From Candidatus Calditenuaceae archaeon (GTDB taxonomy: Archaea > Thermoproteota > Nitrososphaeria_A > Caldarchaeales > Calditenuaceae), in contig JANXED010000001.1 in the NCBI GenBank assembly GCA_025058175.1, forward strand, positions 62,001 through 126,000: 64,000 nt of DNA. Reading direction: 5' to 3'. The notes below the pieces were generated by a model. It was not told the origin of the DNA. It did no database searches and worked only from the letters and a program-made list of their open reading frames with translations. The translations under genes were made by a program, and so were the position numbers. This document shows positions 1-64,000 of this stretch, one piece after another. The stretch's first letter is position 1, and each line of letters begins with the position of its first letter.

Positions 1-534
1 GTTCCCGACGACCGTGGCGCTGCTGCCGATGTTGGTGGCGAAGACCGTCATCAGCATCAGCGGTATCAGGGGGACTTGGAACCTGCTCGCTAGCGTAATG
101 GCCGAGGACATCATGAAGAGTATCGAGGTCACTTCGTCCACGAGGGCCGCTGAGAGAGCGGACATCAGCATGAGTATGAGTATCAACCGGTCCGCGCTGC
201 TCCCCCCAACCTCTAAAACTCTGTCGACCACTACCTCGAAGAACCTCCTCTCCTCGAGGAACCCGATCACGGTCATCATGCAGAGGAGGAAGACGATCAC
301 GTCGAGGCTCGCGAACTCTATGAACGTGGGGACGTCGAGCAGCCTTGTCGCCATCAGGACGAAGACGCCGACGAGTGCGAAGGCGAGCCTGAACTTCCAG
401 AAGAGGAGTGTCCCGCCGATGATCGCGGTGAAGATGGCCGTCGCTATCGCCTGGCTGGCCGAGAGTCCCGCGACTAGCGCCAAGACCCCGAACGTTATCG
501 GTATCAGCGGGTAGGCTGCTCCCTTCGCGCGCAT
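1..534 (-). CDS. Ion transporter superfamily permease (ArsB/NhaD/SLC13-like), N-terminal part
   Basis: The gene starts at ATG 534 and runs off the left edge, so only 178 N-terminal residues are visible. They form several hydrophobic helices. A re-entrant-type segment reads SAALVDEVTSILFMMSSAI and is followed by FATNIGSSATVVGN, the pattern of the ion transporter superfamily (ArsB, NhaD, citrate/SLC13 carriers), where 'D.VTS' and 'N.GS.AT..G' line the substrate site. A GGTGAT Shine-Dalgarno lies at 541-546 and a TATA-like box at about 564-574, so the gene has its own promoter just past the end of polB. Substrate cannot be told from this fragment (arsenite, Na+/H+ or dicarboxylate are all possible). 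Confidence 0.72.
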   Translation of the reverse strand, partial: MRAKGAAYPLIPITFGVLALVAGLSASQAIATAIFTAIIGGTLLFWKFRLAFALVGVFVLMATRLLDVPTFIEFASLDVIVFLLCMMTVIGFLEERRFFEVVVDRVLEVGGSSADRLILILMLMSALSAALVDEVTSILFMMSSAITLASRFQVPLIPLMLMTVFATNIGSSATVVGN

Positions 535-588
535 GGGATCACCTGGCGCTCTTCTGTGTGCCTTAAGATATACTAGAGACCGGCGCGC

Positions 589-3162
589 TTAGGCGAAGAA
601 CTGCTCCAAGCTCCCGACCCCGACGATCACGTCGAAGTCCATGTCGAGGCTGTCGAGGACCTGCTCGAAGGTCGACCTCATGTACTCGATGTACTTCTCG
701 ACGTCCACCTGGTCTTTCGATATCTTGACGCTCGGGTGGAGGGGCGCGACGCCGACCTTGTCCTTGGTCTTCACGTACCTGATGATATCGCCCGAGGTCA
801 CCTGAACGCCGTGTTGCTGCAGAATCTTCGCGGCCTTCACGTGGGGAGGCGTAGTCTCGGTGTAGCTCTCAGGCTGCTTGGAGAGCATCACGCTGAACGC
901 GAGCTCGCTCAGCTCGAACTCCCTCTTCCTCAGCTTCCTGTGCCACGTCTTGATCAGGTCCGCGATGTGCCTCTTCACGGTCTCGAGGTCCTCGGGCGTC
1001 CTAACGTTGGCCAGCTCCTGGAGCATCGAGTTGAAGGCCTCCCTGATGAAGTCGGGGATGTGCCTCTTCTTCCCCGTCAAGCCCTTCACGTCGACCACGC
1101 CCTTCGACGTCAGGCCGAGGTAGTTCTTCTTCCTCGACGAGAAGACGATGTAGACGTACTCCTTGTCAGGCTCGAGGTCGAGTCCTAGCTCCGTCGCGGC
1201 CCACCTGATGAGTTTCTCGAGGATCGCGCCGTCTGCGCCCTTGAGGAAGAGCGAGTCGGTGTCTCCGTAGACCACGGTCGCGCCGAGCTCCCTTACCTTC
1301 TCGATCGCAGACTTGAAGACGTACCTGCCGATCGCCGCGGTGCTCTCGGCGAGGGGCGGGCAGTAGAGCGGAAACTCCTCGAACCCGAAGACGCCGTACG
1401 AAGCGTTGAGGAAGACCTTCGTCGCCTTCTGGACCACGTCGTACCACCTCCTCTGGCCCTCGGGGAGGCTCTTGTCGGAGCTCCGGGGCTTGTAGAGTCC
1501 GACCCTCACTTCCTTCAGGGCCCCTATGATCGAGCTCTGGAGGCCTCTGTTCTTGGTGCAGACCCAGTGGGGCGTCTCCGGGACTAGGTTCCTCCTGCAC
1601 TCCTCATGCGGGCACCTGATGGTCTCGTAGCTGAGGTTCCACCGGGCGAGGACGGATGGGTACAGCGACGCGAAGTCGACGACCTTCACGTCGAAGTGGA
1701 TCCCGGGCGCCGGGTCGACGACGATCGCTCCCCTGTACTTCTTCCCCTCGATGACGGCCTTCGTGACCGTCCCTCCCTTGACCTCAAGGATCTCCTCCTT
1801 CCTCGGGATCAGCCAGCCCCTCCTCCTGTGCTCGAAGTAGAGGAGGTTCTTGATCCATCCCGATACGCCGTGCCTGCAGAGGTCCTCGACGGGGAGCCTG
1901 CTGATCCTGCAGAGGACCATCATCAGCCTCAGGACCAGCCTGTCCTCGAATGTGAGGAGGTTGTAGACGAGCTCGGCGTCGTTCATGCAGTACTCCGCGA
2001 GCTTGACGGCCGAGAGGGAGGAGATCGGCTCCTCGATCTTCACCTTCCCCTTCCCGAGGAGGGCCTGGGAGATACCCTCGAGGGTGAACTCCCTGTACTT
2101 GTTGTCGAAGGCGTAGATCTGGATCGACTTGTTGAGGAAGAAGGAGTAGAGGTCGACGTGGACCGCCCTCACGAAGGTCGCGCCCTCGCGTCCCAGGACT
2201 ATCGGGACCTTCTCCTTCGGTATGCCTAGCCGCTCGGCCCTGTTCCGGAGATAGGGGAGGTCGAAGTCGTCGCCGTTGAAGGTCGCGATCACTGCATACT
2301 CGCTGTCGAGCACCGCGAAGACCTCCTCGAGCATCTCCCGCTCTGACCCGTGGGTGATCATCCTGTAGCCGTCCCCCTCGACCGTCGACGGCCCGGCACC
2401 CTCGACCAGCACGTGGACGTCCTTCCTTCCGTCGGATCCACGTATCGCGACCGCGACGACCTTGTCCTCAGCCTTAGACGGGTCAGGGACCCTCGTGGCG
2501 ATCGGGTTAGCGACCTCGATATCGATCCCGCAGACCGGGAGGTCGGGCTGGTCGGCCTCGAGGAGTCGTATCCAGTCCGCGACGAGTTCGAGGTCCCTCT
2601 CCTCGACGCCCTTCAGCCTCCTGGCGATCGAGATCGCCTCCGAGGTGTCCATGGTGTACAGCGTGAGCCGGCCGTCCTCCCCGAGGAGGTATGGAGCTCC
2701 AACGATCAGGCCCCTGTCCATCAGGTAGTTCAGGTGGTAGGGTATGTCCGCCTCCCACGCCGTCACCTTCTCCCTCACCGAATACGCCCTTCCGCCGATG
2801 GTCAGAGGGTCCTTCGCGATCGCCTTCGTCATGGTCTTCTCTTGCTGCCTCAGCGCGTCGAAGAGTCTGACCCTCTCGAAACCGACCAACCTCTCGATGG
2901 TCTCCTTGAGCGCAGCCCGCAGCTCAGACTCGTCGAGGTCAGAGTAGCAATAGGGGAGGTGGCCCGTGTTGTCCTCGAGGAGCTCGACCCTCTTGGTATG
3001 GGGGTTGTAGAGCTTCAGGTACGCCTTACCTTTAGCGCCGTCGTACGCCGCCGAGAGCAGGAACCTGAGGTTCTCCGGCCAGGTCCTCTCGAAGCGGAGG
3101 GGCTCCTGCTTGGGGATCCCAGACGTCGTGGGAGCGAGAACGTCGGTGAGCTTCAGCTGCAT
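589..3162 (-). CDS. polB: Family B DNA polymerase
   Basis: Replicative-type DNA polymerase with 3'-5' exonuclease, 857 residues from ATG 3162. Exonuclease motifs are all present: GIDIEV (Exo I, near residue 215), FNGDDFDLPYLRN (Exo II) and YCMNDAEL (Exo III). Polymerase motifs follow: DFASLYPSV (motif A), KVFLNASYG (motif B) and YGDTDSLF (motif C), so it should be active in both functions. A Cys-rich insert (CPHEEC...VC) lies between motifs A and B, as in crenarchaeal-type PolB. The frame stays open to GTG 3225, but TATA-like elements at 3226-3233 and about 3187-3196 would start the transcript after that codon, so I prefer ATG 3162. PolB1 versus PolB3 class is not resolved. Confidence 0.95.
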   Translation of the reverse strand: MQLKLTDVLAPTTSGIPKQEPLRFERTWPENLRFLLSAAYDGAKGKAYLKLYNPHTKRVELLEDNTGHLPYCYSDLDESELRAALKETIERLVGFERVRLFDALRQQEKTMTKAIAKDPLTIGGRAYSVREKVTAWEADIPYHLNYLMDRGLIVGAPYLLGEDGRLTLYTMDTSEAISIARRLKGVEERDLELVADWIRLLEADQPDLPVCGIDIEVANPIATRVPDPSKAEDKVVAVAIRGSDGRKDVHVLVEGAGPSTVEGDGYRMITHGSEREMLEEVFAVLDSEYAVIATFNGDDFDLPYLRNRAERLGIPKEKVPIVLGREGATFVRAVHVDLYSFFLNKSIQIYAFDNKYREFTLEGISQALLGKGKVKIEEPISSLSAVKLAEYCMNDAELVYNLLTFEDRLVLRLMMVLCRISRLPVEDLCRHGVSGWIKNLLYFEHRRRGWLIPRKEEILEVKGGTVTKAVIEGKKYRGAIVVDPAPGIHFDVKVVDFASLYPSVLARWNLSYETIRCPHEECRRNLVPETPHWVCTKNRGLQSSIIGALKEVRVGLYKPRSSDKSLPEGQRRWYDVVQKATKVFLNASYGVFGFEEFPLYCPPLAESTAAIGRYVFKSAIEKVRELGATVVYGDTDSLFLKGADGAILEKLIRWAATELGLDLEPDKEYVYIVFSSRKKNYLGLTSKGVVDVKGLTGKKRHIPDFIREAFNSMLQELANVRTPEDLETVKRHIADLIKTWHRKLRKREFELSELAFSVMLSKQPESYTETTPPHVKAAKILQQHGVQVTSGDIIRYVKTKDKVGVAPLHPSVKISKDQVDVEKYIEYMRSTFEQVLDSLDMDFDVIVGVGSLEQFFA

Positions 3163-3225
3163 CCACACTTCCCTTCGCGCGAGGGTGATTAAGGTTTGCC
3201 GACCGTGGAACTTAGCGAATTCCAC

Positions 3226-3234
3226 TTATATCGA
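3226..3234 (+). promoter_or_regulatory. TATA-like box in the polB/glycosyltransferase divergent region
   Basis: The sequence CTTATATCG lies about 25 nt before ATG 3255, implying a leaderless transcript for the glycosyltransferase. Its reverse complement CGATATAAG could also serve polB in the other direction, although a second box near 3187-3196 is better placed for polB. Confidence 0.45.
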
Positions 3235-3254
3235 TCCCGCCGCGAACCGAGCTG

Positions 3255-5504
3255 ATGCGGGGCCGAGCCGCGCTGGTCGCCTCGCTGGTCGCGGGGCTGA
3301 TCTTGAGGTCGGCCTTAGCGCCGGTGACCGGCCACCCCTGGGACGTGCACGTCTGGCTCCGCACAGCGGAGCTCTTCACGAGCGGTTACTGGAACGTTTA
3401 CACGGTCTCCGAGATACCCCAGTTCCCCTGGGGGTTCTACAGTTACCCTCCGGTCTGGCTCCTCGTGGTCGCGGCAACCTACGCGGCCTCGGGGGCGAAC
3501 TCGGCGCCGACCTGGGCGGCCGTCGGCGCGATAAAGGCCCCAATCGTAGTCGCGGACGTCTTGGTGGCGGTTTGGATCTACAGGCTCTCCAGGGCAGTAG
3601 GAGTCGGGGAGAGGAGGTCTCAGACCCTCGCGATCGCCTACGCCCTCAACCCCGTCGCGGTCTTCATCTCCGGCGTGTGGGGGATGTTCGACCCGATTGC
3701 TGTGCTGTTCGCGTTGGTGGCGCTCGAGCTCCTGATTAAGGGGAGGTTCACGGCCTCAGGGGTCGCGCTGGGCCTCGGCATCGCGACGAAGCTCTTCCCC
3801 ATCTTACTTTTACCGGTCACGGTGATCCACATCCGAACGGTTAGCGGCGAAAGGTTCGGCGGCGCGGTGATCGGCCACATCCTGGCCGCTGTCGGTGTTC
3901 CAATCGCGCTCTCCATGCCTTTCCTCGTGGACGCGCCGATGAACTTCCTCGGGAAGCTGCTCTACCACACGGCTAACGTCGGCCAGTTCACCTACTGGGC
4001 CCTGATCTACCCGTTCTTAGGCAAGGAGCTCTCGTCCATAGCGTCATACTCGATGCTGGCGGCGCTGTACGCGAGGTTGCTCTCGAGGTACGCGGGGGAG
4101 GGGGTCCCGGACGCGCCCGCGGTCGTGAGGCGCTCGACGGCAATGATCGCGGTGTTCTTGGCCTGCTCGACGAAGGTGAACGTCCAGTACCTGTTGTGGT
4201 TGATGCCGGTCGCCTTCGTCGCGGCCTCGGTGGACTCGGAGGGCATAGGGAAGAGGATCTGGGGGTCGATCGCGATACTGAACGTCGCAGCGGTCCTCTT
4301 CCTCGTCTACGTCACGAACCTCACCGGGTTCTCGATCGACTCCCTCGGCAGGGTCTCGCCGACCGCGCCGGTCGACGTGGGCCTCGCTGGGACCCTCTTG
4401 GTTCTTGCCGCGGTCCTAGCTGGATGGCAGTTCGTCAGGCTGGGGACGTTCGAAGTCTTGGGCGGTAAGTTCGACGCGGAGCTCGTCAAGCGGTTCGGGG
4501 TTGCCTCGATGCTAACGGTGCTGGTCGCGGCGGCCCTCGTGGTCCCAGCGCCAAGGGGCGTGAACCTGAACTGCGACGGCGAGAGGATCGCGGTCGTCGA
4601 AGGGCCCGATTCGTTCTTCCTCCCGAACGGGTCGCCGGACGTAAAGCTGATTGAGAGGGCCGGAGGGCCGACCGCGGTCGCTATACCCTTCGGGCTTGAC
4701 CTCTTCCTCCTCTACGACGGTCGGAAGGACATCAGGCTCGACCCGCACGTGAAGTTCAGGATAGGGAGGGACGACTGGGACGTCTCGAGGTTGGCCTCGT
4801 CCGTCAGATCCCTCAAGGGGCTCGGGCTGAGGGTCCTCCTGGGGATCTACGCGCACCGTGGGAAACCTCTAGTAAGCTACGGGGTCCAGGGCTTCACGAC
4901 CCGGCTCCTCGAGTCGACTTATCCTCATGCGGTCAAGGGGGACCTTATCGACTTCACGACCAGGCTGGAGGGGCGAGACGTCACGCTCGCGTCGCTGATC
5001 GGTGAGAGGGCCATCTCCTTGATGAGGGACGTAGGGTTCGACGGGATCTATGTGATCACGGAGCACGAGCACAGGGACGGCGTTTGGAGGTTCAACCCGA
5101 CCGTGATAGAGCTGCTCGTCGAGCTGAGGAAGAGGGCGGGAAGGAATGCGACGCTGATCTTCGACGGGATCGACCCCTTGACGGAGCAGGTCGACTGGGT
5201 CGATGAGGTGGCCGCGGTCTCGGACGTCGTCGTCCTGAGGACATCGCCGTGGATGAGGAGGCTGAAGTCCAACTACCTCGAGGACGGGCAGCTCGAGAGG
5301 ATCGCTGACGCAGTCAAGGGGCTGCTCGGCCGTCACGACCTCAACAAGTTCGCGTATGCGCTCTACGTCGTCGACTTCTCCGAGGGCTGGGTCGTCCCCG
5401 GGATACAGGTCCAGGCGGAGACCGAGGAGCTGGGGATGCTGATCAGGTCCTGCGTCGTCTACCACGCTAGCGTATACCTGCCCTATCGGTTGAGCTCGAG
5501 CTGA
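3255..5504 (+). CDS. GT-C type membrane glycosyltransferase with C-terminal extracytoplasmic domain
   Basis: A 749-residue protein in two parts. Residues 1 to about 430 contain roughly ten hydrophobic helices, with an acidic motif in the first loop (TGHPWDVHVW) and YSYPPVW shortly after. This arrangement is typical of polyprenyl-phosphate-dependent GT-C mannosyltransferases (PIG-M/DUF2029-like), whose catalytic Asp lies in the first outer loop. Residues 440-749 are soluble and show alternating strand/helix units (LGLRVLLGIYAHRG, VGFDGIYVITEHE, ATLIFDGID, VVVLRTSPW) suggesting a TIM-barrel, glycoside-hydrolase-like domain. The expected role is cell-surface glycan or glycolipid assembly. The soluble domain's function is unknown. 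It is transcribed divergently from polB. Confidence 0.75.
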   Translation: MRGRAALVASLVAGLILRSALAPVTGHPWDVHVWLRTAELFTSGYWNVYTVSEIPQFPWGFYSYPPVWLLVVAATYAASGANSAPTWAAVGAIKAPIVVADVLVAVWIYRLSRAVGVGERRSQTLAIAYALNPVAVFISGVWGMFDPIAVLFALVALELLIKGRFTASGVALGLGIATKLFPILLLPVTVIHIRTVSGERFGGAVIGHILAAVGVPIALSMPFLVDAPMNFLGKLLYHTANVGQFTYWALIYPFLGKELSSIASYSMLAALYARLLSRYAGEGVPDAPAVVRRSTAMIAVFLACSTKVNVQYLLWLMPVAFVAASVDSEGIGKRIWGSIAILNVAAVLFLVYVTNLTGFSIDSLGRVSPTAPVDVGLAGTLLVLAAVLAGWQFVRLGTFEVLGGKFDAELVKRFGVASMLTVLVAAALVVPAPRGVNLNCDGERIAVVEGPDSFFLPNGSPDVKLIERAGGPTAVAIPFGLDLFLLYDGRKDIRLDPHVKFRIGRDDWDVSRLASSVRSLKGLGLRVLLGIYAHRGKPLVSYGVQGFTTRLLESTYPHAVKGDLIDFTTRLEGRDVTLASLIGERAISLMRDVGFDGIYVITEHEHRDGVWRFNPTVIELLVELRKRAGRNATLIFDGIDPLTEQVDWVDEVAAVSDVVVLRTSPWMRRLKSNYLEDGQLERIADAVKGLLGRHDLNKFAYALYVVDFSEGWVVPGIQVQAETEELGMLIRSCVVYHASVYLPYRLSSS

Positions 5505-5526
5505 CGTTCTGTCCGCGCCGGTTTAG

Positions 5527-5536
5527 GCTTAAAAAG
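5527..5536 (+). promoter_or_regulatory. TATA-like box upstream of rps5
   Basis: GCTTAAAAAG is centred about 22 nt before GTG 5553, in a 48 nt gap after the glycosyltransferase stop. It implies a leaderless or very short-leader mRNA for the two ribosomal protein genes. Confidence 0.5.
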
Positions 5537-5552
5537 ACCCACCGGTCGGATA

Positions 5553-6176
5553 GTGAAAGAATTGCTGGAGACTTGGACGCCTAGGACGAAGGTCGGTCAA
5601 CTGGTCAGGTCCGGTAGGATAAACTCGATCGAGGAGCTGATCGCGAACCACTACAGGATCACGGAGCCCGAGATCGTCGACTACCTGATGCCGAACATCG
5701 AACAGGAGGTGATCGACATACAGATGGTACAGAGACAGACCGACGCGGGCGAGAGGTCGAGCTACAGGGCGATCGTCGCGGTGGGGAACAGGGACGGTTA
5801 CGTCGGACTGGGCGTGGGGAAGTCGACCCACGTGGTGATGGCGATAGAGAAGGCGACCATGCGGGCGAAGATGAACCTGTCCCACGTCGTCAGAGGGTGC
5901 GGGAGCTGGGAGTGTGCGTGCGGCGAGCCTCACAGCCTCATCACGAGGGTCAGGGGCAAGTACGGGAGCGTCGAGATCGAGGTACTTCCGGGCCCGAGGG
6001 GGCTGGGGCTTGTGGCAGGCGACATCGCGAAGACGATCCTGAGGCTGGCAGGGGTCGAGGACTGCTGGACGAGGACCTTCGGCGAGACCAGGACGCCGCT
6101 AAGCATGGCCGGCGCGACGTACGTCGCCCTGAAGAACACGCTGAAGTTCGTCCTTCCCGCGGCTTGGAAAGCCTGA
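5553..6176 (+). CDS. rps5: Small ribosomal subunit protein uS5
   Basis: A 207-residue archaeal uS5 (S2/S5 family), a 30S protein at the decoding region and mRNA entry site. The S5 RNA-binding domain is visible as FRAIVAVGN-like SYRAIVAVGNRDGYVGLGVGKS near residue 70, and the C-terminal S5 fold contains VEIEVLPGPRGLGLVAGD. CGSWECACGEPHS matches the archaeal/eukaryotic insertion. The start is GTG 5553. It is followed after 12 nt by uL30, the conserved archaeal order at the distal end of the spc ribosomal cluster. The rest of that cluster is not adjacent here. Confidence 0.97.
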   Translation: MKELLETWTPRTKVGQLVRSGRINSIEELIANHYRITEPEIVDYLMPNIEQEVIDIQMVQRQTDAGERSSYRAIVAVGNRDGYVGLGVGKSTHVVMAIEKATMRAKMNLSHVVRGCGSWECACGEPHSLITRVRGKYGSVEIEVLPGPRGLGLVAGDIAKTILRLAGVEDCWTRTFGETRTPLSMAGATYVALKNTLKFVLPAAWKA

Positions 6177-6188
6177 AGGTGGTGGCGC

Positions 6189-6668
6189 TTGGAGGGCTCA
6201 GCGAAGTGCTACCTCGTGATCAGGTTAAGGGGGCCGTCCGGCCTCAGCGAGGAGGTCGAGTACACGCTCAGGCTCATGCACCTCAGGAGGAGCCAGTGGG
6301 CCTCCCTCGTGAGGGCAGACCCCTCGTACCTGGGGATGCTGAACAAGGTCGCGCCCTACGTCACCTGGGGCGAGCCGGACCCTGAGGTCCTCGCGAAGCT
6401 GTTCAGGAAGAGGGCCGAGTCGTGGAACCGCGCGCCGCTTTCGGATGTGCTCTCCAGATTGGGCTGCAAGGACGAGCTCGAGCTGGCGAGGAAGGTCGTA
6501 TCGGGCGAGATAAAGCTCGGGGAGCTCTTCAACCACCTCAAGCCCTACTTCAGGCTCCACCCGCCCAAAGGGGGTTACAGGAGGAGCACCAAGAGGATGT
6601 TCGCCGACAAGGGCGAGGCCGGGTACAGGGGACAGGCCATCAACGAGCTCCTGCGCAGGATGATCTGA
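6189..6668 (+). CDS. rpl30: Large ribosomal subunit protein uL30
   Basis: A 159-residue archaeal-length uL30 (L7/L30 family; bacterial L30 is about 60). The N-terminal ferredoxin-like domain begins CYLVIRLRGPSGLSEEVEYTLRLMHLRR. A C-terminal archaeal/eukaryotic extension ends with FRLHPPKGGYRRSTKRMFADKGEAGYRG, which contacts 23S rRNA. The start is TTG 6189, preceded by GGTGG at about -10. It is co-transcribed with rps5. Confidence 0.96.
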   Translation: MEGSAKCYLVIRLRGPSGLSEEVEYTLRLMHLRRSQWASLVRADPSYLGMLNKVAPYVTWGEPDPEVLAKLFRKRAESWNRAPLSDVLSRLGCKDELELARKVVSGEIKLGELFNHLKPYFRLHPPKGGYRRSTKRMFADKGEAGYRGQAINELLRRMI

Positions 6669-6715
6669 GCCCTCGCCAAAGGATATCAGTACCTCGGGAA
6701 TACGAGCTCCCGGGA

Positions 6716-7681
6716 ATGACCCGGGAGAGGATACAGGTCGGGTTCGGCGAGCGGCTCTTCAGCTATGGCTTCGGAGCTTATCACCCCTTCAACAGGGTCA
6801 GGATTAGCGTCTTCGAGGCGAAGTTCAACGAGCTCCTCTCGAGGCACGGGGACCTGATCGAGCTGGTCGAGCCGGAGGAGTGTAGGGAGGAGGAGCTCAC
6901 GCTCTTCCACACGCCCGAGTACGTCAAGTTCGTGAAGGCGGCCTGCTCCCCCGGATCGAACGTCAGATACCTCGACTACGGGGACACTCCTGCTTACCCA
7001 AACTGCTTCAGGAACGCGTGCACCGTGGTCGGCACTACCCTCAAGCTCCTCAAATCGATCGCCCAGGGCCGGGTAAGGAGGGCCTTCAGCCCGATAGGCG
7101 GGCTACACCACGCGATGAGGAACTCCGCCGGCGGGTTCTGCATCTTCAACGACGTCGGCGTCGCGATGGAGTACGCGTTCAGGTTCCTCGGCTACAGGTC
7201 GATCGCGTACGTGGACATCGACGCTCATCACGGCGACGGCGTCTACTACGAGTTCGAGGAAGACCCGCGCGTGATCTTCTTCGACGTTCACCAGGACGGC
7301 AGGACGCTTTACCCGGGGACCGGCTTCGATTACGAGAGGGGTAAGGGCGAGGCTTTCGGGAGGAAGATGAACGTGCCGCTTCCGCCGGGAGCTGGCGACA
7401 GGGAATTCCTCAGGAGCTTCGAGAGGGGGATTGAGTTCCTGAAAGGCTTCGAGTTCGACCTCATAGTCCTCCAGTGCGGCGCCGACGGCCTCGCCGGGGA
7501 CCCGCTTACCGACCTCAGGTACTCGAAGGAGGCCCACAGGTTCGCGGCAAGGTCGCTCGCGGAGCTCTCGGAGGAGAAGTGTCGCGGCAGGATCCTCGCG
7601 CTCGGCGGGGGAGGCTACGACCCACAGAACGTCGGCGACGCGTGGATCGAGGTAGTCTCGGCGTTAGCGGGAATCGAGTGA
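6716..7681 (+). CDS. Histone deacetylase / acetoin utilization (AcuC) family deacetylase
   Basis: A 321-residue arginase/deacetylase-fold protein. Zinc and catalytic motifs are in order: GGLHHA (catalytic His pair), DIDAHHGDG (metal ligands), FFDVHQDGRTLYPGTG, CGADGLAGDPL (second metal Asp) and LALGGGGY (substrate Tyr). All key residues of the zinc-dependent deacetylase family are intact. Substrates in archaea are uncertain: acetyl-lysine on proteins such as Alba, acetylpolyamines, or small acetylated metabolites. ATG 6716 (MTRERIQVGF) is chosen because the frame upstream overlaps rpl30 and lacks family similarity. It lies 47 nt after rpl30. Confidence 0.85.
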   Translation: MTRERIQVGFGERLFSYGFGAYHPFNRVRISVFEAKFNELLSRHGDLIELVEPEECREEELTLFHTPEYVKFVKAACSPGSNVRYLDYGDTPAYPNCFRNACTVVGTTLKLLKSIAQGRVRRAFSPIGGLHHAMRNSAGGFCIFNDVGVAMEYAFRFLGYRSIAYVDIDAHHGDGVYYEFEEDPRVIFFDVHQDGRTLYPGTGFDYERGKGEAFGRKMNVPLPPGAGDREFLRSFERGIEFLKGFEFDLIVLQCGADGLAGDPLTDLRYSKEAHRFAARSLAELSEEKCRGRILALGGGGYDPQNVGDAWIEVVSALAGIE

Positions 7682-7721
7682 ACGGCTCGTGCCTCCTCCC
7701 GATCCGCGTCGCAAGTATCTG

Positions 7722-8504
7722 ATGAACTCGGGCCGTGAGATGTCAGACACGACACCGCGTTCCGTCGGCCACGACGATGAGCTCTCTATAACGCCTAGGG
7801 TCGAAGCGAGGGTCCTGAAGGGACTCGTGACCGCGATGGAGAGGGGCCTGCCGCTCGACGAACGGACCGTCGCGGAGCAAGCCGGCGTCGCGACGGAGGT
7901 CGCTGGAGCCACCTTGAGGAGTTGGGGAGTGGGAACTGCGGCTCTGAAGGATGAGGAGCTCCTCGGGCTGGTCGAGGGGCTTCTGCTGAAGTCCGCGGGA
8001 TCGGATCGACTCCTAGAGGGCCTGAGGTGGGAGCTCTTTGAGAGGGCGGTAGGGCGGATGCTGGGAAGGGCTGGCCTCGAGGTGCTCTGGGACGTGAGGC
8101 TTAACATCGAGCCCACGAGGTACCAGTTCGACCTGCTGGCGGTCGGAGGCGGAGCCGTCTACGCCGTCGAGTGCAAGAGGTGGCGCAGGACCATCACACC
8201 GTCGCTGATGAGAACGGTCTCCGGGGAGCTCCTCAGAAAGCTGGAGGCCCTCGAGCGCGCCCTCCTTCACCTCCTCGGTCAAGGCCGTGCGAGGGTGCTG
8301 CTGGTGCCGCTGGTGATCGCACCATACGTCCCCCCTACCATGGGCGACGTCTACTTTGCCTCCGTTAGGCACCTGAGGTCCTTCCTCGCAGAGCCAGCCG
8401 CGGCACTGGAGTCCCCGCCGGTCAGGGAACTCCGGCTCACTTCGCCCCCGAGCGCGATGACGTTCAGGAGGGCCCCCTTCAGGTCCTTGAAGTCTCGCCC
8501 GTAG
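7722..8504 (+). CDS. Predicted PD-(D/E)XK nuclease-like protein with N-terminal helical domain
   Basis: About 260 residues. The C-terminal half contains RYQFDLLAVGGGAVYAVECKRWRR, a close fit to the D-(x)n-ExK core of PD-(D/E)XK nucleases (Mrr/RecB/holiday-junction-resolvase type), preceded by the helix ERAVGRMLGRAGLEVLWDVRL, which resembles the N-terminal helix and first strand of that fold. The N-terminal about 100 residues are helical (VLKGLVTAMERGLPLDERTVAEQAGVATEVAGATLRSWG) and look like a winged-helix or HTH segment. The start is uncertain: ATG 7722, ATG 7740 and GTG 7689 are in frame. Cellular role unknown; DNA repair or restriction-like cleavage is plausible. Confidence 0.6.
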   Translation: MNSGREMSDTTPRSVGHDDELSITPRVEARVLKGLVTAMERGLPLDERTVAEQAGVATEVAGATLRSWGVGTAALKDEELLGLVEGLLLKSAGSDRLLEGLRWELFERAVGRMLGRAGLEVLWDVRLNIEPTRYQFDLLAVGGGAVYAVECKRWRRTITPSLMRTVSGELLRKLEALERALLHLLGQGRARVLLVPLVIAPYVPPTMGDVYFASVRHLRSFLAEPAAALESPPVRELRLTSPPSAMTFRRAPFRSLKSRP

Positions 8505-8585
8505 AGACCCCACGATCTGGTCCTGCCCAACGACGATGAAGGCGGTCCTTCTACCTTTATTAGTTTCTGGCGGGACTACTGGGAG

Positions 8586-8645
8586 GTGCACGTGAAGCTC
8601 GCGGGCTCTCTCGAGTCGAGACCGGCCGCATCGGCCATCGCCTAG
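8586..8645 (+). CDS. Possible 19-residue upstream ORF in the aRF1 leader
   Basis: GTG 8586 opens a 19-codon ORF ending at TAG 8643-8645, 21 nt before the aRF1 start. A TATA-like box CTTTATTAG at 8555-8563 would place the transcript 5' end at or close to this GTG. Sixteen of 19 codons end in G or C, close to real genes here, but the intergenic DNA is also GC-rich. A small hairpin (GGCCG-cat-CGGCC, 8624-8636) sits inside. It may regulate release-factor synthesis, or may be a chance ORF. Confidence 0.3.
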   Translation: MHVKLAGSLESRPAASAIA

Positions 8646-8666
8646 TGTGTATCAGGGTGATTGATC

Positions 8667-9914
8667 ATGTCCGGAAGGGACTCCGTATCATTATACAAGT
8701 TCAAGAGGTTCATCGAGGAGCTGGAGCGGAAGGAGGGTAGGGGTACCGAGCTCGTCTCCCTCTACATACCTCCGGGTAAGAGGGTCGACGAGGTCATCGG
8801 GTACTTAAGGCAGGAGTACTCGACCGCGGCGAACATCAAGTCAAAGAGCACGAGGAAGAACGTCATGTCTGCGATCGAGAGCGCGATCCAGAGGCTCAAG
8901 CTTTACAGGGAGGTCGGGCCCAACGGCCTCATCATCTTCAGCGGCGCGATCTCCCACGGAGGTCCAGGCGAGGAGAAAGTCGAGGTCTACGACATAGTTC
9001 CACCCGAGCCGTTGAACCTCTTCCTCTACAGGTGCGATAGCAAGTTCTACCTCGAGCCCCTGAGGGACCTCCTCAAGGAGAGGGACGTCTACGGGGTGTT
9101 GGTTATAGATAACGAGGAGGCTGCGGTCGCGGTCCTCAAGGGGAGGAAGGTCGTCGAGCTGAAGGTCTACACCTCGGGCGTTCCGGGGAAGCACAGGGCT
9201 GGTGGGCAGTCGGCGAGGAGGTTCGAGAGGTTAAGGGACCAGGCGCTGGAGGAGTACTACAAGAGGGTCGCGGACCACGCGAACGAGGTCTTCCTCAGCT
9301 ATCCTGAGATCAGAGCGGTGATAGTCGCGGGCCCCGGCCCCACGAAGGAGGTCTTCGTCCAGGGGAACTACCTCCACTACTCCCTCAGGGACAAGGTGAA
9401 GGTCGTCGACACGTCGTACTCCGGGGAAGAGGGCGTCAGGGAGGCGATAGAGAGGGCTGCGGACGAGTTGAAGGAGCTGAGGCTCGTCATGGAGCGCCGG
9501 GTCGTCGAGGCCGTTATGCGAATGGCGACGCAGGGAAGCGGGGTCGTCTACGGCGAGAGGCAGGTGAGGCAGGCGCTGGCGAGGGGCGAGCTGAGGAGGC
9601 TCGTCGTGAACGAGGACCTTGACGCCCACGAGGTGACGATATCCTGCTCGAAGTGCGGTTACTCCGAGCGGGTCACGATGAACTCGGAGCAACTGGTCTC
9701 GGAGCTCCCGAAGAGGCTCGGCGCCACCTGCCCGAGCTGCGGGAACGCCTCGCTCCTCGAGGCCGGGCGGGAGCCGCTGGTCGACGTCCTGATCCGCGAG
9801 GCCGAGTCGACCGGGACACAGGTCGAGCTGATCTCCTCGGACCACGAGGCGGGAGAGATGTTCCTGAGGATGTTCGGCGGGATCGCCGGGATTCTGAAGT
9901 CGGCGCAGAGTTGA
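8667..9914 (+). CDS. prf1: Peptide chain release factor aRF1
   Basis: The archaeal class I release factor, 415 residues, recognises all three stop codons and triggers peptidyl-tRNA hydrolysis. Domain 1 has the stop-codon motif NIKS (TAANIKSKSTRKNV). Domain 2 has the catalytic GGQ loop (HRAGGQSARRFERLR). Domain 3 carries a zinc-finger-like pair, CSKCGYSERVT and CPSCGNASLL. ATG 8667 is chosen because GGTGA at 8656-8660 gives correct spacing; TTG 8661 is also in frame. Its stop overlaps the start of the downstream methyltransferase (TTGA), so the two are translationally coupled. Confidence 0.96.
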   Translation: MSGRDSVSLYKFKRFIEELERKEGRGTELVSLYIPPGKRVDEVIGYLRQEYSTAANIKSKSTRKNVMSAIESAIQRLKLYREVGPNGLIIFSGAISHGGPGEEKVEVYDIVPPEPLNLFLYRCDSKFYLEPLRDLLKERDVYGVLVIDNEEAAVAVLKGRKVVELKVYTSGVPGKHRAGGQSARRFERLRDQALEEYYKRVADHANEVFLSYPEIRAVIVAGPGPTKEVFVQGNYLHYSLRDKVKVVDTSYSGEEGVREAIERAADELKELRLVMERRVVEAVMRMATQGSGVVYGERQVRQALARGELRRLVVNEDLDAHEVTISCSKCGYSERVTMNSEQLVSELPKRLGATCPSCGNASLLEAGREPLVDVLIREAESTGTQVELISSDHEAGEMFLRMFGGIAGILKSAQS

Positions 9915-10534
9915 CGCGCTCCACCGAAGTCTACCGGCCCTCTGAGGACACCTTCCTCCTGATCGACTCAATCTCGGAGTACGCCTCCCGTGGGTTGGCC
10001 CTCGCGCTCGACGTCGGATGCGGGTCCGGAGCGGTGACGGAGTCACTACTGGAGATCTCAGACGAGGTGATCGCAGTCGACGTATCGCTGCCCGCGCTGG
10101 AGGCGACCAGGGAGAAGGTCAGGAGCCGAGCGGAGAGGGTTCACCTGATCGCGTCCGAAGGCGTCGCGTTCCTGAGGGAGGGCACACCGATTGAGCTCAT
10201 CGCCTGCAATCCGCCCTATCTCCCCATCGAGCAGGACGAGGAGTACGACCCGGCGGTCCACGGCGGGCCCACGGGTGTCGAGTTCTCGAAGGCGCTCCTG
10301 AGCTCGCTGGCAGACAGGCTGAAGGGGAGGGCCTGGACCCTCTTCCTGATCGCCTCATCCCTCTCCGACCTCGGATCGCTGGTCCTTCACGCCGAGCGAC
10401 TCGGGCTCGAGGTCTCCTTCGCGGCTCACAGGCGGCTCTTCTTCGAGGAAATCTACTGCCTCAGGGTGAGCGGGCACGGGTCGTCAGGCGAGGCTCAACA
10501 GCGAACCTTTTTTACCGACGGAGGGGACGGGTGA
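9911..10534 (+). CDS. hemK2: HemK2/Mtq2-type release factor glutamine N5-methyltransferase
   Basis: A 207-residue class I SAM methyltransferase. LALDVGCGSGAVTE is the SAM-binding motif I, and IACNPPYLP contains the NPPY signature of N5-glutamine/N6-adenine amide methylases. The family in archaea and eukaryotes methylates the Gln of the GGQ motif in aRF1/eRF1, usually with a Trm112 partner. The TTG start at 9911 overlaps the aRF1 stop by 4 nt, so enzyme and substrate are made from one message. The conserved opening TEVYRPSEDTFLL follows at once, supporting this start. No Trm112-like gene is in the window. Confidence 0.9.
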   Translation: MTRSTEVYRPSEDTFLLIDSISEYASRGLALALDVGCGSGAVTESLLEISDEVIAVDVSLPALEATREKVRSRAERVHLIASEGVAFLREGTPIELIACNPPYLPIEQDEEYDPAVHGGPTGVEFSKALLSSLADRLKGRAWTLFLIASSLSDLGSLVLHAERLGLEVSFAAHRRLFFEEIYCLRVSGHGSSGEAQQRTFFTDGGDG

Positions 10535-10543
10535 CGAACTCGA

Positions 10544-10804
10544 ATGGCGTCGGGGGAGAGGAAGTTAACGAGGCGCGGCCAATTGGTCGAGTCGCCCGAG
10601 GGCGAGCTCATGCTCGTGAACGAGAGCGGCGTCGCGTATCTAGTCAACGAGTCGGTGGTCGCGGTCTGGAGCTTCTTCGAGGACAAGACCGTCGAGGAGG
10701 TCGTGCTGGAGCTCTCCCAAGAGCTTGCGATAGAGCCCTCGGAGATCAGGGATGCGATCAGGAACTTAGCGGACCAGCTGATCGAGGCTGAGCTCCTCGG
10801 GTGA
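10544..10804 (+). CDS. Stand-alone PqqD-like protein (RiPP recognition element fold)
   Basis: An 86-residue acidic protein. The core GELMLVNESGVAYLVNESVVAVWSFFEDKTVEEVVLELSQE followed by EIRDAIRNLADQLIEAELL fits the PqqD family: a three-strand winged-helix whose members bind leader peptides of ribosomally made, modified peptides. It has its own TATA-like element (CTTTTTTACC, about 10504-10515). No radical SAM protein or precursor peptide is adjacent. Solo PqqD proteins occur in several archaea with unknown roles, so a RiPP function here is only a family-based suggestion. Confidence 0.75.
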   Translation: MASGERKLTRRGQLVESPEGELMLVNESGVAYLVNESVVAVWSFFEDKTVEEVVLELSQELAIEPSEIRDAIRNLADQLIEAELLG

Positions 10805-10837
10805 GGGGCCGCATCGGTTCACCGATCGCCCGAACCG

Positions 10838-10842
10838 TTTTT
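10838..10842 (+). terminator. T-run terminator after the PqqD-like gene
   Basis: TTTTT lies about 35 nt after the PqqD-like stop, in the 50 nt gap between convergent genes. U-runs without a required hairpin are the usual archaeal intrinsic terminators. Confidence 0.4.
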
Positions 10843-10854
10843 GTTCCGCAGATG

Positions 10855-12072
10855 TCAGCGGAGGGTATGCACCACGATCAGCGTTGTCAGCGCCGCGCTG
10901 AGGTAAAGGGCACCCGTCGCCAAAACCAGTCCTGGCAGCGGGGGAGTGCCGAGCGCGAACCACGCCGACCTCAAGAGGTTGCCGGCGTTGAGAAGCGCGA
11001 CCGGATAAAGGCTCAGGCCGCGGTAGGGCGTCTTAGCGGACAGGAGTCCTGGCAATAAGAGGGGAGCGTAGGCGATTATCGCGTGCCCTGCGAACCCGAT
11101 GCCCAACGCGTGTATGAAGACGTCCCTCACCCCGAAAGCGAGTGGGGCACGGATCGCGGTGAGCAGGGATGCCGATATACCCGCTAGACCGCCGACAAGC
11201 AGCCAGACGCAGGCGATGACGTACGCCGCTGAGAAGTACAGATACCTGACCCTGTCCCTCTCGATCATCCTGTGGAACTGCTCGCCCCCTTTCACGCGTT
11301 TGAAACCGTCGACCGAAAGGATCCACAACAGTGAGGTCGCCGCGTAGACCACGGAGGAGAGCAGGTCGAGGTTTCGGTCATCGAGAGCGAACGCTGCGAT
11401 TGCCACCGACGCCGAGAGGGCTAGGAGGGGGAACAAGGCCTTCCATAGCCGCCTCCGAACCGCGAGCTCTATCCTGAAGTGGATGGTCTTGATCCCTATG
11501 CCGAAGATCATGCCTCCCGCCACGTCGTATAGGACGAGTTGCAGCATCCCGGCCCTTGAGTAGGGGTTGTGGCCCCAAGACTCCGCGACCGCCGTCAGAA
11601 GTACAATCACGGGTATCAAAACCGCTGACAACGAGATCACTGGGTCCGCCGCGCCGAGCGGCCCGAGCGGCCTACGGAGCGTCTTCACGACGTAATATGC
11701 GAAAATCGACGAACTGGATGAGCTCAACAGATGACCTAAAACCCAGCCTGCAGAGTTTGGGGGCCAGAACGCTCCCAGCAGGACCCCAATCTGATGTGCT
11801 GCGAGCGTCGTCGCCTTGAGGCGCTTTCCGGTTGAGACGTCGACGTTCCTGAACCTCGGGACCAGCACCAGAGCTACCGACTGGATGAACCCGTAGACGA
11901 ACCCGAACGTCATGAGTTTGGGATGAGGGTAGAGCAGTAGGGATGCCGTACCTGGGACCACCATGGAGATCATCCAGAACACTCCGAGGAACGTCCCGAC
12001 CATACCGGTGATCGAGGCGAGGGCTATGCCGGGGACGGCTATCAACCTGGCGGCCCTCTGCCTGTCAAGCAT
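10855..12072 (-). CDS. NnrS-like heme/copper-related membrane protein
   Basis: 405 residues with about twelve predicted helices. The histidine signatures resemble NnrS: LYPHPKLMTFGFVYGFIQSVALVLVPRF near residue 50 and FIHALGIGFAGHAIIAYAPLLLP near residue 320. NnrS proteins bind heme and copper and protect cells from nitric oxide stress in denitrifying bacteria; archaeal members are often near respiratory genes. It faces the PqqD-like gene and has its own upstream region at 12073-12160 with an AT-rich box. Whether this organism handles nitrogen oxides is not shown by the window. Confidence 0.75.
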   Translation of the reverse strand: MLDRQRAARLIAVPGIALASITGMVGTFLGVFWMISMVVPGTASLLLYPHPKLMTFGFVYGFIQSVALVLVPRFRNVDVSTGKRLKATTLAAHQIGVLLGAFWPPNSAGWVLGHLLSSSSSSIFAYYVVKTLRRPLGPLGAADPVISLSAVLIPVIVLLTAVAESWGHNPYSRAGMLQLVLYDVAGGMIFGIGIKTIHFRIELAVRRRLWKALFPLLALSASVAIAAFALDDRNLDLLSSVVYAATSLLWILSVDGFKRVKGGEQFHRMIERDRVRYLYFSAAYVIACVWLLVGGLAGISASLLTAIRAPLAFGVRDVFIHALGIGFAGHAIIAYAPLLLPGLLSAKTPYRGLSLYPVALLNAGNLLRSAWFALGTPPLPGLVLATGALYLSAALTTLIVVHTLR

Positions 12073-12160
12073 CCACCGATTCGCAGGTCAATCTATGTAA
12101 AAGCTATTATCAAACCAGCCGCTCAGCTAACCGGTTCAATTAGGGGGCTTGGGAGGTCCC

Positions 12161-13309
12161 TCACTCGAGGACGGCGAGCCCCTTGAGCACCAGATAGACG
12201 GCGGCGTGGGCCGGCAGCTCGGTCACTACCGGTCCGTGGACCTCCTGGAATTCCAGACCTCCTAGCCTGAACCCCGGAGAGTACAGCACCTTCACCCTCA
12301 TCGGTCTGCCCCTGATCGCGACGGCCTCATCGAACGGGTCGAAGTCGTGCAGCCTCTCGAGCGGGACCCTCCTCACCGCCAAGCCCGTCTTGCCGTTGAG
12401 CGACTCCGAGAGCCTCACGAGCCTGTGGACGTCGGCGGTCACGACCGGATCGATCTTCACCGACTCCTCACGGACGACCTCATCGAGCAGCCTCCTGACC
12501 TCCGAGGGCCTCATCCGTGCCAACGCCGACCCCACGTCCTCGTCCGTTCCGGTCGAAAGCCTCGCGTAAATCCTCCTCCAGATCCTCCCCCGCCACCCGT
12601 AGGCATCGAGCTCCGGTTCGCCGGCCGTTGCCCGACGGGGCCTCCCCCTTACGGACCCGAACCCCATCGCCTCTGGGGCCAACCCCTCCGCGGTCAGGTA
12701 CTGGACTATCTCTCGCCTGCCCTGCTGGTCGAGGTCCCTCAGTTCTGAGGAGTCGACGACCACGTGGAACCCTCGGTTGCCGGAGAAGTTCACCTCGACG
12801 TCTTCCTCCCTGACGCCGAACTCGCCCAACAGCAATTCAACCAGCTTGATCAGCTCCCTCCGGGCCCCCTCGAGGCAACGCTCGCAGACCCAGTCGACCT
12901 CGACGGTCTTCGCGCCGCACCCGCACGACTCGCCCTCCACGAGGCCGTGCTCCGTGCAGACCCGGAATACGTGATGTCCCCCGCACGGCGGGTCGGCGTG
13001 GTCAGCGTCGATGTCGAAGACGAGGTCCGCTCCAAGCCATCCCTTCTCCTCCATGGGAGCGGAGGGATAGGTGAAGTACGCGGAGGACCTGTATGCGTGA
13101 AGCGGGGCCACCCTCGCGAGCGTCACCAGGAGGTCATCGATGGACCTGAAGGCCAAGTGGCGAACCATCGTCGGCTTCGAGAACTCCCAGTACCCGAACT
13201 CTCTCTGCTCGAGACTCGTGACCCTAATCGGGGGACGAGATCGATAATACTGCGAGAAGAGACTCCTGATCACCTCTAAGCGCTTAGCCTCGCTCTTGGT
13301 CGCCTCCAC
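12161..13309 (-). CDS. priS: DNA primase small (catalytic) subunit PriS
   Basis: A 382-residue archaeo-eukaryotic primase catalytic subunit, which makes RNA/DNA primers with PriL. The catalytic Asp pair lies in LVFDIDADH (around residue 95). A zinc-knob-like Cys/His cluster follows (CGGHHVFRVCTEHG...CGCG...CERC). NFSGNRGFHVVVDS is the conserved SGxRGxH segment. VKIDPVVTADVHRLVRLSESLNGKTGL carries the third Asp and nucleotide-binding residues. The start is GTG 13309, about 25 nt after a TATA-like GGTTTTATC (about 13332-13340), so it is probably leaderless and separate from lysZ upstream. PriL is not in the window. Confidence 0.95.
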   Translation of the reverse strand: MEATKSEAKRLEVIRSLFSQYYRSRPPIRVTSLEQREFGYWEFSKPTMVRHLAFRSIDDLLVTLARVAPLHAYRSSAYFTYPSAPMEEKGWLGADLVFDIDADHADPPCGGHHVFRVCTEHGLVEGESCGCGAKTVEVDWVCERCLEGARRELIKLVELLLGEFGVREEDVEVNFSGNRGFHVVVDSSELRDLDQQGRREIVQYLTAEGLAPEAMGFGSVRGRPRRATAGEPELDAYGWRGRIWRRIYARLSTGTDEDVGSALARMRPSEVRRLLDEVVREESVKIDPVVTADVHRLVRLSESLNGKTGLAVRRVPLERLHDFDPFDEAVAIRGRPMRVKVLYSPGFRLGGLEFQEVHGPVVTELPAHAAVYLVLKGLAVLE

Positions 13310-13377
13310 CGCTGCTCCACTTACCAGCTCAGATAAAACCGGATGCTGGTCCTCGGCGCTGCAAGAGCGTGCTCGGA

Positions 13378-14181
13378 TTACTGCGGCGCCACCAGCGTCC
13401 CCTTCGGCTCCTCCAGGACCTTCAGTGGGTCCTCCACGAGCCCGTTGGAGATGATGGCCAACTTCACGCCGAACGAGACGGCCTCACCGGCCAGCATCAG
13501 CTTCCTGTTCATTCCGGGACCGATCCGCTGCGACAGGTCGAACGCCTCTTGAGGCGTCAGCCTCCCCACGACTTCCCCGTCCACGAGGACCCCGTCGACG
13601 TCGCTGAGCAGCACTAGGGCGTCGGCCGAGATCGCCTTCGCGATGGAGGTCGCTGCCTGGTCTCCGTCGACGTTCAGGAGCTCTCCCTCCTCGCTGACCG
13701 CGATGGGCGCGACGACGACCGTGAACCCGCTCGAGGTCAGGAGCTCCAGGAGTTGGGGCGAGACGGAGGTGATCATCCCGGTGTACCCGCCCTCGATGAC
13801 GCGCTTCCTCCCCCGGTCGTCGACCACGACTATCCTCTTCTTCCTCTCCGCCGTGAGCAGGCCGCCGTCGGCACCCGAGATCCCGACCGCCTTCACGCCG
13901 AGCTTCCTGAGGGCCGCGACGATCTCCTTGTTCAGCTTCCCTGCCATCACCATGACGTAGACCTCGAGCTCCTGGAGGTCCGTGTACCTGCTCCTAATGC
14001 CCTGCGGCGATGTCACGAACTTCGGCTCGATCCCCATGCGCCTGGAGTACTCGCTGACGACGTCACCCCCTCCGTGGACGAAGACGATCCTGTGGGAGCT
14101 GGAGCGCCTCGCGATGCTCTCCGCGATCCCCGTGAGGTTCCCGAGGAGCGCCCTGCCCCCTGCTTTCACGACGACCCTCAC
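13378..14181 (-). CDS. lysZ: LysZ-type amino acid kinase ([LysW]-aminoadipate/glutamate kinase)
   Basis: A 267-residue amino acid kinase of the ArgB/LysZ branch. Visible motifs: VVVKAGGRALL (ATP phosphate loop), VFVHGGGDVV, SRYTDLQELEVYVMVMAGKLNKE (the LysZ-specific substrate region; ArgB differs here), ISGADGGLL, VDGDQAA and VLLSDVDGVL. LysZ phosphorylates the carboxylate of LysW-bound alpha-aminoadipate or glutamate in lysine/arginine synthesis. It overlaps aroC by 4 nt as the last gene of the aromatic operon; LysW, LysX, LysY and LysJ are not here. Orphan placement next to an operon headed by asd may reflect coordination of amino acid synthesis, or simple rearrangement. Confidence 0.88.
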   Translation of the reverse strand: MRVVVKAGGRALLGNLTGIAESIARRSSSHRIVFVHGGGDVVSEYSRRMGIEPKFVTSPQGIRSRYTDLQELEVYVMVMAGKLNKEIVAALRKLGVKAVGISGADGGLLTAERKKRIVVVDDRGRKRVIEGGYTGMITSVSPQLLELLTSSGFTVVVAPIAVSEEGELLNVDGDQAATSIAKAISADALVLLSDVDGVLVDGEVVGRLTPQEAFDLSQRIGPGMNRKLMLAGEAVSFGVKLAIISNGLVEDPLKVLEEPKGTLVAPQ

Positions 14182-15323
14182 GCCCGAGTCGCCTCGCCGC
14201 TGTCCGGGAGGACCAGGTCTTTGCCCGTCCTCAGCACCGGGGGTATCACGCCAGCCCTGACCGCGTGGTCAGCCAGCACCATCGCCACGACCGACTCGAC
14301 GACCGGGACGGCCCTAGGCCCTATCACCGGGTCGTGCCTACCAGTCACCACGACCTCCTCCTCGGACATCGTGCGGACGTTCAGGGTCCGTTGTGGGAGC
14401 GCGATAGAGGCTGGAGGCTTGAAGGCGACCCTCACCACGATCTCCCTCCCTGTCGAGAGCCCCCCGACGATCCCGCCGGCGTTGTTGGTCACCGGGACAA
14501 CCCTTCCGTCGACGAGCCCAAGCGGGTCGTTGTTCAGGGAGCCCCGCGAGTTCACCACCCCAAAGCCCGCCCCGAACTCGATGCCCTTGACCGCAGGGAT
14601 CGAGAGGAGGGCCCTCGCCAAGTCCGAGTCCAAGGAGGAGAAGACCGGCTCGCCGAGGCCCGGGGGGACGTTGAGAACCAGGCACTCGACGAGGCTGCCG
14701 ACGCTGTCGCCGGACCCCCTCGCCTCCAGCACGACCTGCCTCATCCTCTCCGCCGCCTCCTCGTCGGGGCACCTAAGGTCGTTCGAGTACCGCTTGGCCC
14801 TTATCGCGTCCACGGGGAGCTCCCTCGCCTCTACGCCGTCGATCCTCTTCACGTAGGCGAGCACCTCGGTCCCTAGGGTCACCCTTAGAAGCTTAATCGC
14901 CACCGCGCCTGCCATCACGAACCCGGTGGTTATCCTCCCGGAAAACCTCCCGCCTCCGCGCCAGTCATTGAACCCGCCGTACTTGACCCTCGCGAAGTAA
15001 TCGGCGTGTCCTGGCCTCGGCGTCTCGAGCAGCCTCTTGTAGCTCCTAGAGTCGACGTCCTTGTTCCAGACCACCATCGCGATCGGCGCCCCGGTCGTGA
15101 AACCGTTGAAGACGCCGCTGAGGATCTCGACCCTGTCCTCCTCTCTCCTCTGGCTCGCGACCAGCGACTGGCCTGGCCTCCTCAGGTCTAGCAGAGGCTG
15201 AACGTCCTCCTCTGAGAGCGGTAGGCCTGCGGGGCAGCCGTCGATCACGACGCCGACGCACCTCCCGTGGCTCTCGCCGAAGCTCGTCACGACGAATCTC
15301 TCGCCGATCGAGTTACCTGCCAA
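14178..15323 (-). CDS. aroC: Chorismate synthase
   Basis: A 381-residue FMN-dependent enzyme converting EPSP to chorismate. Signatures: SFGESHGRCVGVVIDG at the N-terminus, the Arg-rich FMN/EPSP region ETPRPGHADYFARVKYGGFNDWRGGGRFSGRIT, and the C-terminal conserved VGRHDPVIGPRAVPVVESVVAMVLADH-like segment (seen as VTGRHDPVIGPRA). Length is normal. The start overlaps aroA by 11 nt and the end overlaps lysZ by 4 nt, so it is translationally coupled in the operon. Confidence 0.97.
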   Translation of the reverse strand: MAGNSIGERFVVTSFGESHGRCVGVVIDGCPAGLPLSEEDVQPLLDLRRPGQSLVASQRREEDRVEILSGVFNGFTTGAPIAMVVWNKDVDSRSYKRLLETPRPGHADYFARVKYGGFNDWRGGGRFSGRITTGFVMAGAVAIKLLRVTLGTEVLAYVKRIDGVEARELPVDAIRAKRYSNDLRCPDEEAAERMRQVVLEARGSGDSVGSLVECLVLNVPPGLGEPVFSSLDSDLARALLSIPAVKGIEFGAGFGVVNSRGSLNNDPLGLVDGRVVPVTNNAGGIVGGLSTGREIVVRVAFKPPASIALPQRTLNVRTMSEEEVVVTGRHDPVIGPRAVPVVESVVAMVLADHAVRAGVIPPVLRTGKDLVLPDSGEATRA

Positions 15324-16593
15324 CCTGCACGACCTCCAGCCCTACGCTCGAGACGTCCCTCAAGAAGTCTGGGTAAGAGACGTCGACCGAGCCGATCCCG
15401 AGCGTCTTCACCCTCCCGTGCGTCGCAGCGGAGAGGACCGCGAAGGCCATGAAGAGCCTGTGGTCGTCGCGCGGGTCCAAGACGACCTCGTTCACGGTCC
15501 CAGGTGAGACCGAGAGCCCGTCTTCGAACTCCTCGACGATCGCGCCCGCCTTTGCCAGCTCGGACGCGAGGACCGAGACCCTGTCGCTCTCCTTGAACCT
15601 CGCGTGCCTCACCCCCCTCACTATGGTCTTCCCGTCGGCGAAGAAGCCCAGGACCGCGACGACCGGGAGCAGGTCCGGTGAGTCCCTTAGGTCGACCTCG
15701 ACCCCCTCGAGGGCCGAGCCGCGAGTCTCGACGTATTCCTCGCCCCGCCTGACGCTCGCGCCCATCGCCTCCAGTATCTCGAGGATTGCGGAGTCGGCTT
15801 GGGGGAGAGCGGGGTCCAGCCCCGCGACGCGGACGTATCCTCCGAGGAGGACCGGAATGACCAGTAAGAACGCCGCGAGGCCGTAATCGCCGGGGACCGT
15901 GAACCTCCCACGCTTGAGCGCGCGACCTCCGACCACCAGCCGCTTACCGTCGAACTCTGCCCTTCCCCCGAAGGCCCTGACGGTCTCCAACGTCGCCGCG
16001 ACGTAGGGCCCCGAGACCAGCTCCCCGACGACCTCAACCTCGGTCACCTCCTCGCACGCGGAGCCCGCGATAGCCAGCGCGGAGAGGAATTGGCTGCTGA
16101 CGTCGCCTCTGATGCTGCACCGGCCTCCCAACGAGCCCTTTCCCTTCACGACGACCGGAGCGTAACCGTTCCCCCTCGTCGACCAGGCCTCGACGCCGAG
16201 CTGGCCCAAAGCGTCCAGGAGCGGCTGCATCGGCCTCCTCCTCAAGCTCGCGTCTCCGGTGAGGACCGTGTGACCTCTGCTGACGAGAGCCGCGACGCCG
16301 GTCGCGATTCTGAGCGTCGTGCCGGAGTTCATCGCGTCGATCACGTCCTCAGGGACCTCGGGCCAGCCTCCCTCGATCACCGCCGCCTCACCCATGAGCT
16401 CGACGTCGGCGCCGAACGCCCTCACAGCGCCGATGGTCGCCCTCGTGTCCCTTGAGACCAACGGGTTGTAGACGACGCTCTCGCCCTGGGCCAGCGAGGC
16501 CATGAAGACCGCCCTGTGAGTGTAGCTCTTCGAAGGAGGGGCCTTGACCTCTCCGCCGATGCTTTCTCTCGGCCTCAATGCGACCGCTCCCAT
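15313..16593 (-). CDS. aroA: 3-phosphoshikimate 1-carboxyvinyltransferase (EPSP synthase)
   Basis: A 426-residue enzyme condensing shikimate-3-phosphate with PEP. Conserved elements: VKAPPSKSYTHRAVFMASLA (substrate Lys/Ser/Arg), NSGTTLRIATGVAALV (the NSGTxxR motif), LTGDASLRRRPMQPLLDALGQLG, SSQFLSALAIA, and ESDRVSVLASELAKAGA near the C-terminus. ATG 16593 is preferred over ATG 16638 because GGAGGT lies 7 nt upstream and family similarity begins right after. It overlaps the aroE stop by 19 nt. Confidence 0.96.
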   Translation of the reverse strand: MGAVALRPRESIGGEVKAPPSKSYTHRAVFMASLAQGESVVYNPLVSRDTRATIGAVRAFGADVELMGEAAVIEGGWPEVPEDVIDAMNSGTTLRIATGVAALVSRGHTVLTGDASLRRRPMQPLLDALGQLGVEAWSTRGNGYAPVVVKGKGSLGGRCSIRGDVSSQFLSALAIAGSACEEVTEVEVVGELVSGPYVAATLETVRAFGGRAEFDGKRLVVGGRALKRGRFTVPGDYGLAAFLLVIPVLLGGYVRVAGLDPALPQADSAILEILEAMGASVRRGEEYVETRGSALEGVEVDLRDSPDLLPVVAVLGFFADGKTIVRGVRHARFKESDRVSVLASELAKAGAIVEEFEDGLSVSPGTVNEVVLDPRDDHRLFMAFAVLSAATHGRVKTLGIGSVDVSYPDFLRDVSSVGLEVVQVGR

Positions 16594-17429
16594 CCAACCG
16601 ACCTCCGCAGCGCGAACCTCCCGATCGCTTCCATCCATTTGTACCCGACCTCGGCCCCGGTCCAGAGCCTGAACGACGCGGCCGCTTGCCTCGCGAGGAC
16701 CTCCACGCCGTCGACCAGCTCGAGCCCCCTCGCCGAAGCGAGCCGAGACATCGGCGAACCCCTCGGCCCGTAGACGAGGTCGACGAGCAGCGCGCCGTCC
16801 TTGAGGTCCTCAGGCCCGATCGGGAGCTCAGCGCCCTCCACGAGCCCGACGGGTATCGTGTTGACCACGACTTGTGACCCCTTCGCGGCCTCCTTTGCCT
16901 TCTCGAGGGGTACCGCCGCGAGCCTCGACTCTCCTAACGTCCTGAACCTCTCGACCAGCTCCTGGGCCTTGGCGAGCGTCCTGTTGGCGATCGAGACGGA
17001 TCCGGCCCCGAGCGCGATCAGAGCCGCGACCGCCGCCCTCGCGGACCCCCCTGCCCCAATGACGAGGGCGTCGAACCCGCTCCCGATCGAACGCTCAGCA
17101 ACGGCCTCCCTGATCGCGACGTAGTCGGTGTTGTGTCCTTCCCACCCGTCGTCCGACCTCTTGAGCGCGTTCACGGCCCCGATCAGCGCAGAGTCCTCGG
17201 ACAGACTGACAGCGTGCTTCGCCGCCTCCTCTTTGTACGGGATCGTCACGTTCAGTCCAGCGAACCCGAGTTCGTGAAGGGCCCTCATCACAGAGCCGAC
17301 CGCGCCCGATGACCTGACGTGAACGGTCACGTAACTCAGGTCGAGCCCGAGCCTCCTCGCGGTTAACGTGTGGATCAGGGGCGACACCGAGTGCGAGATC
17401 GGGTCACCGATCAGCCCGAGCAGGGGCAA
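16575..17429 (-). CDS. aroE: Shikimate dehydrogenase
   Basis: A 284-residue NADP-dependent reductase of 3-dehydroshikimate. The substrate site is GDPISHSVSPLIH at the N-terminus, followed by NVTIPYKEEA (catalytic Lys) and HNTDYVAIREA (conserved Asp). The Rossmann motif is VIGAGGSARAAVAAL, with NRTLAKA as the NADP-ribose phosphate site. The C-terminus has VDGVEVLARQAAASFRLWTG. It starts at TTG 17429 inside the aroD 3' end (26 nt overlap), preceded by GGTGGTGG. Confidence 0.96.
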   Translation of the reverse strand: MPLLGLIGDPISHSVSPLIHTLTARRLGLDLSYVTVHVRSSGAVGSVMRALHELGFAGLNVTIPYKEEAAKHAVSLSEDSALIGAVNALKRSDDGWEGHNTDYVAIREAVAERSIGSGFDALVIGAGGSARAAVAALIALGAGSVSIANRTLAKAQELVERFRTLGESRLAAVPLEKAKEAAKGSQVVVNTIPVGLVEGAELPIGPEDLKDGALLVDLVYGPRGSPMSRLASARGLELVDGVEVLARQAAASFRLWTGAEVGYKWMEAIGRFALRRSVGWERSH

Positions 17430-18126
17430 GTGCCACCACCCGATTAAGGAGCTCCGCCAAGAGCTTCGTCTCAGGGACGCTCAGCTGTCCAGGTGCGACC
17501 TCTTTCCCCTTCAGCGCTGCGTAGGTGAAGGGCGCGCCGAGGACCAGCGAGAGCGGCCTCGTCAGGCTCCATCTCTCGCCGACCGAGAACGAGACGAGCC
17601 CTCCCCTCGACCACTCGACCTCCCGGTAAAGGGCGAGCGTCGAGGCGGCTCCCGCAGCGGTGACCGGCGAAGTGACCAGCTTCACTAGATCGCCGTGGGA
17701 CCTCAGGGCCTCCGCGAGCTTGACGAGCTCCGCGACGCTAGGGTCTCCGGGCCCGAGGTGGACAGACGCGATCACCCTTTCCGCCCCGAGCTCAGAGGCG
17801 AGCGACCTAACCTCGCGGATCATGAGGGAAGTCCTGTCGAGGTCCACGAGGTCAGCGTGCTCGGAGACAGCCCTCAAGACCTCGACGAGCGGCTTTGGTC
17901 CCCCGCTATAGCGACCGCCCTCCTCCCTCGACCTGACGGTAGCGATCACCGTCGCGCCCAGGTCCTTCGCGCCATCCACGACGGACGCGGCGAGGTTTAG
18001 CTCAGCGAGCGCGTCGAGCCTGAGCTCGATCAGGTCGGCGCCCTCCTCCAGCGCTCTACTCGTCAAGGCCTTGAAGCCCTCAGCGGTCTCAGACATGAGG
18101 CTCGCGCAGACCTTGAAGGCCCCCAA
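17404..18126 (-). CDS. aroD: 3-dehydroquinate dehydratase, type I
   Basis: A 240-residue class I aldolase-fold enzyme. ADLIELRLDAL is the first barrel strand with substrate-binding Glu and Arg. ASVH carries the catalytic His and GDLVKLVTSP the Schiff-base Lys. The C-terminal loop contains the substrate-binding Ser/Gln segment (EVAPGQLSV). It produces 3-dehydroshikimate for AroE. It lies 2 nt after the DHQ synthase gene. Confidence 0.95.
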   Translation of the reverse strand: MGAFKVCASLMSETAEGFKALTSRALEEGADLIELRLDALAELNLAASVVDGAKDLGATVIATVRSREEGGRYSGGPKPLVEVLRAVSEHADLVDLDRTSLMIREVRSLASELGAERVIASVHLGPGDPSVAELVKLAEALRSHGDLVKLVTSPVTAAGAASTLALYREVEWSRGGLVSFSVGERWSLTRPLSLVLGAPFTYAALKGKEVAPGQLSVPETKLLAELLNRVVALAPARADR

Positions 18127-18128
18127 GC

Positions 18129-19118
18129 TCAGACCTCCTCGATGAACTCGTCGACCGCGGTGCCCATGTGTCGGGCGGCAGCGCCCGACGTCCAGACGAG
18201 CACCCTGTCGCCCTCAGAGATCGAGGTCACGTCGAGTAGTTCGCCGTCCGGAGAGACGAGCCTTATGGTCTCCGCGGCCTGGAGCGCCACAGAGCCCGTC
18301 ATCCCGTCGACCTCGGCGACGACGTTCGCGAGCGGCCTCCTCTCGACCTTCACCCTACCCACCGAGACCACCCTGCACCTTCCGTCCCTCGAGACCGCGA
18401 GGACCCTGCTCCCTGACCTCAGCTCCGAGAGGTAGTTCGTCCTCCCGCCGGGAGCCAGGACGTAGCAGTGGACTGAGCCCGCGTTGACCCTGAAGGGCCT
18501 CGGCGGGGTCAGCCTGCTCCCGACCGACTCGCTGTGAACGAGGAAGAGCATCCTGGACATGTTCCCCACGAGCATCCCCTCGCCGACCCTGAGGATCGAG
18601 GTCGTGTCGACGCATGCCCTCTCGCCGAGCCCAAGCCCGACGACCTCCCTAACCTCTGCCTCCCTCAGCTCGAGCCTCTGAGGGGTGGAGAGCAGGTCCC
18701 TGATCACCTTCAGCTCCCCGAGCAGCTCCCTCCCGACCACGAGGCCGTCCACGCCCGACTCTAGGGCTCCAGCGACCAGCTCGACCTCTTGGAGCGACCT
18801 CACCCTCGCGAGGACCTTCACCCCGGAGCCCTGAAGGGCCGCGATGACGTTCTCCAGCGCGATCACCTTGAGGTCCTCGGGCTCGACGAGGACGGCCTGA
18901 ACGCCAGAGCTCGCCATCGACCTCAGCGCCTCCACGTCCGACTGGTCCCTGACCTTGGCGATCCTGAGGTTCCTCTCGAAGACGTACGATCTCGCCGCCA
19001 GATCCGGTGACTCCGCGGCAGGTACGAGGACCGCGTCGGCGCCCAGCTCCAGCGCCTCCCTCGCCTCGAGCTCGGACCCGGCCTCGACAACCAGCTCCTT
19101 GTGCCTACCCCTGGACAA
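18129..19118 (-). CDS. aroB': Archaeal 3-dehydroquinate synthase II
   Basis: 329 residues. This archaea-specific NAD-dependent enzyme oxidatively deaminates and cyclises 2-amino-3,7-dideoxy-D-threo-hept-6-ulosonate to 3-dehydroquinate, replacing bacterial AroB. Conserved segments include GLGERACVDTTSILRVGEGMLVGNMSRMLFLVHSES, RPFRVNAGSVHCYVLAPGGRTNYLSELRSGSRVL and RPLANVVAEVDGMTGSVALQAAETIRLV. The TTG start at 19118 overlaps the ADH synthase stop by 14 nt; pairing with that enzyme defines the archaeal entry into the shikimate pathway. Confidence 0.95.
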   Translation of the reverse strand: MSRGRHKELVVEAGSELEAREALELGADAVLVPAAESPDLAARSYVFERNLRIAKVRDQSDVEALRSMASSGVQAVLVEPEDLKVIALENVIAALQGSGVKVLARVRSLQEVELVAGALESGVDGLVVGRELLGELKVIRDLLSTPQRLELREAEVREVVGLGLGERACVDTTSILRVGEGMLVGNMSRMLFLVHSESVGSRLTPPRPFRVNAGSVHCYVLAPGGRTNYLSELRSGSRVLAVSRDGRCRVVSVGRVKVERRPLANVVAEVDGMTGSVALQAAETIRLVSPDGELLDVTSISEGDRVLVWTSGAAARHMGTAVDEFIEEV

Positions 19119-19890
19119 CCCTTAGAGCCTCCTCAACGGTCCTGCCCTCGATCACGATCCTCCTCAGAGCCGCGACGATCGATCGAGGCCTGTCGTGCAT
19201 GAAGACGTTCCTTCCGATCGTGACCCCCATCGCGCCCGCCTTCATCGCGCCGTAGGCCATCTCCAGGACATCGACGTCGCTCTCGGACTTCGGGCCGCCC
19301 GCCATCACCACGGGCGCTGGGCAGGACTCGACCACAGCCCTGAAGGTCTCCGGTGAGCCAGTGTAAGGCACCTTCACGACGTCAGCGCCAAGCTCTGCGC
19401 CGACCCTCGCGACGTGGGCGATCACCTTCGGGTCGCTCGGGTCCTTGACGTTCTCGCCCCTCGGATACATCATCGCGATCAGGGGCATCCCGTAGTCGTC
19501 GCACGCGTCCGCGACCCTCCCGAGCTTCTCGAGCATCTGGGGCTCTGCCCTGCTGCCGATGTTTACATGGACCGAGACCGCGTCTGCTCCGAGCCTGATC
19601 GCGTTCACGACCTCGCCCACGAGGACCTTCCAGTTCGGATCTGGACCTAACGACGTGCTCCCCGAGAGGTGGACTATGTGACCTATCCTCGGGGGCCTCG
19701 GCATGTGCTTCAGGATCCCCTTGTGGGTCAGGACCGCGGTCCCGCCTCCCAGCTCGACTTCCTCGATCGTCCGGTAGATCCTGTCGAGACCTTTCACGGG
19801 TCCAGTTGAGACCGCGTGGTCCATCGGCACGCAGAGCATCCTCCCGGACTCGGTGATCCTCGAGAGCCTCACCTGCTTGCCTGAGACCAC
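19105..19890 (-). CDS. aroA': 2-amino-3,7-dideoxy-D-threo-hept-6-ulosonate (ADH) synthase
   Basis: A 261-residue class I fructose-bisphosphate-aldolase-like transaldolase. It joins L-aspartate semialdehyde with a deoxyketohexose phosphate to give ADH, replacing DAHP synthase. Evidence: CVPMDHAVSTGP (substrate Asp), AVSVHVNIGS, LIAMMYPRG, DVVKVPYTGS (Schiff-base Lys) and VVMAGGPKSESD (phosphate site). Its position between asd, which supplies aspartate semialdehyde, and DHQ synthase II supports this over a glycolytic aldolase. GTG start 1 nt after the asd stop. Confidence 0.94.
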   Translation of the reverse strand: MVSGKQVRLSRITESGRMLCVPMDHAVSTGPVKGLDRIYRTIEEVELGGGTAVLTHKGILKHMPRPPRIGHIVHLSGSTSLGPDPNWKVLVGEVVNAIRLGADAVSVHVNIGSRAEPQMLEKLGRVADACDDYGMPLIAMMYPRGENVKDPSDPKVIAHVARVGAELGADVVKVPYTGSPETFRAVVESCPAPVVMAGGPKSESDVDVLEMAYGAMKAGAMGVTIGRNVFMHDRPRSIVAALRRIVIEGRTVEEALRVVQG

Positions 19891-19891
19891 C

Positions 19892-20944
19892 TCACACCAA
19901 CCTCCCCGTAGCGTGGGCCAGCTCGGCAGTCAGGATCGCTATCCCCGCGGCTCCCCTGACGAGGTTGTTGCTCAGCGAGACGAACCTGATCGTCCTCTCC
20001 CTCGCTCCCTTCCTCAACCTCCCGACGAAGACCGGCATGCCCCTCACGTCGCCCGCTTCTGCGTCGAGCCTCGGCTGAGGCCTGTCGGGCTCGCTCATCA
20101 CAACGATCGGCCTTCGCGGCGCCGTCGGGAGCTCCAGCCTCTGCGGTAGGCCCTCGAAGGAGCTCAGCGCCTCGACTGCATCCTCGAGCCTGAAGTCCCT
20201 CCCGAGCTCGACTGAGACGGACGCGAGGTGGCCGACCAGCGTCGGGACCCGCGTGCAAGTGGCGTCGACCTCGAACCCAGCCGGCTCGACCCTGCCGTCC
20301 GCGAGCCTCCCCAGTATCTTCTTCGGCTCCGTCGAGACCTTCTCCTCCTCTCCCCTGATGTACGGGATCACGTTGCCGAGGATCGCCATAGAGGGGACGC
20401 CGTTGTAACCAGCTCCTGAGATGGACTGCATCGTCACGACGTCGACGTGCCTCACGCCGAACGCGTCGACGAGCGGCTTTAGGGGTAAGACGAAGGTCAG
20501 GGTCGTGCAGTTGGGCGTCGTCACGATGAAGCCGTCCCATCCCCTTCTCCTCCTCTGGACCTCGATCAGGTCGAGGTGGTCGGGGTTCACCTCTGGGACC
20601 ATGAGCGGCACGTCGTCTTGGTACCTGTGAGCAGAGGCGTCGGAGAAGACCGGGAAGCCGGCCCTCGCGAACCCCGGCTCGATGGTCCTCGCAGCCTCGG
20701 TAGGGAGGCAGCTGAAGACCAGGTCGACGTCGAACCTCTTCGGGTCCGACGGCAGCACCTCTAGGTCCCTGAGCCTCTCTGGCACCTCGCCCCTCCCCCC
20801 GTAAGCCTCGGCCAACCTCCTCCCGACCGTCGTGTTCCCTGAGACGGCGGAGACCTCGAACCATGGATGCCCGTCCAGCATCCTCAGGTAGATCTGCCCG
20901 ACCATGCCCGTAGCTCCCAGGACACCCACCTTCAACTTGCCCAA
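19892..20944 (-). CDS. asd: Aspartate-semialdehyde dehydrogenase
   Basis: A 350-residue NADP-dependent enzyme making aspartate semialdehyde from aspartyl phosphate. VGVLGATGMVGQIYLRML is the Rossmann motif, FVTTPNCTT-like VTTPNCTTL carries the catalytic Cys, and SISGAGYNGVPS and the His in VGHLASVSVEL complete the family pattern. It is the first gene of the aromatic operon, where its product feeds ADH synthase directly; it also serves Thr/Met/Lys routes. The start is TTG 20944, with GGGGTGA at 20952-20958 and 7 nt spacing. That ribosome-binding site can pair with the upstream leader peptide codons (see the leader entries). Confidence 0.95.
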   Translation of the reverse strand: MGKLKVGVLGATGMVGQIYLRMLDGHPWFEVSAVSGNTTVGRRLAEAYGGRGEVPERLRDLEVLPSDPKRFDVDLVFSCLPTEAARTIEPGFARAGFPVFSDASAHRYQDDVPLMVPEVNPDHLDLIEVQRRRRGWDGFIVTTPNCTTLTFVLPLKPLVDAFGVRHVDVVTMQSISGAGYNGVPSMAILGNVIPYIRGEEEKVSTEPKKILGRLADGRVEPAGFEVDATCTRVPTLVGHLASVSVELGRDFRLEDAVEALSSFEGLPQRLELPTAPRRPIVVMSEPDRPQPRLDAEAGDVRGMPVFVGRLRKGARERTIRFVSLSNNLVRGAAGIAILTAELAHATGRLV

Positions 20945-20948
20945 GCAC

Positions 20949-21080
20949 GGTTCACCCCAGAGACGGAGGCGGAGGGGGCGGGCGCGGGTTCCTTCATCCT
21001 CAGTTCCCGAAGTAGAAGTAGGGGTAGGTCGTGAACCAGAACGCGTTCACCGAGCTCAGGACCACACCTACCCCCTCCGC
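20949..21080 (-). promoter_or_regulatory. Candidate translational attenuator between the leader peptide and asd
   Basis: On the minus-strand RNA, three pairings are possible. (1) GCGGAGGGGG (21080-21071), which holds the leader peptide Shine-Dalgarno, is perfectly complementary over 10 bp to CCCCCTCCGC (20978-20969) just after the leader stop. (2) GGTTCAC (21037-21031, in the Trp-Phe-Thr codons) pairs over 7 bp with GTGAACC (20955-20949) at the asd ribosome-binding site. (3) TACCCC (21026-21021) pairs with GGGGTG (20958-20953), excluding pairing 2. A ribosome stalled on aromatic codons would block pairings 2 and 3 and free asd. No U-run terminator is present, so translational rather than transcriptional control is favoured. 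Pairings were found by eye, without folding energies. Confidence 0.5.
21000..21065 (-). CDS. Putative aromatic-amino-acid leader peptide (21 residues)
   Basis: A GTG-started ORF of 21 codons ending in TGA, 55 nt before asd, the first gene of the chorismate operon. GGAGG (21078-21074) is 8 nt before the start, and a TATA-like box at 21103-21112 predicts a transcript start near 21081. Residues 9-19 read FWFTTYPYFYF: eight aromatics in eleven (four Phe, three Tyr, one Trp), covering all three end products of the pathway. All 21 sense codons end in G or C, whereas in-frame codons upstream of the GTG have only about 40% GC3, so coding character begins at this GTG. The form is that of bacterial attenuator peptides such as TrpL and PheL. 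Confidence 0.65.
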   Translation of the reverse strand: MVLSSVNAFWFTTYPYFYFGN

Positions 21081-21102
21081 TCGGACTGCTCCGAAAAGAC
21101 CA

Positions 21103-21112
21103 CGATAAAAAC
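21103..21112 (-). promoter_or_regulatory. TATA-like box for the leader peptide/aromatic operon
   Basis: On the minus strand the sequence reads GTTTTTATCG. Its distance predicts transcription starting around 21081, just before the leader peptide Shine-Dalgarno. A second, weaker candidate (CTTTATGG, about 21141-21148) overlaps the plus-strand box of aroK. Confidence 0.5.
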
Positions 21113-21175
21113 GTGTGGCGAACCTTTTTGCCGCCTGAACCATAAAGCCCCGGAGTCCGCGCGTAGTTGCGGGTA

Positions 21176-22057
21176 ATGTCGCTGGAGGGCAAGGCGGTCG
21201 TCGGAGGGGCGGTGACGGTAGTCAACGCGATACCGACTGGAAAGGGGGCTGCGCTCGGAATAGGGCTGCGGACGCGGGCGAAGCTCAAGTTGGTCGAGGG
21301 CGGGTCCGGCGTGAGGTTCTTGAACGCGGATCGAGTCGGGGACGACAGGGTCGTCAGGGCGACGGTCGAGGAGGTCCTCAAGTGGTCGGGGACGGGGGAG
21401 TACGGCGTCGAGGTCGAGGTGCTCTCAGAGGTCCCGGTGGCAGTCGGGCTGAAGAGCTCGAGCGCCGCCGCGTCAGCGGTCGCCTTCGCGCTCTTCGACG
21501 CGCTCGGACTGCGACCGTCGCCCCAAGAGGCCCTGAGGCTGATCGCGGAGGCGTCGCTGAGGTCTGGGACGTCGATAACCGGTGCTGCGGACGATGCAGC
21601 TGCCTGCTTCATGGGAGGGTTCGTGGTGACCGATAACTCGACCAAGGCGCTCTTGAGGAGGGTGGAGATCGGGGGCGACCTCGTGGCGGTCGTCTCGGTC
21701 CCGAGGGGCAGGAGGACCTACACCTTCGAGTTCAAGCGCGAGCTCCTCGACCCGTTCAGGCCGGCGTTCGATGCGGCCTTCGACCTGGCACTCCGCGGTG
21801 ACCTCTTCGGGGCCATGACCGTCAACGGGCTCGCGATGTCCACGGCCCTCGGTTACGGCGCCGACGTCATCACGTCCGCGATGAGGAGAGGGGCGCGGTC
21901 CTGCTCGATCTCGGGGACCGGGCCAGCGATCGCCGCACTGGTCAGCAGAATTGACTCCGGTGCCGTCTCCGAAGCCCTCTCGAGTTACGGCGACGTGATG
22001 GTCGTCGAGCTGAACAACGAGCCCGTGACCCTCGGGAGCGGGAGGCGCTGGCCTTGA
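21176..22057 (+). CDS. aroK: Archaeal (GHMP-type) shikimate kinase
   Basis: A 293-residue GHMP kinase that phosphorylates shikimate; it is unrelated to bacterial Aro[22 protein letters not shown] at the N-terminus is typical, and [21 protein letters not shown] is the GHMP ATP loop (GLxSSSA). The C-terminal [12 protein letters not shown] is the third GHMP motif. It starts at ATG 21176 or TTG 21167, about 25-30 nt after CATAAAG (about 21140-21147). It is divergent from the aro operon, which lacks any other shikimate kinase, so it completes the pathway. It overlaps pth2 by 4 nt. Confidence 0.95.
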
Positions 22058-22410
22058 GCGAGATGAAGCAGGTGATCGTCGTCCGGGCCGACGTGAGGAT
22101 GAGCGTCGGGAAGCTCGCCGCCCAAGTAGGACATGCGGCCGTATCCGCGTTCCTCGAGGCGAGGAGGTCGAGGCCCGAGTGGGCCGAGAGGTGGCTCGAG
22201 TCGGGTCAGAAGAAGGTGGTCCTCAAGGTCGGGGGCCTCGACGAACTGCTGAGCCTCAAGAGGAGGGCGGAGGCGCTGGGGATTCCCGCGGCCCTGATCG
22301 AGGACGCCGGGCTCACCGAGCTCGAGCCCGGTACCACGACCGCCTTGGGTTTGGGACCCGCGCCGTCGGAGCTGATCGACAAAGTGACCGGCTCATTACA
22401 GCTCCTCTAG
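22054..22410 (+). CDS. pth2: Peptidyl-tRNA hydrolase, Pth2 family
   Basis: A 118-residue archaeal/eukaryotic Pth2, which recycles peptidyl-tRNA. Family motifs: [29 protein letters not shown] (catalytic Lys and His region), [51 protein letters not shown]. It starts at TTG 22054 overlapping the aroK stop, with GGAGG about 8 nt upstream, so it is coupled to aroK. Its 3' end overlaps the convergent PurP-like gene by 4 nt. Confidence 0.96.
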
Positions 22411-23459
22411 GTCAGGACCTCCTCGAGCGTCCCCTGCTCCTCGGCCTCCTTCAGCTCGATCGCGATCCTCCTCCCCATGCTCACCGCCCTGCCAAGCCAG
22501 AGCTTCGAGTAGTTCCCGCCCGTCCCCATGTGGGCGTTGGTCCCTCCACCTATCCTGGGTGCGAAGTCGTAGACGACCGCCTTCAGGTCCGGCGTCACCA
22601 TGATCTGAAGGGTGAAGGGCCCTATCAAGCCAGGAGGCTCCAACCGCCTTGAGGCCTCTAAGACCTTTAGCCCGATCTCGTAGCACTCGTTCAGGAGGCT
22701 CTCCCTGAGGGTACAGGGGACGTGCCCGACCTCGATCATCGAGTGCGGCAACTCGAGTCCCAGCTGAACTTTGGCTGGCAGCCTGGTCAAGCCGTCGAGG
22801 TTGGTCTGGATCCTCCTGTCCGCGCTGATGATCTCGAGCCTCCCGTGGACCCGACTCCAGAAGAAGTTGACGTTGAAGTGGGCCCCTAGGACCAGCTCCT
22901 CCGCGACCGCGGTCCTCAGCCCGTTCTCCGATATCAGACCCGATGAGAGCGCCGTCCTCACCTTCGCGTTCAGGTCGTCGCGGTCGGTCGCGTAGATGAA
23001 CGCCCTCTCCTGCGGCCTATTCGCTTCCTGGACCTTAAGGAGCACAGGACCTTCGACCTCGTCCAGGTCACTGAAGACCTTAGGCCTCCTGACGTCGGCC
23101 TCATCGAGGAGCCTGTAGTAGTTGGACTCTCCGGTCCTCTCCTCCCACCTCAACATCCTCCTGTTCCCGAAGACAGGGACCCTCAGCTTCCGCTCTATTC
23201 CCTCGTAACCGACGTAGACGGCCATGCTCCGGTTCGGGACGACGACGCACCCGAGCTCCTCCAGCCTCCTCTGCACTTCATCCCGCAGCATCTCCCTGTA
23301 GTCGTTCAGGTCGATGCAGAAGTCCACCAGCCTGGTCAGCGATTTGTAGATCAGGTCGCGCCCACTCTTACAGATCGCGACCGTCTCAAGCCCCTCGTCC
23401 TTGGCGCCGTCGAAGACGTCGAGCGCCGAGTGTGAAGCGACGCAGGCCACGCGGACCAC
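22407..23459 (-). CDS. PurP-like ATP-grasp ligase (divergent paralogue)
   Basis: A 350-residue member of the PurP family (DUF1246 + DUF1297), the archaeal formate-dependent FAICAR synthetase of purine synthesis. The N-terminus [27 protein letters not shown] is typical, as is [24 protein letters not shown]. The C-terminal segment reads [26 protein letters not shown], departing from the canonical ARIVAGTN-GSPY pattern kept by the neighbouring paralogue. It lies directly downstream of that gene on the same strand. It may be a second PurP subunit or have a shifted substrate; ATP-grasp residues appear intact. Confidence 0.85.
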
Positions 23460-23492
23460 GGAGCTCCTATCGCCCCTCCTCGAGAAAAACGG

Positions 23493-24515
23493 TCACGTCA
23501 GGACCTCTATCAGGCTTCCGGTCTCCGCGGAGACCCTCAGCTCCAGCGCGATCCTTCTCCCGACGGTCATGGGCTCGCCGAAGTAGAGGGCGAGATAGGG
23601 GCTGCCGTGCTTGAGGTAGACGTTAGTCCCCGCGACTATCCTCCCGCTGAACTCAAAGACGTGGACGTTCAGGTCTCTGTCGACGACCGACTCGAGGCAG
23701 AAGGGGCCCGCGAAGGGCTGGCCCGTCACCCTCACGACCGCCTCGACGAACCTCTCGCCGAGCTCCGCAAAGGTCTCGAGGAGCCTCTCCCTCGGGAAGA
23801 CCGGGAAGTTCCCGACGACGGTGAAGGTCGGCGAGACCCTCTCAACCACACCCATCGGTGCCCTCCTCAATCCGTCAGCGTCCGACTCGTACCTTACGTC
23901 GAAGCCCGTGAGCTCGGTCCTCCGGTGGACTGGGGAGTGGAAGAAGTGCGCGTAGAGCGTCGTGCCGACCACGTACTGTTGGATGATCGGCCGCTCGCCG
24001 GGCCTCAGCACGCCCGAGGCACATGCGGTCTCCAGCCCCCTCCGCACCTCCTCGGGCGAGCTGGCGACGAAGTACCCCCGCCCTCCCCTCGCGCCGGGGA
24101 ACTTCACGATCACGGGCCCTTCGACCTCCTCGGGCGAGCCGTACTCCTTCGGGACCGGTATCATGGCCTCCCTGAGGAGCCGCATCTTGGACTCCTGAGA
24201 GGACTCTATCGCCAACAGCCTCCTCGACCCGAAGACCGGGATCCTCGTCCTGACTACGTTCTCGGCGCCCACGTACTCGACGACCGAGCCGTTCGGGACC
24301 AGAACGTAGCCCTCTTCGCCGAGCGAGTCCAGCGTCCCGATGCCCTCGTAGGGCCTCTGATCGAACTTGAGGACCGGGAACCTCCTGTACAGCCTGAGAG
24401 CGCGTTCGTCGCCGAAGAGGACTGCCCTGAGGCCCTCCTCGGTCGCGCCGATCACCACTTGGACCGCTGAGTGACTCGCGAACGCCGCTATGCCCGGAAG
24501 GGATTCCTTAGGCAT
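23493..24515 (-). CDS. purP: Formate-dependent FAICAR synthetase PurP
   Basis: A 340-residue ATP-grasp ligase converting AICAR, formate and ATP to FAICAR, the archaeal alternative to folate-dependent PurH. AAFASHSAVQVVIGATEEGL opens the DUF1246 domain. IPVFGSRRLLAIESSQESKMRLL and EGPVIVKFPGARGGRGYFVASS form the ATP-grasp region. FEFSGRIVAGTNVYLKHGSPYLALYFGEPMTVGRRIALEL is the canonical C-terminus. ATG 24515 is preferred: the TATA-like box at 24536-24545 makes it leaderless. TTG 24527 is also in frame. It is followed by a divergent paralogue. Confidence 0.9.
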   Translation of the reverse strand: MPKESLPGIAAFASHSAVQVVIGATEEGLRAVLFGDERALRLYRRFPVLKFDQRPYEGIGTLDSLGEEGYVLVPNGSVVEYVGAENVVRTRIPVFGSRRLLAIESSQESKMRLLREAMIPVPKEYGSPEEVEGPVIVKFPGARGGRGYFVASSPEEVRRGLETACASGVLRPGERPIIQQYVVGTTLYAHFFHSPVHRRTELTGFDVRYESDADGLRRAPMGVVERVSPTFTVVGNFPVFPRERLLETFAELGERFVEAVVRVTGQPFAGPFCLESVVDRDLNVHVFEFSGRIVAGTNVYLKHGSPYLALYFGEPMTVGRRIALELRVSAETGSLIEVLT

Positions 24516-24535
24516 CCGGCTATCCAAAGTTAATC

Positions 24536-24545
24536 ACTTATTAAC
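24536..24545. promoter_or_regulatory. Apparently shared bidirectional TATA box (purP / HTH regulator)
   Basis: ACTTATTAAC reads as GTTAATAAGT on the minus strand. Its centre is about 26 nt from ATG 24515 of purP and about 27 nt from ATG 24568 of the regulator, so one element is placed correctly for leaderless transcripts in both directions. No other TATA-like sequence lies in the 52 nt gap. Confidence 0.5.
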
Positions 24546-24567
24546 CTCAGTTCGCAGGGGCCCCGGA

Positions 24568-25296
24568 ATGGACGCGCTCGACGAGGCTCTCGTTAACCAG
24601 GTGGCCTCCTACGTCGCCTCGGACATCGTCCTCTCGCCGGAGCCGGGCAAGACGATGAGGAAGTGGAGGCTCTTGTTCCAGCTCTCGCAGAGGGAGGTGG
24701 CGTCCCAGATGGGGGTCTCGCCGCCGGTGCTCAGCGACTACGAGAAGGGCAAGAGGATGTCGCCGGGGGTCCAGTTCGTCAGCAGGTTCGTGAGGAGCCT
24801 GATCGAGCTGGACGTGAAGAGGGGAGGGCACAACGTGATGAGGTTCGTCCAGGGCGCGATCAAAGTCCAGCGGTCGATAATGGACATCGTCGAGTTCCAC
24901 GTCCCCATCGAGCTCAGGGACGTCGTGAGGGCCGTGAACGGGGAGTTCGTGACGCTGAAGGAGGAGCAGGGGGTCCTCGTGCACGGTTACACGCTGGTCG
25001 ACAGTATCAGGGCGATCCTCGAGCTCGGGCCCTACGACTTCGTCAACATCTTCGGGAGGAACTCGATGAGGGTGATCGCCTTCGCAAACGTCACGACGGG
25101 CAGGTCGCCGATGGTCGCGATCAGGGTCTTCCCCCTCAAGCCGAAGGCCGTCGTGCTCCACGGGCCGGTCAACGCAGACTCCGTGGACCCGCTTGCGGTG
25201 AAGCTGAGCCAGCTCGAGAGGATACCGTTGATCGTCTCGAGGCTGCCCACGGTCGAGGACCTCCTGGAGGGGCTGAGGAGCCTCATCGGGAGATGA
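24568..25296 (+). CDS. HTH transcriptional regulator (Xre-type HTH plus archaeal C-terminal domain)
   Basis: 242 residues. A classical helix-turn-helix lies at about 35-75 (MRKWRLLFQLSQREVASQMGVSPPVLSDYEKGKRMSPG). A roughly 150-residue C-terminal domain (GYTLVDSIRAILELGPYDFVNIFGRNSMRVIAFANVTTGRSPMVAIRVFPLKPKAVVLHGP) matches the archaeal COG1709-type predicted regulators; its ligand is unknown. It is divergent from purP across a shared TATA element and overlaps the DUF72 gene by an ATGA. Purine-related or autoregulatory control is possible but only inferred from position. Confidence 0.8.
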   Translation: MDALDEALVNQVASYVASDIVLSPEPGKTMRKWRLLFQLSQREVASQMGVSPPVLSDYEKGKRMSPGVQFVSRFVRSLIELDVKRGGHNVMRFVQGAIKVQRSIMDIVEFHVPIELRDVVRAVNGEFVTLKEEQGVLVHGYTLVDSIRAILELGPYDFVNIFGRNSMRVIAFANVTTGRSPMVAIRVFPLKPKAVVLHGPVNADSVDPLAVKLSQLERIPLIVSRLPTVEDLLEGLRSLIGR

Positions 25297-26024
25297 GAGC
25301 GATAATAGGGTGCTGCGGTTTCCCGGTCGCGAGGAACCGATACTACAAGATGCTCGGAGCCGTTGAGGTCCAAACCACCTTCTACAGGGTCGTTAGGAGG
25401 TCGACGCTCGAGCGGTGGAGGAGGGAGGCTCCGGAGGGGTTCGTCTTCGCCCTTAAGGCCTTTCAGGGGGTCACTCACCCGAAGGACAGCCCCACTTGGA
25501 AGAGGTCTAATGTCAGGCCGAAAGACGGACACGGGCTCCTCAGGCCCACAGAGGAGGTGAGGGAGAGCTGGAAGGTCACGCTGGACGCGTGTAGGGCCCT
25601 CTCCGCGAAAGCAGTGGTCGTCCAGACGCCACCTGCGTTCAGGGATACGCCCGAGAACGTCGCGAACGCGATCAGGTTCTTCGGCTCGATCGAGCGGGAC
25701 GAAGCGGTCGTGGGCTTCGAGCCAAGAGGTTGGTCCCAGGAGAGTGTTAGGAGGGTCTGCGAGGAGACCGACGTCACACACGTCACCGACCTGTTCGCCG
25801 CGATGCCCGTCGCCCTCTCGAGCAGGTCGATCGCGTACTTCAGGTTGCACGGCTCGCCTCCCGGCAAGAGGATGTACAGCTACACCTACACCGACGACGA
25901 CCTAAGAGCACTCGCTGAACTGCTGCGCGAGGTCGAGGCTAAGGAGGTCTACTTGATGTTCAACAACGTCACGATGTTCGACGACGCCCTGAGGTTCCTT
26001 CGTCTCCTTCAATCGACGGGCTGA
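25293..26024 (+). CDS. DUF72 family protein
   Basis: A 243-residue TIM-barrel-like DUF72 (YecE) protein. IIGCCGFPVARNRYYKMLGAVEVQTTFYR, FVFALKAFQGVTHPKD, VGFEPRGWSQ, and the C-terminal IAYFRLHGSP...YTYTDDDLRAL and EVYLMFNNVTMFDDA are the conserved family blocks. The biochemical role is unknown. The ATG overlaps the regulator's stop (ATGA), and the 3' end overlaps the convergent TrmB gene by 16 nt. Confidence 0.9.
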   Translation: MRAIIGCCGFPVARNRYYKMLGAVEVQTTFYRVVRRSTLERWRREAPEGFVFALKAFQGVTHPKDSPTWKRSNVRPKDGHGLLRPTEEVRESWKVTLDACRALSAKAVVVQTPPAFRDTPENVANAIRFFGSIERDEAVVGFEPRGWSQESVRRVCEETDVTHVTDLFAAMPVALSSRSIAYFRLHGSPPGKRMYSYTYTDDDLRALAELLREVEAKEVYLMFNNVTMFDDALRFLRLLQSTG

Positions 26025-26782
26025 GAGGAGGACCAGAGCAAGTCGAAGTAGGTCTGGGCCAGCGCCGTGAGCATCGCGTGGTCCGAGTAGATGCCGGCTT
26101 TGGGGCGCTGCTGGTCCGCGTCCATCAGGATCAGGAGGACCTCTGCCGAGTCTGCTATGACGCCGCCTCCGAACGTCAACTCCCTCCTCCTCACGCTCGC
26201 GACGTCGGTCAGACCCTTGAGTTCCCTGTCGCCGACCCCTGCCCCGACTAGAACCCTCACGCTCCGTCCCTTCTCCCGCATCACTGACGCCGCTGGGATC
26301 AGCGTCTGGAGCACCTCATCCGGCAAGACCGGGAGCGCGACGGAGAGGTTGACCTGGGCCTTAGCGATGAGGGCCTTCGTCTGCCTCCAGAGCTCGGACT
26401 CGCCCCTGACGATCCAGAGCTGGGGCATCTCCCTGTCGCCGCTCCTCCTGTAAAGGGGGGAGAGCTCCTCGACGACCTGCCTCCCCGCCACCTCCAGCTC
26501 GTTCTTAGCCCTCGAGAGGCTGGCCCTCACCGCCGTCTCGGGGTCCTGAGGCCTGTACTTGGTCGGCCTTCCGCCCTCCGCCAGCACCCAGCCGGCCTCG
26601 ACGAGCGAGTTGATCACGCCGTAGATCCTCGAGACCGGTATTCCCGAGTGACCCGACAGCTCCGCAGCCGTCGCGGACCCGAGCTCCAGCAGGCCGAGGT
26701 ACGCCCTCACCTCGTAGTCCGTAAGTCCGAGCCTCCTCATCGACGACCTCAGCCTCTCGGAGAGCCCGAACTCGGGCACCAT
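26009..26782 (-). CDS. TrmB family transcriptional regulator
   Basis: About 257 residues. The N-terminal winged helix (LGLTDYEVRAYLGLLELGSATAAELSGHSGIPVSRIYGVINSLVEAGWVLAEGGRPTKYRP) is typical TrmB, followed by a coiled linker and the effector domain with a phospholipase-D-like fold (QLWIVRGESELWRQTKALIAKAQVNLSVALP). TrmB proteins often sense sugars, but some regulate other metabolism. It faces away from the beta-oxidation fusion gene at 26872, so that gene is a candidate target. ATG 26782 is preferred over TTG 26794 given CTATTTCG about 25 nt upstream. Confidence 0.85.
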   Translation of the reverse strand: MVPEFGLSERLRSSMRRLGLTDYEVRAYLGLLELGSATAAELSGHSGIPVSRIYGVINSLVEAGWVLAEGGRPTKYRPQDPETAVRASLSRAKNELEVAGRQVVEELSPLYRRSGDREMPQLWIVRGESELWRQTKALIAKAQVNLSVALPVLPDEVLQTLIPAASVMREKGRSVRVLVGAGVGDRELKGLTDVASVRRRELTFGGGVIADSAEVLLILMDADQQRPKAGIYSDHAMLTALAQTYFDLLWSSSQPVD

Positions 26783-26840
26783 CCGCTCCGTCAATCCAGC
26801 CGAAATAGATCAACGTTGTCCGGGACGATCGCTGGGAACG

Positions 26841-26848
26841 CTTATAAC
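26841..26848 (+). promoter_or_regulatory. TATA box of the hydroxyacyl-CoA dehydrogenase fusion
   Basis: CTTATAAC is centred about 27 nt before GTG 26872, predicting a leaderless transcript. A following TTTTTAAAAA tract (26859-26868) lies between the box and the start codon. Confidence 0.55.
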
Positions 26849-26871
26849 CTGATCCTTTGTTTTTAAAAATT

Positions 26872-28824
26872 GTGAGCGGATCAACAGGTTCAGTCACCGT
26901 TCTGGGGGCCGGCGCGATGGGCCACGGCATCGCACAGGTCGCCGCGATGTCCGGATACAAGGTGACCGTAGTGGACGTCTCAGACGAGATCCTGAAGCGG
27001 GCGATGGAGAGGATAAGGTGGAGCCTCGAGAAGTTCGCGGAGAAGGGAAGGATAAAGCAGGAAGACGTGGCTGCCACGCTGGGCAGGATCTCGACGACGA
27101 CCTCCGTCGAAGAGGCCTGCAGGGACGCTGACATCGTGATCGAGGCGGTCTTCGAGGACGTCGGGGTGAAGAGGGAGGTCCTGAGGAGGGCGGATGCGGC
27201 GGCCCGGAGGGCGAGGGTGATCGGCACCAACACTAGCTCGATCCCGATCAACGAGCTGGCGGCGGCGCTCGGCAGGCCCGAGAGGTTCATCGGGATTCAC
27301 TTCTTCAACCCGCCCCAGCTCATGCAGCTCGTCGAGATCATCCTCGGCGACAAGACTTCAGAGGAGACTCTTAAGGCTGCGCAAGAGTTCGTGAAATCCC
27401 TCGGGAAGACGCAGGTCCTCGTGAAGAGGGACGTTGCGGGATTCATAGTGAACCGAGTACTGACCAGGGTCTTCGAGGTCGCGTGCCATCTGGTCCAGAA
27501 GGGGAAGTACACAGTCCTCCAGATCGACTCGGCAACGAAGTACAGGGCCGGTTTCCCGATGGGCGTCTTCGAGCTCGCCGACTTCGTGGGCCTCGACGTA
27601 GCCTACAACGTCTCCAAGGTCATCGCCCAGAGGGACAAGAGGTTCAGAGAGATCCCGCTGCTGAGGGAGCGCGTCGAGCGCGGAGAGCTGGGCGTCAAGT
27701 CGGGGAAGGGTTTCTACGACTACAGCAAGGCCGCGAGGCCCGAAATTCCGACCGACGCGGGCAAAGACGTCGACCTCGCCTACATACTCGCCCCCGCGAT
27801 GAACGAGGCCGCCCGACTTGTGGAGGAGGGGTACGCGTCCCATGAGGACGTCGAGACCGCCATGAAGCTCGGGACCAACCTGCCGAAGGGCGTCTTTGGG
27901 TACGCGCCTGAGCTCACCGTGGAGAAAGTGACGCAGGTCCTCGCGGAGCTCGAGCGGGAGCTGGGCGAGGGTTACAAGCCCGTCCCCTACCTGCTGACCC
28001 TAGTGGGCAAGGCACCGGAAGTGAAGAGGGAGTATCAGGAGATCTACATCAGGAGGGAGCCGCCGCTCGGGTGGATCGTGCTCAACAGGCCCCACAGGTT
28101 GAACGCGATCACCCCAACAATGATCGAGGAGCTTGACAGGGCCATCGACGAGCTGACCGAAGACAGGCAGGTCAGGGTGATAGTGATCACCGGCGAAGGT
28201 GGTAGGGCCTTCTCGGCTGGGGCGGACGTCGCGGGCTTCATGGAGCTGATGGGAAGGGAGAACAAGGTCCACGCCGCCTCGAAGTTCTCCTGGAGGCTCT
28301 CAGAGGTCCTCCTGAAGGTTGAGGGGTGTCCGAAGCCCGTGATAGCGGCGATTGACGGCTATGCTTTAGGTGGCGGGATGGAGATCGCCCTCGCATGCGA
28401 TTTCAGGCTCGCGTCGGAGCGTTCTGAGGTCGGTCAGCCGGAGATCAGGCTGGGCTTGATACCCGGGGCCGGAGGGACGCAGAGGCTCGTGAGGCTAATA
28501 GGACCTTCGAAGGCGAAGCTCGTGGTCTACTTCGGCGACAGGCTGAAGGCTAAGGAGGCGGAGGCGCTCGGAATGGTCGACAAGGTCTTCCCAACCGAGA
28601 GATTCATGGACTCCGTGAAGGAGTTCGCGCTTAAGCTCTCGGAGATGCCGCCCATTGGGCTCGAGTACGCTAAGAGGGCGATCAACGCGGCGCTCGACGT
28701 TCCGATAGAGGAGGGTCTCAGGCACGAGTCGTCGCTGTTCGGTCAGCTCTTCGCGACGAAGGACCTCATAGAGGGAATATCGGCGTTCTTCGCGAAGAGG
28801 AAGCCAGAGTTCAAGGGAGAGTGA
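26872..28824 (+). CDS. 3-hydroxyacyl-CoA dehydrogenase / enoyl-CoA hydratase fusion
   Basis: A 650-residue bifunctional enzyme. Residues about 1-290 are the NAD-dependent dehydrogenase (VTVLGAGAMGHGIAQVAAMSG Rossmann motif; GIHFFNPPQLMQLVEII with the catalytic His), followed by the dimerisation domain. From about 390 on is a crotonase domain with AFSAGADVAGF (oxyanion hole), ALGGGMEIALACDF and GQPEIRLGLIPGAGGTQRL, keeping both catalytic Glu residues. Such fusions act in beta-oxidation and, as crotonyl-CoA hydratase/3-hydroxybutyryl-CoA dehydrogenase, in the archaeal hydroxypropionate/hydroxybutyrate cycle. The adjacent convergent acyl-CoA ligase favours fatty or organic acid degradation. No other cycle genes are in the window. 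Confidence 0.94.
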   Translation: MSGSTGSVTVLGAGAMGHGIAQVAAMSGYKVTVVDVSDEILKRAMERIRWSLEKFAEKGRIKQEDVAATLGRISTTTSVEEACRDADIVIEAVFEDVGVKREVLRRADAAARRARVIGTNTSSIPINELAAALGRPERFIGIHFFNPPQLMQLVEIILGDKTSEETLKAAQEFVKSLGKTQVLVKRDVAGFIVNRVLTRVFEVACHLVQKGKYTVLQIDSATKYRAGFPMGVFELADFVGLDVAYNVSKVIAQRDKRFREIPLLRERVERGELGVKSGKGFYDYSKAARPEIPTDAGKDVDLAYILAPAMNEAARLVEEGYASHEDVETAMKLGTNLPKGVFGYAPELTVEKVTQVLAELERELGEGYKPVPYLLTLVGKAPEVKREYQEIYIRREPPLGWIVLNRPHRLNAITPTMIEELDRAIDELTEDRQVRVIVITGEGGRAFSAGADVAGFMELMGRENKVHAASKFSWRLSEVLLKVEGCPKPVIAAIDGYALGGGMEIALACDFRLASERSEVGQPEIRLGLIPGAGGTQRLVRLIGPSKAKLVVYFGDRLKAKEAEALGMVDKVFPTERFMDSVKEFALKLSEMPPIGLEYAKRAINAALDVPIEEGLRHESSLFGQLFATKDLIEGISAFFAKRKPEFKGE

Positions 28825-30534
28825 TCACTTCTTCAGCGTCGCGATCGCCTCCTCCCTTAGGACCCTTCGCAGCACCTTTCCGGTCATGCTGACGGGCAGC
28901 TCGTCCTTGAAGAATATCCTCTCCGGGACCTGGAAGGGCGCCAAGTTCTTCTCGCACCAGGCCTTTAGGGAGTCCTCCGTGAGCTTATCCTTGAACTCGG
29001 GCTTCGGCACCACGAACATCACGACCCTCTCGCCGACCTCGATGTCCGGAACGCCGACGACTGCTGCAGCCTTTACGCCCTCGTGCTTGAGGACGATGTT
29101 CTCGACCTCTGCCGGGTAGATCGACCAGCCCTTGTACTTGATCAGGTCCTTCTTCCTCTCTATGATGTAGAAGAACCCGTCCTTGTCGACCTTCGCGATG
29201 TCCCCGGTCCTGAACCACCTCCTGCCCAGCAGGTTGAAGAAGGCCGCCCTGTTAGCCTCGGGGTCGTCGAGGTAACCCTCCATCACCTGCGGCCCAGACA
29301 CTGCCAGCTCCCCTATCTCGCCGATGCCGAGCGGTTCGTTCGCGTCGAGCTTGAAGACCCAGGCGTACGTGTTCGGGACGGGCAGACCTATCGAGCCGAT
29401 TCTGGGGTTCGCCGGAGGGTTCAGGTGTGTAACGGGACTGGTCTCGGTCAGACCGTAGCCCTCAACGATCTTCTTGCCGGTAGCTTGCTCGAACCTCTTC
29501 GCGATCTCCTCGTGTAGCTTATCGGCACCTGAGACGCAGAGCTTCACGTGCGAGAAGATCTCCCTCCTGAACTTCGGCGAGTTAATGAAGGCGTTGAACA
29601 ACGCCGGAACCCCGAAGACTATGGTGATCCTGTAACGCTCGATCAGCTCGAGCATTTCGTCGACATTAGGTCTGGGCACGACCACGAGCCTGTACCCGAA
29701 GCAGAGCCCGGTTCCCATTATCGCTGTCTGTCCGTAGATGTGGAAGAACGGGAGCACGGCCAGGACGACCTCATCCTCTGTGAGGACGGACCTCGCCACC
29801 TCGTAGCTCTGGTACACGTTCGCGACCAGGTTCCTGTGGAGGAGCACGGCGCCCTTTGGGAGGCCGGTCGTGCCGCTTGTGAAGCATATGGCAGCGGGCG
29901 TCCTCTCGGGGTCCACGCTCACGACCTCTTCACGGCGGATTGGCCTGTGGGACAACACCTCGCTGAACTTGACGACCCTCGGGTCGCTCACGAGCGGCTT
30001 CGTCGGTACCTTCTTCAGCAGCTTGCCCAACACCGCCTTGAACTTGGGCAGAACGTCAGCGATGTTGGTGACCACGACCTTCTCGACCTTCGTCCCCTCA
30101 AGGGACTTGAGGACTTCGTCGTGGAACAGGTCCAGCGCGAAGACGAACTTCGATTTGCTCTTCGTGAGGATGTAGTTGATCTCGGTCGACTTGTAGAGCG
30201 GGTTGATCGGGACGACGACGCCCCCCGCCATTAGGGTCCCGTAGTAGGAGACGATGAACTGGGGCGAGTTAGGGAGGACCAGCGCGACCCTGTCACCCTC
30301 CTTCAGCCCGACCGACCTCAGATAGCCCGCGACCCTGAGTGAGTTCTCTAGAAGCCACCTGTAAGTGTACTGCTCACCAGCGAAGATCGCCGCGACCTTA
30401 TTCGCCCTTTGCTCGGCTGACTCGACGAAAAGCTGGTGGTAAGACTTGCTCGGTATCTCGATCTCGAAGCTGACGCCCTGCGGGTATGCGGCCCTCCAGA
30501 ACCTATTCGCGATTAACTCGTCCACGGTCGACAT
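28825..30534 (-). CDS. AMP-forming acyl-CoA synthetase (long-chain type)
   Basis: A 569-residue ANL-family ligase that activates a carboxylic acid to its acyl-CoA. ICFTSGTTGLPKGAVLLHRN is the intact phosphate loop, VEGYGLTETSPVTHLN the A5 motif, WFRTGDIAKVDKDGFFYIIERKKDLIKYKGWSIYP the A7/A8 hinge, and VSMTGKVLRRVLREE the A10 catalytic Lys. It starts at ATG 30534 with TATA-like CTTATTTAAAAC about 30 nt upstream. It is convergent and adjacent to the dehydrogenase/hydratase fusion (stops touch), and probably works upstream of it in beta-oxidation. Confidence 0.93.
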   Translation of the reverse strand: MSTVDELIANRFWRAAYPQGVSFEIEIPSKSYHQLFVESAEQRANKVAAIFAGEQYTYRWLLENSLRVAGYLRSVGLKEGDRVALVLPNSPQFIVSYYGTLMAGGVVVPINPLYKSTEINYILTKSKSKFVFALDLFHDEVLKSLEGTKVEKVVVTNIADVLPKFKAVLGKLLKKVPTKPLVSDPRVVKFSEVLSHRPIRREEVVSVDPERTPAAICFTSGTTGLPKGAVLLHRNLVANVYQSYEVARSVLTEDEVVLAVLPFFHIYGQTAIMGTGLCFGYRLVVVPRPNVDEMLELIERYRITIVFGVPALFNAFINSPKFRREIFSHVKLCVSGADKLHEEIAKRFEQATGKKIVEGYGLTETSPVTHLNPPANPRIGSIGLPVPNTYAWVFKLDANEPLGIGEIGELAVSGPQVMEGYLDDPEANRAAFFNLLGRRWFRTGDIAKVDKDGFFYIIERKKDLIKYKGWSIYPAEVENIVLKHEGVKAAAVVGVPDIEVGERVVMFVVPKPEFKDKLTEDSLKAWCEKNLAPFQVPERIFFKDELPVSMTGKVLRRVLREEAIATLKK

Positions 30535-30638
30535 CAGTCACTATGTTCCTATCAGTTTTAAATAAGGGTTTACATCGGTCCCCAAATTCCGGGAGCGGGC
30601 TCTCCTCCCTAGTGCCGTAGACCCCCTCGGTACGCTAT

Positions 30639-31454
30639 TTAAGCCCGGGGCAGCTCGAGGAGGTCCAGGAGCGCGGTGTGCAGCTCCCGGTTCGCTGAGG
30701 CTATCAGGGCGACGCGGTCCCTAGTGACCAGTGGTAGCGACGCGACGTCCAGCCCGGACGACCACATAGGGCACCCGAGTCGCGAGAGGACGAACATCGC
30801 CGGCACGACATCGAAGACCCTCATCTCCTTAGTTATGCAGACGTAGGCGTCGATCCTGCCGACGGAGATCTGCACGAGCTCGAGCAAAGAGGAGCCTAGG
30901 TTCCTGACGTACTTCGCCTCCGCGATGAGCCTCAGGTACCTGTTGGCGCTCTCTGGTCCCCTCTTCGCCGCCCTGTAGTCGACCATCATCACTGCCTCCC
31001 TGACCTCCCTGACGTCCGAGGGTCTAGAGGCAGAGGGGAGCCGGAGCTCGTCCTCGGAGGCGAGGTAGAGCTCGCCGTGAATCAGGTCTAAGACGCCGCT
31101 CGCTATAACGTCGCTGTACCTCTCGCCGCCGGCGACTGCAACGCCCGCCGAGACGCACTTGATCCCCCTCCTGAGGTTCGTGCTGCCATCGATCGGGTCC
31201 ACGACTATCACGTAGTCCGGGGTCCCCCTCCACTCCTTGATCCCTGACTCCTCGGCGACGATGGTGACCCTCTCGGTCCCGAGGACTTTCATGAGCTCGG
31301 AGATTATCGCCTCCTCGCACATCATGTCGGCCATCATCGTCACGTCACCGAAGCTCCCCCTGCCGAGCCTCCTCGTCGCCTCGCCCCTCGAGCTGAGGTC
31401 CTCGTAGACCGACCTCGCCCTCCACAACGCCGACGCGACCGCCTCTCCGATCAA
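30639..31454 (-). CDS. Inositol monophosphatase family phosphatase
   Basis: A 271-residue Mg-dependent sugar/inositol phosphatase. Metal-binding motifs are VAEESG (Glu), DPIDGSTN (the IMPase signature) and the C-terminal Asp in MRVFDVVPAM, replacing the usual WDxAAG with a variant. Archaeal members are dual inositol-1-phosphate / fructose-1,6-bisphosphate phosphatases (FBPase IV) that serve gluconeogenesis and inositol lipids; which one is not decidable here. It starts at TTG 31454 overlapping the preceding small ORF by 4 nt. Confidence 0.88.
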   Translation of the reverse strand: MIGEAVASALWRARSVYEDLSSRGEATRRLGRGSFGDVTMMADMMCEEAIISELMKVLGTERVTIVAEESGIKEWRGTPDYVIVVDPIDGSTNLRRGIKCVSAGVAVAGGERYSDVIASGVLDLIHGELYLASEDELRLPSASRPSDVREVREAVMMVDYRAAKRGPESANRYLRLIAEAKYVRNLGSSLLELVQISVGRIDAYVCITKEMRVFDVVPAMFVLSRLGCPMWSSGLDVASLPLVTRDRVALIASANRELHTALLDLLELPRA

Positions 31455-31771
31455 ACCTCACGCGCCCTCCTCCGTCGCACCCTCGACTCGAGCGACCTCC
31501 TCATATAGGAGGCCAATACTGGGTACCTCTTCGAGAGCTCCGCCTCCACTAATTTCGCGAGCTCCTTGCTGATGCTGAACCTGGGAGTCGTGCTCTTCAG
31601 GTAGTTCAGTATCGCGGATGATAGGGGCGAGTAAAGGGCCAATCGGGGCTGGGCCAACGCTTGTGACAACGCAACCGCCGCCAACCTCCTGTCGACCTCC
31701 TCCCTTGTCGGCTTCTCCCGTAGTCCCCGTTTATCGTGCCTGCTGTGCCCACTTCTGTCCCGTTTGACCAC
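31451..31771 (-). CDS. Small basic hypothetical protein
   Basis: 106 residues, strongly basic at both ends (VKRDRSGHSRHDKRG and SRVRRRRAREV), with a helical middle (LYSPLSSAILNYLKSTTPRFSISKELAKLVEAELSKRYPVLASYMRR). I do not recognise a family; charge suggests nucleic acid binding. It starts at GTG 31771, about 29 nt after GTATAAGTTAAAAC (about 31793-31806), so it is probably leaderless. It overlaps the IMPase start by 4 nt, indicating one operon. Confidence 0.6.
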   Translation of the reverse strand: MVKRDRSGHSRHDKRGLREKPTREEVDRRLAAVALSQALAQPRLALYSPLSSAILNYLKSTTPRFSISKELAKLVEAELSKRYPVLASYMRRSLESRVRRRRAREV

Positions 31772-32309
31772 GGAGTGAATCTGTTGAAGCTCGTTTTAAC
31801 TTATACGGTATACGTTCTAAGTTTTACCCTTAAGCGACGTCCACAAAATCTCTTAACGGTTAAAATTGGAATAGTGATCCAGGCTAATTCCCCCAAACCG
31901 ATTCGGGTCGTTAGCCGGGATCCGGAAATATGAGCTTAAGTGCAAGAGGGACAAGGGTTGCAGACCAATGAGGATTGATCAGTTAATTTTGAATTAATTC
32001 ATGAGGGTCACTTAAATATGGTCGATCGGGTCAAAAGATTTCACTTAAAACTGGAATAACGAATACTCGAACGGTTCTGACGCATCAACATCTTCGAGCT
32101 AGCGTTTGCACAGAGTGTTTACAGTTTACGGTAAAAGGTAATAGGTTTACTTTATGTTTATTGATCGCCCCTTAATATCACCAGAGGCGCTATGCCCCTC
32201 GCAACATGGGTTGTGGCGGTCGACTGGTCAAGCCGTCCCCTCTACCCGAAGGCCCACGGTGAACACTTTATAAGTCGACGGTCAGCTGAACCGAACGAAA
32301 AGGAGGAAG
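31772..32309. other. AT-rich intergenic region without recognisable genes
   Basis: This 538 nt gap is the longest in the window and is markedly AT-rich against GC-rich surroundings. It holds the divergent promoters of the basic small protein (about 31793-31806) and of speD (32266-32274), another TATA-like CTTAATATC near 32171, a direct repeat TTAAAA(T/C)TGGAATA at 31860-31873 and 32045-32058 (13 of 14 identical), and an inverted repeat TTAATT-ttg-AATTAA at 31983-31997. No ORF has the GC3 of the genes here. A GC-rich block at about 32180-32262 could be a small RNA or the speD leader. Confidence 0.6.
32266..32274 (+). promoter_or_regulatory. TATA box of speD
   Basis: CTTTATAAG predicts transcription from about 32296. 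GGAGG at 32302-32306 then precedes ATG 32310 with short spacing. Confidence 0.5.
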
Positions 32310-32732
32310 ATGGGCGAAAGGGTAGGAAGGAGGAACAGGACTTCGCTGGTCCTGAGAAAAGGGGACGAGATCGTGGGGAAGCACGTGTATGGAAACCTGT
32401 ACGGTTGCGACAGGGACGCGCTTTGGGACGACGAGAAGCTCGAGAGGGTGGTGCTGGAAGCCGTCGAGATCGCGAATGTGAACCTCCTCGAGCTGAAGAA
32501 GTGGAAGCTCGACGGCCCGAAGGGAGGGGTATCTGTTCTCGCCATCGTGACCGAGAGCCACATCGCGATACACACCTGGCCCGGCTATGGGTACGCGACC
32601 GTAGACGTCTTCACGTGCGGCGAGAGGAGCGACCCGGTTGCGGCGTTCGAGCACATCAAGAACGCGTTGAGGCCTACGAAGGTCGTTAGGCACTACGCGG
32701 ACAGGTCGTCGGTGACCACGGAGGTAAGGTAG
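32310..32732 (+). CDS. speD: SpeD-family pyruvoyl decarboxylase, probably arginine decarboxylase
   Basis: A 140-residue self-cleaving pyruvoyl enzyme. The cleavage Ser is in [25 protein letters not shown]. The family contains S-adenosylmethionine decarboxylase and, in crenarchaea, arginine decarboxylase. This sequence has [12 protein letters not shown] (bacterial AdoMetDCs have GRHLVAEFY) and ends in HYADRSS, both of which I associate with the crenarchaeal arginine enzyme. AguB and AguA about 7 kb downstream could take agmatine to putrescine, supporting that reading. The two activities cannot be separated by inspection alone. Confidence 0.82.
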
Positions 32733-32815
32733 TACTCAAGGAATCCGGAGATCAAGCCCTCCGGAGCGGGAAAACAAAGCTCATTTTTCTGACGGAGCGG
32801 ACGTGTCAGGCCGAG

Positions 32816-33349
32816 ATGATACTCTCGGACTTCGACCTCTGGAACTACATCAAGAGCGGGAGGCTTAGGGTAGACCCGATCTCCGAGGACACAGTTAGGG
32901 AGAACGGCCTGGACCTGAGGATAGGCGAGGAGATCGCGAGGCTCAGGCCGGTCGAGGAGGTCCTCGACACGATGGACGGCGACGTCAACAGGTTCTACCA
33001 GATAGAGCGGGGGAGCTCGTTCGTGATAAGGCCCAGGGAGCACGTCCTACTCCACACGGTCGAGTTCGTCTCGATGCCGAAGGACCTGATGGGTTTCGTG
33101 AACCTGAGGAGCACCTTCGCGAGGCTAGGGCTCTCCATCCCGCCCACCATCATAGACGCCGACTTCGAGGGCCAGTTGACGATCGAGATGGTCGGAGGGG
33201 AGTTCCCCGTGAGACTCCACGCGGGCCAGAGGTTCCTCCACGTGGTGTTCGCGAAGCTCACCTCAGAAGTCTCGTCGCCCTACAGGGGCAAGTACCAGGG
33301 CCAGAGGGGCGTGAGGCTTCCTGAGTTGAGGGAGAGGGCTAAAGCCTGA
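32816..33349 (+). CDS. dcd: dCTP deaminase
   Basis: A 177-residue trimeric enzyme of the dUTPase fold that deaminates dCTP to dUTP (some are bifunctional to dUMP). ILSDFDLWNYIKSGRLRVDP is the typical N-terminus, NLRSTFARLGLSIPPTIIDADFEGQLTIEMVGG holds the phosphate-binding RS and catalytic Glu, and SPYRGKYQGQRG is the C-terminal nucleotide-binding segment. Its end overlaps the convergent metallo-hydrolase by 11 nt. Confidence 0.95.
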   Translation: MILSDFDLWNYIKSGRLRVDPISEDTVRENGLDLRIGEEIARLRPVEEVLDTMDGDVNRFYQIERGSSFVIRPREHVLLHTVEFVSMPKDLMGFVNLRSTFARLGLSIPPTIIDADFEGQLTIEMVGGEFPVRLHAGQRFLHVVFAKLTSEVSSPYRGKYQGQRGVRLPELRERAKA

Positions 33350-34058
33350 CCTCGAGCAGATCCCTCGCTACGACGGTCCTGACCCCGCAGAGCTTCCGGA
33401 CGGCCTCCGGTATCTCGTGTTCTCTCCCCTCCCAATGGGGATAGAGGTGGGTCGCGATCAGAAGCCTCGGTCTGACTCTTGAGGCGATCTCCGCGAGGCC
33501 CTTCTCAGAGGTGTGCTTTCCCATGAGCGCCTCGTCCGGGAAAGAGCACTCGTGGATCAGGACGTCTGTACCCCTCGTCAGCTCGACCAGCTGCTCGCAG
33601 GGTGCCGTGTCGCCAGAGTAGGTGATCGAGAGACCTGGAGAGGAGACCCGGACTGCGAGCCCATTCGGGTGGTCGACGTCCACGACCTTCAGCCGAAGGT
33701 CCCCGAGCGCATACTCATCTCCTGGGCGGAGCTCGATCACCTCGGTCAGATCCATCTGGTCCATCCACTCAGCCGCGTAACTGTAATAGAGGTTCCGCCG
33801 CAGCGCAAGGTCGAGGAAGTCCACTAGACCCTCGCCCCCCATCAGCTTGAGGGGCCTCTCGGGAGGGCTCGGCCTTCCGGACCTGTCCATGCTGAGCGAG
33901 GTGATGAGGTCGGGGACGTCTGAGGTGTGGTCGATGTGGAAGTGCGAGAGGAAGACCACGTCGAGGTCCCTGGCGTCGACCCCGAGCCTAGCGAGCTTAG
34001 CGAGCGTCGAGGGGCCGCAGTCCAAAAGCAACCTGGTCCCGGACAGTTCGAGCAGCAC
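33339..34058 (-). CDS. Metallo-beta-lactamase fold hydrolase, RNase Z-like
   Basis: At least 239 residues. SHFHIDHTSDVPDL is the zinc HxHxDH motif, TYSGDTAPCEQLVEL supplies the bridging Asp, HECSF and ATHLYPHW the remaining His ligands. It resembles RNase Z and related ElaC-type hydrolases, but lacks a clear tRNA-binding exosite. The start is problematic: conserved family sequence (LLGSGSLKPTALRYGSS) continues upstream of GTG 34058 in frame back to a TGA at 34137, without any ATG, GTG or TTG. A CTG at 34106 sits 9 nt after a GGGGGAGG run. It lies just behind moaC. Confidence 0.8.
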   Translation of the reverse strand: MLLELSGTRLLLDCGPSTLAKLARLGVDARDLDVVFLSHFHIDHTSDVPDLITSLSMDRSGRPSPPERPLKLMGGEGLVDFLDLALRRNLYYSYAAEWMDQMDLTEVIELRPGDEYALGDLRLKVVDVDHPNGLAVRVSSPGLSITYSGDTAPCEQLVELTRGTDVLIHECSFPDEALMGKHTSEKGLAEIASRVRPRLLIATHLYPHWEGREHEIPEAVRKLCGVRTVVARDLLEVRL

Positions 34059-34126
34059 GGAGCTCCCGTACCTAAGGGCCGTAGGCTTGAGAGACCCAGA
34101 GCCCAGGAGGACGACCCTCCCCCTCG

Positions 34127-34579
34127 CTACGCCCCCTCACCCTTGACCTTCGAGAGGACCCTGACCCCGAATATCTCGGTGTGAGGGTACTGGCCCGACT
34201 CGTCCTTCTCGTACTGCTTGACCGCGTCCCAGACGTTCAGCAGCGCGATGGTCACCGCGACCAGCGCCTCCATCTCCACGCCCGTCCTCTCGCGGGCCTT
34301 AACGACGGACCTCGCCCTCACGCAGGACCTTTCCTCGTCCACGGTCAGGTCGACTTCGACCTTCTCGAGCCTCAGCTGGTGGCAGAGCGGGAGAAGCTTA
34401 GGAGTCTCTTTGGCCGCGATCAGGCCCCCGACCTCAGCGAGCGCGAACGGCTCTCCCTTCTCCACCTTGCCCTCGACTATCCTCCTAACGGTCTCGGGCC
34501 TGAGCTTCAGGTAACCCTCTGCGACAGCTTCTCTCACGACCTCCTGCTTCCCCGAGACGTCCACCTGCTTGACCCTCAA
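34127..34579 (-). CDS. moaC: Cyclic pyranopterin monophosphate synthase MoaC
   Basis: A 150-residue molybdenum-cofactor enzyme that, with MoaA, makes cyclic pyranopterin monophosphate from GTP. VDVSGKQEVVREAVAEGYLKL is the standard N-terminus, LLPLCHQLRLEKVEVDL carries the CH motif, and ARERTGVEMEALVAVTIALLNVWDAVKQYEKD holds the TGVEMEAL signature. It starts at TTG 34579 overlapping the sdhB stop (TTGA); an in-frame ATG at 34678 lies inside sdhB and is unlikely. Placement behind sdhB may be incidental. Confidence 0.92.
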   Translation of the reverse strand: MRVKQVDVSGKQEVVREAVAEGYLKLRPETVRRIVEGKVEKGEPFALAEVGGLIAAKETPKLLPLCHQLRLEKVEVDLTVDEERSCVRARSVVKARERTGVEMEALVAVTIALLNVWDAVKQYEKDESGQYPHTEIFGVRVLSKVKGEGA

Positions 34580-35283
34580 CCTCTCATCGCTTCCCTCCTC
34601 AGCAGCTGTATCGCTAATGCCGGGTCGACTCCCTTCGGGCAGACCTGAGAGCAGGAGCCTGCGAAGTGGCACCTCCAAAGGCCCACAGCCTCGTCGACGA
34701 TCCTAAGCCTTTCCCTGCGTCCGTGGTCCCTGGTGTCAGCGAGGAACCTGTAGAGGCTCGCGAGCGCCTGAGGTCCAGGGAACTCGGGGAGAGCCGTCAC
34801 GACGGGGCATGCGGCGTAACAGAGCCCGCAGCTTATGCAATATGAGAACTGGATGTATCGCTCGAGCTCCGCGTCGGACTGGGTGTACTGCTTCGTGGGG
34901 TTCTCCTGCTCCTCCGCGTCGGTCCTGATCAGCCAAGGCCTCATGGACTTGTACTTCCTGAAGAAGTCGGTGAAGTCGGTGACGAGGTCCCTGACCAATG
35001 GGTGGTTCTTCAGGGGCTCGACCTTGATCCGCCACCCGACCTCCTTGACCTGAGTGTAACAAGCGAGCCTAGGCAAGCCGTTGACGGTCATCCCGCAGGA
35101 CCCACAGATCCCCATCCTGCAGGAGTACCTAATCGCGAGCGTGTGGTCCAGCTTCTCCTTCACGTAGAGGAGGGAGTCGAGCACGGTCATCCCGCTCCTG
35201 TAGGGGACCTCATAGGACGCGTATCTCGGCCGCTCGTCGCTCGTCGGGTCGAACCTGTAGACCGTCAGCCTGACCGTCCTCAC
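34576..35283 (-). CDS. sdhB: Succinate dehydrogenase iron-sulfur subunit
   Basis: 235 residues carrying the three Fe-S clusters that pass electrons from SdhA to the membrane. SCRMGICGSCGMTVNG...LAC binds [2Fe-2S]; CISCGLCYAACPV and CHFAGSCSQVCPKGVDP bind [4Fe-4S] and [3Fe-4S]. The last motif keeps the classical SdhB form and not the extra-Cys or CCG-containing variants. The operon order is sdhC-sdhD-sdhB-moaC. The flavoprotein gene sdhA is not in the window. Confidence 0.95.
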   Translation of the reverse strand: MRTVRLTVYRFDPTSDERPRYASYEVPYRSGMTVLDSLLYVKEKLDHTLAIRYSCRMGICGSCGMTVNGLPRLACYTQVKEVGWRIKVEPLKNHPLVRDLVTDFTDFFRKYKSMRPWLIRTDAEEQENPTKQYTQSDAELERYIQFSYCISCGLCYAACPVVTALPEFPGPQALASLYRFLADTRDHGRRERLRIVDEAVGLWRCHFAGSCSQVCPKGVDPALAIQLLRREAMRG

Positions 35284-35287
35284 GGTC

Positions 35288-35659
35288 TCACCCGATCATG
35301 TGCGCGATGATTATGGTCCGCGTGCCGTACACCATCAGGAAGACGCCGAGCGCGAAGAGGACGTACTTCGAGGCGGTCCTTACGACCGGAACCGGGAAGA
35401 GCTCCGTGATGATGACCCTGAGTCCGTTGAGGGCGTGGATCGTCGTGAAGAGCAGTAAGAACCAGAGCGACGTCGCGAGCAGCGCGTTCCTGTAGACCTC
35501 GAGTACAGCGAACTGGTGCCCCTCGAAGAGCATCGTCGTCTCCCAGATCGTCTCCCCGAGAGGCTTCGTGAAGAAGACCGTGAAGAGGTGGACCGCCCCG
35601 AAGACCAGGATGCCGATCCCCGAGACGTAGTGCACCAGCATCACGTTGCGCTCTCTCAT
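35288..35659 (-). CDS. sdhD: Succinate dehydrogenase membrane subunit (SdhD-like)
   Basis: 123 residues with three predicted helices. VMLVHYVSGIGILVFGAVHLFTVFF and LLLFTTIHALNGLRVIITELFP provide His residues placed as heme b/quinone-site ligands, as in classical SdhC/SdhD anchors. It overlaps sdhC by 4 nt and precedes sdhB by 4 nt. Confidence 0.85.
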   Translation of the reverse strand: MRERNVMLVHYVSGIGILVFGAVHLFTVFFTKPLGETIWETTMLFEGHQFAVLEVYRNALLATSLWFLLLFTTIHALNGLRVIITELFPVPVVRTASKYVLFALGVFLMVYGTRTIIIAHMIG

Positions 35660-36147
35660 CCGCTGAGCACCCCGAACAGGGCGTCGACGGAGTAGACGGC
35701 CGCGAAGGTCGCGAGGGCTATCGATGCCCAGAAGATCGCCCTCTGGAGGTTGCTGAAGGACCTCGGCGGGCTCTCGGGGTCGACCCTCGCGGGCTTGCCC
35801 AGTGTGATCCCGAAGTGGGCCAACGTGAGCCTGATGCCGTTGATCGTGTGGAAGGCGACCATCCAGCCTATGACCACTAGGCCAGCATCGAAGACGGGGT
35901 TATGGAGCAGCTCCTTCACGTGCTGGTAGTAGGCGGCCGCGAAGTCCTTCGGGGGCACGTACCAGACGTTTGGTCCGCCGATGAAGTTCCCAGTCTCCAC
36001 GACGTGAAGGACGAAGTAGAGCGTCACGACTACCCCCGTGACCCGCTGAAGCGTGTAGCTCCACCGCTCCACGGTGTAACCGACCGGCACGAGCATAGTC
36101 TTCAGTACCAGCGGGTAGGACCTCGCCTGGGACCTGACGGTCCTCAT
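35656..36147 (-). CDS. sdhC: Succinate dehydrogenase cytochrome b subunit (SdhC)
   Basis: 163 residues with three helices. ERWSYTLQRVTGVVVTLYFVLHVVETGN and GWMVAFHTINGIRLTLAHFGI match the SdhC pattern (SxxxRxTG...H, and HxxNGIR). The His residues probably ligate heme b. ATG 36147 is about 18 nt after GTTAATAAC (36160-36168), suggesting a leaderless start. First gene of the sdhCDB-moaC operon. Confidence 0.9.
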   Translation of the reverse strand: MRTVRSQARSYPLVLKTMLVPVGYTVERWSYTLQRVTGVVVTLYFVLHVVETGNFIGGPNVWYVPPKDFAAAYYQHVKELLHNPVFDAGLVVIGWMVAFHTINGIRLTLAHFGITLGKPARVDPESPPRSFSNLQRAIFWASIALATFAAVYSVDALFGVLSG

Positions 36148-36276
36148 CGACCTTACTTGTTATTAACATGCCTAATAGCTGTATTTCGGCGTCTCCGTGA
36201 TGAACGTATGACGATTTGGGACAGCGAGCCGCGGCGAATTTGGTTTAAAGCTGAGGGCCTGTAGTGCGGGTTGAGG

Positions 36277-37146
36277 ATGGAACTGAGGAGGGTTAGGGAG
36301 GTCGTTCAGGGAGGGCAGAAGGTATACCAGTACGATCTGGTGATCACCGAGATTATCGATGAGACCGAGCTCGCCAAGACCTACTTCTTCAAGAACGTCA
36401 GCGATATGCCGATCTTCGACTACCACCCGGGTCAGGACGTGAAGCTGTACTTCGACACGCCACTGAAGAGAGGCGACTTCAGGTTCTACTCGATAGCGGG
36501 ATCGCCGACCAGGACCCGCGACGGTACCTTCGAGCTGATGATAAAGAGCGAGGGCGGGACCTTCGCGCCGTACTTCCATCAGCTCGCGAGGCCCGGCGAC
36601 ATCGTCACGATCGAGGGCCCTTACGGCCGGTTCATGAAGAAGGCCCTTCAGATGATCGAGGAGGGAAGGCTCAAGACCCTGGTCTTCTTAGGCGCCTCGA
36701 GCGGGATAGTCCCGTTCAAGTGCTTCGTCGACTACTCGACCGACAAGGGACTTGAGGTCGACGTGTACATCTTCTACGTTAACCGGACGCGGAGGGACTT
36801 CATTTACAAGAGGACGATCCCGAGACTGCTGGACGAATTCCCGAGGCTCCGGTTGGTGGTCAACTTCACGAGAGAGCACGACGTCTCCCGGCAGGAGATA
36901 ATCGACGAGCTCTTCCTTGGCGACGACAGGGGCGGGAGGGTCGACGCGATACTGGGCCGGCACGTCATGTTCGACGACATAAGGGACAGGGTCGCTGGAT
37001 GGGACTCGGCCTATTACGGCATCTGCGGGGGCGCGAAGTTCATCGCCGGCGATAAGGAGAGGGGCACCGACGGGATGATCCAGAAGCTCGAGAAGGGAGG
37101 GGTGACGAGGTCTATGATTGAGATAGACTCGTTCGGCACCGGCTGA
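36277..37146 (+). CDS. Ferredoxin reductase-like FAD/NAD(P)-binding oxidoreductase
   Basis: About 289 residues of the ferredoxin-NADP reductase superfamily. YHPGQDVKLYFDTP then FRFYSIAGSPT (RxYS FAD motif) and GGTFAPYFHQLARPGDIVTIEGPYGRF form the FAD domain. TLVFLGASSGIVPFKCFVDYS is the NAD(P) motif and YYGICGGAKFIAGD the C-terminal nicotinamide/FAD motif. No Fe-S domain is fused, so the redox partner is unknown. TATA-like GGTTTAAAG (about 36241-36249) lies about 30 nt before the start (TTG 36271 or ATG 36277). Divergent from the sdh operon. Confidence 0.87.
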   Translation: MELRRVREVVQGGQKVYQYDLVITEIIDETELAKTYFFKNVSDMPIFDYHPGQDVKLYFDTPLKRGDFRFYSIAGSPTRTRDGTFELMIKSEGGTFAPYFHQLARPGDIVTIEGPYGRFMKKALQMIEEGRLKTLVFLGASSGIVPFKCFVDYSTDKGLEVDVYIFYVNRTRRDFIYKRTIPRLLDEFPRLRLVVNFTREHDVSRQEIIDELFLGDDRGGRVDAILGRHVMFDDIRDRVAGWDSAYYGICGGAKFIAGDKERGTDGMIQKLEKGGVTRSMIEIDSFGTG

Positions 37147-37150
37147 GACC

Positions 37151-38143
37151 TCACTTGGGGAACGGGGCTGCGATGTCCGCGATGTCCACTTGATCGTCGC
37201 AGATCCTCAGCAACTCAGAAAACATGAGCTGGTGCGTCCTAGAAGGGGCTACTTCACCCACCGCCTGAACCTCTGAGATTCGCTGCCGGACATCGGAGAC
37301 CTCAGCGATAATGGAGTTGGCTAGGTCGGAGTCGTTCTTCAGGAACGCCTCGAACGCTCCCTTCTGGGTCTTGACCAACGGGCTCGCGGCCTCGTACAGC
37401 CGAATCAGTGGCCAGCTGCCAGGATCCGGCGGAATAGGGTTGGACTTGATGACCTCGGCTATCTTGACCACCCGGTCTCCGACGTCCTCGATGAACTTCG
37501 CGACGACCCTCATGTCCAGCAACCTGATCGGAGACAGGTCTCGCCCTCGCGGAGACGAGGCACCTAATGCATAGCTTCTGACTACTCTGACGAAGGTGAA
37601 GTAATGCCTGTCGACCTCCTCGTCCATCATGATGACGTTGAACGCCTCGTCGGGGTCCCACCTCCTGACAGCCTCGAGGACCATTGAGAGGTTGCTGACG
37701 ACCAGCGCGTTCTCTCTCGTCAGGACCTTCTCGGGCTCTATGAGGCCGGCGTCCAGCAGCACCTGCACCTCGATGACGTCGTGCCCTTCCGATATCACCT
37801 CGGCCCCGGTGAGTGACCTCACGGTCCGCTTCACGACCTCCCTGTATGAGCTCGCGATGCCCTCCGAGGACTTCACGACGATCCTATCGTACCCCGCGAG
37901 GTAGGCGGCTATGAGGTCCCTCTGAAGCAGGGGTCCGACGGGAATCGTGACCGACTCGGCTATGTCCCTCTCCCCCCTCTTGGCCCTCTCGGGCCTCAGG
38001 AGCAGGCCTCCGTCGTCGCGGACCTCGATCAGCAGCGCGTCCCCCTTCCGCAGGTTGTTGGTCTTCACCCAGTCCTTGGGGAGGACCACGCTGTAGGACC
38101 GGCCTCCGGTGAGGGTGAGGGACCTTTTGAAGACCCTTCGCAT
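37151..38143 (-). CDS. PhoU-type regulator with N-terminal AbrB/SpoVT domain
   Basis: 330 residues. The first about 50 are a swapped-hairpin DNA-binding domain (RSLTLTGGRSYSVVLPKDWVKTNNLRKGDALLIEVRDDGGLLL). The remainder is helical and PhoU-like with two repeated units (LVVSNLSMVLEAVRRWDPDEAFNVIMMDEEVDRHYF and FIEDVGDRVVKIAEVIKS, whose E-D-xGD positions are PhoU metal-binding residues). AbrB-PhoU fusions are common archaeal regulators thought to control phosphate uptake. No Pst transporter is nearby. Confidence 0.88.
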   Translation of the reverse strand: MRRVFKRSLTLTGGRSYSVVLPKDWVKTNNLRKGDALLIEVRDDGGLLLRPERAKRGERDIAESVTIPVGPLLQRDLIAAYLAGYDRIVVKSSEGIASSYREVVKRTVRSLTGAEVISEGHDVIEVQVLLDAGLIEPEKVLTRENALVVSNLSMVLEAVRRWDPDEAFNVIMMDEEVDRHYFTFVRVVRSYALGASSPRGRDLSPIRLLDMRVVAKFIEDVGDRVVKIAEVIKSNPIPPDPGSWPLIRLYEAASPLVKTQKGAFEAFLKNDSDLANSIIAEVSDVRQRISEVQAVGEVAPSRTHQLMFSELLRICDDQVDIADIAAPFPK

Positions 38144-38261
38144 CCACTCTAAGGCTTCGCGATTAAATAATATCTGTTAACCCGACACATATGCTGAGCC
38201 ATGTGAAAGTCGGGCATCGTGGCTGCAGTGGACTTAAAATGTTGTTTGCACGGGAGGAGTG

Positions 38262-38984
38262 ATGTTCGGGGAGAAGGCCGTAGACGTCCGGACGAGGCTC
38301 GCGGCGATAGAGGCTCTCTTCGTTGTGAAGAGGTGGCTGGGCCAGAAGAGGGTAGCGGAGGCCCTCGACATATCGCCCTCGGTGCTGAGCAGGTATTCGA
38401 ACGGCCGCTCGCTCCCCAGCAGGCAACGGGCGGAGGCTATCCTGGCGTACGTGATGGAACAGGTCCTTCCCGAGCTGATCGGGTCGGTCGTCAAGAGGAC
38501 CGGGGAGGGGCTCTACGACCTCTCGGTGGCTATGAGGGACCCGAACCTTCTGAGGCTGATCGCGTTGACCGCCTGTGCCGCGTTCAGGGCCCACAGGCCG
38601 ACGAAGGTCCTTACGGTCGCGACCGACGGCATACCTTACGCTACGGCAGTCGCGTCGGAGCTTGGCGCGGAGCTCGTCGTCGCTAAGGACTGGAAGGATC
38701 CCGTCTACGACGAGTTCGTGGAGGAGAGGGTGGTCAGGTCCCCTCCCGTCGTCGAGTACCTCTACATCCCCAGGAGGGCCCTGAGGAGGAACGACAACGT
38801 CCTCATCGTCGACGACGTGATAAGGTCGGGGAGGACCGTCGCCGCCCTCCACAGGATGGCCGTCAGGTCCGGCGCGAACCCCATAGGCGTCTTCGCGCTG
38901 GCCTCGATCGCCGACTCCGCTCAGAGGTTGGGCTCGGAGCACGGGGTCAAGTGCCAGGTGAAGGTCATCGTCAACCTAAGTTAG
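38262..38984 (+). CDS. HTH-phosphoribosyltransferase regulator (GfcR/COG0856-like)
   Basis: 240 residues. An N-terminal HTH (WLGQKRVAEALDISPSVLSRYSNGRSLPSRQRAEAIL) is fused to a type I phosphoribosyltransferase domain with the PRPP loop NVLIVDDVIRSGRTVAAL and TVATDGIPYATAVASELG. Archaeal relatives are orotate-PRT-like regulators such as haloarchaeal GfcR, which controls sugar metabolism; PRPP or a nucleotide is the likely ligand. It starts at ATG 38262 (GTG 38259 also in frame), about 26 nt after ACTTAAAATG. It overlaps the convergent CBS gene by 14 nt. Confidence 0.87.
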   Translation: MFGEKAVDVRTRLAAIEALFVVKRWLGQKRVAEALDISPSVLSRYSNGRSLPSRQRAEAILAYVMEQVLPELIGSVVKRTGEGLYDLSVAMRDPNLLRLIALTACAAFRAHRPTKVLTVATDGIPYATAVASELGAELVVAKDWKDPVYDEFVEERVVRSPPVVEYLYIPRRALRRNDNVLIVDDVIRSGRTVAALHRMAVRSGANPIGVFALASIADSAQRLGSEHGVKCQVKVIVNLS

Positions 38985-39387
38985 TCTCCTCCCGCACGAG
39001 TATTCGGTGAAGGGCCCTCAGGCAATCCCTCTCCGTGACGATCCCCACGAGCCTCCCTCCCTCCACCACCGGAACCCTCCTTATCCGCTTCTCGACCATC
39101 AACCTGACGACCTCGGCGAGAGGGTCATCGGGAGAGCAGGTGTTGAGAGGCTTCGACATCAGGTCGCCCGCCCTCATCGTCAGCAGGTCGAGCACGCTCA
39201 GCCCCTTGTTGGTCAGCGCCCTCACGACGTCGCTCTCGGTGATTATACCGAGCGGCGTCAGCCCGTCGGCGACCACGACAGCGCCTATGCCCTTAGATGC
39301 CATCAGCTCGAGCGCCTGCCAGACGGTGTCCTCAGGCCTGATCGTCACAACAGGGCCCTTCATCACGTCCCTGACCAGCAACGTCAT
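38971..39387 (-). CDS. CBS-pair domain protein
   Basis: 138 residues consisting of two CBS motifs and nothing else: VRDVMKGPVVTIRPEDTVWQALELMASKGIGAVVVADG...GIITESDVVRAL, then LMSKPLNTCSPDDPLAEVVRLMVEKRIRRVPVVEGGRLVGIVTERDCLRAL. CBS pairs bind adenine nucleotides or SAM and regulate partner proteins. The partner is unknown. GTTTTATTTC (39411-39420) is about 29 nt upstream of the ATG, next to the divergent aguB promoter. Confidence 0.92.
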   Translation of the reverse strand: MTLLVRDVMKGPVVTIRPEDTVWQALELMASKGIGAVVVADGLTPLGIITESDVVRALTNKGLSVLDLLTMRAGDLMSKPLNTCSPDDPLAEVVRLMVEKRIRRVPVVEGGRLVGIVTERDCLRALHRILVREETNLG

Positions 39388-39456
39388 TCCATCGGCGTTT
39401 CAGCTCCCCCGAAATAAAACGTTACTTAATCTAGCGCGTGGGGGGCGTCACGGCGG

Positions 39457-40314
39457 ATGAGGAGGACCCTCGCCGTGGGAATCGCCCAGTTCCGAGTCGG
39501 GGAGAGCGTACCGGAGAACGTTAAAGCCGCGATCGACGCCGTCCGCGAGGCCAGCGCCTCGGGCGCCGACATACTCTGCCTCCCGGAGCTGTTTGCATAC
39601 AGGTACTTCCCTCAACGCAGGGACACCCCCATGACAGTCATCAAAGACCACGCGCGGCTCTTCGGTTCGATCGTGGAGGAGTTGCGGTCCGCATGCAAGA
39701 CCTATCAGATCTGCCTCGTAGCGGGATCACTCGTGGAAGAAGAAGGCGGAAAATATTACAATACATCTGTCGTAATAGACGAAAACGGTAACGTCGTCGG
39801 TAGGTATCGGAAGACGCACATACCTCGCGACGAGTGCTATTACGAGGACCTTTACTTTACTCCAGGAGACTCGGAGCTGAGACCGTTCCAGGTGCGCGGT
39901 GCCGGGATAGGTGTCCTGATATGCTTCGACCAGTGGTTCCCAGAGCCCGCGAGAGCCTATGCCCTAAACGGCGCCGATGTGATCTTCTATCCGACCGCAA
40001 TAGGGTGGGTCAGTGGGGTAACCCAGACCGAGGGCGACTGGAAGGAGGCATGGGAGGTGGTCCAGAGGGGGCATGCGGTAGCCAACAGCGTCGCCGTCGT
40101 CGCGGCGAACAGGACAGGAGTCGAGGGGCGGATCGAGTTCTGGGGCTCGTCCTTCATCGCGGACCAGTTCGGGTCAGTCATAGCTAAGATGGGCGTCGAG
40201 GAGGAGGGCGTGCTGGTGAGACGGGTCGACCTAGAGCTCGGCGCGAGGATCAGGGAAGGGTGGGGGTTCTTTAGCTGTAGGAGGCCCGAGCTTTACGCGA
40301 GGGTGATCGCGTGA
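39457..40314 (+). CDS. aguB: N-carbamoylputrescine amidohydrolase
   Basis: A 285-residue nitrilase-superfamily enzyme hydrolysing N-carbamoylputrescine to putrescine, CO2 and NH3. The Glu-Lys-Cys triad is in LCLPELFAYRYFP, RYRKTHIP and GVLICFDQWFPEPAR. The segment TPGDSELRPFQVRGAGIGVLICFDQWFPE and the C-terminal RRPELY are typical of AguB. The aguA gene overlaps it by 4 nt, which settles the specificity. A short stretch around 39747-39795 is noticeably more AT-rich than the genes around it. Confidence 0.93.
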   Translation: MRRTLAVGIAQFRVGESVPENVKAAIDAVREASASGADILCLPELFAYRYFPQRRDTPMTVIKDHARLFGSIVEELRSACKTYQICLVAGSLVEEEGGKYYNTSVVIDENGNVVGRYRKTHIPRDECYYEDLYFTPGDSELRPFQVRGAGIGVLICFDQWFPEPARAYALNGADVIFYPTAIGWVSGVTQTEGDWKEAWEVVQRGHAVANSVAVVAANRTGVEGRIEFWGSSFIADQFGSVIAKMGVEEEGVLVRRVDLELGARIREGWGFFSCRRPELYARVIA

Positions 40315-41363
40315 ACGGCCTCAGGTCGCTCCAGCTGTACCCTGCGAAGCTGGGGCTCAGGAGACCTTCAGAGACGGTCCGGCACGAGGCGACCTGGCTC
40401 GTCTGGCCCGACAACGAAGGGACCTTCCCGGAGCCGATAATGGAGAGAGTGAAGGAGATTTACGTCAAGCTGATCGACGCGATAAGGTCCTCCGAGAAGG
40501 TCAAGCTGGTCGTGGGCGACGCGCAGGCGATGAGGGACGCGGAGCTCACCCTCAGCAGGTCGATCGGGCTGGACGGCATCCAACTCGTTAAGATACCCGC
40601 ACAAGACGTTTGGATCCGGGACTACGGTCCCATGTTCCTCACGGGCCGAAGGGGTCTGGGAGGCGTCAAGTTCGCGTTCAACGCTTGGGGAGGGCTTTAC
40701 CCGGAGCTTATGGCGGACGACCTCACCGGTCTTCGGGTCCTCGAGATGGTCGCGGATATCTGCTTCCTCTCCAACTACGTGATTGAGGGAGGGATGGTCG
40801 AGATCGGACCGAACGGCGAGGCGATAGCCACGAAGGAGTGCGTCCTCGACGTGAAGAGGAACGGGAGGACCACCAGGAGGGCGATGGAGTCGGCCCTGAG
40901 GAACTACCTCGGCGTGAACCGTGTCTTCTGGCTCAGCAAGGGCATCGTCGGGGATGACACCCGAGGCCACGTTGACACCTTCGTCAGGTTCGGCGAGGGC
41001 GGCGTGGTGCTCATCGGAGAGGATCAGTCCGGCGGTCCGAACGCCGAGAGGCTCAAGGCCTCGCGTAGAGAGCTAGAGGAGCAGCTGAGGGCGTCAGGGT
41101 CCAGTCTAGAGGTCGTGGGGGTGCCCATGCCCTCGGAGGTGAGGGTGCTGGGAGAGCCCGTCCCAGCTACTTACTTGAACTTCTACGTCACCAACGGGAG
41201 CGTGATAGTCCCGGTCTTCGGCAAGGAGACCGACGACGCATCGGCCTCAGCCATCGCGGAGGCTTTCCGCGGAAGGAAGCTCATTACCATCAGGGCTGAC
41301 GAGCTGTTCTACGGGCTCGGGGGCTTCCATTGCGTGACCCTCGATGAGCCCTCGAGGCCGTGA
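40311..41363 (+). CDS. aguA: Agmatine deiminase
   Basis: A 350-residue guanidine-modifying enzyme of the porphyromonas-type PAD family, converting agmatine to N-carbamoylputrescine. Substrate motifs: HEATWLVWPDNEGTF, IPAQDVWIRDYGPMFL, FNAWGG, VIEGGMVEIGPNG, GDDTRGHVDTFVRF (catalytic His/Asp) and GLGGFHCVT (catalytic Cys). It starts at GTG 40311 overlapping the aguB stop (GTGA), so the two steps are coupled. This deiminase route is less common in archaea than agmatinase. Confidence 0.95.
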   Translation: MNGLRSLQLYPAKLGLRRPSETVRHEATWLVWPDNEGTFPEPIMERVKEIYVKLIDAIRSSEKVKLVVGDAQAMRDAELTLSRSIGLDGIQLVKIPAQDVWIRDYGPMFLTGRRGLGGVKFAFNAWGGLYPELMADDLTGLRVLEMVADICFLSNYVIEGGMVEIGPNGEAIATKECVLDVKRNGRTTRRAMESALRNYLGVNRVFWLSKGIVGDDTRGHVDTFVRFGEGGVVLIGEDQSGGPNAERLKASRRELEEQLRASGSSLEVVGVPMPSEVRVLGEPVPATYLNFYVTNGSVIVPVFGKETDDASASAIAEAFRGRKLITIRADELFYGLGGFHCVTLDEPSRP

Positions 41364-41376
41364 CTTTCTTCCGCAC

Positions 41377-42048
41377 TCAGTGGCGGTGCTCGTGGCCGCG
41401 CCGGTGCTCCAGCGCATGGAAGACGTACTCCAGGAAGTAATGCTCCGGGAGCGCTCCCTCGAACGCCACCTCGTCGTTTATCACGACCTTGGGGACCGCC
41501 ATGACGCCGTACCTGTTCGCGAGGTGCGGGAACTCTAGGGACTCGATCATGTCAGCGACGACGTGTTCGTTCTCGATCGCCATCTGGTGCGCGACCCTCA
41601 CCGCCTTCGGGCAATAGGGGCAGGTGGGCGTGACGAAGACCTGAATGTGGACCGGCTCCTTGATCTCAGAGAGTCTCTGCTTGGTCGTCTGGGAGAGCCT
41701 TGATGTGCCCCTAGAGACGTCGACGATGTCCTCGAGGAGCGCGGCGAACTCGTATCCTGTCGGCATCCCGAAGTACCTCACACCGTACTCCCTCTTGCCG
41801 AAGACCAGCAAAGCAGGTATCTTGTCGACGCCCCACCTCCTCAGCCTCTCGGCGTCCTCCTCGAGGTCGTAGACTTCCAACTTAATTTGGTTCGAGAGCT
41901 CCGCGAGCTCCTCCGCGATGCTCCTCGTGACCTCGCAGCCCTCGCACTCGAACCTCTGGGTCGCCACCACGAGCCTTACCTCTCCCGCGAGCTCCTTCTC
42001 GAATAGCGACTTCACGTACTTCCTCTCCCTCTCCTTCAGGACAGGCAC
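41377..42048 (-). CDS. Protein disulfide oxidoreductase (PDO, double thioredoxin fold)
   Basis: 223 residues made of two thioredoxin-like units. The first has CEGC (ATQRFECEGCEVTRSIAEEL) and the second CPYC (FVTPTCPYCPKAVRVAHQMAIEN). Each ends with a cis-Pro segment (KIPALLVFG; AVPKVVIND). PDOs of hyperthermophilic archaea form and shuffle intracellular disulfide bonds, and their presence points to a thermophile. The last residues are His-rich (HRRGHEHRH), perhaps metal binding. Confidence 0.9.
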   Translation of the reverse strand: MPVLKERERKYVKSLFEKELAGEVRLVVATQRFECEGCEVTRSIAEELAELSNQIKLEVYDLEEDAERLRRWGVDKIPALLVFGKREYGVRYFGMPTGYEFAALLEDIVDVSRGTSRLSQTTKQRLSEIKEPVHIQVFVTPTCPYCPKAVRVAHQMAIENEHVVADMIESLEFPHLANRYGVMAVPKVVINDEVAFEGALPEHYFLEYVFHALEHRRGHEHRH

Positions 42049-42114
42049 GGTCTCCTTGCCACCTGGCCCCTAATTAGGCTCCCTATGCGCCTAAGCTCCG
42101 CCGAGTCAGGAAAG

Positions 42115-42124
42115 TTTCTTAAAT
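42115..42124 (+). promoter_or_regulatory. TATA-like box of tRNA-Arg
   Basis: A TTTCTTAAATTG element spans this position, about 30 nt before the mature tRNA 5' end at 42151. Confidence 0.45.
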
Positions 42125-42150
42125 TGCTCGGTGATCTTTCATGATGCAGT

Positions 42151-42225
42151 GGGCCCGTGGCCTAGCCAGGATAAGGCGGCGGCCTCCTAAGCCGCAGATC
42201 CCCGGTTCGAATCCGGGCGGGCCCG
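42151..42225 (+). tRNA. tRNA-Arg (CCT anticodon)
   Basis: A complete cloverleaf: acceptor GGGCCCG/CGGGCCC, anticodon stem GCGGC/GCCGC with loop CTCCTAA (anticodon CCT at 42186-42188), T-arm CCCGG-TTCGAAT-CCGGG, discriminator G. It reads AGG, the arginine codon used most in this window. There is no intron and no encoded CCA. Confidence 0.96.
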
Positions 42226-42245
42226 TTCTGTTGCGTGGGTCCGGC

Positions 42246-43295
42246 CTAGAAGAGGTTGATCAGGACGGGTTGGGCAGATCCGGGCTCCAGACGAAACTCG
42301 CGGTGTCTTATCGCCTCGAGTCGGTTGAGGGAGGCCCTCCTCCGCTCCCTCCGGGAGCCGGCCTCCTCCCAGACCTCGAGCTCCTCCGGGGAGACAGGAA
42401 CGTAAGGCGGCACTTCTCGCGGGCGGCCGCTGACGTCGACTCCCACGAACGTGAAGTAGGACGTGGAGACCGGACGCTCCTCCTCGCCCTTCACGACCAG
42501 CGCGTCGCACTCGACCTCCATCGAGCTCCTCCAGACCCTGGTCAACCTCGCGACGAGCTTCAGCGTGTCACCGACCTTCACCGGTGAGCTGAACGAAGTC
42601 TGGTCGACCGACGCAGTCACCACTAGCCCCTCTGCGTACCCGAAGGCGAGGATCCCGGCGAGCTCGTCCATGAACTGAAGGAGCCTGCCCGCGAACATGA
42701 GCTCGGAGGTGAACGTGTCCTCCGGCGCTATCCTCCTGTAACTGACGAGCTCGTGTCTGACCCTGCCCTTCGGCGGAGCGGGGCCTGACTCGAGGACCAG
42801 CTCGACGCCCCTCCTCCACGCTTCAGCGCGCACCACTACCTCCCTCTCCCAGTCCTCCCGCCACTCCATTTTCGCGTTGAGCGGTTGCGGTCTGAGGTCC
42901 GGGCCGATGCAGACGTAGACCGTCCGAGCGAAGGAGGCGGCGATGTAGGTGCCCGCGTGCCTCCGGAGCAGTGCCTCGGTGAATACCGTCACGGAGGAGC
43001 GACCGATGTGACCGACCCAGCTCCTGAGCACGAGGACGCTCCCCACGGTGATCGGGTTGATGAAGTGCATGTCGTCCATGAACCCAAGCACGACCTCGCC
43101 GCGGCCTGCAGCCGCGCTTATCGCCGCCGACGTGCTCGACTCGACGATCCAGCTGAGCATGTTGCCGCCGAAGAGGAAGCCTATCGGGTTGGCATGCCTC
43201 GGCATGACCACCCTGACCGTCTGGGCATAGGTAGCTGAGGGGGTCAGCGTGCGCTCTGCCGCGTACTCGGGCCTCAAGTGCCGGTCAGATGACAC
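42246..43295 (-). CDS. Double hot-dog acyl-CoA thioesterase
   Basis: 349 residues with two hot-dog domains. The first contains HANPIGFLFGGNMLSWIVESSTSAAISAA and MDDMHFINPITVGSVLVLRSWVGHIGRSSVTVFTEAL. The second contains EDTFTSELMFAGRLLQFMDELAGILAFGYAEGLVVTASVDQTSFSSPVKVGDTLKLVARLTRVWRSSMEVE. This is the BFIT/ACOT layout for acyl-CoA hydrolysis; chain length is unknown. The GTG at 43295 overlaps the end of the 30-residue membrane ORF, suggesting co-transcription with the COX4-like gene. Confidence 0.88.
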   Translation of the reverse strand: MSSDRHLRPEYAAERTLTPSATYAQTVRVVMPRHANPIGFLFGGNMLSWIVESSTSAAISAAAGRGEVVLGFMDDMHFINPITVGSVLVLRSWVGHIGRSSVTVFTEALLRRHAGTYIAASFARTVYVCIGPDLRPQPLNAKMEWREDWEREVVVRAEAWRRGVELVLESGPAPPKGRVRHELVSYRRIAPEDTFTSELMFAGRLLQFMDELAGILAFGYAEGLVVTASVDQTSFSSPVKVGDTLKLVARLTRVWRSSMEVECDALVVKGEEERPVSTSYFTFVGVDVSGRPREVPPYVPVSPEELEVWEEAGSRRERRRASLNRLEAIRHREFRLEPGSAQPVLINLF

Positions 43296-43377
43296 CGGTA
43301 AGCCTCAGCATCAAGAGGACTATGACCAGCGCGCCCAATACCGAGGAGACCAGCGAGACGAGGGCTGTGCTGCTCAC
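43285..43377 (-). CDS. 30-residue single-helix membrane peptide next to COX4-like gene
   Basis: A GTG-started ORF of 30 codons, TGA-terminated. It begins MSSTALVSLVSSVLGALVIV and continues with LLMLRLTGVI, so nearly the whole chain is one transmembrane helix. GAGGAGG lies immediately upstream, straddling the COX4-like stop, and the start is only 6 nt after that gene. Its 3' end overlaps the thioesterase start. Size and position resemble single-helix accessory subunits of heme-copper oxidases (for example the 34-residue subunit IIa of ba3 oxidase). The sequence itself shows no family match I can name. Confidence 0.6.
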   Translation of the reverse strand: MSSTALVSLVSSVLGALVIVLLMLRLTGVI

Positions 43378-43383
43378 CCCTCC

Positions 43384-43668
43384 TCACCTGATCGGGATTA
43401 GTTGCACCCCGATCAGCGAGAGGACGCTCAGCAGCAGGAACGCGACCACCGCACCGATCCCGAGCAGCGAGAGGCTGGCTAGGGACCTGGGCTCGTAGGC
43501 CAGGTGCATGAAGAACAGAGCGATCAGCGCGGCCTTCCCTCCCGCCAACAGGACTATAGAGGCGTCCACGACGGCCCTCGGCAGCGGCTGGAAGAAGATG
43601 ACGAGCTCGAGCACCGTCAGCGCGACGAGGGCGCCGAAGACCGCAAGGTATATCCAAGTCCTTGCCAT
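43384..43668 (-). CDS. Cytochrome c oxidase subunit IV-like protein
   Basis: 94 residues with three helices: WIYLAVFGALVALTVLELVIFF, VVDASIVLLAGGKAALIALFFMHLAYEPRSL and SLLGIGAVVAFLLLSVLSLIGVQLIP. The middle helix with KAALIALFFMHL is the prokaryotic COX4 signature. This subunit stabilises heme-copper oxidases. Catalytic subunits I and II are not in the window, so the oxidase is encoded elsewhere. Confidence 0.85.
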   Translation of the reverse strand: MARTWIYLAVFGALVALTVLELVIFFQPLPRAVVDASIVLLAGGKAALIALFFMHLAYEPRSLASLSLLGIGAVVAFLLLSVLSLIGVQLIPIR

Positions 43669-43787
43669 ACCCCTTTCTGGTTCTCTAATTCGATCCGAGA
43701 TTTAAACCCGTCAGACCCACGGCACTCCGCGAAGAGTTGAGCCGGAGCTAGCAGGGTAGATATACGGAGAAGGAGCTCGACCTGAGG

Positions 43788-44765
43788 ATGTCGATCGCGG
43801 GTCCGACGCAGCTGATGATCTCGCTGATGGCTTCTGTCGCCGCCTCACTCGTCCTCGTGAGGCTCTCGATGATCCTCGGGGAAAGATTGGGCCTAAAGGG
43901 CAAGGACGTCCACAAGCCGTACGAGGTCTATGTGCCGAAAATAGGGGGACTGGGGATGGCGACCGCGTACACCGCCGCGGTTCTCGTCTTCGCACCGGAC
44001 CTGCCCTCGGACCGACTCCTCGCGCTGACCTCGGTTCCCGCGCTGTCCGCCGCGATCGGGCTGTTCGAGGACTTCAGGGAGCTGAACCCCTACGTCAAGC
44101 CGGTGCTCCTGGCCGTGCCTGGCGTGGTCGTGGTGCTGCTGGGAGCTTACGACCCGCACCCCGTTCTCCCTATAGTCGGGAGGGTCCGGCTGACGATCCT
44201 ATACCCCTTGATCCTAGTGGCTGCTTACTCCGTCGTCGCGAACGCGGTGAACAGCGTCGACGTCGTCAACGGGTCTTTGGCGCTCTTCGCCGTGTCGATG
44301 TCGTGCTCCTTCCTGGCCGCTCTGGCGCTCAGGGGACCTCAAGACCTGCAGGTGGTCGCGGCGGCTCTGCTAGGTGCCTCTCTCGGGTTCCTCTACTACA
44401 ACTGGTACCCCGCGAGGACGTTCAGCGGCAACGTCGGGAGCAACCTCGTGGCGTCGGCGTTCCTCACGCTAGCGGTCACGGCCGGTCTCGAGGTCTTCCT
44501 CCTCGTGGCCCTTCTGCCCGCGATCCTGAACGAGGCCTTCATCATCGCCTCGATGGGCGGCCTGAAGTCCGGGAAGAACGTCGTGAAGAGGCCGATACTC
44601 GTCCTCGGTGGTGTCATCAGGGACAACCCCGACGTCTCTGCTCCGCTCACCCTCGTGAGGATGCTCGCCGCGGGAGGAGACCTCGACGAGAGGCGGGCAT
44701 CGCTGGGAATCGGCGCTGTCACGGCGTTCTCCTGCGCCCTGGCCCTGATCACGCTTCACCTCTGA
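43788..44765 (+). CDS. GlcNAc-1-phosphate transferase family (GPT/WecA/AglH-like)
   Basis: A 325-residue polytopic enzyme of the polyprenyl-phosphate sugar-1-phosphate transferase family, which starts lipid-linked glycan assembly, probably for N-glycosylation. KPYEVYVPKIGGLGMA, GLFEDFRELNPYVKPVLLAVP, ANAVNSVDVVNGSLAL and the cytoplasmic loop NWYPARTFSGNVGSNLVA are the family blocks. In the last, bacterial enzymes have a catalytic/metal Asp (GDxGS) and this protein has Asn (GNVGS), worth noting. A 79-residue membrane protein follows 19 nt later. Confidence 0.87.
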   Translation: MSIAGPTQLMISLMASVAASLVLVRLSMILGERLGLKGKDVHKPYEVYVPKIGGLGMATAYTAAVLVFAPDLPSDRLLALTSVPALSAAIGLFEDFRELNPYVKPVLLAVPGVVVVLLGAYDPHPVLPIVGRVRLTILYPLILVAAYSVVANAVNSVDVVNGSLALFAVSMSCSFLAALALRGPQDLQVVAAALLGASLGFLYYNWYPARTFSGNVGSNLVASAFLTLAVTAGLEVFLLVALLPAILNEAFIIASMGGLKSGKNVVKRPILVLGGVIRDNPDVSAPLTLVRMLAAGGDLDERRASLGIGAVTAFSCALALITLHL

Positions 44766-44784
44766 CCGGTGAGCGCCCGCGTTG

Positions 44785-45024
44785 ATGGGGCAGGTCCTCA
44801 AGCTGGTCGCCCTCGTCGCGATCGTGTGGCTGAGCCTCCTGCTGCTCCTCTCGGCGATCGGGCTCGTGGTGGCCGCGCTCGAGAGCGAGAGGTCTCCGTC
44901 GGCGAGCCTGATGAGGTTGGCGATCTCACTGGCCCTGTTCGCGGTCTGGGCTGTCTGGTTGATCGTCCTGGGCCAGTTTTGGTACCTTCGCGTAATGCGA
45001 ACGCCTAGGGCGGGCCGGGTCTGA
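44785..45024 (+). CDS. Small two-helix membrane protein
   Basis: 79 residues from ATG 44785 (TTG 44782 also in frame). Two hydrophobic helices, LVALVAIVWLSLLLLLSAIG and LAISLALFAVWAVWLIVLG, are joined by a charged loop, with a basic tail. I do not recognise a family. It is 19 nt after the GPT-family gene and probably in the same operon. Confidence 0.6.
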   Translation: MGQVLKLVALVAIVWLSLLLLLSAIGLVVAALESERSPSASLMRLAISLALFAVWAVWLIVLGQFWYLRVMRTPRAGRV

Positions 45025-45081
45025 GGCGCCAGTTTCCGTGAACCAAATGGATAAGGGCGGACCTTCAGCGTTGAAGGATTT

Positions 45082-45146
45082 GATTTTATATTGGATAATC
45101 AATCCAGTTTATCTAATAAAAACCTTATTGCTCACACTAATATACG
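45082..45146 (+). promoter_or_regulatory. AT-rich promoter region of the Liv-type operon
   Basis: Three TATA-like elements are present: GATTTTATATTGG (45082-45094), CTAATAAAAACC (45113-45124) and CACTAATATACGG (45134-45146). The middle one fits transcription from about 45142, giving a short leader with GGAGA (45146-45150) before ATG 45158. Several elements may reflect regulated use. Confidence 0.5.
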
Positions 45147-45157
45147 GAGAACCGCTC

Positions 45158-46435
45158 ATGAAGGGCAGGGCACTGCTGGTAGGAGCCATCGTGGTAGTGG
45201 TAGCTGCCGTCGCGGTGGCCTTCGTCTTGATGCAGCAGCAAGCGGCGCCGACCGGCCCGGCTCAACAGGCGAAGGTGATCAAGGTCGGGATGATCTGCGA
45301 CTTGACCGGCGCGACCTCGGACGTCGGGAAGCCGTACTGCCTCGGAGCCCTAGACGCCCACGAGTGGTTCGAGAAGAACTACCCGCTGCCGCAGGGGTAC
45401 AAGGTTGACCTCGCTTGGGTCGACTACAGCTACAAGATACCGGAGGCGCAGGCGGCGTACAGCAGGTTCAAGGCGCTCGGCGTGGTCGCGGTCATCGGAT
45501 GGGGAACCGGCGACACGCTGGCCCTAGCGCCCACCGTCCATGCCGACAAGATACCCTACATCTCCGCCTCCTACAGCGGCGAGCTGATGAAGAAGGAGAC
45601 GGCGTACAACTTCTTCCCGCAGACGGACTACTCGAGCCAGGGCAGGGCCTTCGTGAAGTTCGCGGTCGACCTCTGGAACCAGATGCACGGCGGCAGGCCG
45701 CCGAGGCCTCCGAAGCTCGGGCTCGCCTACCCGAACGTGCCGTACGGAACCACTCCGATCCCCGCGATTAAGGACATGGCAAAGATCCTCGGGGCTGAGC
45801 TCTGCCCCGACCAGATAGTTGAGCTAGCCGCGGTCGACGCGACGTCGCAGATGCTCAAGTTCAAGGAATGCGGTGCCGACTTCATCTGGGCGGGAGGCAC
45901 AGCGGCCAGCACCCTGGTCATCATGAGGGACGCGAAGAAGGTCGGGTTGACGGCACCCGTATTCGTGAACGTCTGGGGAGGGAACGAGGCGTACTTCCGG
46001 GCCAATCCGGAGGCGTCGTCTGGGAACTACTACCTCTCGTCGATATCCGTCTACTCCCCCGACATCGAGAGGGGAGATACGCCTGGGGCGAGGACCATCA
46101 GGGAATGGGCGAAGCAGAAGGGACGCGGTCCCGCGGACTTAAACGCCGCGTACGTCAGGGGATGGGCTAACGTCAACGTCCTCTACAAGGCGTTGAGGAC
46201 GGTCATCGAGAGGGGCGAGCCCGTAACTGGCGAGAACGTATGGAAGGCCCTGACCAGCATCAGGAACTGGGACTTCAGCCCGCTCTCGGGGATTCTGGCG
46301 GAGCCCATCACCTACACGCCGGAGGACAGGAGGCCGATGATGAGCGTCTTCGTCTACAGGATCAACGCGAGGGGCGAGTTCGAGCTCGCGGGCAAGGTGA
46401 CCCTCGAGAGGAAGGCCGAGTGGCTCGGCTGGTGA
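45158..46435 (+). CDS. livK: ABC transporter substrate-binding protein, Liv (branched-chain amino acid) type
   Basis: A 425-residue periplasmic-binding-fold lipoprotein-like or membrane-anchored receptor. The N-terminus MKGRALLVGAIVVVVAAVAV is a signal/anchor with no lipobox Cys. Mature sequence KVIKVGMICDLTGATSDVGKPYCLGALDAHEWF and VVAVIGWGTGDTLALAPTVHADKIPYISAS are class I Liv-type. The frame is open upstream to 45038, but that DNA is AT-rich promoter and GGAGA precedes ATG 45158. The ligand may not be an amino acid: the operon includes acyl ligases. Confidence 0.9.
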   Translation: MKGRALLVGAIVVVVAAVAVAFVLMQQQAAPTGPAQQAKVIKVGMICDLTGATSDVGKPYCLGALDAHEWFEKNYPLPQGYKVDLAWVDYSYKIPEAQAAYSRFKALGVVAVIGWGTGDTLALAPTVHADKIPYISASYSGELMKKETAYNFFPQTDYSSQGRAFVKFAVDLWNQMHGGRPPRPPKLGLAYPNVPYGTTPIPAIKDMAKILGAELCPDQIVELAAVDATSQMLKFKECGADFIWAGGTAASTLVIMRDAKKVGLTAPVFVNVWGGNEAYFRANPEASSGNYYLSSISVYSPDIERGDTPGARTIREWAKQKGRGPADLNAAYVRGWANVNVLYKALRTVIERGEPVTGENVWKALTSIRNWDFSPLSGILAEPITYTPEDRRPMMSVFVYRINARGEFELAGKVTLERKAEWLGW

Positions 46436-46444
46436 CCTCAGGAA

Positions 46445-47275
46445 TTGAGTCCTCAGATTTTTTCACACTCACCCTCTAGTCAGTTCCTTTCCCTCAACAG
46501 CGTAGAGGTCGTCTACGACAAGTACTCCCTCGCGGTCAAGGGGATCTCCATGAGCGTCGATAGGGGCAGCATAGTGGGCCTCGTGGGCCCGAACGGCGCG
46601 GGGAAGAGCACGACCCTGAAGTCGATCTCCGGGTTAATCAAGCTCGAGCGCGGGGAGGTGAGGCGCGGCACGATCGAGTTCGAGGGCCAGCGGATCGAGA
46701 ACTCGGACCCCGAGAGGCTCAGCAGGATGGGGATAGTCCACGTGATGGAGGGCAGGAAAGTCTTCGCCGAGCTCACGGTCGAGGAGAACCTCATGACCGG
46801 GCTTTACTCCAGGGGCAAGAGGCTTCCGCCCAGCGAGCATGACTTCGACCTCGTCTACAACTACTTCCCGAGACTCAAGGAGCTGAGGAAGGTCAGGGCG
46901 GGTTACGTCAGCGGCGGCGAGCAGCAGATGCTGGTCATCGGCAGGGCGCTCCTCATGAGGCCGAAGCTCCTGCTCCTCGACGAGCCGAGCCTGGGTCTCG
47001 CGCCGAGGGTCGTGGCCTCGATCTTCAAGACCGTCACCCAACTCCGGGACAACGAGGGTATATCGATAATACTCGCCGACCAGAACGCGAGGTCCGTGAT
47101 GGGCATCTCCGATTACGTCTACGTCATCGAGAACGGCAGGGTCGCGATGGCCGGGATGCCGCACGAGCTCGCCCAGAAGGAGGAGATGAAGGAGTTCTAC
47201 CTCGGCCTCTCTAGGGAGGGCGAGAGGAGCTACGCGGTCGTCAAGCACTGGAAGATCAGGAGGAGGTGGGTCTAA
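46445..47275 (+). CDS. livF: ABC transporter ATPase, LivF type
   Basis: 276 residues. Walker A GLVGPNGAGKSTTLKSISG, LivF-type VHVMEGRKVFAELTVEENLMTG, signature VSGGEQQMLVIGRALL, Walker B LLLLDEPSLGLAP, switch His replaced in ILADQNARSVMGIS, as is usual in LivF. No ATG lies before the first conserved strand, so TTG 46445 is taken as start. A T6 run (46457-46462) at codons 5-7 could attenuate transcription after livK. Confidence 0.9.
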   Translation: MSPQIFSHSPSSQFLSLNSVEVVYDKYSLAVKGISMSVDRGSIVGLVGPNGAGKSTTLKSISGLIKLERGEVRRGTIEFEGQRIENSDPERLSRMGIVHVMEGRKVFAELTVEENLMTGLYSRGKRLPPSEHDFDLVYNYFPRLKELRKVRAGYVSGGEQQMLVIGRALLMRPKLLLLDEPSLGLAPRVVASIFKTVTQLRDNEGISIILADQNARSVMGISDYVYVIENGRVAMAGMPHELAQKEEMKEFYLGLSREGERSYAVVKHWKIRRRWV

Positions 47276-48048
47276 TGCCGGGAGCGTCCCTAGAGGTCAG
47301 GAACCTGAGCCTGAGCTTCGGGAAGGTGAGGGCCGTCGACAACGCGTCCCTGAGGATTAGGGAGGGGGAGCGGGTTGCGATCATAGGGCCCAACGGCGCG
47401 GGGAAGACCTCTCTCATTAATTGCGTGAACGGCTTCTACAAGCCGCAGTCAGGGACGATCCTGTTTGACGGGCTCGACGTCACCAAACTGCCGCCCCACG
47501 TGAGGGCGAGGATGGGCATAGGGAGGACCTTCCAGAACGTTCAGCTCTACAAGCACGAGACGGTCCTCGAGAACGTCAGGGCGGCCTACTCCGCGTTCGC
47601 GAGGCTAGACCCGTTCTCCGTGCTCAAGAAGTTCGTCTGGTTCGGCCCCGGCTCGAAGGAGGAGCAGAATATCTACGAGTGGGCCGAGGAGGTCATAGAC
47701 TTCCTCGAGCTCTGGGAGTACAGGAACTCGCACGTCATCAACCTCCCGCTGGGCCTGCAGAGGCGAGTCGAGCTGGCGAGGGCCCTCGCCCTCAACCCGA
47801 GGCTCCTCCTCTTAGACGAGGTCATGTCCGGGCTCACCTTCGACGAGAAGTACGACATGGTCAGGTTCATCCTGGACATCAACGAGGAGCGAGGTGTGAC
47901 GGTGGTCCTCGTCGAGCACGACCTCAAGGTGGTCATGGAGGTATGCCCGAGGATCGTCGTGATGCACCAGGGCCAAGTCATCGCTGACGGGTCTCCGGCT
48001 GAGATCGCGGCGGCCCCGAAAGTGGTCGAGGCGTACCTGGGGGTGTAG
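47275..48048 (+). CDS. livG: ABC transporter ATPase, LivG type
   Basis: 257 residues. Walker A AIIGPNGAGKTSLINCVNG, LivG-type GIGRTFQNVQLYKHETVLENVRAAY, Walker B LLLLDEVMSGLT, and switch His in VLVEHDLKVVMEVC. The ABC signature is degenerate: NLPLGLQRRVELARALA in place of LSxGxQRRxExARAL. The LivG insertion is present. ATG 47275 overlaps the livF stop by one base (TAATG). Confidence 0.9.
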   Translation: MPGASLEVRNLSLSFGKVRAVDNASLRIREGERVAIIGPNGAGKTSLINCVNGFYKPQSGTILFDGLDVTKLPPHVRARMGIGRTFQNVQLYKHETVLENVRAAYSAFARLDPFSVLKKFVWFGPGSKEEQNIYEWAEEVIDFLELWEYRNSHVINLPLGLQRRVELARALALNPRLLLLDEVMSGLTFDEKYDMVRFILDINEERGVTVVLVEHDLKVVMEVCPRIVVMHQGQVIADGSPAEIAAAPKVVEAYLGV

Positions 48049-48051
48049 GCC

Positions 48052-50025
48052 GTGTCGCAGGAGGAGGTAGTCCAGAGGAGGAAGGCCCCGAAGGTCGTCA
48101 AGTCCGTCAAGGGCGAAGGGGAACCGCCACAGGTGATGGACTGGGAGACGCTGCCGAAGCTCCTGAGGGAGCGTGCGATGAAGTCCGGCTCGAAGGTCGC
48201 GCAGAGGTGGAAGAGGCTCGGAGTGTGGAGGGAGTACACCTGGTCCGAGGTATACGACATCGTCATGCGTTACGCCGCCGGTCTGAAGGTCCTCGGAGCA
48301 GTGAAGAGGGGGACTGTGGTCGCGACGATCGGGGACAACAGACCTCATCAGTTCTGGACGTGGATGGCCGCGCAGTCGTTGGGAGGCATAGGAGGGGCGA
48401 TCTACGCCGACTCACTACCCCACGAGATCGCAACGCAGATGAACCTGATGAGGGCGCCGGTGATCTTCGCTGAGGACCAGGAGCAGGTCGACAAGGTCCT
48501 GATGAGGGCCGACGAGATGCCGTACCTGGAGTACATAGTCTACAGGGACCCGAAGGGCATGTTCAGGTACAAGGACAGGGACAACCCGAAGATCATCTCC
48601 TTCGAGGAGGTCCTCTCGCTGGGTAGCGAGGGGAGGGAGGCGGTCGAGGAGGAGCTCGAGAGGGGTAAGGCCGACGACCCCGCGATGCTGGTCTCGACGT
48701 CCGGAACCACGGGAATCCCGAAGAGGGCCACGCTAACCCACAGGAACTACATCAGCCAGGCGAGGGGACTGGCCGCGGTCGATGGCGCACCAGAGGGCTC
48801 CGACTACTTCTCCTTCCTGCCCATGGCATGGATCGGTGAGCAGATGATGAGCGTGGGCGCGCTGGTCAACGGGTACGTGATCAACTTCCCTGAGGAGCCG
48901 GAGACGCTGATGAGGGACTTCAGGGAAATCGGCCCCGAGATCGTCTTCACCTCGCCCAGATGGTACGAGGCGTGGCACGGTGAGATCGAGAGCAGGATCC
49001 AGGACTCCACCTACCTGAAGAGGCTGTTCTACAGGCTGGCGATAGACGTCGGATACAGGTACGTCGACGATCCCGACTCCGCTTACTACAAGTTCCTCCA
49101 CAGGTTGTTCTACTGGATAGTCTACAGGCCGATACTCGATAAGCTGGGGCTGAAGAGGGTGAAGAAGGCCTATACCGGCGGAGCCCCGATAGGCCAAGAA
49201 CACTTCAGGTACTTCAGGGCCCTGGGCATCCCGCTGAAGCAGATCTGGGGGATGACCGAGATGGTGGGGATCGTCTGTCTCCACAGGGAGGAGGACATCG
49301 TGAGGAGGAAGAAGTACCACACCGTCGGGACGCCGATCGCCGGGATGGAGATCGGGATATCCGAGGAGGGCGAGATAATCTGTAGGGGCCCGATGGTGAT
49401 GAAGGGCTACTGGATGGACGCGAAGAAGACCGCTGAGACGATCGATGAGGAGGGCTGGTTCCATACGGGCGACTTCGGACACATCGAAGAGGACGGGAAT
49501 CTTGTCTACTACGACAGGATCGAGGACGTCATCACGATGGCCGACGGAAGGAGGGTACCCCCTATCTACATCGAGACCAAGCTGAAGTTCTACCCGTACA
49601 TCAAGGAGGCCTGCGTCATCGGCGAGGGCAGGGACTGGCTCGCGGCACTGATCGCGATCCGCTACGAGACTGTCAGCGAGTGGGCGGAGGCGAGGGGGAT
49701 ATCCTTCGCAGGCTACCCGGACCTTGCCCAGAAGCCCGAGGTGATCGAGCTGATCAGGAGGGGCGTAAAGGACGTCAACGCGACCCTACCAGACCACATG
49801 AAGGTGAGGAGGTTCGTCCTGCTGACGAAGGAGTTCGACCCCGACGACGACGAGTTGACCAGGACCAGGAAGCTCAGGAGGCGGGTCATCAACATGAGGT
49901 ACAAGGACCTGATCGACGCGATCTACTCCGGCGCGGCTGAGGGTCCGGTCTACTACACGCTCAGGTACAAGGACGGACGTGAGGCGCAGGTCTCCTACAG
50001 GCTCAGGGTGGTGGACGCGGAGTGA
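48052..50025 (+). CDS. AMP-forming acyl-CoA synthetase (COG1022, long-chain type) inside the Liv operon
   Basis: A 657-residue ligase of the large FAA1-like group. MLVSTSGTTGIPKRATLTHRNY is the phosphate loop (PKR replacing PKG), IWGMTEMVGIVC the A5 motif, WFHTGDFGHIEEDGNLVYYDRIEDVITMADGRRVPPIYIETKLKFYPYIKEA the hinge, and ELTRTRKLRRRVINMRYKDLIDAIYSG the C-terminus. It starts at GTG 48052, 3 nt after livG, and its stop overlaps livH (GTGA). Being embedded between ATPase and permease genes, it probably activates the imported acid to a CoA thioester. Confidence 0.9.
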   Translation: MSQEEVVQRRKAPKVVKSVKGEGEPPQVMDWETLPKLLRERAMKSGSKVAQRWKRLGVWREYTWSEVYDIVMRYAAGLKVLGAVKRGTVVATIGDNRPHQFWTWMAAQSLGGIGGAIYADSLPHEIATQMNLMRAPVIFAEDQEQVDKVLMRADEMPYLEYIVYRDPKGMFRYKDRDNPKIISFEEVLSLGSEGREAVEEELERGKADDPAMLVSTSGTTGIPKRATLTHRNYISQARGLAAVDGAPEGSDYFSFLPMAWIGEQMMSVGALVNGYVINFPEEPETLMRDFREIGPEIVFTSPRWYEAWHGEIESRIQDSTYLKRLFYRLAIDVGYRYVDDPDSAYYKFLHRLFYWIVYRPILDKLGLKRVKKAYTGGAPIGQEHFRYFRALGIPLKQIWGMTEMVGIVCLHREEDIVRRKKYHTVGTPIAGMEIGISEEGEIICRGPMVMKGYWMDAKKTAETIDEEGWFHTGDFGHIEEDGNLVYYDRIEDVITMADGRRVPPIYIETKLKFYPYIKEACVIGEGRDWLAALIAIRYETVSEWAEARGISFAGYPDLAQKPEVIELIRRGVKDVNATLPDHMKVRRFVLLTKEFDPDDDELTRTRKLRRRVINMRYKDLIDAIYSGAAEGPVYYTLRYKDGREAQVSYRLRVVDAE

Positions 50026-50921
50026 TGCAGCAGCTCCTCCTCCAGGTCAACCTCCTCTCAACGGGGCTGCTGGTGGGGCTGATGTATTCGCTGGTGGCGA
50101 TGAGCCTCGCTATCATCTTCAAGACAACGAAGGTCGTGAACTTCTCGCAGGGGATGCTCGCGACGCTCGGTGCTTACCTCCTGCTCTTCTACGCCGGGCA
50201 GCTCGGCCTCCATCCGGCCCTGGGCGCAGTCCTCTCGCTCCTGAGCGGGGTCGGTCTGGCCCTGCTAATTGAGAGGGTCGTGCTGAGGCAGTTCATCGGA
50301 GAACCGATACTCTCGCTCATCATCGTGACGCTCTCCCTCGCGTCCCTCCTCAGAGGGGTTGTGATGATCACGTGGGGGACAAACTTCCTCCCGGTCCCGA
50401 GGCTCTTCGGAGCTGCGGCCGTTCGCGTCGAAGGCTTCGCGATACCGTACGAGTACGCGATCGGAGCGACGATAGCGGTCTCATACATGGCCGCCCTCGC
50501 CGTCTTCTACAAGAGGTTCGTCATGGGCGCCGCTCTCAGGGCCGTCTCGGAGGACCACATGGCCGCTACAGCGATGGGAATATCGGTCAAGACCGCGCAG
50601 GCCTTCGCGTGGGTGTTGGGCATATTCTCGTCGATGGTCGGAGGGATGTTGCTGGCCTCCCATATAGGCGGCGTAGGGCTTTCGCTGGAGTACTTGGGGG
50701 TGATAGCCCTGCCCGCCGTGATCCTCGGCGGCCTCGACAGCATTCCCGGCGCGGTGGTCGGAGGGATCTTCGTGGGCGTCGCCGAGGTCTACTCGACCTA
50801 CTACCTCGACGAGGTCTTCGGCGGCGGCTTCTCAAGGGTCTTCCCGCTCCTCGTGATGCTCTTCATCATGCTCTTCAGGCCCTACGGCATCTGGGGTACC
50901 GAGCGGATAGAGAGGGTGTGA
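50022..50921 (+). CDS. livH: ABC transporter permease, LivH type
   Basis: 299 residues and about eight helices. LLSTGLLVGLMYSLVAMSLAIIFKTTKVVNFSQGMLATLGAYL is the LivH N-terminus (NFAxG motif as NFSQG), ALRAVSEDHMAATAMGISVKTAQAFAWVLG the coupling (EAA-like) loop, and LEYLGVIALPAVILGGLDSIPGAVVGGIFVGVAEVY the conserved C-terminus. GTG 50022 overlaps the upstream ligase stop; ATG 50025 is the next codon. Confidence 0.93.
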   Translation: MMQQLLLQVNLLSTGLLVGLMYSLVAMSLAIIFKTTKVVNFSQGMLATLGAYLLLFYAGQLGLHPALGAVLSLLSGVGLALLIERVVLRQFIGEPILSLIIVTLSLASLLRGVVMITWGTNFLPVPRLFGAAAVRVEGFAIPYEYAIGATIAVSYMAALAVFYKRFVMGAALRAVSEDHMAATAMGISVKTAQAFAWVLGIFSSMVGGMLLASHIGGVGLSLEYLGVIALPAVILGGLDSIPGAVVGGIFVGVAEVYSTYYLDEVFGGGFSRVFPLLVMLFIMLFRPYGIWGTERIERV

Positions 50922-50923
50922 GC

Positions 50924-51970
50924 ATGCCCTGTGGAGAGTTCAAGAGGAGTTACCTTGAGCTGATGGCCCTCCTGAGGTGGAGGATCCACAGGGCGACCCT
51001 CGTGGCGACGCTGCCGGTCGTGCTAGCGTTCCCCGCGATCGCGGGCGGAAACGTGTACCTCCTCAGCGTGGCGACGCTCATCATGATCAACGCGACCGCG
51101 ATACAGGGCCTCAACGTGATACTGGGGCTTACGGGTCAGATCAGCCTGGCGCAGGGAGCTATGATGGCGATCGGAGCTTATTCGTTCGCCCTGCTCGTGA
51201 AGTCCTATCCGATCCCGTGGCCGGTCGCGATGGTCCTCGCTGCGCTCATAACGTCGGTCGTCGGGATCGTCTTCGGTTCGCCGGCGATCAGGATTAAGCT
51301 CTTCTTCGTCGCGATCAGCACCCTCGTTCTCCAGTTCTTCGTCGAGTTTCTGATATCGACGCCGAAGTACGCGGACGTCTTCGGGGGTTCCCACGGGATC
51401 CACGTCAGGGGCATCTTCCCGGTGGAGCACCACAGCCTCTACTCCTATTACTTGGCACTCACGGTAGCGACCCTCACCACGCTGGCGGTCGCGAACCTCG
51501 CCAGGTCGTCCCTAGGGAGGGCGATGAAGGCGGTAAGGGACAACGACGTCGCTGCGCAGATCCTCGGGATCGACGTCCCCAAGGTCAAGCTGGCGGCGTT
51601 CGGGATCGGGAGCTTCTTCATCGGGCTGGCGGGAGTCGTCTGGGGCATCTGGATTACACAGATCAACCCGGAGCAGTTCACCCTCGACACGACGCTCGAC
51701 CACTACGCGATGCTGATCTTCGGAGGGCTCGGCCGGGTATGGGGGCCGTGGCTGGGAGCTATGACCATCGTCCCCCTGATCGAGGGCCTCAAGCTCTACC
51801 TGCCTGCGGTCTACCCCGCCATCGGAGTCTACCTCTCGCCGCTGAAGCTGATCATCCTCTCCGCGATCATCATTACCCTGCTGGCAGCCGAGCCGAGGGG
51901 GGTCATAGAGACGCTCAGGAAGGCGAAGGAGTACTTCAGGCTCTGGCCTTATGCCTACGAGAGGCACTGA
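50924..51970 (+). CDS. livM: ABC transporter permease, LivM type
   Basis: 348 residues and about ten helices. IQGLNVILGLTGQISLAQGAMMAIGAYSFALL is the LivM GxxSLGxxxF-like motif, SLGRAMKAVRDNDVAAQILGIDVPKVKLAAFGIGSFFIGLAGV the coupling loop, and MLIFGGLGRVWGPWLGAMTIVPLIEGL the C-terminus. ATG 50924 is two bases after the livH stop; GTG 50918 is an alternative overlapping start. Confidence 0.93.
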   Translation: MPCGEFKRSYLELMALLRWRIHRATLVATLPVVLAFPAIAGGNVYLLSVATLIMINATAIQGLNVILGLTGQISLAQGAMMAIGAYSFALLVKSYPIPWPVAMVLAALITSVVGIVFGSPAIRIKLFFVAISTLVLQFFVEFLISTPKYADVFGGSHGIHVRGIFPVEHHSLYSYYLALTVATLTTLAVANLARSSLGRAMKAVRDNDVAAQILGIDVPKVKLAAFGIGSFFIGLAGVVWGIWITQINPEQFTLDTTLDHYAMLIFGGLGRVWGPWLGAMTIVPLIEGLKLYLPAVYPAIGVYLSPLKLIILSAIIITLLAAEPRGVIETLRKAKEYFRLWPYAYERH

Positions 51971-51976
51971 GCGGCC

Positions 51977-53458
51977 GTGAACGTCGTCAGGGAACCGGTC
52001 CACTCCCTCTTCGCGAGGTGTGCGTCCGAGAGGCCGGACCTTGAGGCGATCGTAGACTCTAAGGGAAGGTCGGTGACGTACGGCGAGCTGGACAGGAAGA
52101 GCTCGGCCTTCGCGTCCAGACTTCTGGACTTCGGGCTCGGGAGGGGCGAGAGGGTGGCGTTCGTCGCGTACAACTCGATTGAGCTCGTGGAGTCCTTCCT
52201 CGGCGCTATGAAATCCGGCGCTTCTGCCGTGTTGATCGACCCCGCGACGATGGCGGAGGACCTAGAGTATCAGTTGAGCGACTCCTCGCCCAGAGTCATC
52301 CTCGTCGACAGCGTCGTCCTGAGCAGGGAGCAGAAGGTCCTGAGGGGGTTCGACGGCGCAGTGCTGATCAACCTCGACGGCGACGGACCGGGCCGCGTCC
52401 ACTCGTACCGTCAGCTCGCTGAGGGGTTGGCGGCCGCGGAGCTTCCGAAGATCGACCCCGAAAGGGACGTCGCGGTCATCCTCTACTACGCCGGCGTCGT
52501 AGGTAGGACCGAGCAGGTGCTCCACTCCCACGCGGGGATCGCGGCCTGCCTTCACATGACCATAAGGGCGCTGGGAGACATCAGGGGCGAGACGACCCTC
52601 CTTACGGCCCCATTCACCCACGTATTGGGACTGACCCATGCCATGTCTTACCTCTCAGCTCACGGCAGGGTCGCCATGATCGAGAAAAAGGGCGCCCCCT
52701 TCGACGCGACCGAGGCCCTCTCGTTCATGAAGCGCGTCGGCGTGAAGACTGTGTGGGGCGCCCCGACGCTCTTCAAGGCCCTCCTCGACGCTGCGGCCTC
52801 CTTCCAGGATGAGCTGCCCTCGTTGAGGTACTGCGTCTCCGGCGGCGGTTACCTCCCACCAGACCTCCAGAGGGAGTTCGTGGCGAAGTTCAGGTGCCCA
52901 CTGGTCCAGGCCTACGGGTTGACTGAAGGCTTGATCGTGACGATGCAACCACTCGAGGAGTCCGACGCCGTCGGGACGATCGGCAGGCCCTTCCCAGGGG
53001 TCGATGTCAGGGTGATCAAGGAGGACGGAACCCCTGCGCTCTCGGGTGAGGTGGGAGAGCTCTACGTCAGGTCGCCGTGCCTGATGATGGGCTACTCGGA
53101 TCCCTCCGACACAGCGATGGCGCTCTCGGAGGGGTGGCTGAGGACCGGGGACCTCGTCCTCTACGACGAACGAGGTCTCTTCTACTTCGTCGGCGTTAAG
53201 AAGAGGATGATAAAGTACAAGGGATATCCGGTCTTCCCGAGGGACCTCGAGGAGATCCTCAAGAGGCACCCGGCCGTCGAGAGGGCGCTGGTCGTCGGCG
53301 AGCCTGACCCTGAGGTCGGGGAAAGGCCTGTCGCGAGGGTCGTCTTGAAGCGGGAGTACGTCGGCAGGGTCTCACCGGAGGAGCTGATGGAGTTCGTCAA
53401 CAGGAAGGTCGCAGCTTACAAGAAGCTGAGGGCCGTGACGTTCGTCGAGGCGCTCTAA
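51977..53458 (+). CDS. Degenerate AMP-binding (ANL family) protein lacking catalytic motifs
   Basis: 493 residues with an ANL ligase fold: YGELDRKSSAFASRLLDFGL, VQAYGLTEGLIVTMQP (A5), GWLRTGDLVLYDERGLFYFVGVKKRMIKYKGYPVFPRDLEEIL (A7/A8). The A3 phosphate loop is AVILYYAGVVGRTEQVLHSHAG in place of SGTTGxPKG, without the Lys. The chain stops at AYKKLRAVTFVEAL, just before the position of the A10 catalytic Lys (PxTxxGK). No downstream frame restores it. It may be inactive in adenylation, act as a partner or sensor, or do only the thioester step. Last gene of the Liv operon; starts 6 nt after livM. Confidence 0.85.
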   Translation: MNVVREPVHSLFARCASERPDLEAIVDSKGRSVTYGELDRKSSAFASRLLDFGLGRGERVAFVAYNSIELVESFLGAMKSGASAVLIDPATMAEDLEYQLSDSSPRVILVDSVVLSREQKVLRGFDGAVLINLDGDGPGRVHSYRQLAEGLAAAELPKIDPERDVAVILYYAGVVGRTEQVLHSHAGIAACLHMTIRALGDIRGETTLLTAPFTHVLGLTHAMSYLSAHGRVAMIEKKGAPFDATEALSFMKRVGVKTVWGAPTLFKALLDAAASFQDELPSLRYCVSGGGYLPPDLQREFVAKFRCPLVQAYGLTEGLIVTMQPLEESDAVGTIGRPFPGVDVRVIKEDGTPALSGEVGELYVRSPCLMMGYSDPSDTAMALSEGWLRTGDLVLYDERGLFYFVGVKKRMIKYKGYPVFPRDLEEILKRHPAVERALVVGEPDPEVGERPVARVVLKREYVGRVSPEELMEFVNRKVAAYKKLRAVTFVEAL

Positions 53459-53482
53459 TTCGAACTGGTTCAGTGCCTCTCC

Positions 53483-53749
53483 TCAGGCAGTGACCTCCTC
53501 GATCTCCTTGATCGTGTACTCCCTCACGTCGGCCTTCTTGTAGGGGTCCTGCGAGATGACCTCGTTCACCTCCTCTAGCCCGCTCGCCTCCAGCACGAAG
53601 AACCCGCCCGACCCGTCCTTGAACCGGCCCGCGATCAAGACCTTCCCCCGCCTGATCAACGACCTGACGTACTCGAGGTGCGCGGGCCTGTAATGAGCCA
53701 CCACCTCGCTCGGCGCCTTGGGGCTCAGGAGGACCAAATACTTCGGCAC
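53483..53749 (-). CDS. YciI-like protein
   Basis: An 88-residue ferredoxin-like (dimeric alpha/beta barrel) YciI family protein: YLVLLSPKAPSEVVAHYRPAHLEYVRSLIRRGKVLIAGRF and GGFFVLEASGLEEVNEVISQDPYKKADV. HxxHL and DP are the conserved family positions, here RPAHLEY and DPYKKA. Function of the family is mostly unknown. It faces the Liv operon end. Confidence 0.87.
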   Translation of the reverse strand: MPKYLVLLSPKAPSEVVAHYRPAHLEYVRSLIRRGKVLIAGRFKDGSGGFFVLEASGLEEVNEVISQDPYKKADVREYTIKEIEEVTA

Positions 53750-53931
53750 GTCTGATTCCTGGGGTCTCCAGATTTAAGTGATTCGGGTCGGGCGTGGTAA
53801 TCCCTCCTCATCGGGTCAGAAGTTCCGACGCGCCCTCATCCCCGTAGTCCTACCCGCCGCCCGGTGATAAACGTGAGGCGTGCGTAATTCCGGGATAGGT
53901 TATTTATTGCACGCGGGTCCCGTGGGTGGAG

Positions 53932-55524
53932 ATGAGGCAGACGATCGCCGCGTCGGCGCTGCTGTTCGCTCTCATCCTCGCCGGCGCCTCGGCGTGGACG
54001 GGCTGGTCGGACGACGTCCCGACCGTCACAAGGGAGGTCATGGTGGGCACGCAGGGGCTCCTAACCGTGAGGGACGAGATAACGACAGCGGGGCTGTCCG
54101 AGCTGATAGTGCTCCTACACGACCGCGAGAGGCTGCTCGGGTACGCTGTCGAGGGCGGGACGGTCATCGACACGAAGGAGGTCGGAGGGAGGCTCGAGCT
54201 GACCGTGAAGCCCGCAGGGAATAAAGTGAGGGTGAGCTCAGCGTATAGGGGGCTCCTGACGGAGGCTGCCGACGGGGCGTTCGCCCTCTCTTTCAGGGGC
54301 GCGCCAGTCCTGGCGAACGTCGAGCACTCGACCAACGTGACCTTCGTGCTCCCGCCTGACGCCGAAGACGTTAGGGTCCCCGCCGAACACAGGATCGAGG
54401 ACAAGAGGGTCAACAGGTTCTACGCTAAGTCGCTCGGGTCCGAGGAGAGGACGACGATCAGGTTCCGATCCTACTCTGTGATCTTGGCGGCGGTCGAGAA
54501 AGTCCAGGTGACGGTCGACCCCTCAACGAACTTCGCAAACGTCCTGATCAGGGTCAGGAACGACGGCGCGAGCTCCTTCGACTCCATCACGGCCAAGATT
54601 CCCCTCGCTGCTGGCGCGACCGTCCTCAGGGTAGGCGACAACCTCGGCTCTGTAAGGTACGGGTACGACAAGACCACCGGCGGCCTAACGGTCTACTTCA
54701 CCCCGGAGAGGTACGCCCTCAGCCCCGGATGGCGTTACGAGTTCTCTATCACGATGAGGGTCGAGCCGGGGACCCTCGTTAGGTTGGAGGGCGATGTCCT
54801 TAAGGTCAAGGCGTTCCTGCCGTTAGATGCGCCCGTCGAAGGATACTCGATCAGGGTGATCCTGCCAGATGGCGTCGAGCTCCAATCCGTGGGTCCCCAG
54901 GTCCAGCAGTACTTCCCGGACGACAGGGGGAGGTACGTCGTCGACCTGAGCCTTCCGGTTCCCTACTTCTCGCCCTACGAGTTCGAGCTAAGGGTCAGGG
55001 GTCAACCCCAACAGCCGATCCCGGCCTACCTGCTGCTCCTGGGAGCGCTCGTCCTCTTCGCGGGCGTCATCGCGTCCGTCGTCAGGACGACTCGCGGTCA
55101 AAGGGCGAGAGTCGCGGAGTCCGATAGAGCCTCGATTGAGAGGCTGAGGAGCAGGGTGGGCGAGGTCTTCGTGGAGCTCGATAAGGTCGAGGAACTCCTC
55201 AGGTCTCCGAGCAGGTCGGGGCTCCAGCAGCTTCAGGAGAGCGTGAGGAGGGTCAGGAGGCTGACGGACCTCCTCTACCAGGACATCAGGGTGCTCCCGC
55301 AGAGGAGCGCGGAGCTCTCGAGGGTCGCGACTGAGGCCCAGCGGTCCCTCCAGCAGATCAACGAGTCGCTCAGGGCTATCCTCCACGCGTACAACAGCTA
55401 TCAGAGGGGCGAGATCGGCAAGTCCGCGATGGAGAAGATGGTCGCACCGATGCTCAGGGACGTGAGGAGGTCGAGCTCATCCCTGAGGGAGTTCGAGCTG
55501 GTCCTCTCGGAGCTATTAGGGTGA
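53932..55524 (+). CDS. Membrane-anchored protein with extracytoplasmic domain and C-terminal coiled coil
   Basis: About 530 residues. A signal peptide (MRQTIAASALLFALILAGASA) is followed by a roughly 340-residue beta-rich outer domain, one transmembrane helix (AYLLLLGALVLFAGVIASVV), then about 150 cytoplasmic residues rich in heptads (ASIERLRSRVGEVFVELDKVEELLRS, LQQLQESVRRVRRLTDLL, LSRVATEAQRSLQQINESL). I do not recognise a family. A receptor, adhesion or scaffold role would fit the layout. TATTTATTG (53901-53909) makes ATG 53932 (or GTG 53926) leaderless. Confidence 0.7.
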   Translation: MRQTIAASALLFALILAGASAWTGWSDDVPTVTREVMVGTQGLLTVRDEITTAGLSELIVLLHDRERLLGYAVEGGTVIDTKEVGGRLELTVKPAGNKVRVSSAYRGLLTEAADGAFALSFRGAPVLANVEHSTNVTFVLPPDAEDVRVPAEHRIEDKRVNRFYAKSLGSEERTTIRFRSYSVILAAVEKVQVTVDPSTNFANVLIRVRNDGASSFDSITAKIPLAAGATVLRVGDNLGSVRYGYDKTTGGLTVYFTPERYALSPGWRYEFSITMRVEPGTLVRLEGDVLKVKAFLPLDAPVEGYSIRVILPDGVELQSVGPQVQQYFPDDRGRYVVDLSLPVPYFSPYEFELRVRGQPQQPIPAYLLLLGALVLFAGVIASVVRTTRGQRARVAESDRASIERLRSRVGEVFVELDKVEELLRSPSRSGLQQLQESVRRVRRLTDLLYQDIRVLPQRSAELSRVATEAQRSLQQINESLRAILHAYNSYQRGEIGKSAMEKMVAPMLRDVRRSSSSLREFELVLSELLG

Positions 55525-55563
55525 CCTGCTGGAGGGTTCTCTGGCTGCTACGTTTTTAGCCGA

Positions 55564-57918
55564 ATGAATACTGCCGTCCATGGGTTGGAGGGGAGGCCGA
55601 GGTTCGAGCCGAAGCTGACGGAGAAGGCCTGGGAACCAAAGCTTGAGCTGGAGTCGATCAGGCTCAACGAGGAGGAGGGGGTGTATCAACCGAGGCTCGA
55701 CTCCGGCGAGCTCTTCGTGATCGACACGCCCCCGCCGTACCCGTCGGGCAGGCCCTGGCATATAGGCGCCGCGGCCCACTACGCCCAGATCGACATGCTG
55801 GCGAGGACCGCGAGGATGATGGGCCACGACGTCTACTTCCCGATCGGGATAGACAGGAACGGCATACCGGTCGAGCGTTACGTGGAGAGGACTTACGGCG
55901 TGCGCGTCTTCGGGGTCGAGAGGGAGAAGTTCATCGAGCTCTGCCAGAAGGCCCTCGACGAACTCGAGGCCGAGATGATCTGGATCATGAGGAGGCTAGG
56001 GATATCGGGCGACTTCAGGAACTACTACAGGACAGACTCGCCGGAGTACAGGTCCCTCACCCAGGCAACCTTCATCGAGCTCTACAGAAGGGGACTGGTC
56101 TACGTCGCGACGAGGCCGAACAACTACTGCTGGGAGTGCGGGACGACGTTGGCCGACGCCGATCTCGACTACAGGGAGTTGGAGGCGGAGCTTGTCTACG
56201 TCAGGTTCGACCTCGTTGGAGGGGGAGACGTGGTTATCGCTACCACGAGGCCGGAGCTCATCGGCGCCTGCGACTGCCTCATCTTCAACCCCGAGGACGA
56301 GCGGTACGGCCGCCTCGCTGGGAGGAGGGCGGTGGTTCCGATCTACGGTCACGAGGTAAGGGTCTTGCCGCACCCGTACGCCAAGAGGGAGTTCGGGACG
56401 GGTGTGTTGATGGTCTGCAGCTACGGCGACCACATGGACGTCCAGCTCTTCAGGGAGCTCGGCCTGAAGGAGAGGGTGATAATCGGTACCGACGGCCGTA
56501 TGACCCAGAGCGCGGGCCCATTGGCAGGCCTGACCGTCTCGGAGGCGAGGGAGCGGGTCAAGGAGCTCCTGAGGGAAAGGGGTCAACTGGTGAAGGTCGA
56601 GAGGATCGTCCACGAGGTCCCGGTCTGCGAGAGGTCCGGCACGCCCATCGAGATACTCCCAATGGAGGAGTTCTACCTGAGGCAGCTGGACATGAAGGAA
56701 GAGCTCCTCAAGGCAACGAGGGAGCTGAAGTTCCTCCCCGAGAGGCACCGGCAGCTCTTGATCGACTGGATCAACTCGCTGAAGATCGACTGGCCGATCT
56801 CGAGGAGGAGGGTCTACGCGACCGAAGTCCCGGTCTGGTACTGCAGGGGCTGCGGGGAGATCGTCATCCCAGAGCCGGGTAGATACTATAGGCCCTGGAA
56901 AGAGAGGCCGCCCGTGGGGAGGTGTCCGAAGTGCGGCGGGACCGAGTTCGAGGGCGAGACGAGGACCTTTGACACGTGGATGGACTCGAGCATCACGCCG
57001 CTCTTCATCTCCGGCTACATGAGGGACGAGGGCCTCTTCAGGAGGGCCTACCCGAACGCGGTGAGGCCCCAGGGGAAGGATATAGTCAGGACCTGGCTCT
57101 ACTACACGATCCTCAGGTGCTACCAGCTGACCGGGAGGCTGCCTTTCAAGATCGCCTGGATTGGCGGGACTGGCCTCGACGAGAGGGGCGAGAAGATGAG
57201 CAAGAGCAAGGGGAACGTCATCGATCCGGTCCCGGTGATCGAGAGGTTCGGCGCTGATGCCTTCAGGTTCTGGTCTGCACAAGAGGCGAGCCACGGCTAC
57301 GACTTCAGGATATCGATCCCGAGGATCGAAGCAGGCGGGAGGTTCCTAACGAAGCTCTGGAACATCGCGAGGTACGTCTCGCAGTTCCCAGTAGTGGAGT
57401 CGGCCGCGACCAGGCCGACCGATGAGTGGATACTCTCGGAATTCTGGAGGACCGCGGGCGCCGCGATGAGGGGCTACGAGGAGTTCAACTTCTTCGTCCC
57501 CGCGACCGCCTTGAGGGATTTCCTGTGGAACGTCTTCGCGAGCCACTACGTCGAGATGACCAAGCACAGGGCCACGAGACCGAACGAGGACCCAGAGGGC
57601 GCGAGGGCCGCGTGGTACGCGCTCCACCAGGTCCTGAAGAACTCGCTGTTGCTCTTGGCCCCAATCATCCCCTCGTTCGCCGACGTTGTCTGGAGGAGGA
57701 TCTACTCGAGCTCCAGCGTCCACAGGGAGAGGTTCCCGCAGGTGAGAGAACCCAGCGAGATGTGGAGGTACACCGACGAGATAGTCGAGTTCAACAGCCG
57801 CGTCTGGAGGATGAAGAAGGAGTCAGGGAAGTCGCTGAGGGACCCCATCAGCGTCCAGATACCGGAGAGGCTCGAGCCGTTCAGGGAGGACCTGGTGAGG
57901 ATGCACAACATCGTCTGA
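55564..57918 (+). CDS. valS: Valyl-tRNA synthetase
   Basis: A 784-residue class I synthetase charging tRNA-Val. The HIGH-type motif is PYPSGRPWHIGAAAHYAQIDMLAR; KMSKS is intact in DERGEKMSKSKGNVID. The editing domain is visible as VIATTRPELIGACDCL. Two Cys pairs (CWECGTTLAD; CRGC...CPKC) are zinc-binding, as in archaeal ValS. FPIGIDRNGIPVERYVE distinguishes it from LeuRS. It lacks the long C-terminal coiled coil of bacterial ValS. ATG 55564 follows 39 nt after the membrane protein. Confidence 0.92.
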   Translation: MNTAVHGLEGRPRFEPKLTEKAWEPKLELESIRLNEEEGVYQPRLDSGELFVIDTPPPYPSGRPWHIGAAAHYAQIDMLARTARMMGHDVYFPIGIDRNGIPVERYVERTYGVRVFGVEREKFIELCQKALDELEAEMIWIMRRLGISGDFRNYYRTDSPEYRSLTQATFIELYRRGLVYVATRPNNYCWECGTTLADADLDYRELEAELVYVRFDLVGGGDVVIATTRPELIGACDCLIFNPEDERYGRLAGRRAVVPIYGHEVRVLPHPYAKREFGTGVLMVCSYGDHMDVQLFRELGLKERVIIGTDGRMTQSAGPLAGLTVSEARERVKELLRERGQLVKVERIVHEVPVCERSGTPIEILPMEEFYLRQLDMKEELLKATRELKFLPERHRQLLIDWINSLKIDWPISRRRVYATEVPVWYCRGCGEIVIPEPGRYYRPWKERPPVGRCPKCGGTEFEGETRTFDTWMDSSITPLFISGYMRDEGLFRRAYPNAVRPQGKDIVRTWLYYTILRCYQLTGRLPFKIAWIGGTGLDERGEKMSKSKGNVIDPVPVIERFGADAFRFWSAQEASHGYDFRISIPRIEAGGRFLTKLWNIARYVSQFPVVESAATRPTDEWILSEFWRTAGAAMRGYEEFNFFVPATALRDFLWNVFASHYVEMTKHRATRPNEDPEGARAAWYALHQVLKNSLLLLAPIIPSFADVVWRRIYSSSSVHRERFPQVREPSEMWRYTDEIVEFNSRVWRMKKESGKSLRDPISVQIPERLEPFREDLVRMHNIV

Positions 57919-57930
57919 GCTACCCGCGAT

Positions 57931-58506
57931 TCAGAGGACGCTCGCCCTGAGTCCGGTGATTGCGTACTCGAAACCGATCGCGGCTATGAAGACCGCCATG
58001 ATCCTCGCTATCGCGTCCGCCCCTTGCCTCCCTAGCACCCTCATGAACCAGGAGTTGGCCCTCAGGACCGCCCAGGTCACCAGCATCACCAACGTCACCG
58101 GGATCAGATAGAGCATCCCGAGGGTCTTGATCGAGATCATCGCTGAGGTGAGCGCACCCGGGCCCGCGATCAGCGGGAAGGCGAGCGGGAAGGCCCCGAC
58201 CGAACCGGTCGACCTGCCCCAGCCCTCTCCGCCCTGGAACAGTATCCTGATCGCGAGGAGGACGAGGAGCGAGCCCCCCGCGAGCAGGAAGCTCTCGAAC
58301 CTTACCCCGAAGAGCATTAGGAGCAGGTCGCCCGCCAGCGAGAAGAGGACGAGGAGCGCAGCGCTGACCATCACGGTCCTATCGACCACGGCGGCTCTCT
58401 CTCGCTCGTCGAGGTCCGAAGTAAGCGAGAGCAGGAACGGTATCGTGCCGACCGGGTCGACGATGATCAACAGCTCGACGGTGCTCCTGAACAGCTCAAG
58501 CCACAT
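57931..58506 (-). CDS. MarC family integral membrane protein
   Basis: 191 residues and six helices. LLIIVDPVGTIPFLLSLTSDL, the central GGSLLVLLAIRILFQG, AFPLAFPLIAGPGALTSAMI and the closing RIMAVFIAAIGFEYAITGL are MarC (UPF0056) blocks, including paired DPxGxxPxF and PLxxGPG motifs. The function of the family is unresolved. The start ATG 58506 follows GTTATAAGG about 27 nt upstream, so the message is leaderless. It is convergent with valS. Confidence 0.9.
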   Translation of the reverse strand: MWLELFRSTVELLIIVDPVGTIPFLLSLTSDLDERERAAVVDRTVMVSAALLVLFSLAGDLLLMLFGVRFESFLLAGGSLLVLLAIRILFQGGEGWGRSTGSVGAFPLAFPLIAGPGALTSAMISIKTLGMLYLIPVTLVMLVTWAVLRANSWFMRVLGRQGADAIARIMAVFIAAIGFEYAITGLRASVL

Positions 58507-58600
58507 GCCAGCCCTAGCCGCTACCGAGTCCTTATAACCCCTGTCGAATCGGCTCAGGACCGTCACAGATTTTAGGGTTGAGAACCCTCCGATCGGGGTC

Positions 58601-59434
58601 ATGGTCGACGTCCTCGAGGTCATCGCGATCTCCTTCGCGTCCGGACTGCTTGGGGCCTTGACCGGGCTCGGCGGCGCCAGCATAACGACGCCCGTCCTAG
58701 TGATGCTCGGCGTTCCGGTGAAGCATGCCATAGCCTCGGGGATCCTGTCCGTGATTGCGACGTCGAGCGGCACGTCTTCGGCATACCTCAGGGACAGGGT
58801 CACGAACGTGAGGGTCGCAATGTTCCTCGAGACGTTCGCGATCGTCGGGGGCACTCTAGGCGCCGTCGTGACGGTTGCGATAAGCCCGAGGCTCGTCGCG
58901 GTCGCGTTCTCGGGGGTGATCGCGTCCTCCGCGCTGGCGATGAAGCTGATGGCGGGCGGACTCCGCACCGCTCCGGCCTCGCAGGATAGGCTTTCTCGCT
59001 GGCTTGGCCTGGAGGGGGAATACCTAGACCCCTCCGAGGGTAGGGTCGTTCGCTACCGCATCACCAACGCGCTCTACGGCGGTATCGGGATGATTGGGGC
59101 AGGGATGGTCGCGGGCATGCTCGGGATAGGTGCGGGCGCGTTTAAGGTCGCGATACACGAGCTGGTCCTCCGGATGCCCCCCAAGGTCTCGACCACGACC
59201 AGCAACTTGATCATGGGGATGACAGCCCTCGCGGGGGCCGGCGTCTATCTCTCCTCGGGGCTGATGGTCATGGAGCTCGCGGTGCCGCTCGCCCTCGGGA
59301 CGGCCATCGGGTCGATCGCGGGCTCGAGGCTGTTGCTGAAGCTTAGGGACGAGAGAGTTAAGTTGATCTACTTCGCGGTCGCCGCGATCGCGAGCGCTCT
59401 GATGCTCTACCGGGCCCTCTTCCTCGGTGAGTGA
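58601..59434 (+). CDS. TauE/SafE family anion exporter-like permease
   Basis: 277 residues and about eight helices with two repeated halves: GLLGALTGLGGASITTPVLVMLGVPVKHAIASGILSVIATS and GMVAGMLGIGAGAFKVAIHELVLRMPPKVSTTTSNLIMGMTALAGA. The glycine-rich G-(L/I)-G-G-(A/G) motifs are those of the TauE/SafE family (sulfite, sulfonate or organic anion export). A DUF1634 gene overlaps its stop, a frequent partner arrangement. Confidence 0.9.
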   Translation: MVDVLEVIAISFASGLLGALTGLGGASITTPVLVMLGVPVKHAIASGILSVIATSSGTSSAYLRDRVTNVRVAMFLETFAIVGGTLGAVVTVAISPRLVAVAFSGVIASSALAMKLMAGGLRTAPASQDRLSRWLGLEGEYLDPSEGRVVRYRITNALYGGIGMIGAGMVAGMLGIGAGAFKVAIHELVLRMPPKVSTTTSNLIMGMTALAGAGVYLSSGLMVMELAVPLALGTAIGSIAGSRLLLKLRDERVKLIYFAVAAIASALMLYRALFLGE

Positions 59435-59784
59435 ACTTGGACCTTGAGGCGGTCCTCGGGACGGTGATGGCGATAGGCCTCGCGGCCTCGTTGTCTCTGA
59501 TGACAGTGGGTATCGCTCTGCGCGTCCTCGAGGGCGGCACGGCCGAGCTGGACTTCTCCGTCGGGACTTCCGTGGTGGAAAGGAACTTCCTCGCGTTCTT
59601 GGTGGACGTTAAGGAGTCGGGGACCCTATCGGAGGCTCTGATGAGGCTGGGAATCGCGGCGTTGATGCTCACGCCCTATTCGAGGGCTGTAGCCTCTTTG
59701 GTTTACTTCGCGACGAGGAGGGACATTAAGTACGCGGCGATCACTGCGGTCGTGGTCGGCGCGCTATCGGTCCTGCTTACGTGA
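59431..59784 (+). CDS. DUF1634 membrane protein
   Basis: 117 residues with three helices (VLGTVMAIGLAASLSLMTVGIALRVLEGG, LMRLGIAALMLTPYSRAVASLVYFATRRD, YAAITAVVVGALSVLLT). The central LGIAALMLTPYSRVxxS block is the DUF1634 signature. It starts at GTG 59431 overlapping the TauE stop (GTGA). The pair probably forms one transport complex; DUF1634 function is otherwise unknown. Confidence 0.88.
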   Translation: MNLDLEAVLGTVMAIGLAASLSLMTVGIALRVLEGGTAELDFSVGTSVVERNFLAFLVDVKESGTLSEALMRLGIAALMLTPYSRAVASLVYFATRRDIKYAAITAVVVGALSVLLT

Positions 59785-59840
59785 GAGGGCGGTGCGTTTG
59801 AGCACGCTCCCAATGCGATTTCCAGTACAGTGAAAGCACC

Positions 59841-59850
59841 CAAAAAATAA
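59841..59850 (-). terminator. U-rich terminator for the two small membrane protein genes
   Basis: On the minus strand the sequence is TTATTTTTTG, about 35 nt after the stop of the 108-residue membrane protein gene, in the gap between convergent units. Confidence 0.5.
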
Positions 59851-59884
59851 AGGGATTCAGTTCAAGCCGGATCGTCTCACGCAG

Positions 59885-60211
59885 CTACTTCGCGAAGTGC
59901 AGGCCGACGTAGAGTAGCGTCATCAGCACAGTTATCAGGACCATAGAGAGGACTGTCGTCCACGTCCAGCCCCTGATGCTCATTAAGGTCCTCTCCTTGA
60001 TGACCGCTCTCCCGCCGAGCCAGACCGCGAAGAAGACGACGTAGGAGATCACGATCTTCCCGATCCAGTGGTGCCCGAAGGTCGCGCTGAGGGCCCTCTT
60101 GAAGGGAGGTGCGAGGTCTCCAGCGAAGACCAGAGCTGTCAGAAGCCAGGACGCGACCAGCAGAGCGAGGAGTATCGCAGCGATCTCACCATGACCCTTG
60201 GGCCTGCTCAT
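59885..60211 (-). CDS. Small membrane protein, three helices
   Basis: 108 residues with hydrophobic segments EIAAILLALLVASWLLTALVFAG, WIGKIVISYVVFFAVWLGG and TWTTVLSMVLITVLMTLLYVGLHF. The loop FGHHWIGK carries two His. I recognise no family. It lies 6 nt after the upstream four-to-five helix protein, and the two likely form a complex. His-rich helices in both suggest heme or metal binding, which is inference. Confidence 0.6.
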   Translation of the reverse strand: MSRPKGHGEIAAILLALLVASWLLTALVFAGDLAPPFKRALSATFGHHWIGKIVISYVVFFAVWLGGRAVIKERTLMSIRGWTWTTVLSMVLITVLMTLLYVGLHFAK

Positions 60212-60217
60212 CTCTCC

Positions 60218-60682
60218 TCACCTCACGGGGGCGATCCTCGCGATGTAGGTCCCCAGCGCGATCTCGTAGAAGGCGACGACCAAGGAGACCGCCAGCAGCG
60301 CAAAGAGCAGCTTCCTGAGGTCCTTGTTCTCGATCAGCGCGTTGTTGTAGTACCAGACTAGGAACGCGACAACGAAGAGGACCAGCGGTCCTCCGAGGCC
60401 TACGTGCTCTTTGATCTCCATCAGGACCGTGTGGGCCCACGGAGTCGGGCTCTTCAGTATCACCTCCTTGGCGGGTGGATAGTAGACCAAGTAGGACGGC
60501 GCCGCGAGGAAGATCGACACCAAGAACGCGATGACGGCGAGGCCTGCAGTCACCAACTTCAGCCTCTTCACGCCCTCTGGACTCGACAGCGCGAGGAGCT
60601 CCGCCATCGCCCACGGCGTCCCAACGATCAGCAGCACTCCGAGGAACCCGTGAGCCAGGGTCACGAGCTCCCCGATCGACAT
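60218..60682 (-). CDS. Polytopic membrane protein, possibly heme-binding
   Basis: 154 residues from ATG 60682 with about four to five helices. LAHGFLGVLLIVGTPWAMAELLAL and SPTPWAHTVLMEIKEHVGLGGPLVLFVVAFLVWYY contain His residues inside helices, the arrangement used for b-type heme ligation in small cytochromes. No family is recognised with confidence. CATAAGTATTTG (about 60697-60707) is the promoter candidate, making the start leaderless. Operon with the 108-residue protein. Confidence 0.6.
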   Translation of the reverse strand: MSIGELVTLAHGFLGVLLIVGTPWAMAELLALSSPEGVKRLKLVTAGLAVIAFLVSIFLAAPSYLVYYPPAKEVILKSPTPWAHTVLMEIKEHVGLGGPLVLFVVAFLVWYYNNALIENKDLRKLLFALLAVSLVVAFYEIALGTYIARIAPVR

Positions 60683-60814
60683 TTCCCTACCCCGCAAATA
60701 CTTATGGCTAAACTTCCTATTAGATGCTTTTGTATACGTGTTACTATTGTTGCTACTCTTGATACGCTTAGCACCTAGTGGCGATCGGGCTCTCCGGGAT
60801 CACTGTAGCAGCCA

Positions 60815-61735
60815 TCACCTGACCGAGACTTCCGCTCCCCTGTTCCTTGCTTCAGTCACTAGTACCCTGAACTCCCCTCCCTCGAGTTCGCGGACCAGCC
60901 GGAGGGCCGCGGACTCCGCCGACCTGCGGTCCTTGAAGAACCCGTAAACGGTCGGGCCCCAGCTCGACTGACCGATACCCCTCGCTCCGTGCTCCTTCAG
61001 CAACTCTACCAATCCCTCCGAGGCCCTGTGGTACTTCCCTCCCTGGGACCGGGAGAAGGCCGAACTCATCGCCTCCTGGAGGCGCTCCACGATCCCTACG
61101 AACCCATCGAAGTCATGCCCTCTGACCGCATCGATCACCGTCTCCACGTCGACGGCCGCTCGCTGGCCCCACGGGTCCTCCGCCGCCGCGATCGCCTCCT
61201 CCTCTACTCCGCCGCTCAGCCCCCTTTCGCCCACCGGCCACACCAACAGAACCGCCCAGTCCCGTGGGAACTCCACGTTGACGAAGTCGTGCGCCCAGGC
61301 GTCGTCCTCTCGCCTCCCCAGGTCAACCACGAGGCCTCCGCCGATGAAGCCGGCTATCCCGACCCAGGACCTCTTCCCGCGGCCTGTGAGCCTCGCGTGG
61401 CTGAGCGGGTCGAAGCGGATGCCCGTAACGGTCGAGAGCGCGGCGCCCAAGGCGAGCGTCAACTGCGTAGTCGTCCCGAGGCCGACATGGAGCGGCGGGG
61501 CAGAGACTTCGACGTCGAAGGAGCCCAGCTCCACCGTCAGCGCCTCCGCCACGGACCTCACTACCTCTTCGTGGTCCCTTGAGCAGAGCAGCCGACCCGC
61601 GCCGCGACTGACGACCCTCACGGTCACCTTCGGCTCCTCCGTCATCAGTCCAATTCCCGACCAGGGCTTGGGGCCACTCGAGAGCGACGTGAAGCCCAAG
61701 TGCAGCCTTGAGCCCGATGTAACAGTCGCGATCAA
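60815..61735 (-). CDS. Beta-ribofuranosylaminobenzene 5'-phosphate (beta-RFAP) synthase
   Basis: A 306-residue GHMP-fold enzyme that joins PRPP to 4-hydroxybenzoate or p-aminobenzoate in methanopterin biosynthesis. SRLHLGFTSLSSGPKPWSGIGLM opens the family, PPLHVGLGTTTQLTLALGAAL is the GHMP loop, RGKRSWVGIAGFIGGGLVVDLG and HGARGIGQSSWGPTVYGFF are typical of beta-RFAP synthase. Presence implies a (sarcina-/methano-)pterin-type one-carbon carrier. It overlaps the upstream nucleotidyltransferase by 4 nt. Confidence 0.9.
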   Translation of the reverse strand: MIATVTSGSRLHLGFTSLSSGPKPWSGIGLMTEEPKVTVRVVSRGAGRLLCSRDHEEVVRSVAEALTVELGSFDVEVSAPPLHVGLGTTTQLTLALGAALSTVTGIRFDPLSHARLTGRGKRSWVGIAGFIGGGLVVDLGRREDDAWAHDFVNVEFPRDWAVLLVWPVGERGLSGGVEEEAIAAAEDPWGQRAAVDVETVIDAVRGHDFDGFVGIVERLQEAMSSAFSRSQGGKYHRASEGLVELLKEHGARGIGQSSWGPTVYGFFKDRRSAESAALRLVRELEGGEFRVLVTEARNRGAEVSVR

Positions 61736-62748
61736 GACGTCATCACCGTCCTCAAGAGCTCCTCCCGACGCGCCTTCAGGAACTCAAGGGGGAAGATCGC
61801 GTCGCGGGGTTCCGAGCCGAGGAAGACCCTGCACTCTCCGGAGAGTAGGTCGACCTCGAGCCTCCCCGACACCAGGACCCTCTCGCCCTGAGACGCGGCC
61901 TCCGAGAACCTAGACCTCATCGACTCGATCCGCACTGCGCCGATGGCCCTTTCCGGGCCCATGATCACTTCCTCCGCCCTGATGCCGTAGGAGTTGGGCG
62001 TGGTCGCCCCGAAGCGGACGTCCGTGACCTCAGCCGCGAGGACGCACCTCCCAAGCGCCCTCCACCTCCGCGTCCCATAGGGCTCCCAGTACTCATCGGG
62101 CATCGGGACCACCTTCACCGTGAAGTGGATCCCCCTGAACTCCCCAGCAAGCCTCTTCCTCGACTCGAGCTCGATCCAAACCTCGACGGGAAGCGCCGAG
62201 TCGGCCCTCTTGGAGGCGACGTCCCTCGCGACCGATTCCCGACCGCTAACGACTAAACCTTTCCTCCTCAGCCCTTCCAGCACCTCCGCTACTTCCGGGA
62301 CCTTCCTTGCCGAGAAGGCGACTAGGTCGATGTCCGAGGACTCGTCGTGAAGCCCGAGGAGTATTGAGCCCGTCAGCTTTACGCCGAGCTCGCCGTCGGG
62401 GTCGATCAGCCCCATCAGCTCCCTGGCCCTCTCAGCCAGCGTGTCTGAGGCCGCGACCTGACGTCTTTCCACCGGGGCGATGACCCTGTCGACCCTCGAG
62501 AGGGGCACCGCGGGGATCATCTGTCCGGCCGAGTCGTCGAGGAGGAGGGCCTCCGGCAGGACCTCCGCGAGCAGCCCGTACGTCTCGTCTAGGCGCGTAG
62601 CCCTGACATACCGATCGTGCGCCCACCTCCAAGCAAGGACCGAGACCAGTCTGCCAGTAGGGTGGGCTACGCCCTTGACCGCGAAGTAGTGGCCGCCCAC
62701 TGTAACGTAGAACGACTCGACTGGCGCGGGCGGACAGTCCTCGCTCAT
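61732..62748 (-). CDS. Predicted nucleotidyltransferase-domain protein
   Basis: 338 residues. The middle has LGVKLTGSILLGLHDESSDIDLVAFS, the GS-x9-DxD motif of the pol-beta/MNT nucleotidyltransferase fold. The N-terminal part (VGGHYFAVKGVAHPTGRLVSVLAWRW) and the C-terminal part (VLVSGRLEVDLLSGECRVFLGSEPRDAIFPLEF) match conserved archaeal proteins annotated only as predicted nucleotidyltransferases. The substrate is unknown. It is upstream of and coupled to beta-RFAP synthase; a cofactor-related role is possible. ATG 62748 is leaderless from the shared box at 62767-62775. Confidence 0.8.
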   Translation of the reverse strand: MSEDCPPAPVESFYVTVGGHYFAVKGVAHPTGRLVSVLAWRWAHDRYVRATRLDETYGLLAEVLPEALLLDDSAGQMIPAVPLSRVDRVIAPVERRQVAASDTLAERARELMGLIDPDGELGVKLTGSILLGLHDESSDIDLVAFSARKVPEVAEVLEGLRRKGLVVSGRESVARDVASKRADSALPVEVWIELESRKRLAGEFRGIHFTVKVVPMPDEYWEPYGTRRWRALGRCVLAAEVTDVRFGATTPNSYGIRAEEVIMGPERAIGAVRIESMRSRFSEAASQGERVLVSGRLEVDLLSGECRVFLGSEPRDAIFPLEFLKARREELLRTVMTS

Positions 62749-62766
62749 CGCGTAACCAAGCGTCAG

Positions 62767-62775
62767 CTTATTTAC
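62767..62775. promoter_or_regulatory. Apparently shared bidirectional TATA box (nucleotidyltransferase / M50 protease)
   Basis: CTTATTTAC (GTAAATAAG on the minus strand) is centred about 23 nt from ATG 62748 and 31 nt from ATG 62802. It is the only TATA-like element in the 53 nt divergent gap. Confidence 0.45.
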
Positions 62776-62801
62776 CGACCGATCAACCTTAGCGCCGGCG
62801 G

Positions 62802-64000
62802 ATGGCGAGAAGGAGGTCCGTGGAGTTCAGGTTCCCGCTGATCATCATCAGGTCCGAGCGGATGCTGGGCGCCTTCGACAGGCTAGGGAGGACCAGGGCG
62901 ATGGGGCCTCTCTCGACCCTCGCGCTACTCGCGATGCCGGCCCTCGCGGGCACCGCGACCTTCTTCCTCCTCATCTCGTTGACCGCGATCCTCACGAGGC
63001 CCGAAGTTCAACAGGCCCAGAGGGAGGCAGGCCCCGCGTCGTTCCTCCTGCTGCCGGGCGTCAACCCGTACCTCCCGGTGATCTACGGGTGGCTGGGCAT
63101 CTTCGTGGCGCTGATGGTCCACGAAGGGGCGCACGGCGTCGTTGCCAGGCGGTACGGTTACACCGTGAGGTCGACGGGCCTGATACTCTTCCTGGGGATC
63201 CCGATAGGCGCGTTCGTCGAGACCGAGGACGTCGAGATGAAGCGCGGCAAGCTAAGGGAGGTCCTGAAGATCCTCTCGGCGGGTCCGACCTCGAACGCGG
63301 TCGTGGCAGTGGCGTCCCTCGTCGCCATGGTCGCGATAGCGGGCTCAGTCACAGTCGCGCTGCCCATCGTCGTCGACTCGGTGATGGAGGGCGGCCCAGC
63401 GAGCGTCGCGGGGCTGCGGCCGAACGACCAGATCGTCTCTGTCAACGGCGTTCGAGTCGACGGTCTCAGGCAACTGGTCGAGGCCTTTGCCACAACGGGC
63501 GTCGGGGGCAGGGTAGAGTTGGGCGTCGTGAGGGAGGGAAAGCCACTGACCTTCAGCCTCACGCTGATCGACCTCGGGGGAGGGCGGCCGGGGATCGGCG
63601 TCGTGATAAGGGACGCGGACTTCCACCTCCTCGCAGCCCAGATACTCGAGAGGTACAGGTCGATCACGGGCTCCAACCCACTCGCCTTCTTCGCGCCGCC
63701 GACGTTCAACGTGATCGCCTACCCGTTCTCCGAGAGCGAGGTTTGTCTCGTCGAGAACTCTGTGGAGAGGTGCAGGACAATAAGCTCCCTCTTCACCCAC
63801 CCCGTCTTGGGAAGCGGCTTCGCGGCGTTGAGCAACGCGCTCTACTGGATGTGGTTCGTCAACATCAACGTCGCGATCTTCAACGCCCTCCCGATATACC
63901 CGCTCGACGGAGGTCAGGCCATGAGGAAGCTGCTCTCGACGCTTTTCAGGTCCGGGGAGAGGTCGGGGCTCGTGGTGACGATTACGACCGCGGTCTCGCT
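62802..64000 (+). CDS. Site-2 protease (M50 family) with PDZ domain, C-terminus cut off
   Basis: At least 399 residues, truncated by the right edge. ALMVHEGAHGVVARR holds the HExxH zinc motif within a helix. LSAGPTSNAVVAV is the following conserved segment. A PDZ domain lies between (VMEGGPASVAGLRPNDQIVSVNGVRVDGLRQLV). NALPIYPLDGGQAMR near the end is the second zinc motif (LDG). Such enzymes cut transmembrane helices of anti-sigma-like or signalling proteins; the archaeal substrates are unknown. Leaderless start at ATG 62802. Confidence 0.93.
   Translation, partial: MARRRSVEFRFPLIIIRSERMLGAFDRLGRTRAMGPLSTLALLAMPALAGTATFFLLISLTAILTRPEVQQAQREAGPASFLLLPGVNPYLPVIYGWLGIFVALMVHEGAHGVVARRYGYTVRSTGLILFLGIPIGAFVETEDVEMKRGKLREVLKILSAGPTSNAVVAVASLVAMVAIAGSVTVALPIVVDSVMEGGPASVAGLRPNDQIVSVNGVRVDGLRQLVEAFATTGVGGRVELGVVREGKPLTFSLTLIDLGGGRPGIGVVIRDADFHLLAAQILERYRSITGSNPLAFFAPPTFNVIAYPFSESEVCLVENSVERCRTISSLFTHPVLGSGFAALSNALYWMWFVNINVAIFNALPIYPLDGGQAMRKLLSTLFRSGERSGLVVTITTAVS

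Follow-up and report, generated by a model that had tools for sequence, protein, structure and literature searches.

The window, that is, the whole 64,000-nt stretch of DNA that was analysed, comes from a fragmented genome in Calditenuaceae, a hot-spring archaeal family of the order Caldarchaeales, and carries a shikimate operon on its minus strand. The co-directional genes, in the order of transcription, are as follows.

19892..20944, minus strand: asd, aspartate-semialdehyde dehydrogenase, first operon gene (TIGR00978, 435.7 bits)
19105..19890, minus strand: 2-amino-3,7-dideoxy-D-threo-hept-6-ulosonate synthase (ADH synthase, ADHS; TIGR01949, 331 bits)
18129..19118, minus strand: 3-dehydroquinate synthase II (DHQS; NF002627, under the curated cut-off, E 7e-87)
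17404..18126, minus strand: type I 3-dehydroquinate dehydratase, aroD (TIGR01093, E 1e-27, under the cut-off)
16575..17429, minus strand: shikimate dehydrogenase, aroE (TIGR00507, over the cut-off)
15313..16638, minus strand: EPSP synthase, aroA (TIGR01356, over the cut-off)
14178..15323, minus strand: chorismate synthase, aroC (TIGR00033, over the cut-off)
13378..14181, minus strand: amino-acid kinase of the [LysW]-aminoadipate/glutamate kinase type, last co-directional gene (NF010662, 345.6 bits; PF00696)

The earlier note on this DNA had described eight operon genes leading to chorismate. This is right for seven of the eight co-directional genes, but the eighth encodes the amino-acid kinase, and shikimate kinase is transcribed divergently from the operon in the window, as is pth2. 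The amino-acid kinase gene (13378..14181, minus strand) overlaps the end of aroC and has no obvious link to chorismate synthesis. All 11 family genomes share the gene order asd-ADHS-DHQS-aroD, and in nine of them shikimate kinase lies divergently upstream. An in-frame TGA noticed in ADHS of two genomes is merely the natural stop at the gene end. Elsewhere on the minus strand, 22407..23459 and 23493..24527 are tandem paralogues, each with a DUF1246/DUF1297 pair, which we take to be the archaeal PurP arrangement.

A short leader ORF and its putative expression signals lie upstream of asd.

21105..21112, minus strand: TATA-like box GTTTTTAT of the leader/asd operon, 7/8 AT in the window
21078..21071, minus strand: Shine-Dalgarno (SD)-like tract GGAGGGGG, ending 5 nt upstream of the leader GTG
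21065..21000, minus strand: leader ORF with a GTG start and 21 codons, MVLSSVNAFWFTTYPYFYFGN, and a TGA stop at 21002..21000
21009..21020, minus strand: core aromatic codons TAC TTC TAC TTC, mainly in the strand that joins stems P2 and P3 (see below)
20952..20958, minus strand: SD-like GGGGTGA of asd, outside the P1-P3 structure

The leader ORF is separated by 55 nt from the TTG start of asd (20944). The 21-codon ORF with its GTG start, the SD-like tract, and the TATA-like box are found in the sequence as had been claimed, and the run FWFTTYPYFYF does contain eight aromatic residues among its 11. This run ranks first for aromatics among the 776 short ORFs in the window (the runner-up has 5/11), and when the intergenic region was shuffled 20,000 times with its dinucleotides preserved, a count of eight was never reached. 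In G001, a whole, near-complete congeneric genome of 1.57 Mb, the leader orthologue is the top aromatic cluster among 20,166 short ORFs. Chance is rejected by these comparisons. The earlier note had also relied on codon composition, with 100% GC3 in the leader and about 40% upstream of the GTG. The counts agree in the window (21/21 leader codons, compared with 11/26 upstream in-frame codons), but many codons of the relatives' leaders end in A or T. Because the GC3 contrast is not general across the relatives, we dropped it as evidence of coding.

The leader feature is real and conserved. All 11 Calditenuaceae genomes with asd, from four genera (g1 to g4), contain the leader ORF at the same place and in the same frame, while the identity of their asd to that of the window falls from 82% to 65%. 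The leader peptides are VVLSSVNAFWFTTYPYFYFGN in the window, VVLNSPVLNGFTTYPYFYTSRRG in L003, MGRVNLLGFAFTAYTYFYFWEG in L004, VGCSNFKFTGFTTYAYFYAWKS in L011 (g2), and MGADLRYTLGFTSDGRAYFYTDAP in L012 (g3), and the six g4 leaders (L005-L010) have MSRGRG[VI]GRS at the start and TT[TA]YA[YF][FY]F inside. No in-frame stop occurs in 284 codons, compared with 35 stops in 546 off-frame codons (19/273 and 16/273), a count that gives no formal probability because the compared sequences are related and not independent. The leaders range from 21 to 29 residues, with N termini and C-terminal tails that vary even inside one genus, and the start position is shifted between genera with the reading frame maintained. 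The conserved core is Y-x-[YF]-[FY]-[YF]; of the four core codons at 21009..21020, the first three encode Tyr or Phe in 11/11. In the three codons after Y-x, the second position changes only between A and T, the third only between C and T, and the first never. Parsimony on the asd tree, counted by hand, gives about nine changes in the core, each of which keeps Tyr or Phe. Under a simple random-substitution model, P for this pattern is about 1e-6 to 1e-5, or about 1e-3 without the four changes of L010. The earlier note had suggested aligning the relatives, and the alignment bears it out, with the short ORF and its aromatic codons kept in 11/11 and the core substitutions staying aromatic.

The same alignment narrows down which amino acids the leader could sense. 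Aromatic enrichment outside the core is found in g1 and g2 only, and L012 lacks TTY, the segment there reading SDGRAYFY. Trp is present in six of the 11 leader peptides at non-homologous positions, so joint sensing of Phe, Tyr, and Trp is not supported. The earlier proposal of an attenuation peptide for all three amino acids thus stands for the conserved ORF and the kept Tyr/Phe core but not for Trp, which is not conserved. We rejected Trp sensing on the scattered Trp residues and on the lack of any leader upstream of trpE in ten family genomes. Judged from the sequences, the leader looks like a Tyr/Phe sensor and not a Phe/Tyr/Trp sensor. The trpE 5' regions (L054-L056, L058, and L060-L062, in g2, g3, and g4) have a conserved string of their own, about GG..TTTAGTTTGGC, which lies before the likely TTG start and extends into it; no leader ORF was seen there.

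The leader bases also form a covarying three-way junction of three stems, P1, P2, and P3, which is absent from the earlier note.

21071..21082, minus strand: P1 5' arm GAGCGGAGGGGG, at the predicted 5' end of the transcript, including GGAGGGGG
20966..20978, minus strand: P1 3' arm, the C-rich tract CCCCCTCCGCCTC between the leader and asd
21055..21069, minus strand: P2 5' arm, the leader start region
21020..21034, minus strand: P2 3' arm, formed by the F-T-T-Y-P-Y codons
20984..21010, minus strand: P3 hairpin, which contains the stop codon of the leader; clear in relatives but weak in the window

P1 pairs the leader ribosome-binding site with the C tract upstream of the asd SD in 11/11 genomes and shows compensatory changes at four of its 12 pairs. 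On an unforced MAFFT alignment, 87% of the P2 cells are paired, compared with 36-44% when the arms are slid by 1-3 columns, and seven of the 15 pairs show two-sided changes; across the relatives, P3 shows them at four of five pairs. For P1, P2, and P3 together, 92% of the cells are paired and 16 of the 32 pairs have two-sided changes, which none of 500 shuffles matches, on an alignment that lacks one end base pair of L012 and in which P1 and P3, placed by hand, are favoured by construction. The minimum free energies have z scores of -3.5 to -6.2 relative to shuffles in eight of the 11 genomes, and the signal is weaker in L002 (the window), L003, and L012; L012 has only a weak P1 and no P3. The leader start region of L002 and L003 can also pair with GCGCC.GCCCCC in an extended P1, which competes with P2 and is favoured over it. 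The two stems could possibly act as an alternative-fold switch, which is not obvious in genus g4. In the C tract (20966..20978, minus strand, and likewise in L003-L012), most relatives have CCUCC, the anti-Shine-Dalgarno core of 16S rRNA, so the tract mimics the ribosome's partner of the leader SD.

Transcription is predicted to begin at the foot of this structure. In the window, about 26 nt separate the TATA-like box from the G-rich tract that follows. All 11 genomes have an AT-rich octamer (TTTAAATT, TATAAATT, and similar; 8/8 AT in ten of them) centred 25-31 nt upstream of the P1 base. Its position places the predicted start at the P1 base, upstream of the leader. A start downstream of position 21065 had been named in the earlier note as contrary to its reading; the predicted start lies upstream of the leader ORF in 11/11. 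In g4, the leader ATG is at about the predicted +1, that is, the leader is leaderless, and in g1 to g3 the start codon follows an SD-like G tract.

Covariance model R1 matches all 11 family genomes; beyond the family, a search of 44 genomes from the class and a sample of 300 from the phylum gave no convincing match. Two extra matches, in L184 (E 0.03) and L185 (E 0.046), look like chance; L184, the one that was read, lacks the asd context. No homologous leader was found elsewhere in the order Caldarchaeales, in which asd and ADHS adjoin throughout. The other families of the order thus share the asd-ADHS neighbourhood with Calditenuaceae, but their asd stands either behind an aspartate-kinase-like frame or first without a leader, and the element appears in Calditenuaceae alone. 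By eye, the frame upstream of asd in these families resembles the C-terminal (ACT-type) part of aspartate kinase. An aromatic-rich leader was not found upstream of asd in 21 further archaeal and bacterial loci, and the whole G001 genome contains no other aromatic-run leader and no other convincing amino-acid leader. That genome also has, at about position 644367 of C1 (minus strand), a 23-codon His/Cys-rich ORF, VRRLGAHEEHSHGHGGCSCGCGH, with an SD-like tract, 39 nt before a peroxiredoxin-like ORF; it is possibly a metal-binding micro-protein.

Comparative sequence analysis supports the ORF and its aromatic core codons, the RNA structure, the placement of the promoter box, and the association with the operon. 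On these grounds, the element is probably a ribosome-mediated leader-peptide attenuator of the Calditenuaceae shikimate operon. The leader codons and stop belong to an RNA structure that a ribosome would alter, the TTYxY codons forming the P2 3' arm and the stop lying in P3. The main rival is a riboswitch or protein-binding RNA, in which an aptamer-like P1-P2-P3 senses an aromatic metabolite or binds a protein and the ORF is incidental. It would explain the closing P1 stem, the coaxial P1 and P2, the P2-P3 junction strand, and the strong covariation, all of which resemble junctional riboswitches. P2 pairing is in part the reason for the conservation of the TTYxY codons, and pairing alone accounts for much of it. 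The junction strand UAYUUYUWY is partly conserved; its variation, in length and with codon periodicity, seems unlike that of a ligand pocket. The frame is also free of stops, the start and stop codons are kept though the start has moved between genera, and the encoded residues match the pathway product. Rfam searches at E 0.5-1 gave no relevant leader, T-box, or riboswitch match in the window or ten relatives; the sole tRNA match, in L004, lies away from the leader. We therefore regard a riboswitch with an incidental ORF as unlikely.

A nascent-chain arrest peptide of the TnaC/SecM type, in which FTTYxYFY itself would stall the ribosome on a metabolite and not on tRNA charging, fits the conserved segment near the C terminus, the variable N terminus, and the stop codon soon after. 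Phe and Tyr interchange and their order changes in the core, however, and L012 has SDGRAYFY in place of TTY, so codon identity fits better than a specific arrest sequence, and we consider such a peptide quite improbable. That the ORF encodes a small functional protein and stands first in the operon by coincidence is more doubtful still; this would account for the conservation and for the promoter and start signals, but not for a product of 21-29 residues with an unconserved N terminus and tail, whose coding bases are constrained by RNA pairing. There is hardly any room for a functionless aromatic run in a conserved promoter region common to the divergent shikimate kinase gene, since the region is a divergent promoter in 9/11 genomes but the shuffles and the genome-wide rank speak against such a run and the conservation and covariation fall downstream of the TATA box.

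For the attenuator, we infer that the leader is translated and that ribosomes stall on it, as well as the direction and level of control. The transcript would begin at P1, and the ribosome would translate the leader, stalling on the Y-x-Y-F-Y/F codons if charged Tyr- or Phe-tRNA runs short. Because these core codons make up the P2 3' arm and the junction strand, a stalled ribosome would hold P2 open and cover the P3 side. With ample Tyr and Phe, the ribosome would reach the stop in P3 and depart, and P1-P2-P3 could then fold as a compact three-way junction behind RNA polymerase, leading to less read-through into asd-ADHS-DHQS-aroD. An effect on RNA polymerase elongation may come from the compact junction itself, or the ribosome-free C-rich RNA may serve as an entry site for FttA/aCPSF1, the termination factor of archaea. 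P1 may also lock out leader initiation once the C tract has been transcribed.

We folded the leaders with a modelled 31-nt ribosome footprint at different positions. P1 is predicted to break only with the ribosome on the leader start; with the ribosome at the stop or on the core codons, it persists in most genomes. The unpaired probability of the asd SD and start shows small, inconsistent changes across the modelled positions. Translational control by masking of the asd SD is not supported by this modelling, in which the SD is about equally accessible in every state, making masking of the ribosome-binding site unlikely; control of transcription elongation or RNA fate is the favoured output. 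A mutually exclusive terminator/antiterminator pair was not found, P1 being unswitched between the modelled stalled and stop states in most genomes. Nor was a U-tract terminator found, the only five-T run among the leaders being in L011, close to asd. To our knowledge, archaea lack bacterial-style Rho and hairpin-plus-U terminators.

Amino-acid leader-peptide attenuation is a textbook case of transcription-translation coupling, which the sources we found describe in bacteria alone. Like trpL, pheL, and hisL of enterobacteria, the Calditenuaceae element places a short ORF ahead of an amino-acid operon. This ORF is enriched in codons for the pathway product, and its codons and stop lie inside RNA hairpins. 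The element differs from the enterobacterial leaders in being archaeal, in having a three-way junction instead of the 1:2, 2:3, and 3:4 hairpin series, in lacking a U-tract terminator hairpin, and in that P1 links the ribosome-binding site of the leader itself to the C tract upstream of asd. In addition, it is leaderless in g4, targets the common chorismate pathway, and matches no Rfam leader family. As in TnaC, SecM, and the ErmC leader, a short stretch of an upstream ORF close to its C terminus is conserved, but the tolerance of Phe/Tyr exchange and reordering in the core points to codon identity rather than a fixed peptide. Junctional riboswitches likewise have a three-way junction whose closing stem is at the 5' end of the transcript, upstream of a biosynthetic operon. 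Unlike them, the element has a translated-looking ORF that spans the junction, a strand that varies like codons, and no large invariant unpaired block, and again no Rfam match.

In our literature search, whose coverage left out most subscription journals so that it is no proof of absence, no archaeal amino-acid leader-peptide attenuator was found. According to a 2010 paper, such attenuation had until then been known from no phyla other than Proteobacteria and Actinobacteria, to which that paper added Firmicutes (PMC2965389). Transcription-translation coupling was reported in Haloferax in 2021, with attenuation cited as the classical case through bacterial work (PMC8576121). Ribo-seq of M. mazei places about 10% of the new small ORFs in 5' UTRs (PMC11456600), so archaeal upstream ORFs as such are already known. 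Ribosome-mediated leader-peptide attenuation has apparently not been described in archaea. A little less firmly than the attenuator itself, we favour its being an independently evolved archaeal one, in which Tyr and Phe are sensed together for the whole chorismate pathway, a three-way junction replaces the terminator/antiterminator, and the leader is leaderless in one genus. If this is true, control through ribosome sensing would have arisen in archaea too, and the leader of Calditenuaceae would provide a defined locus for asking whether ribosome position controls archaeal RNA polymerase.
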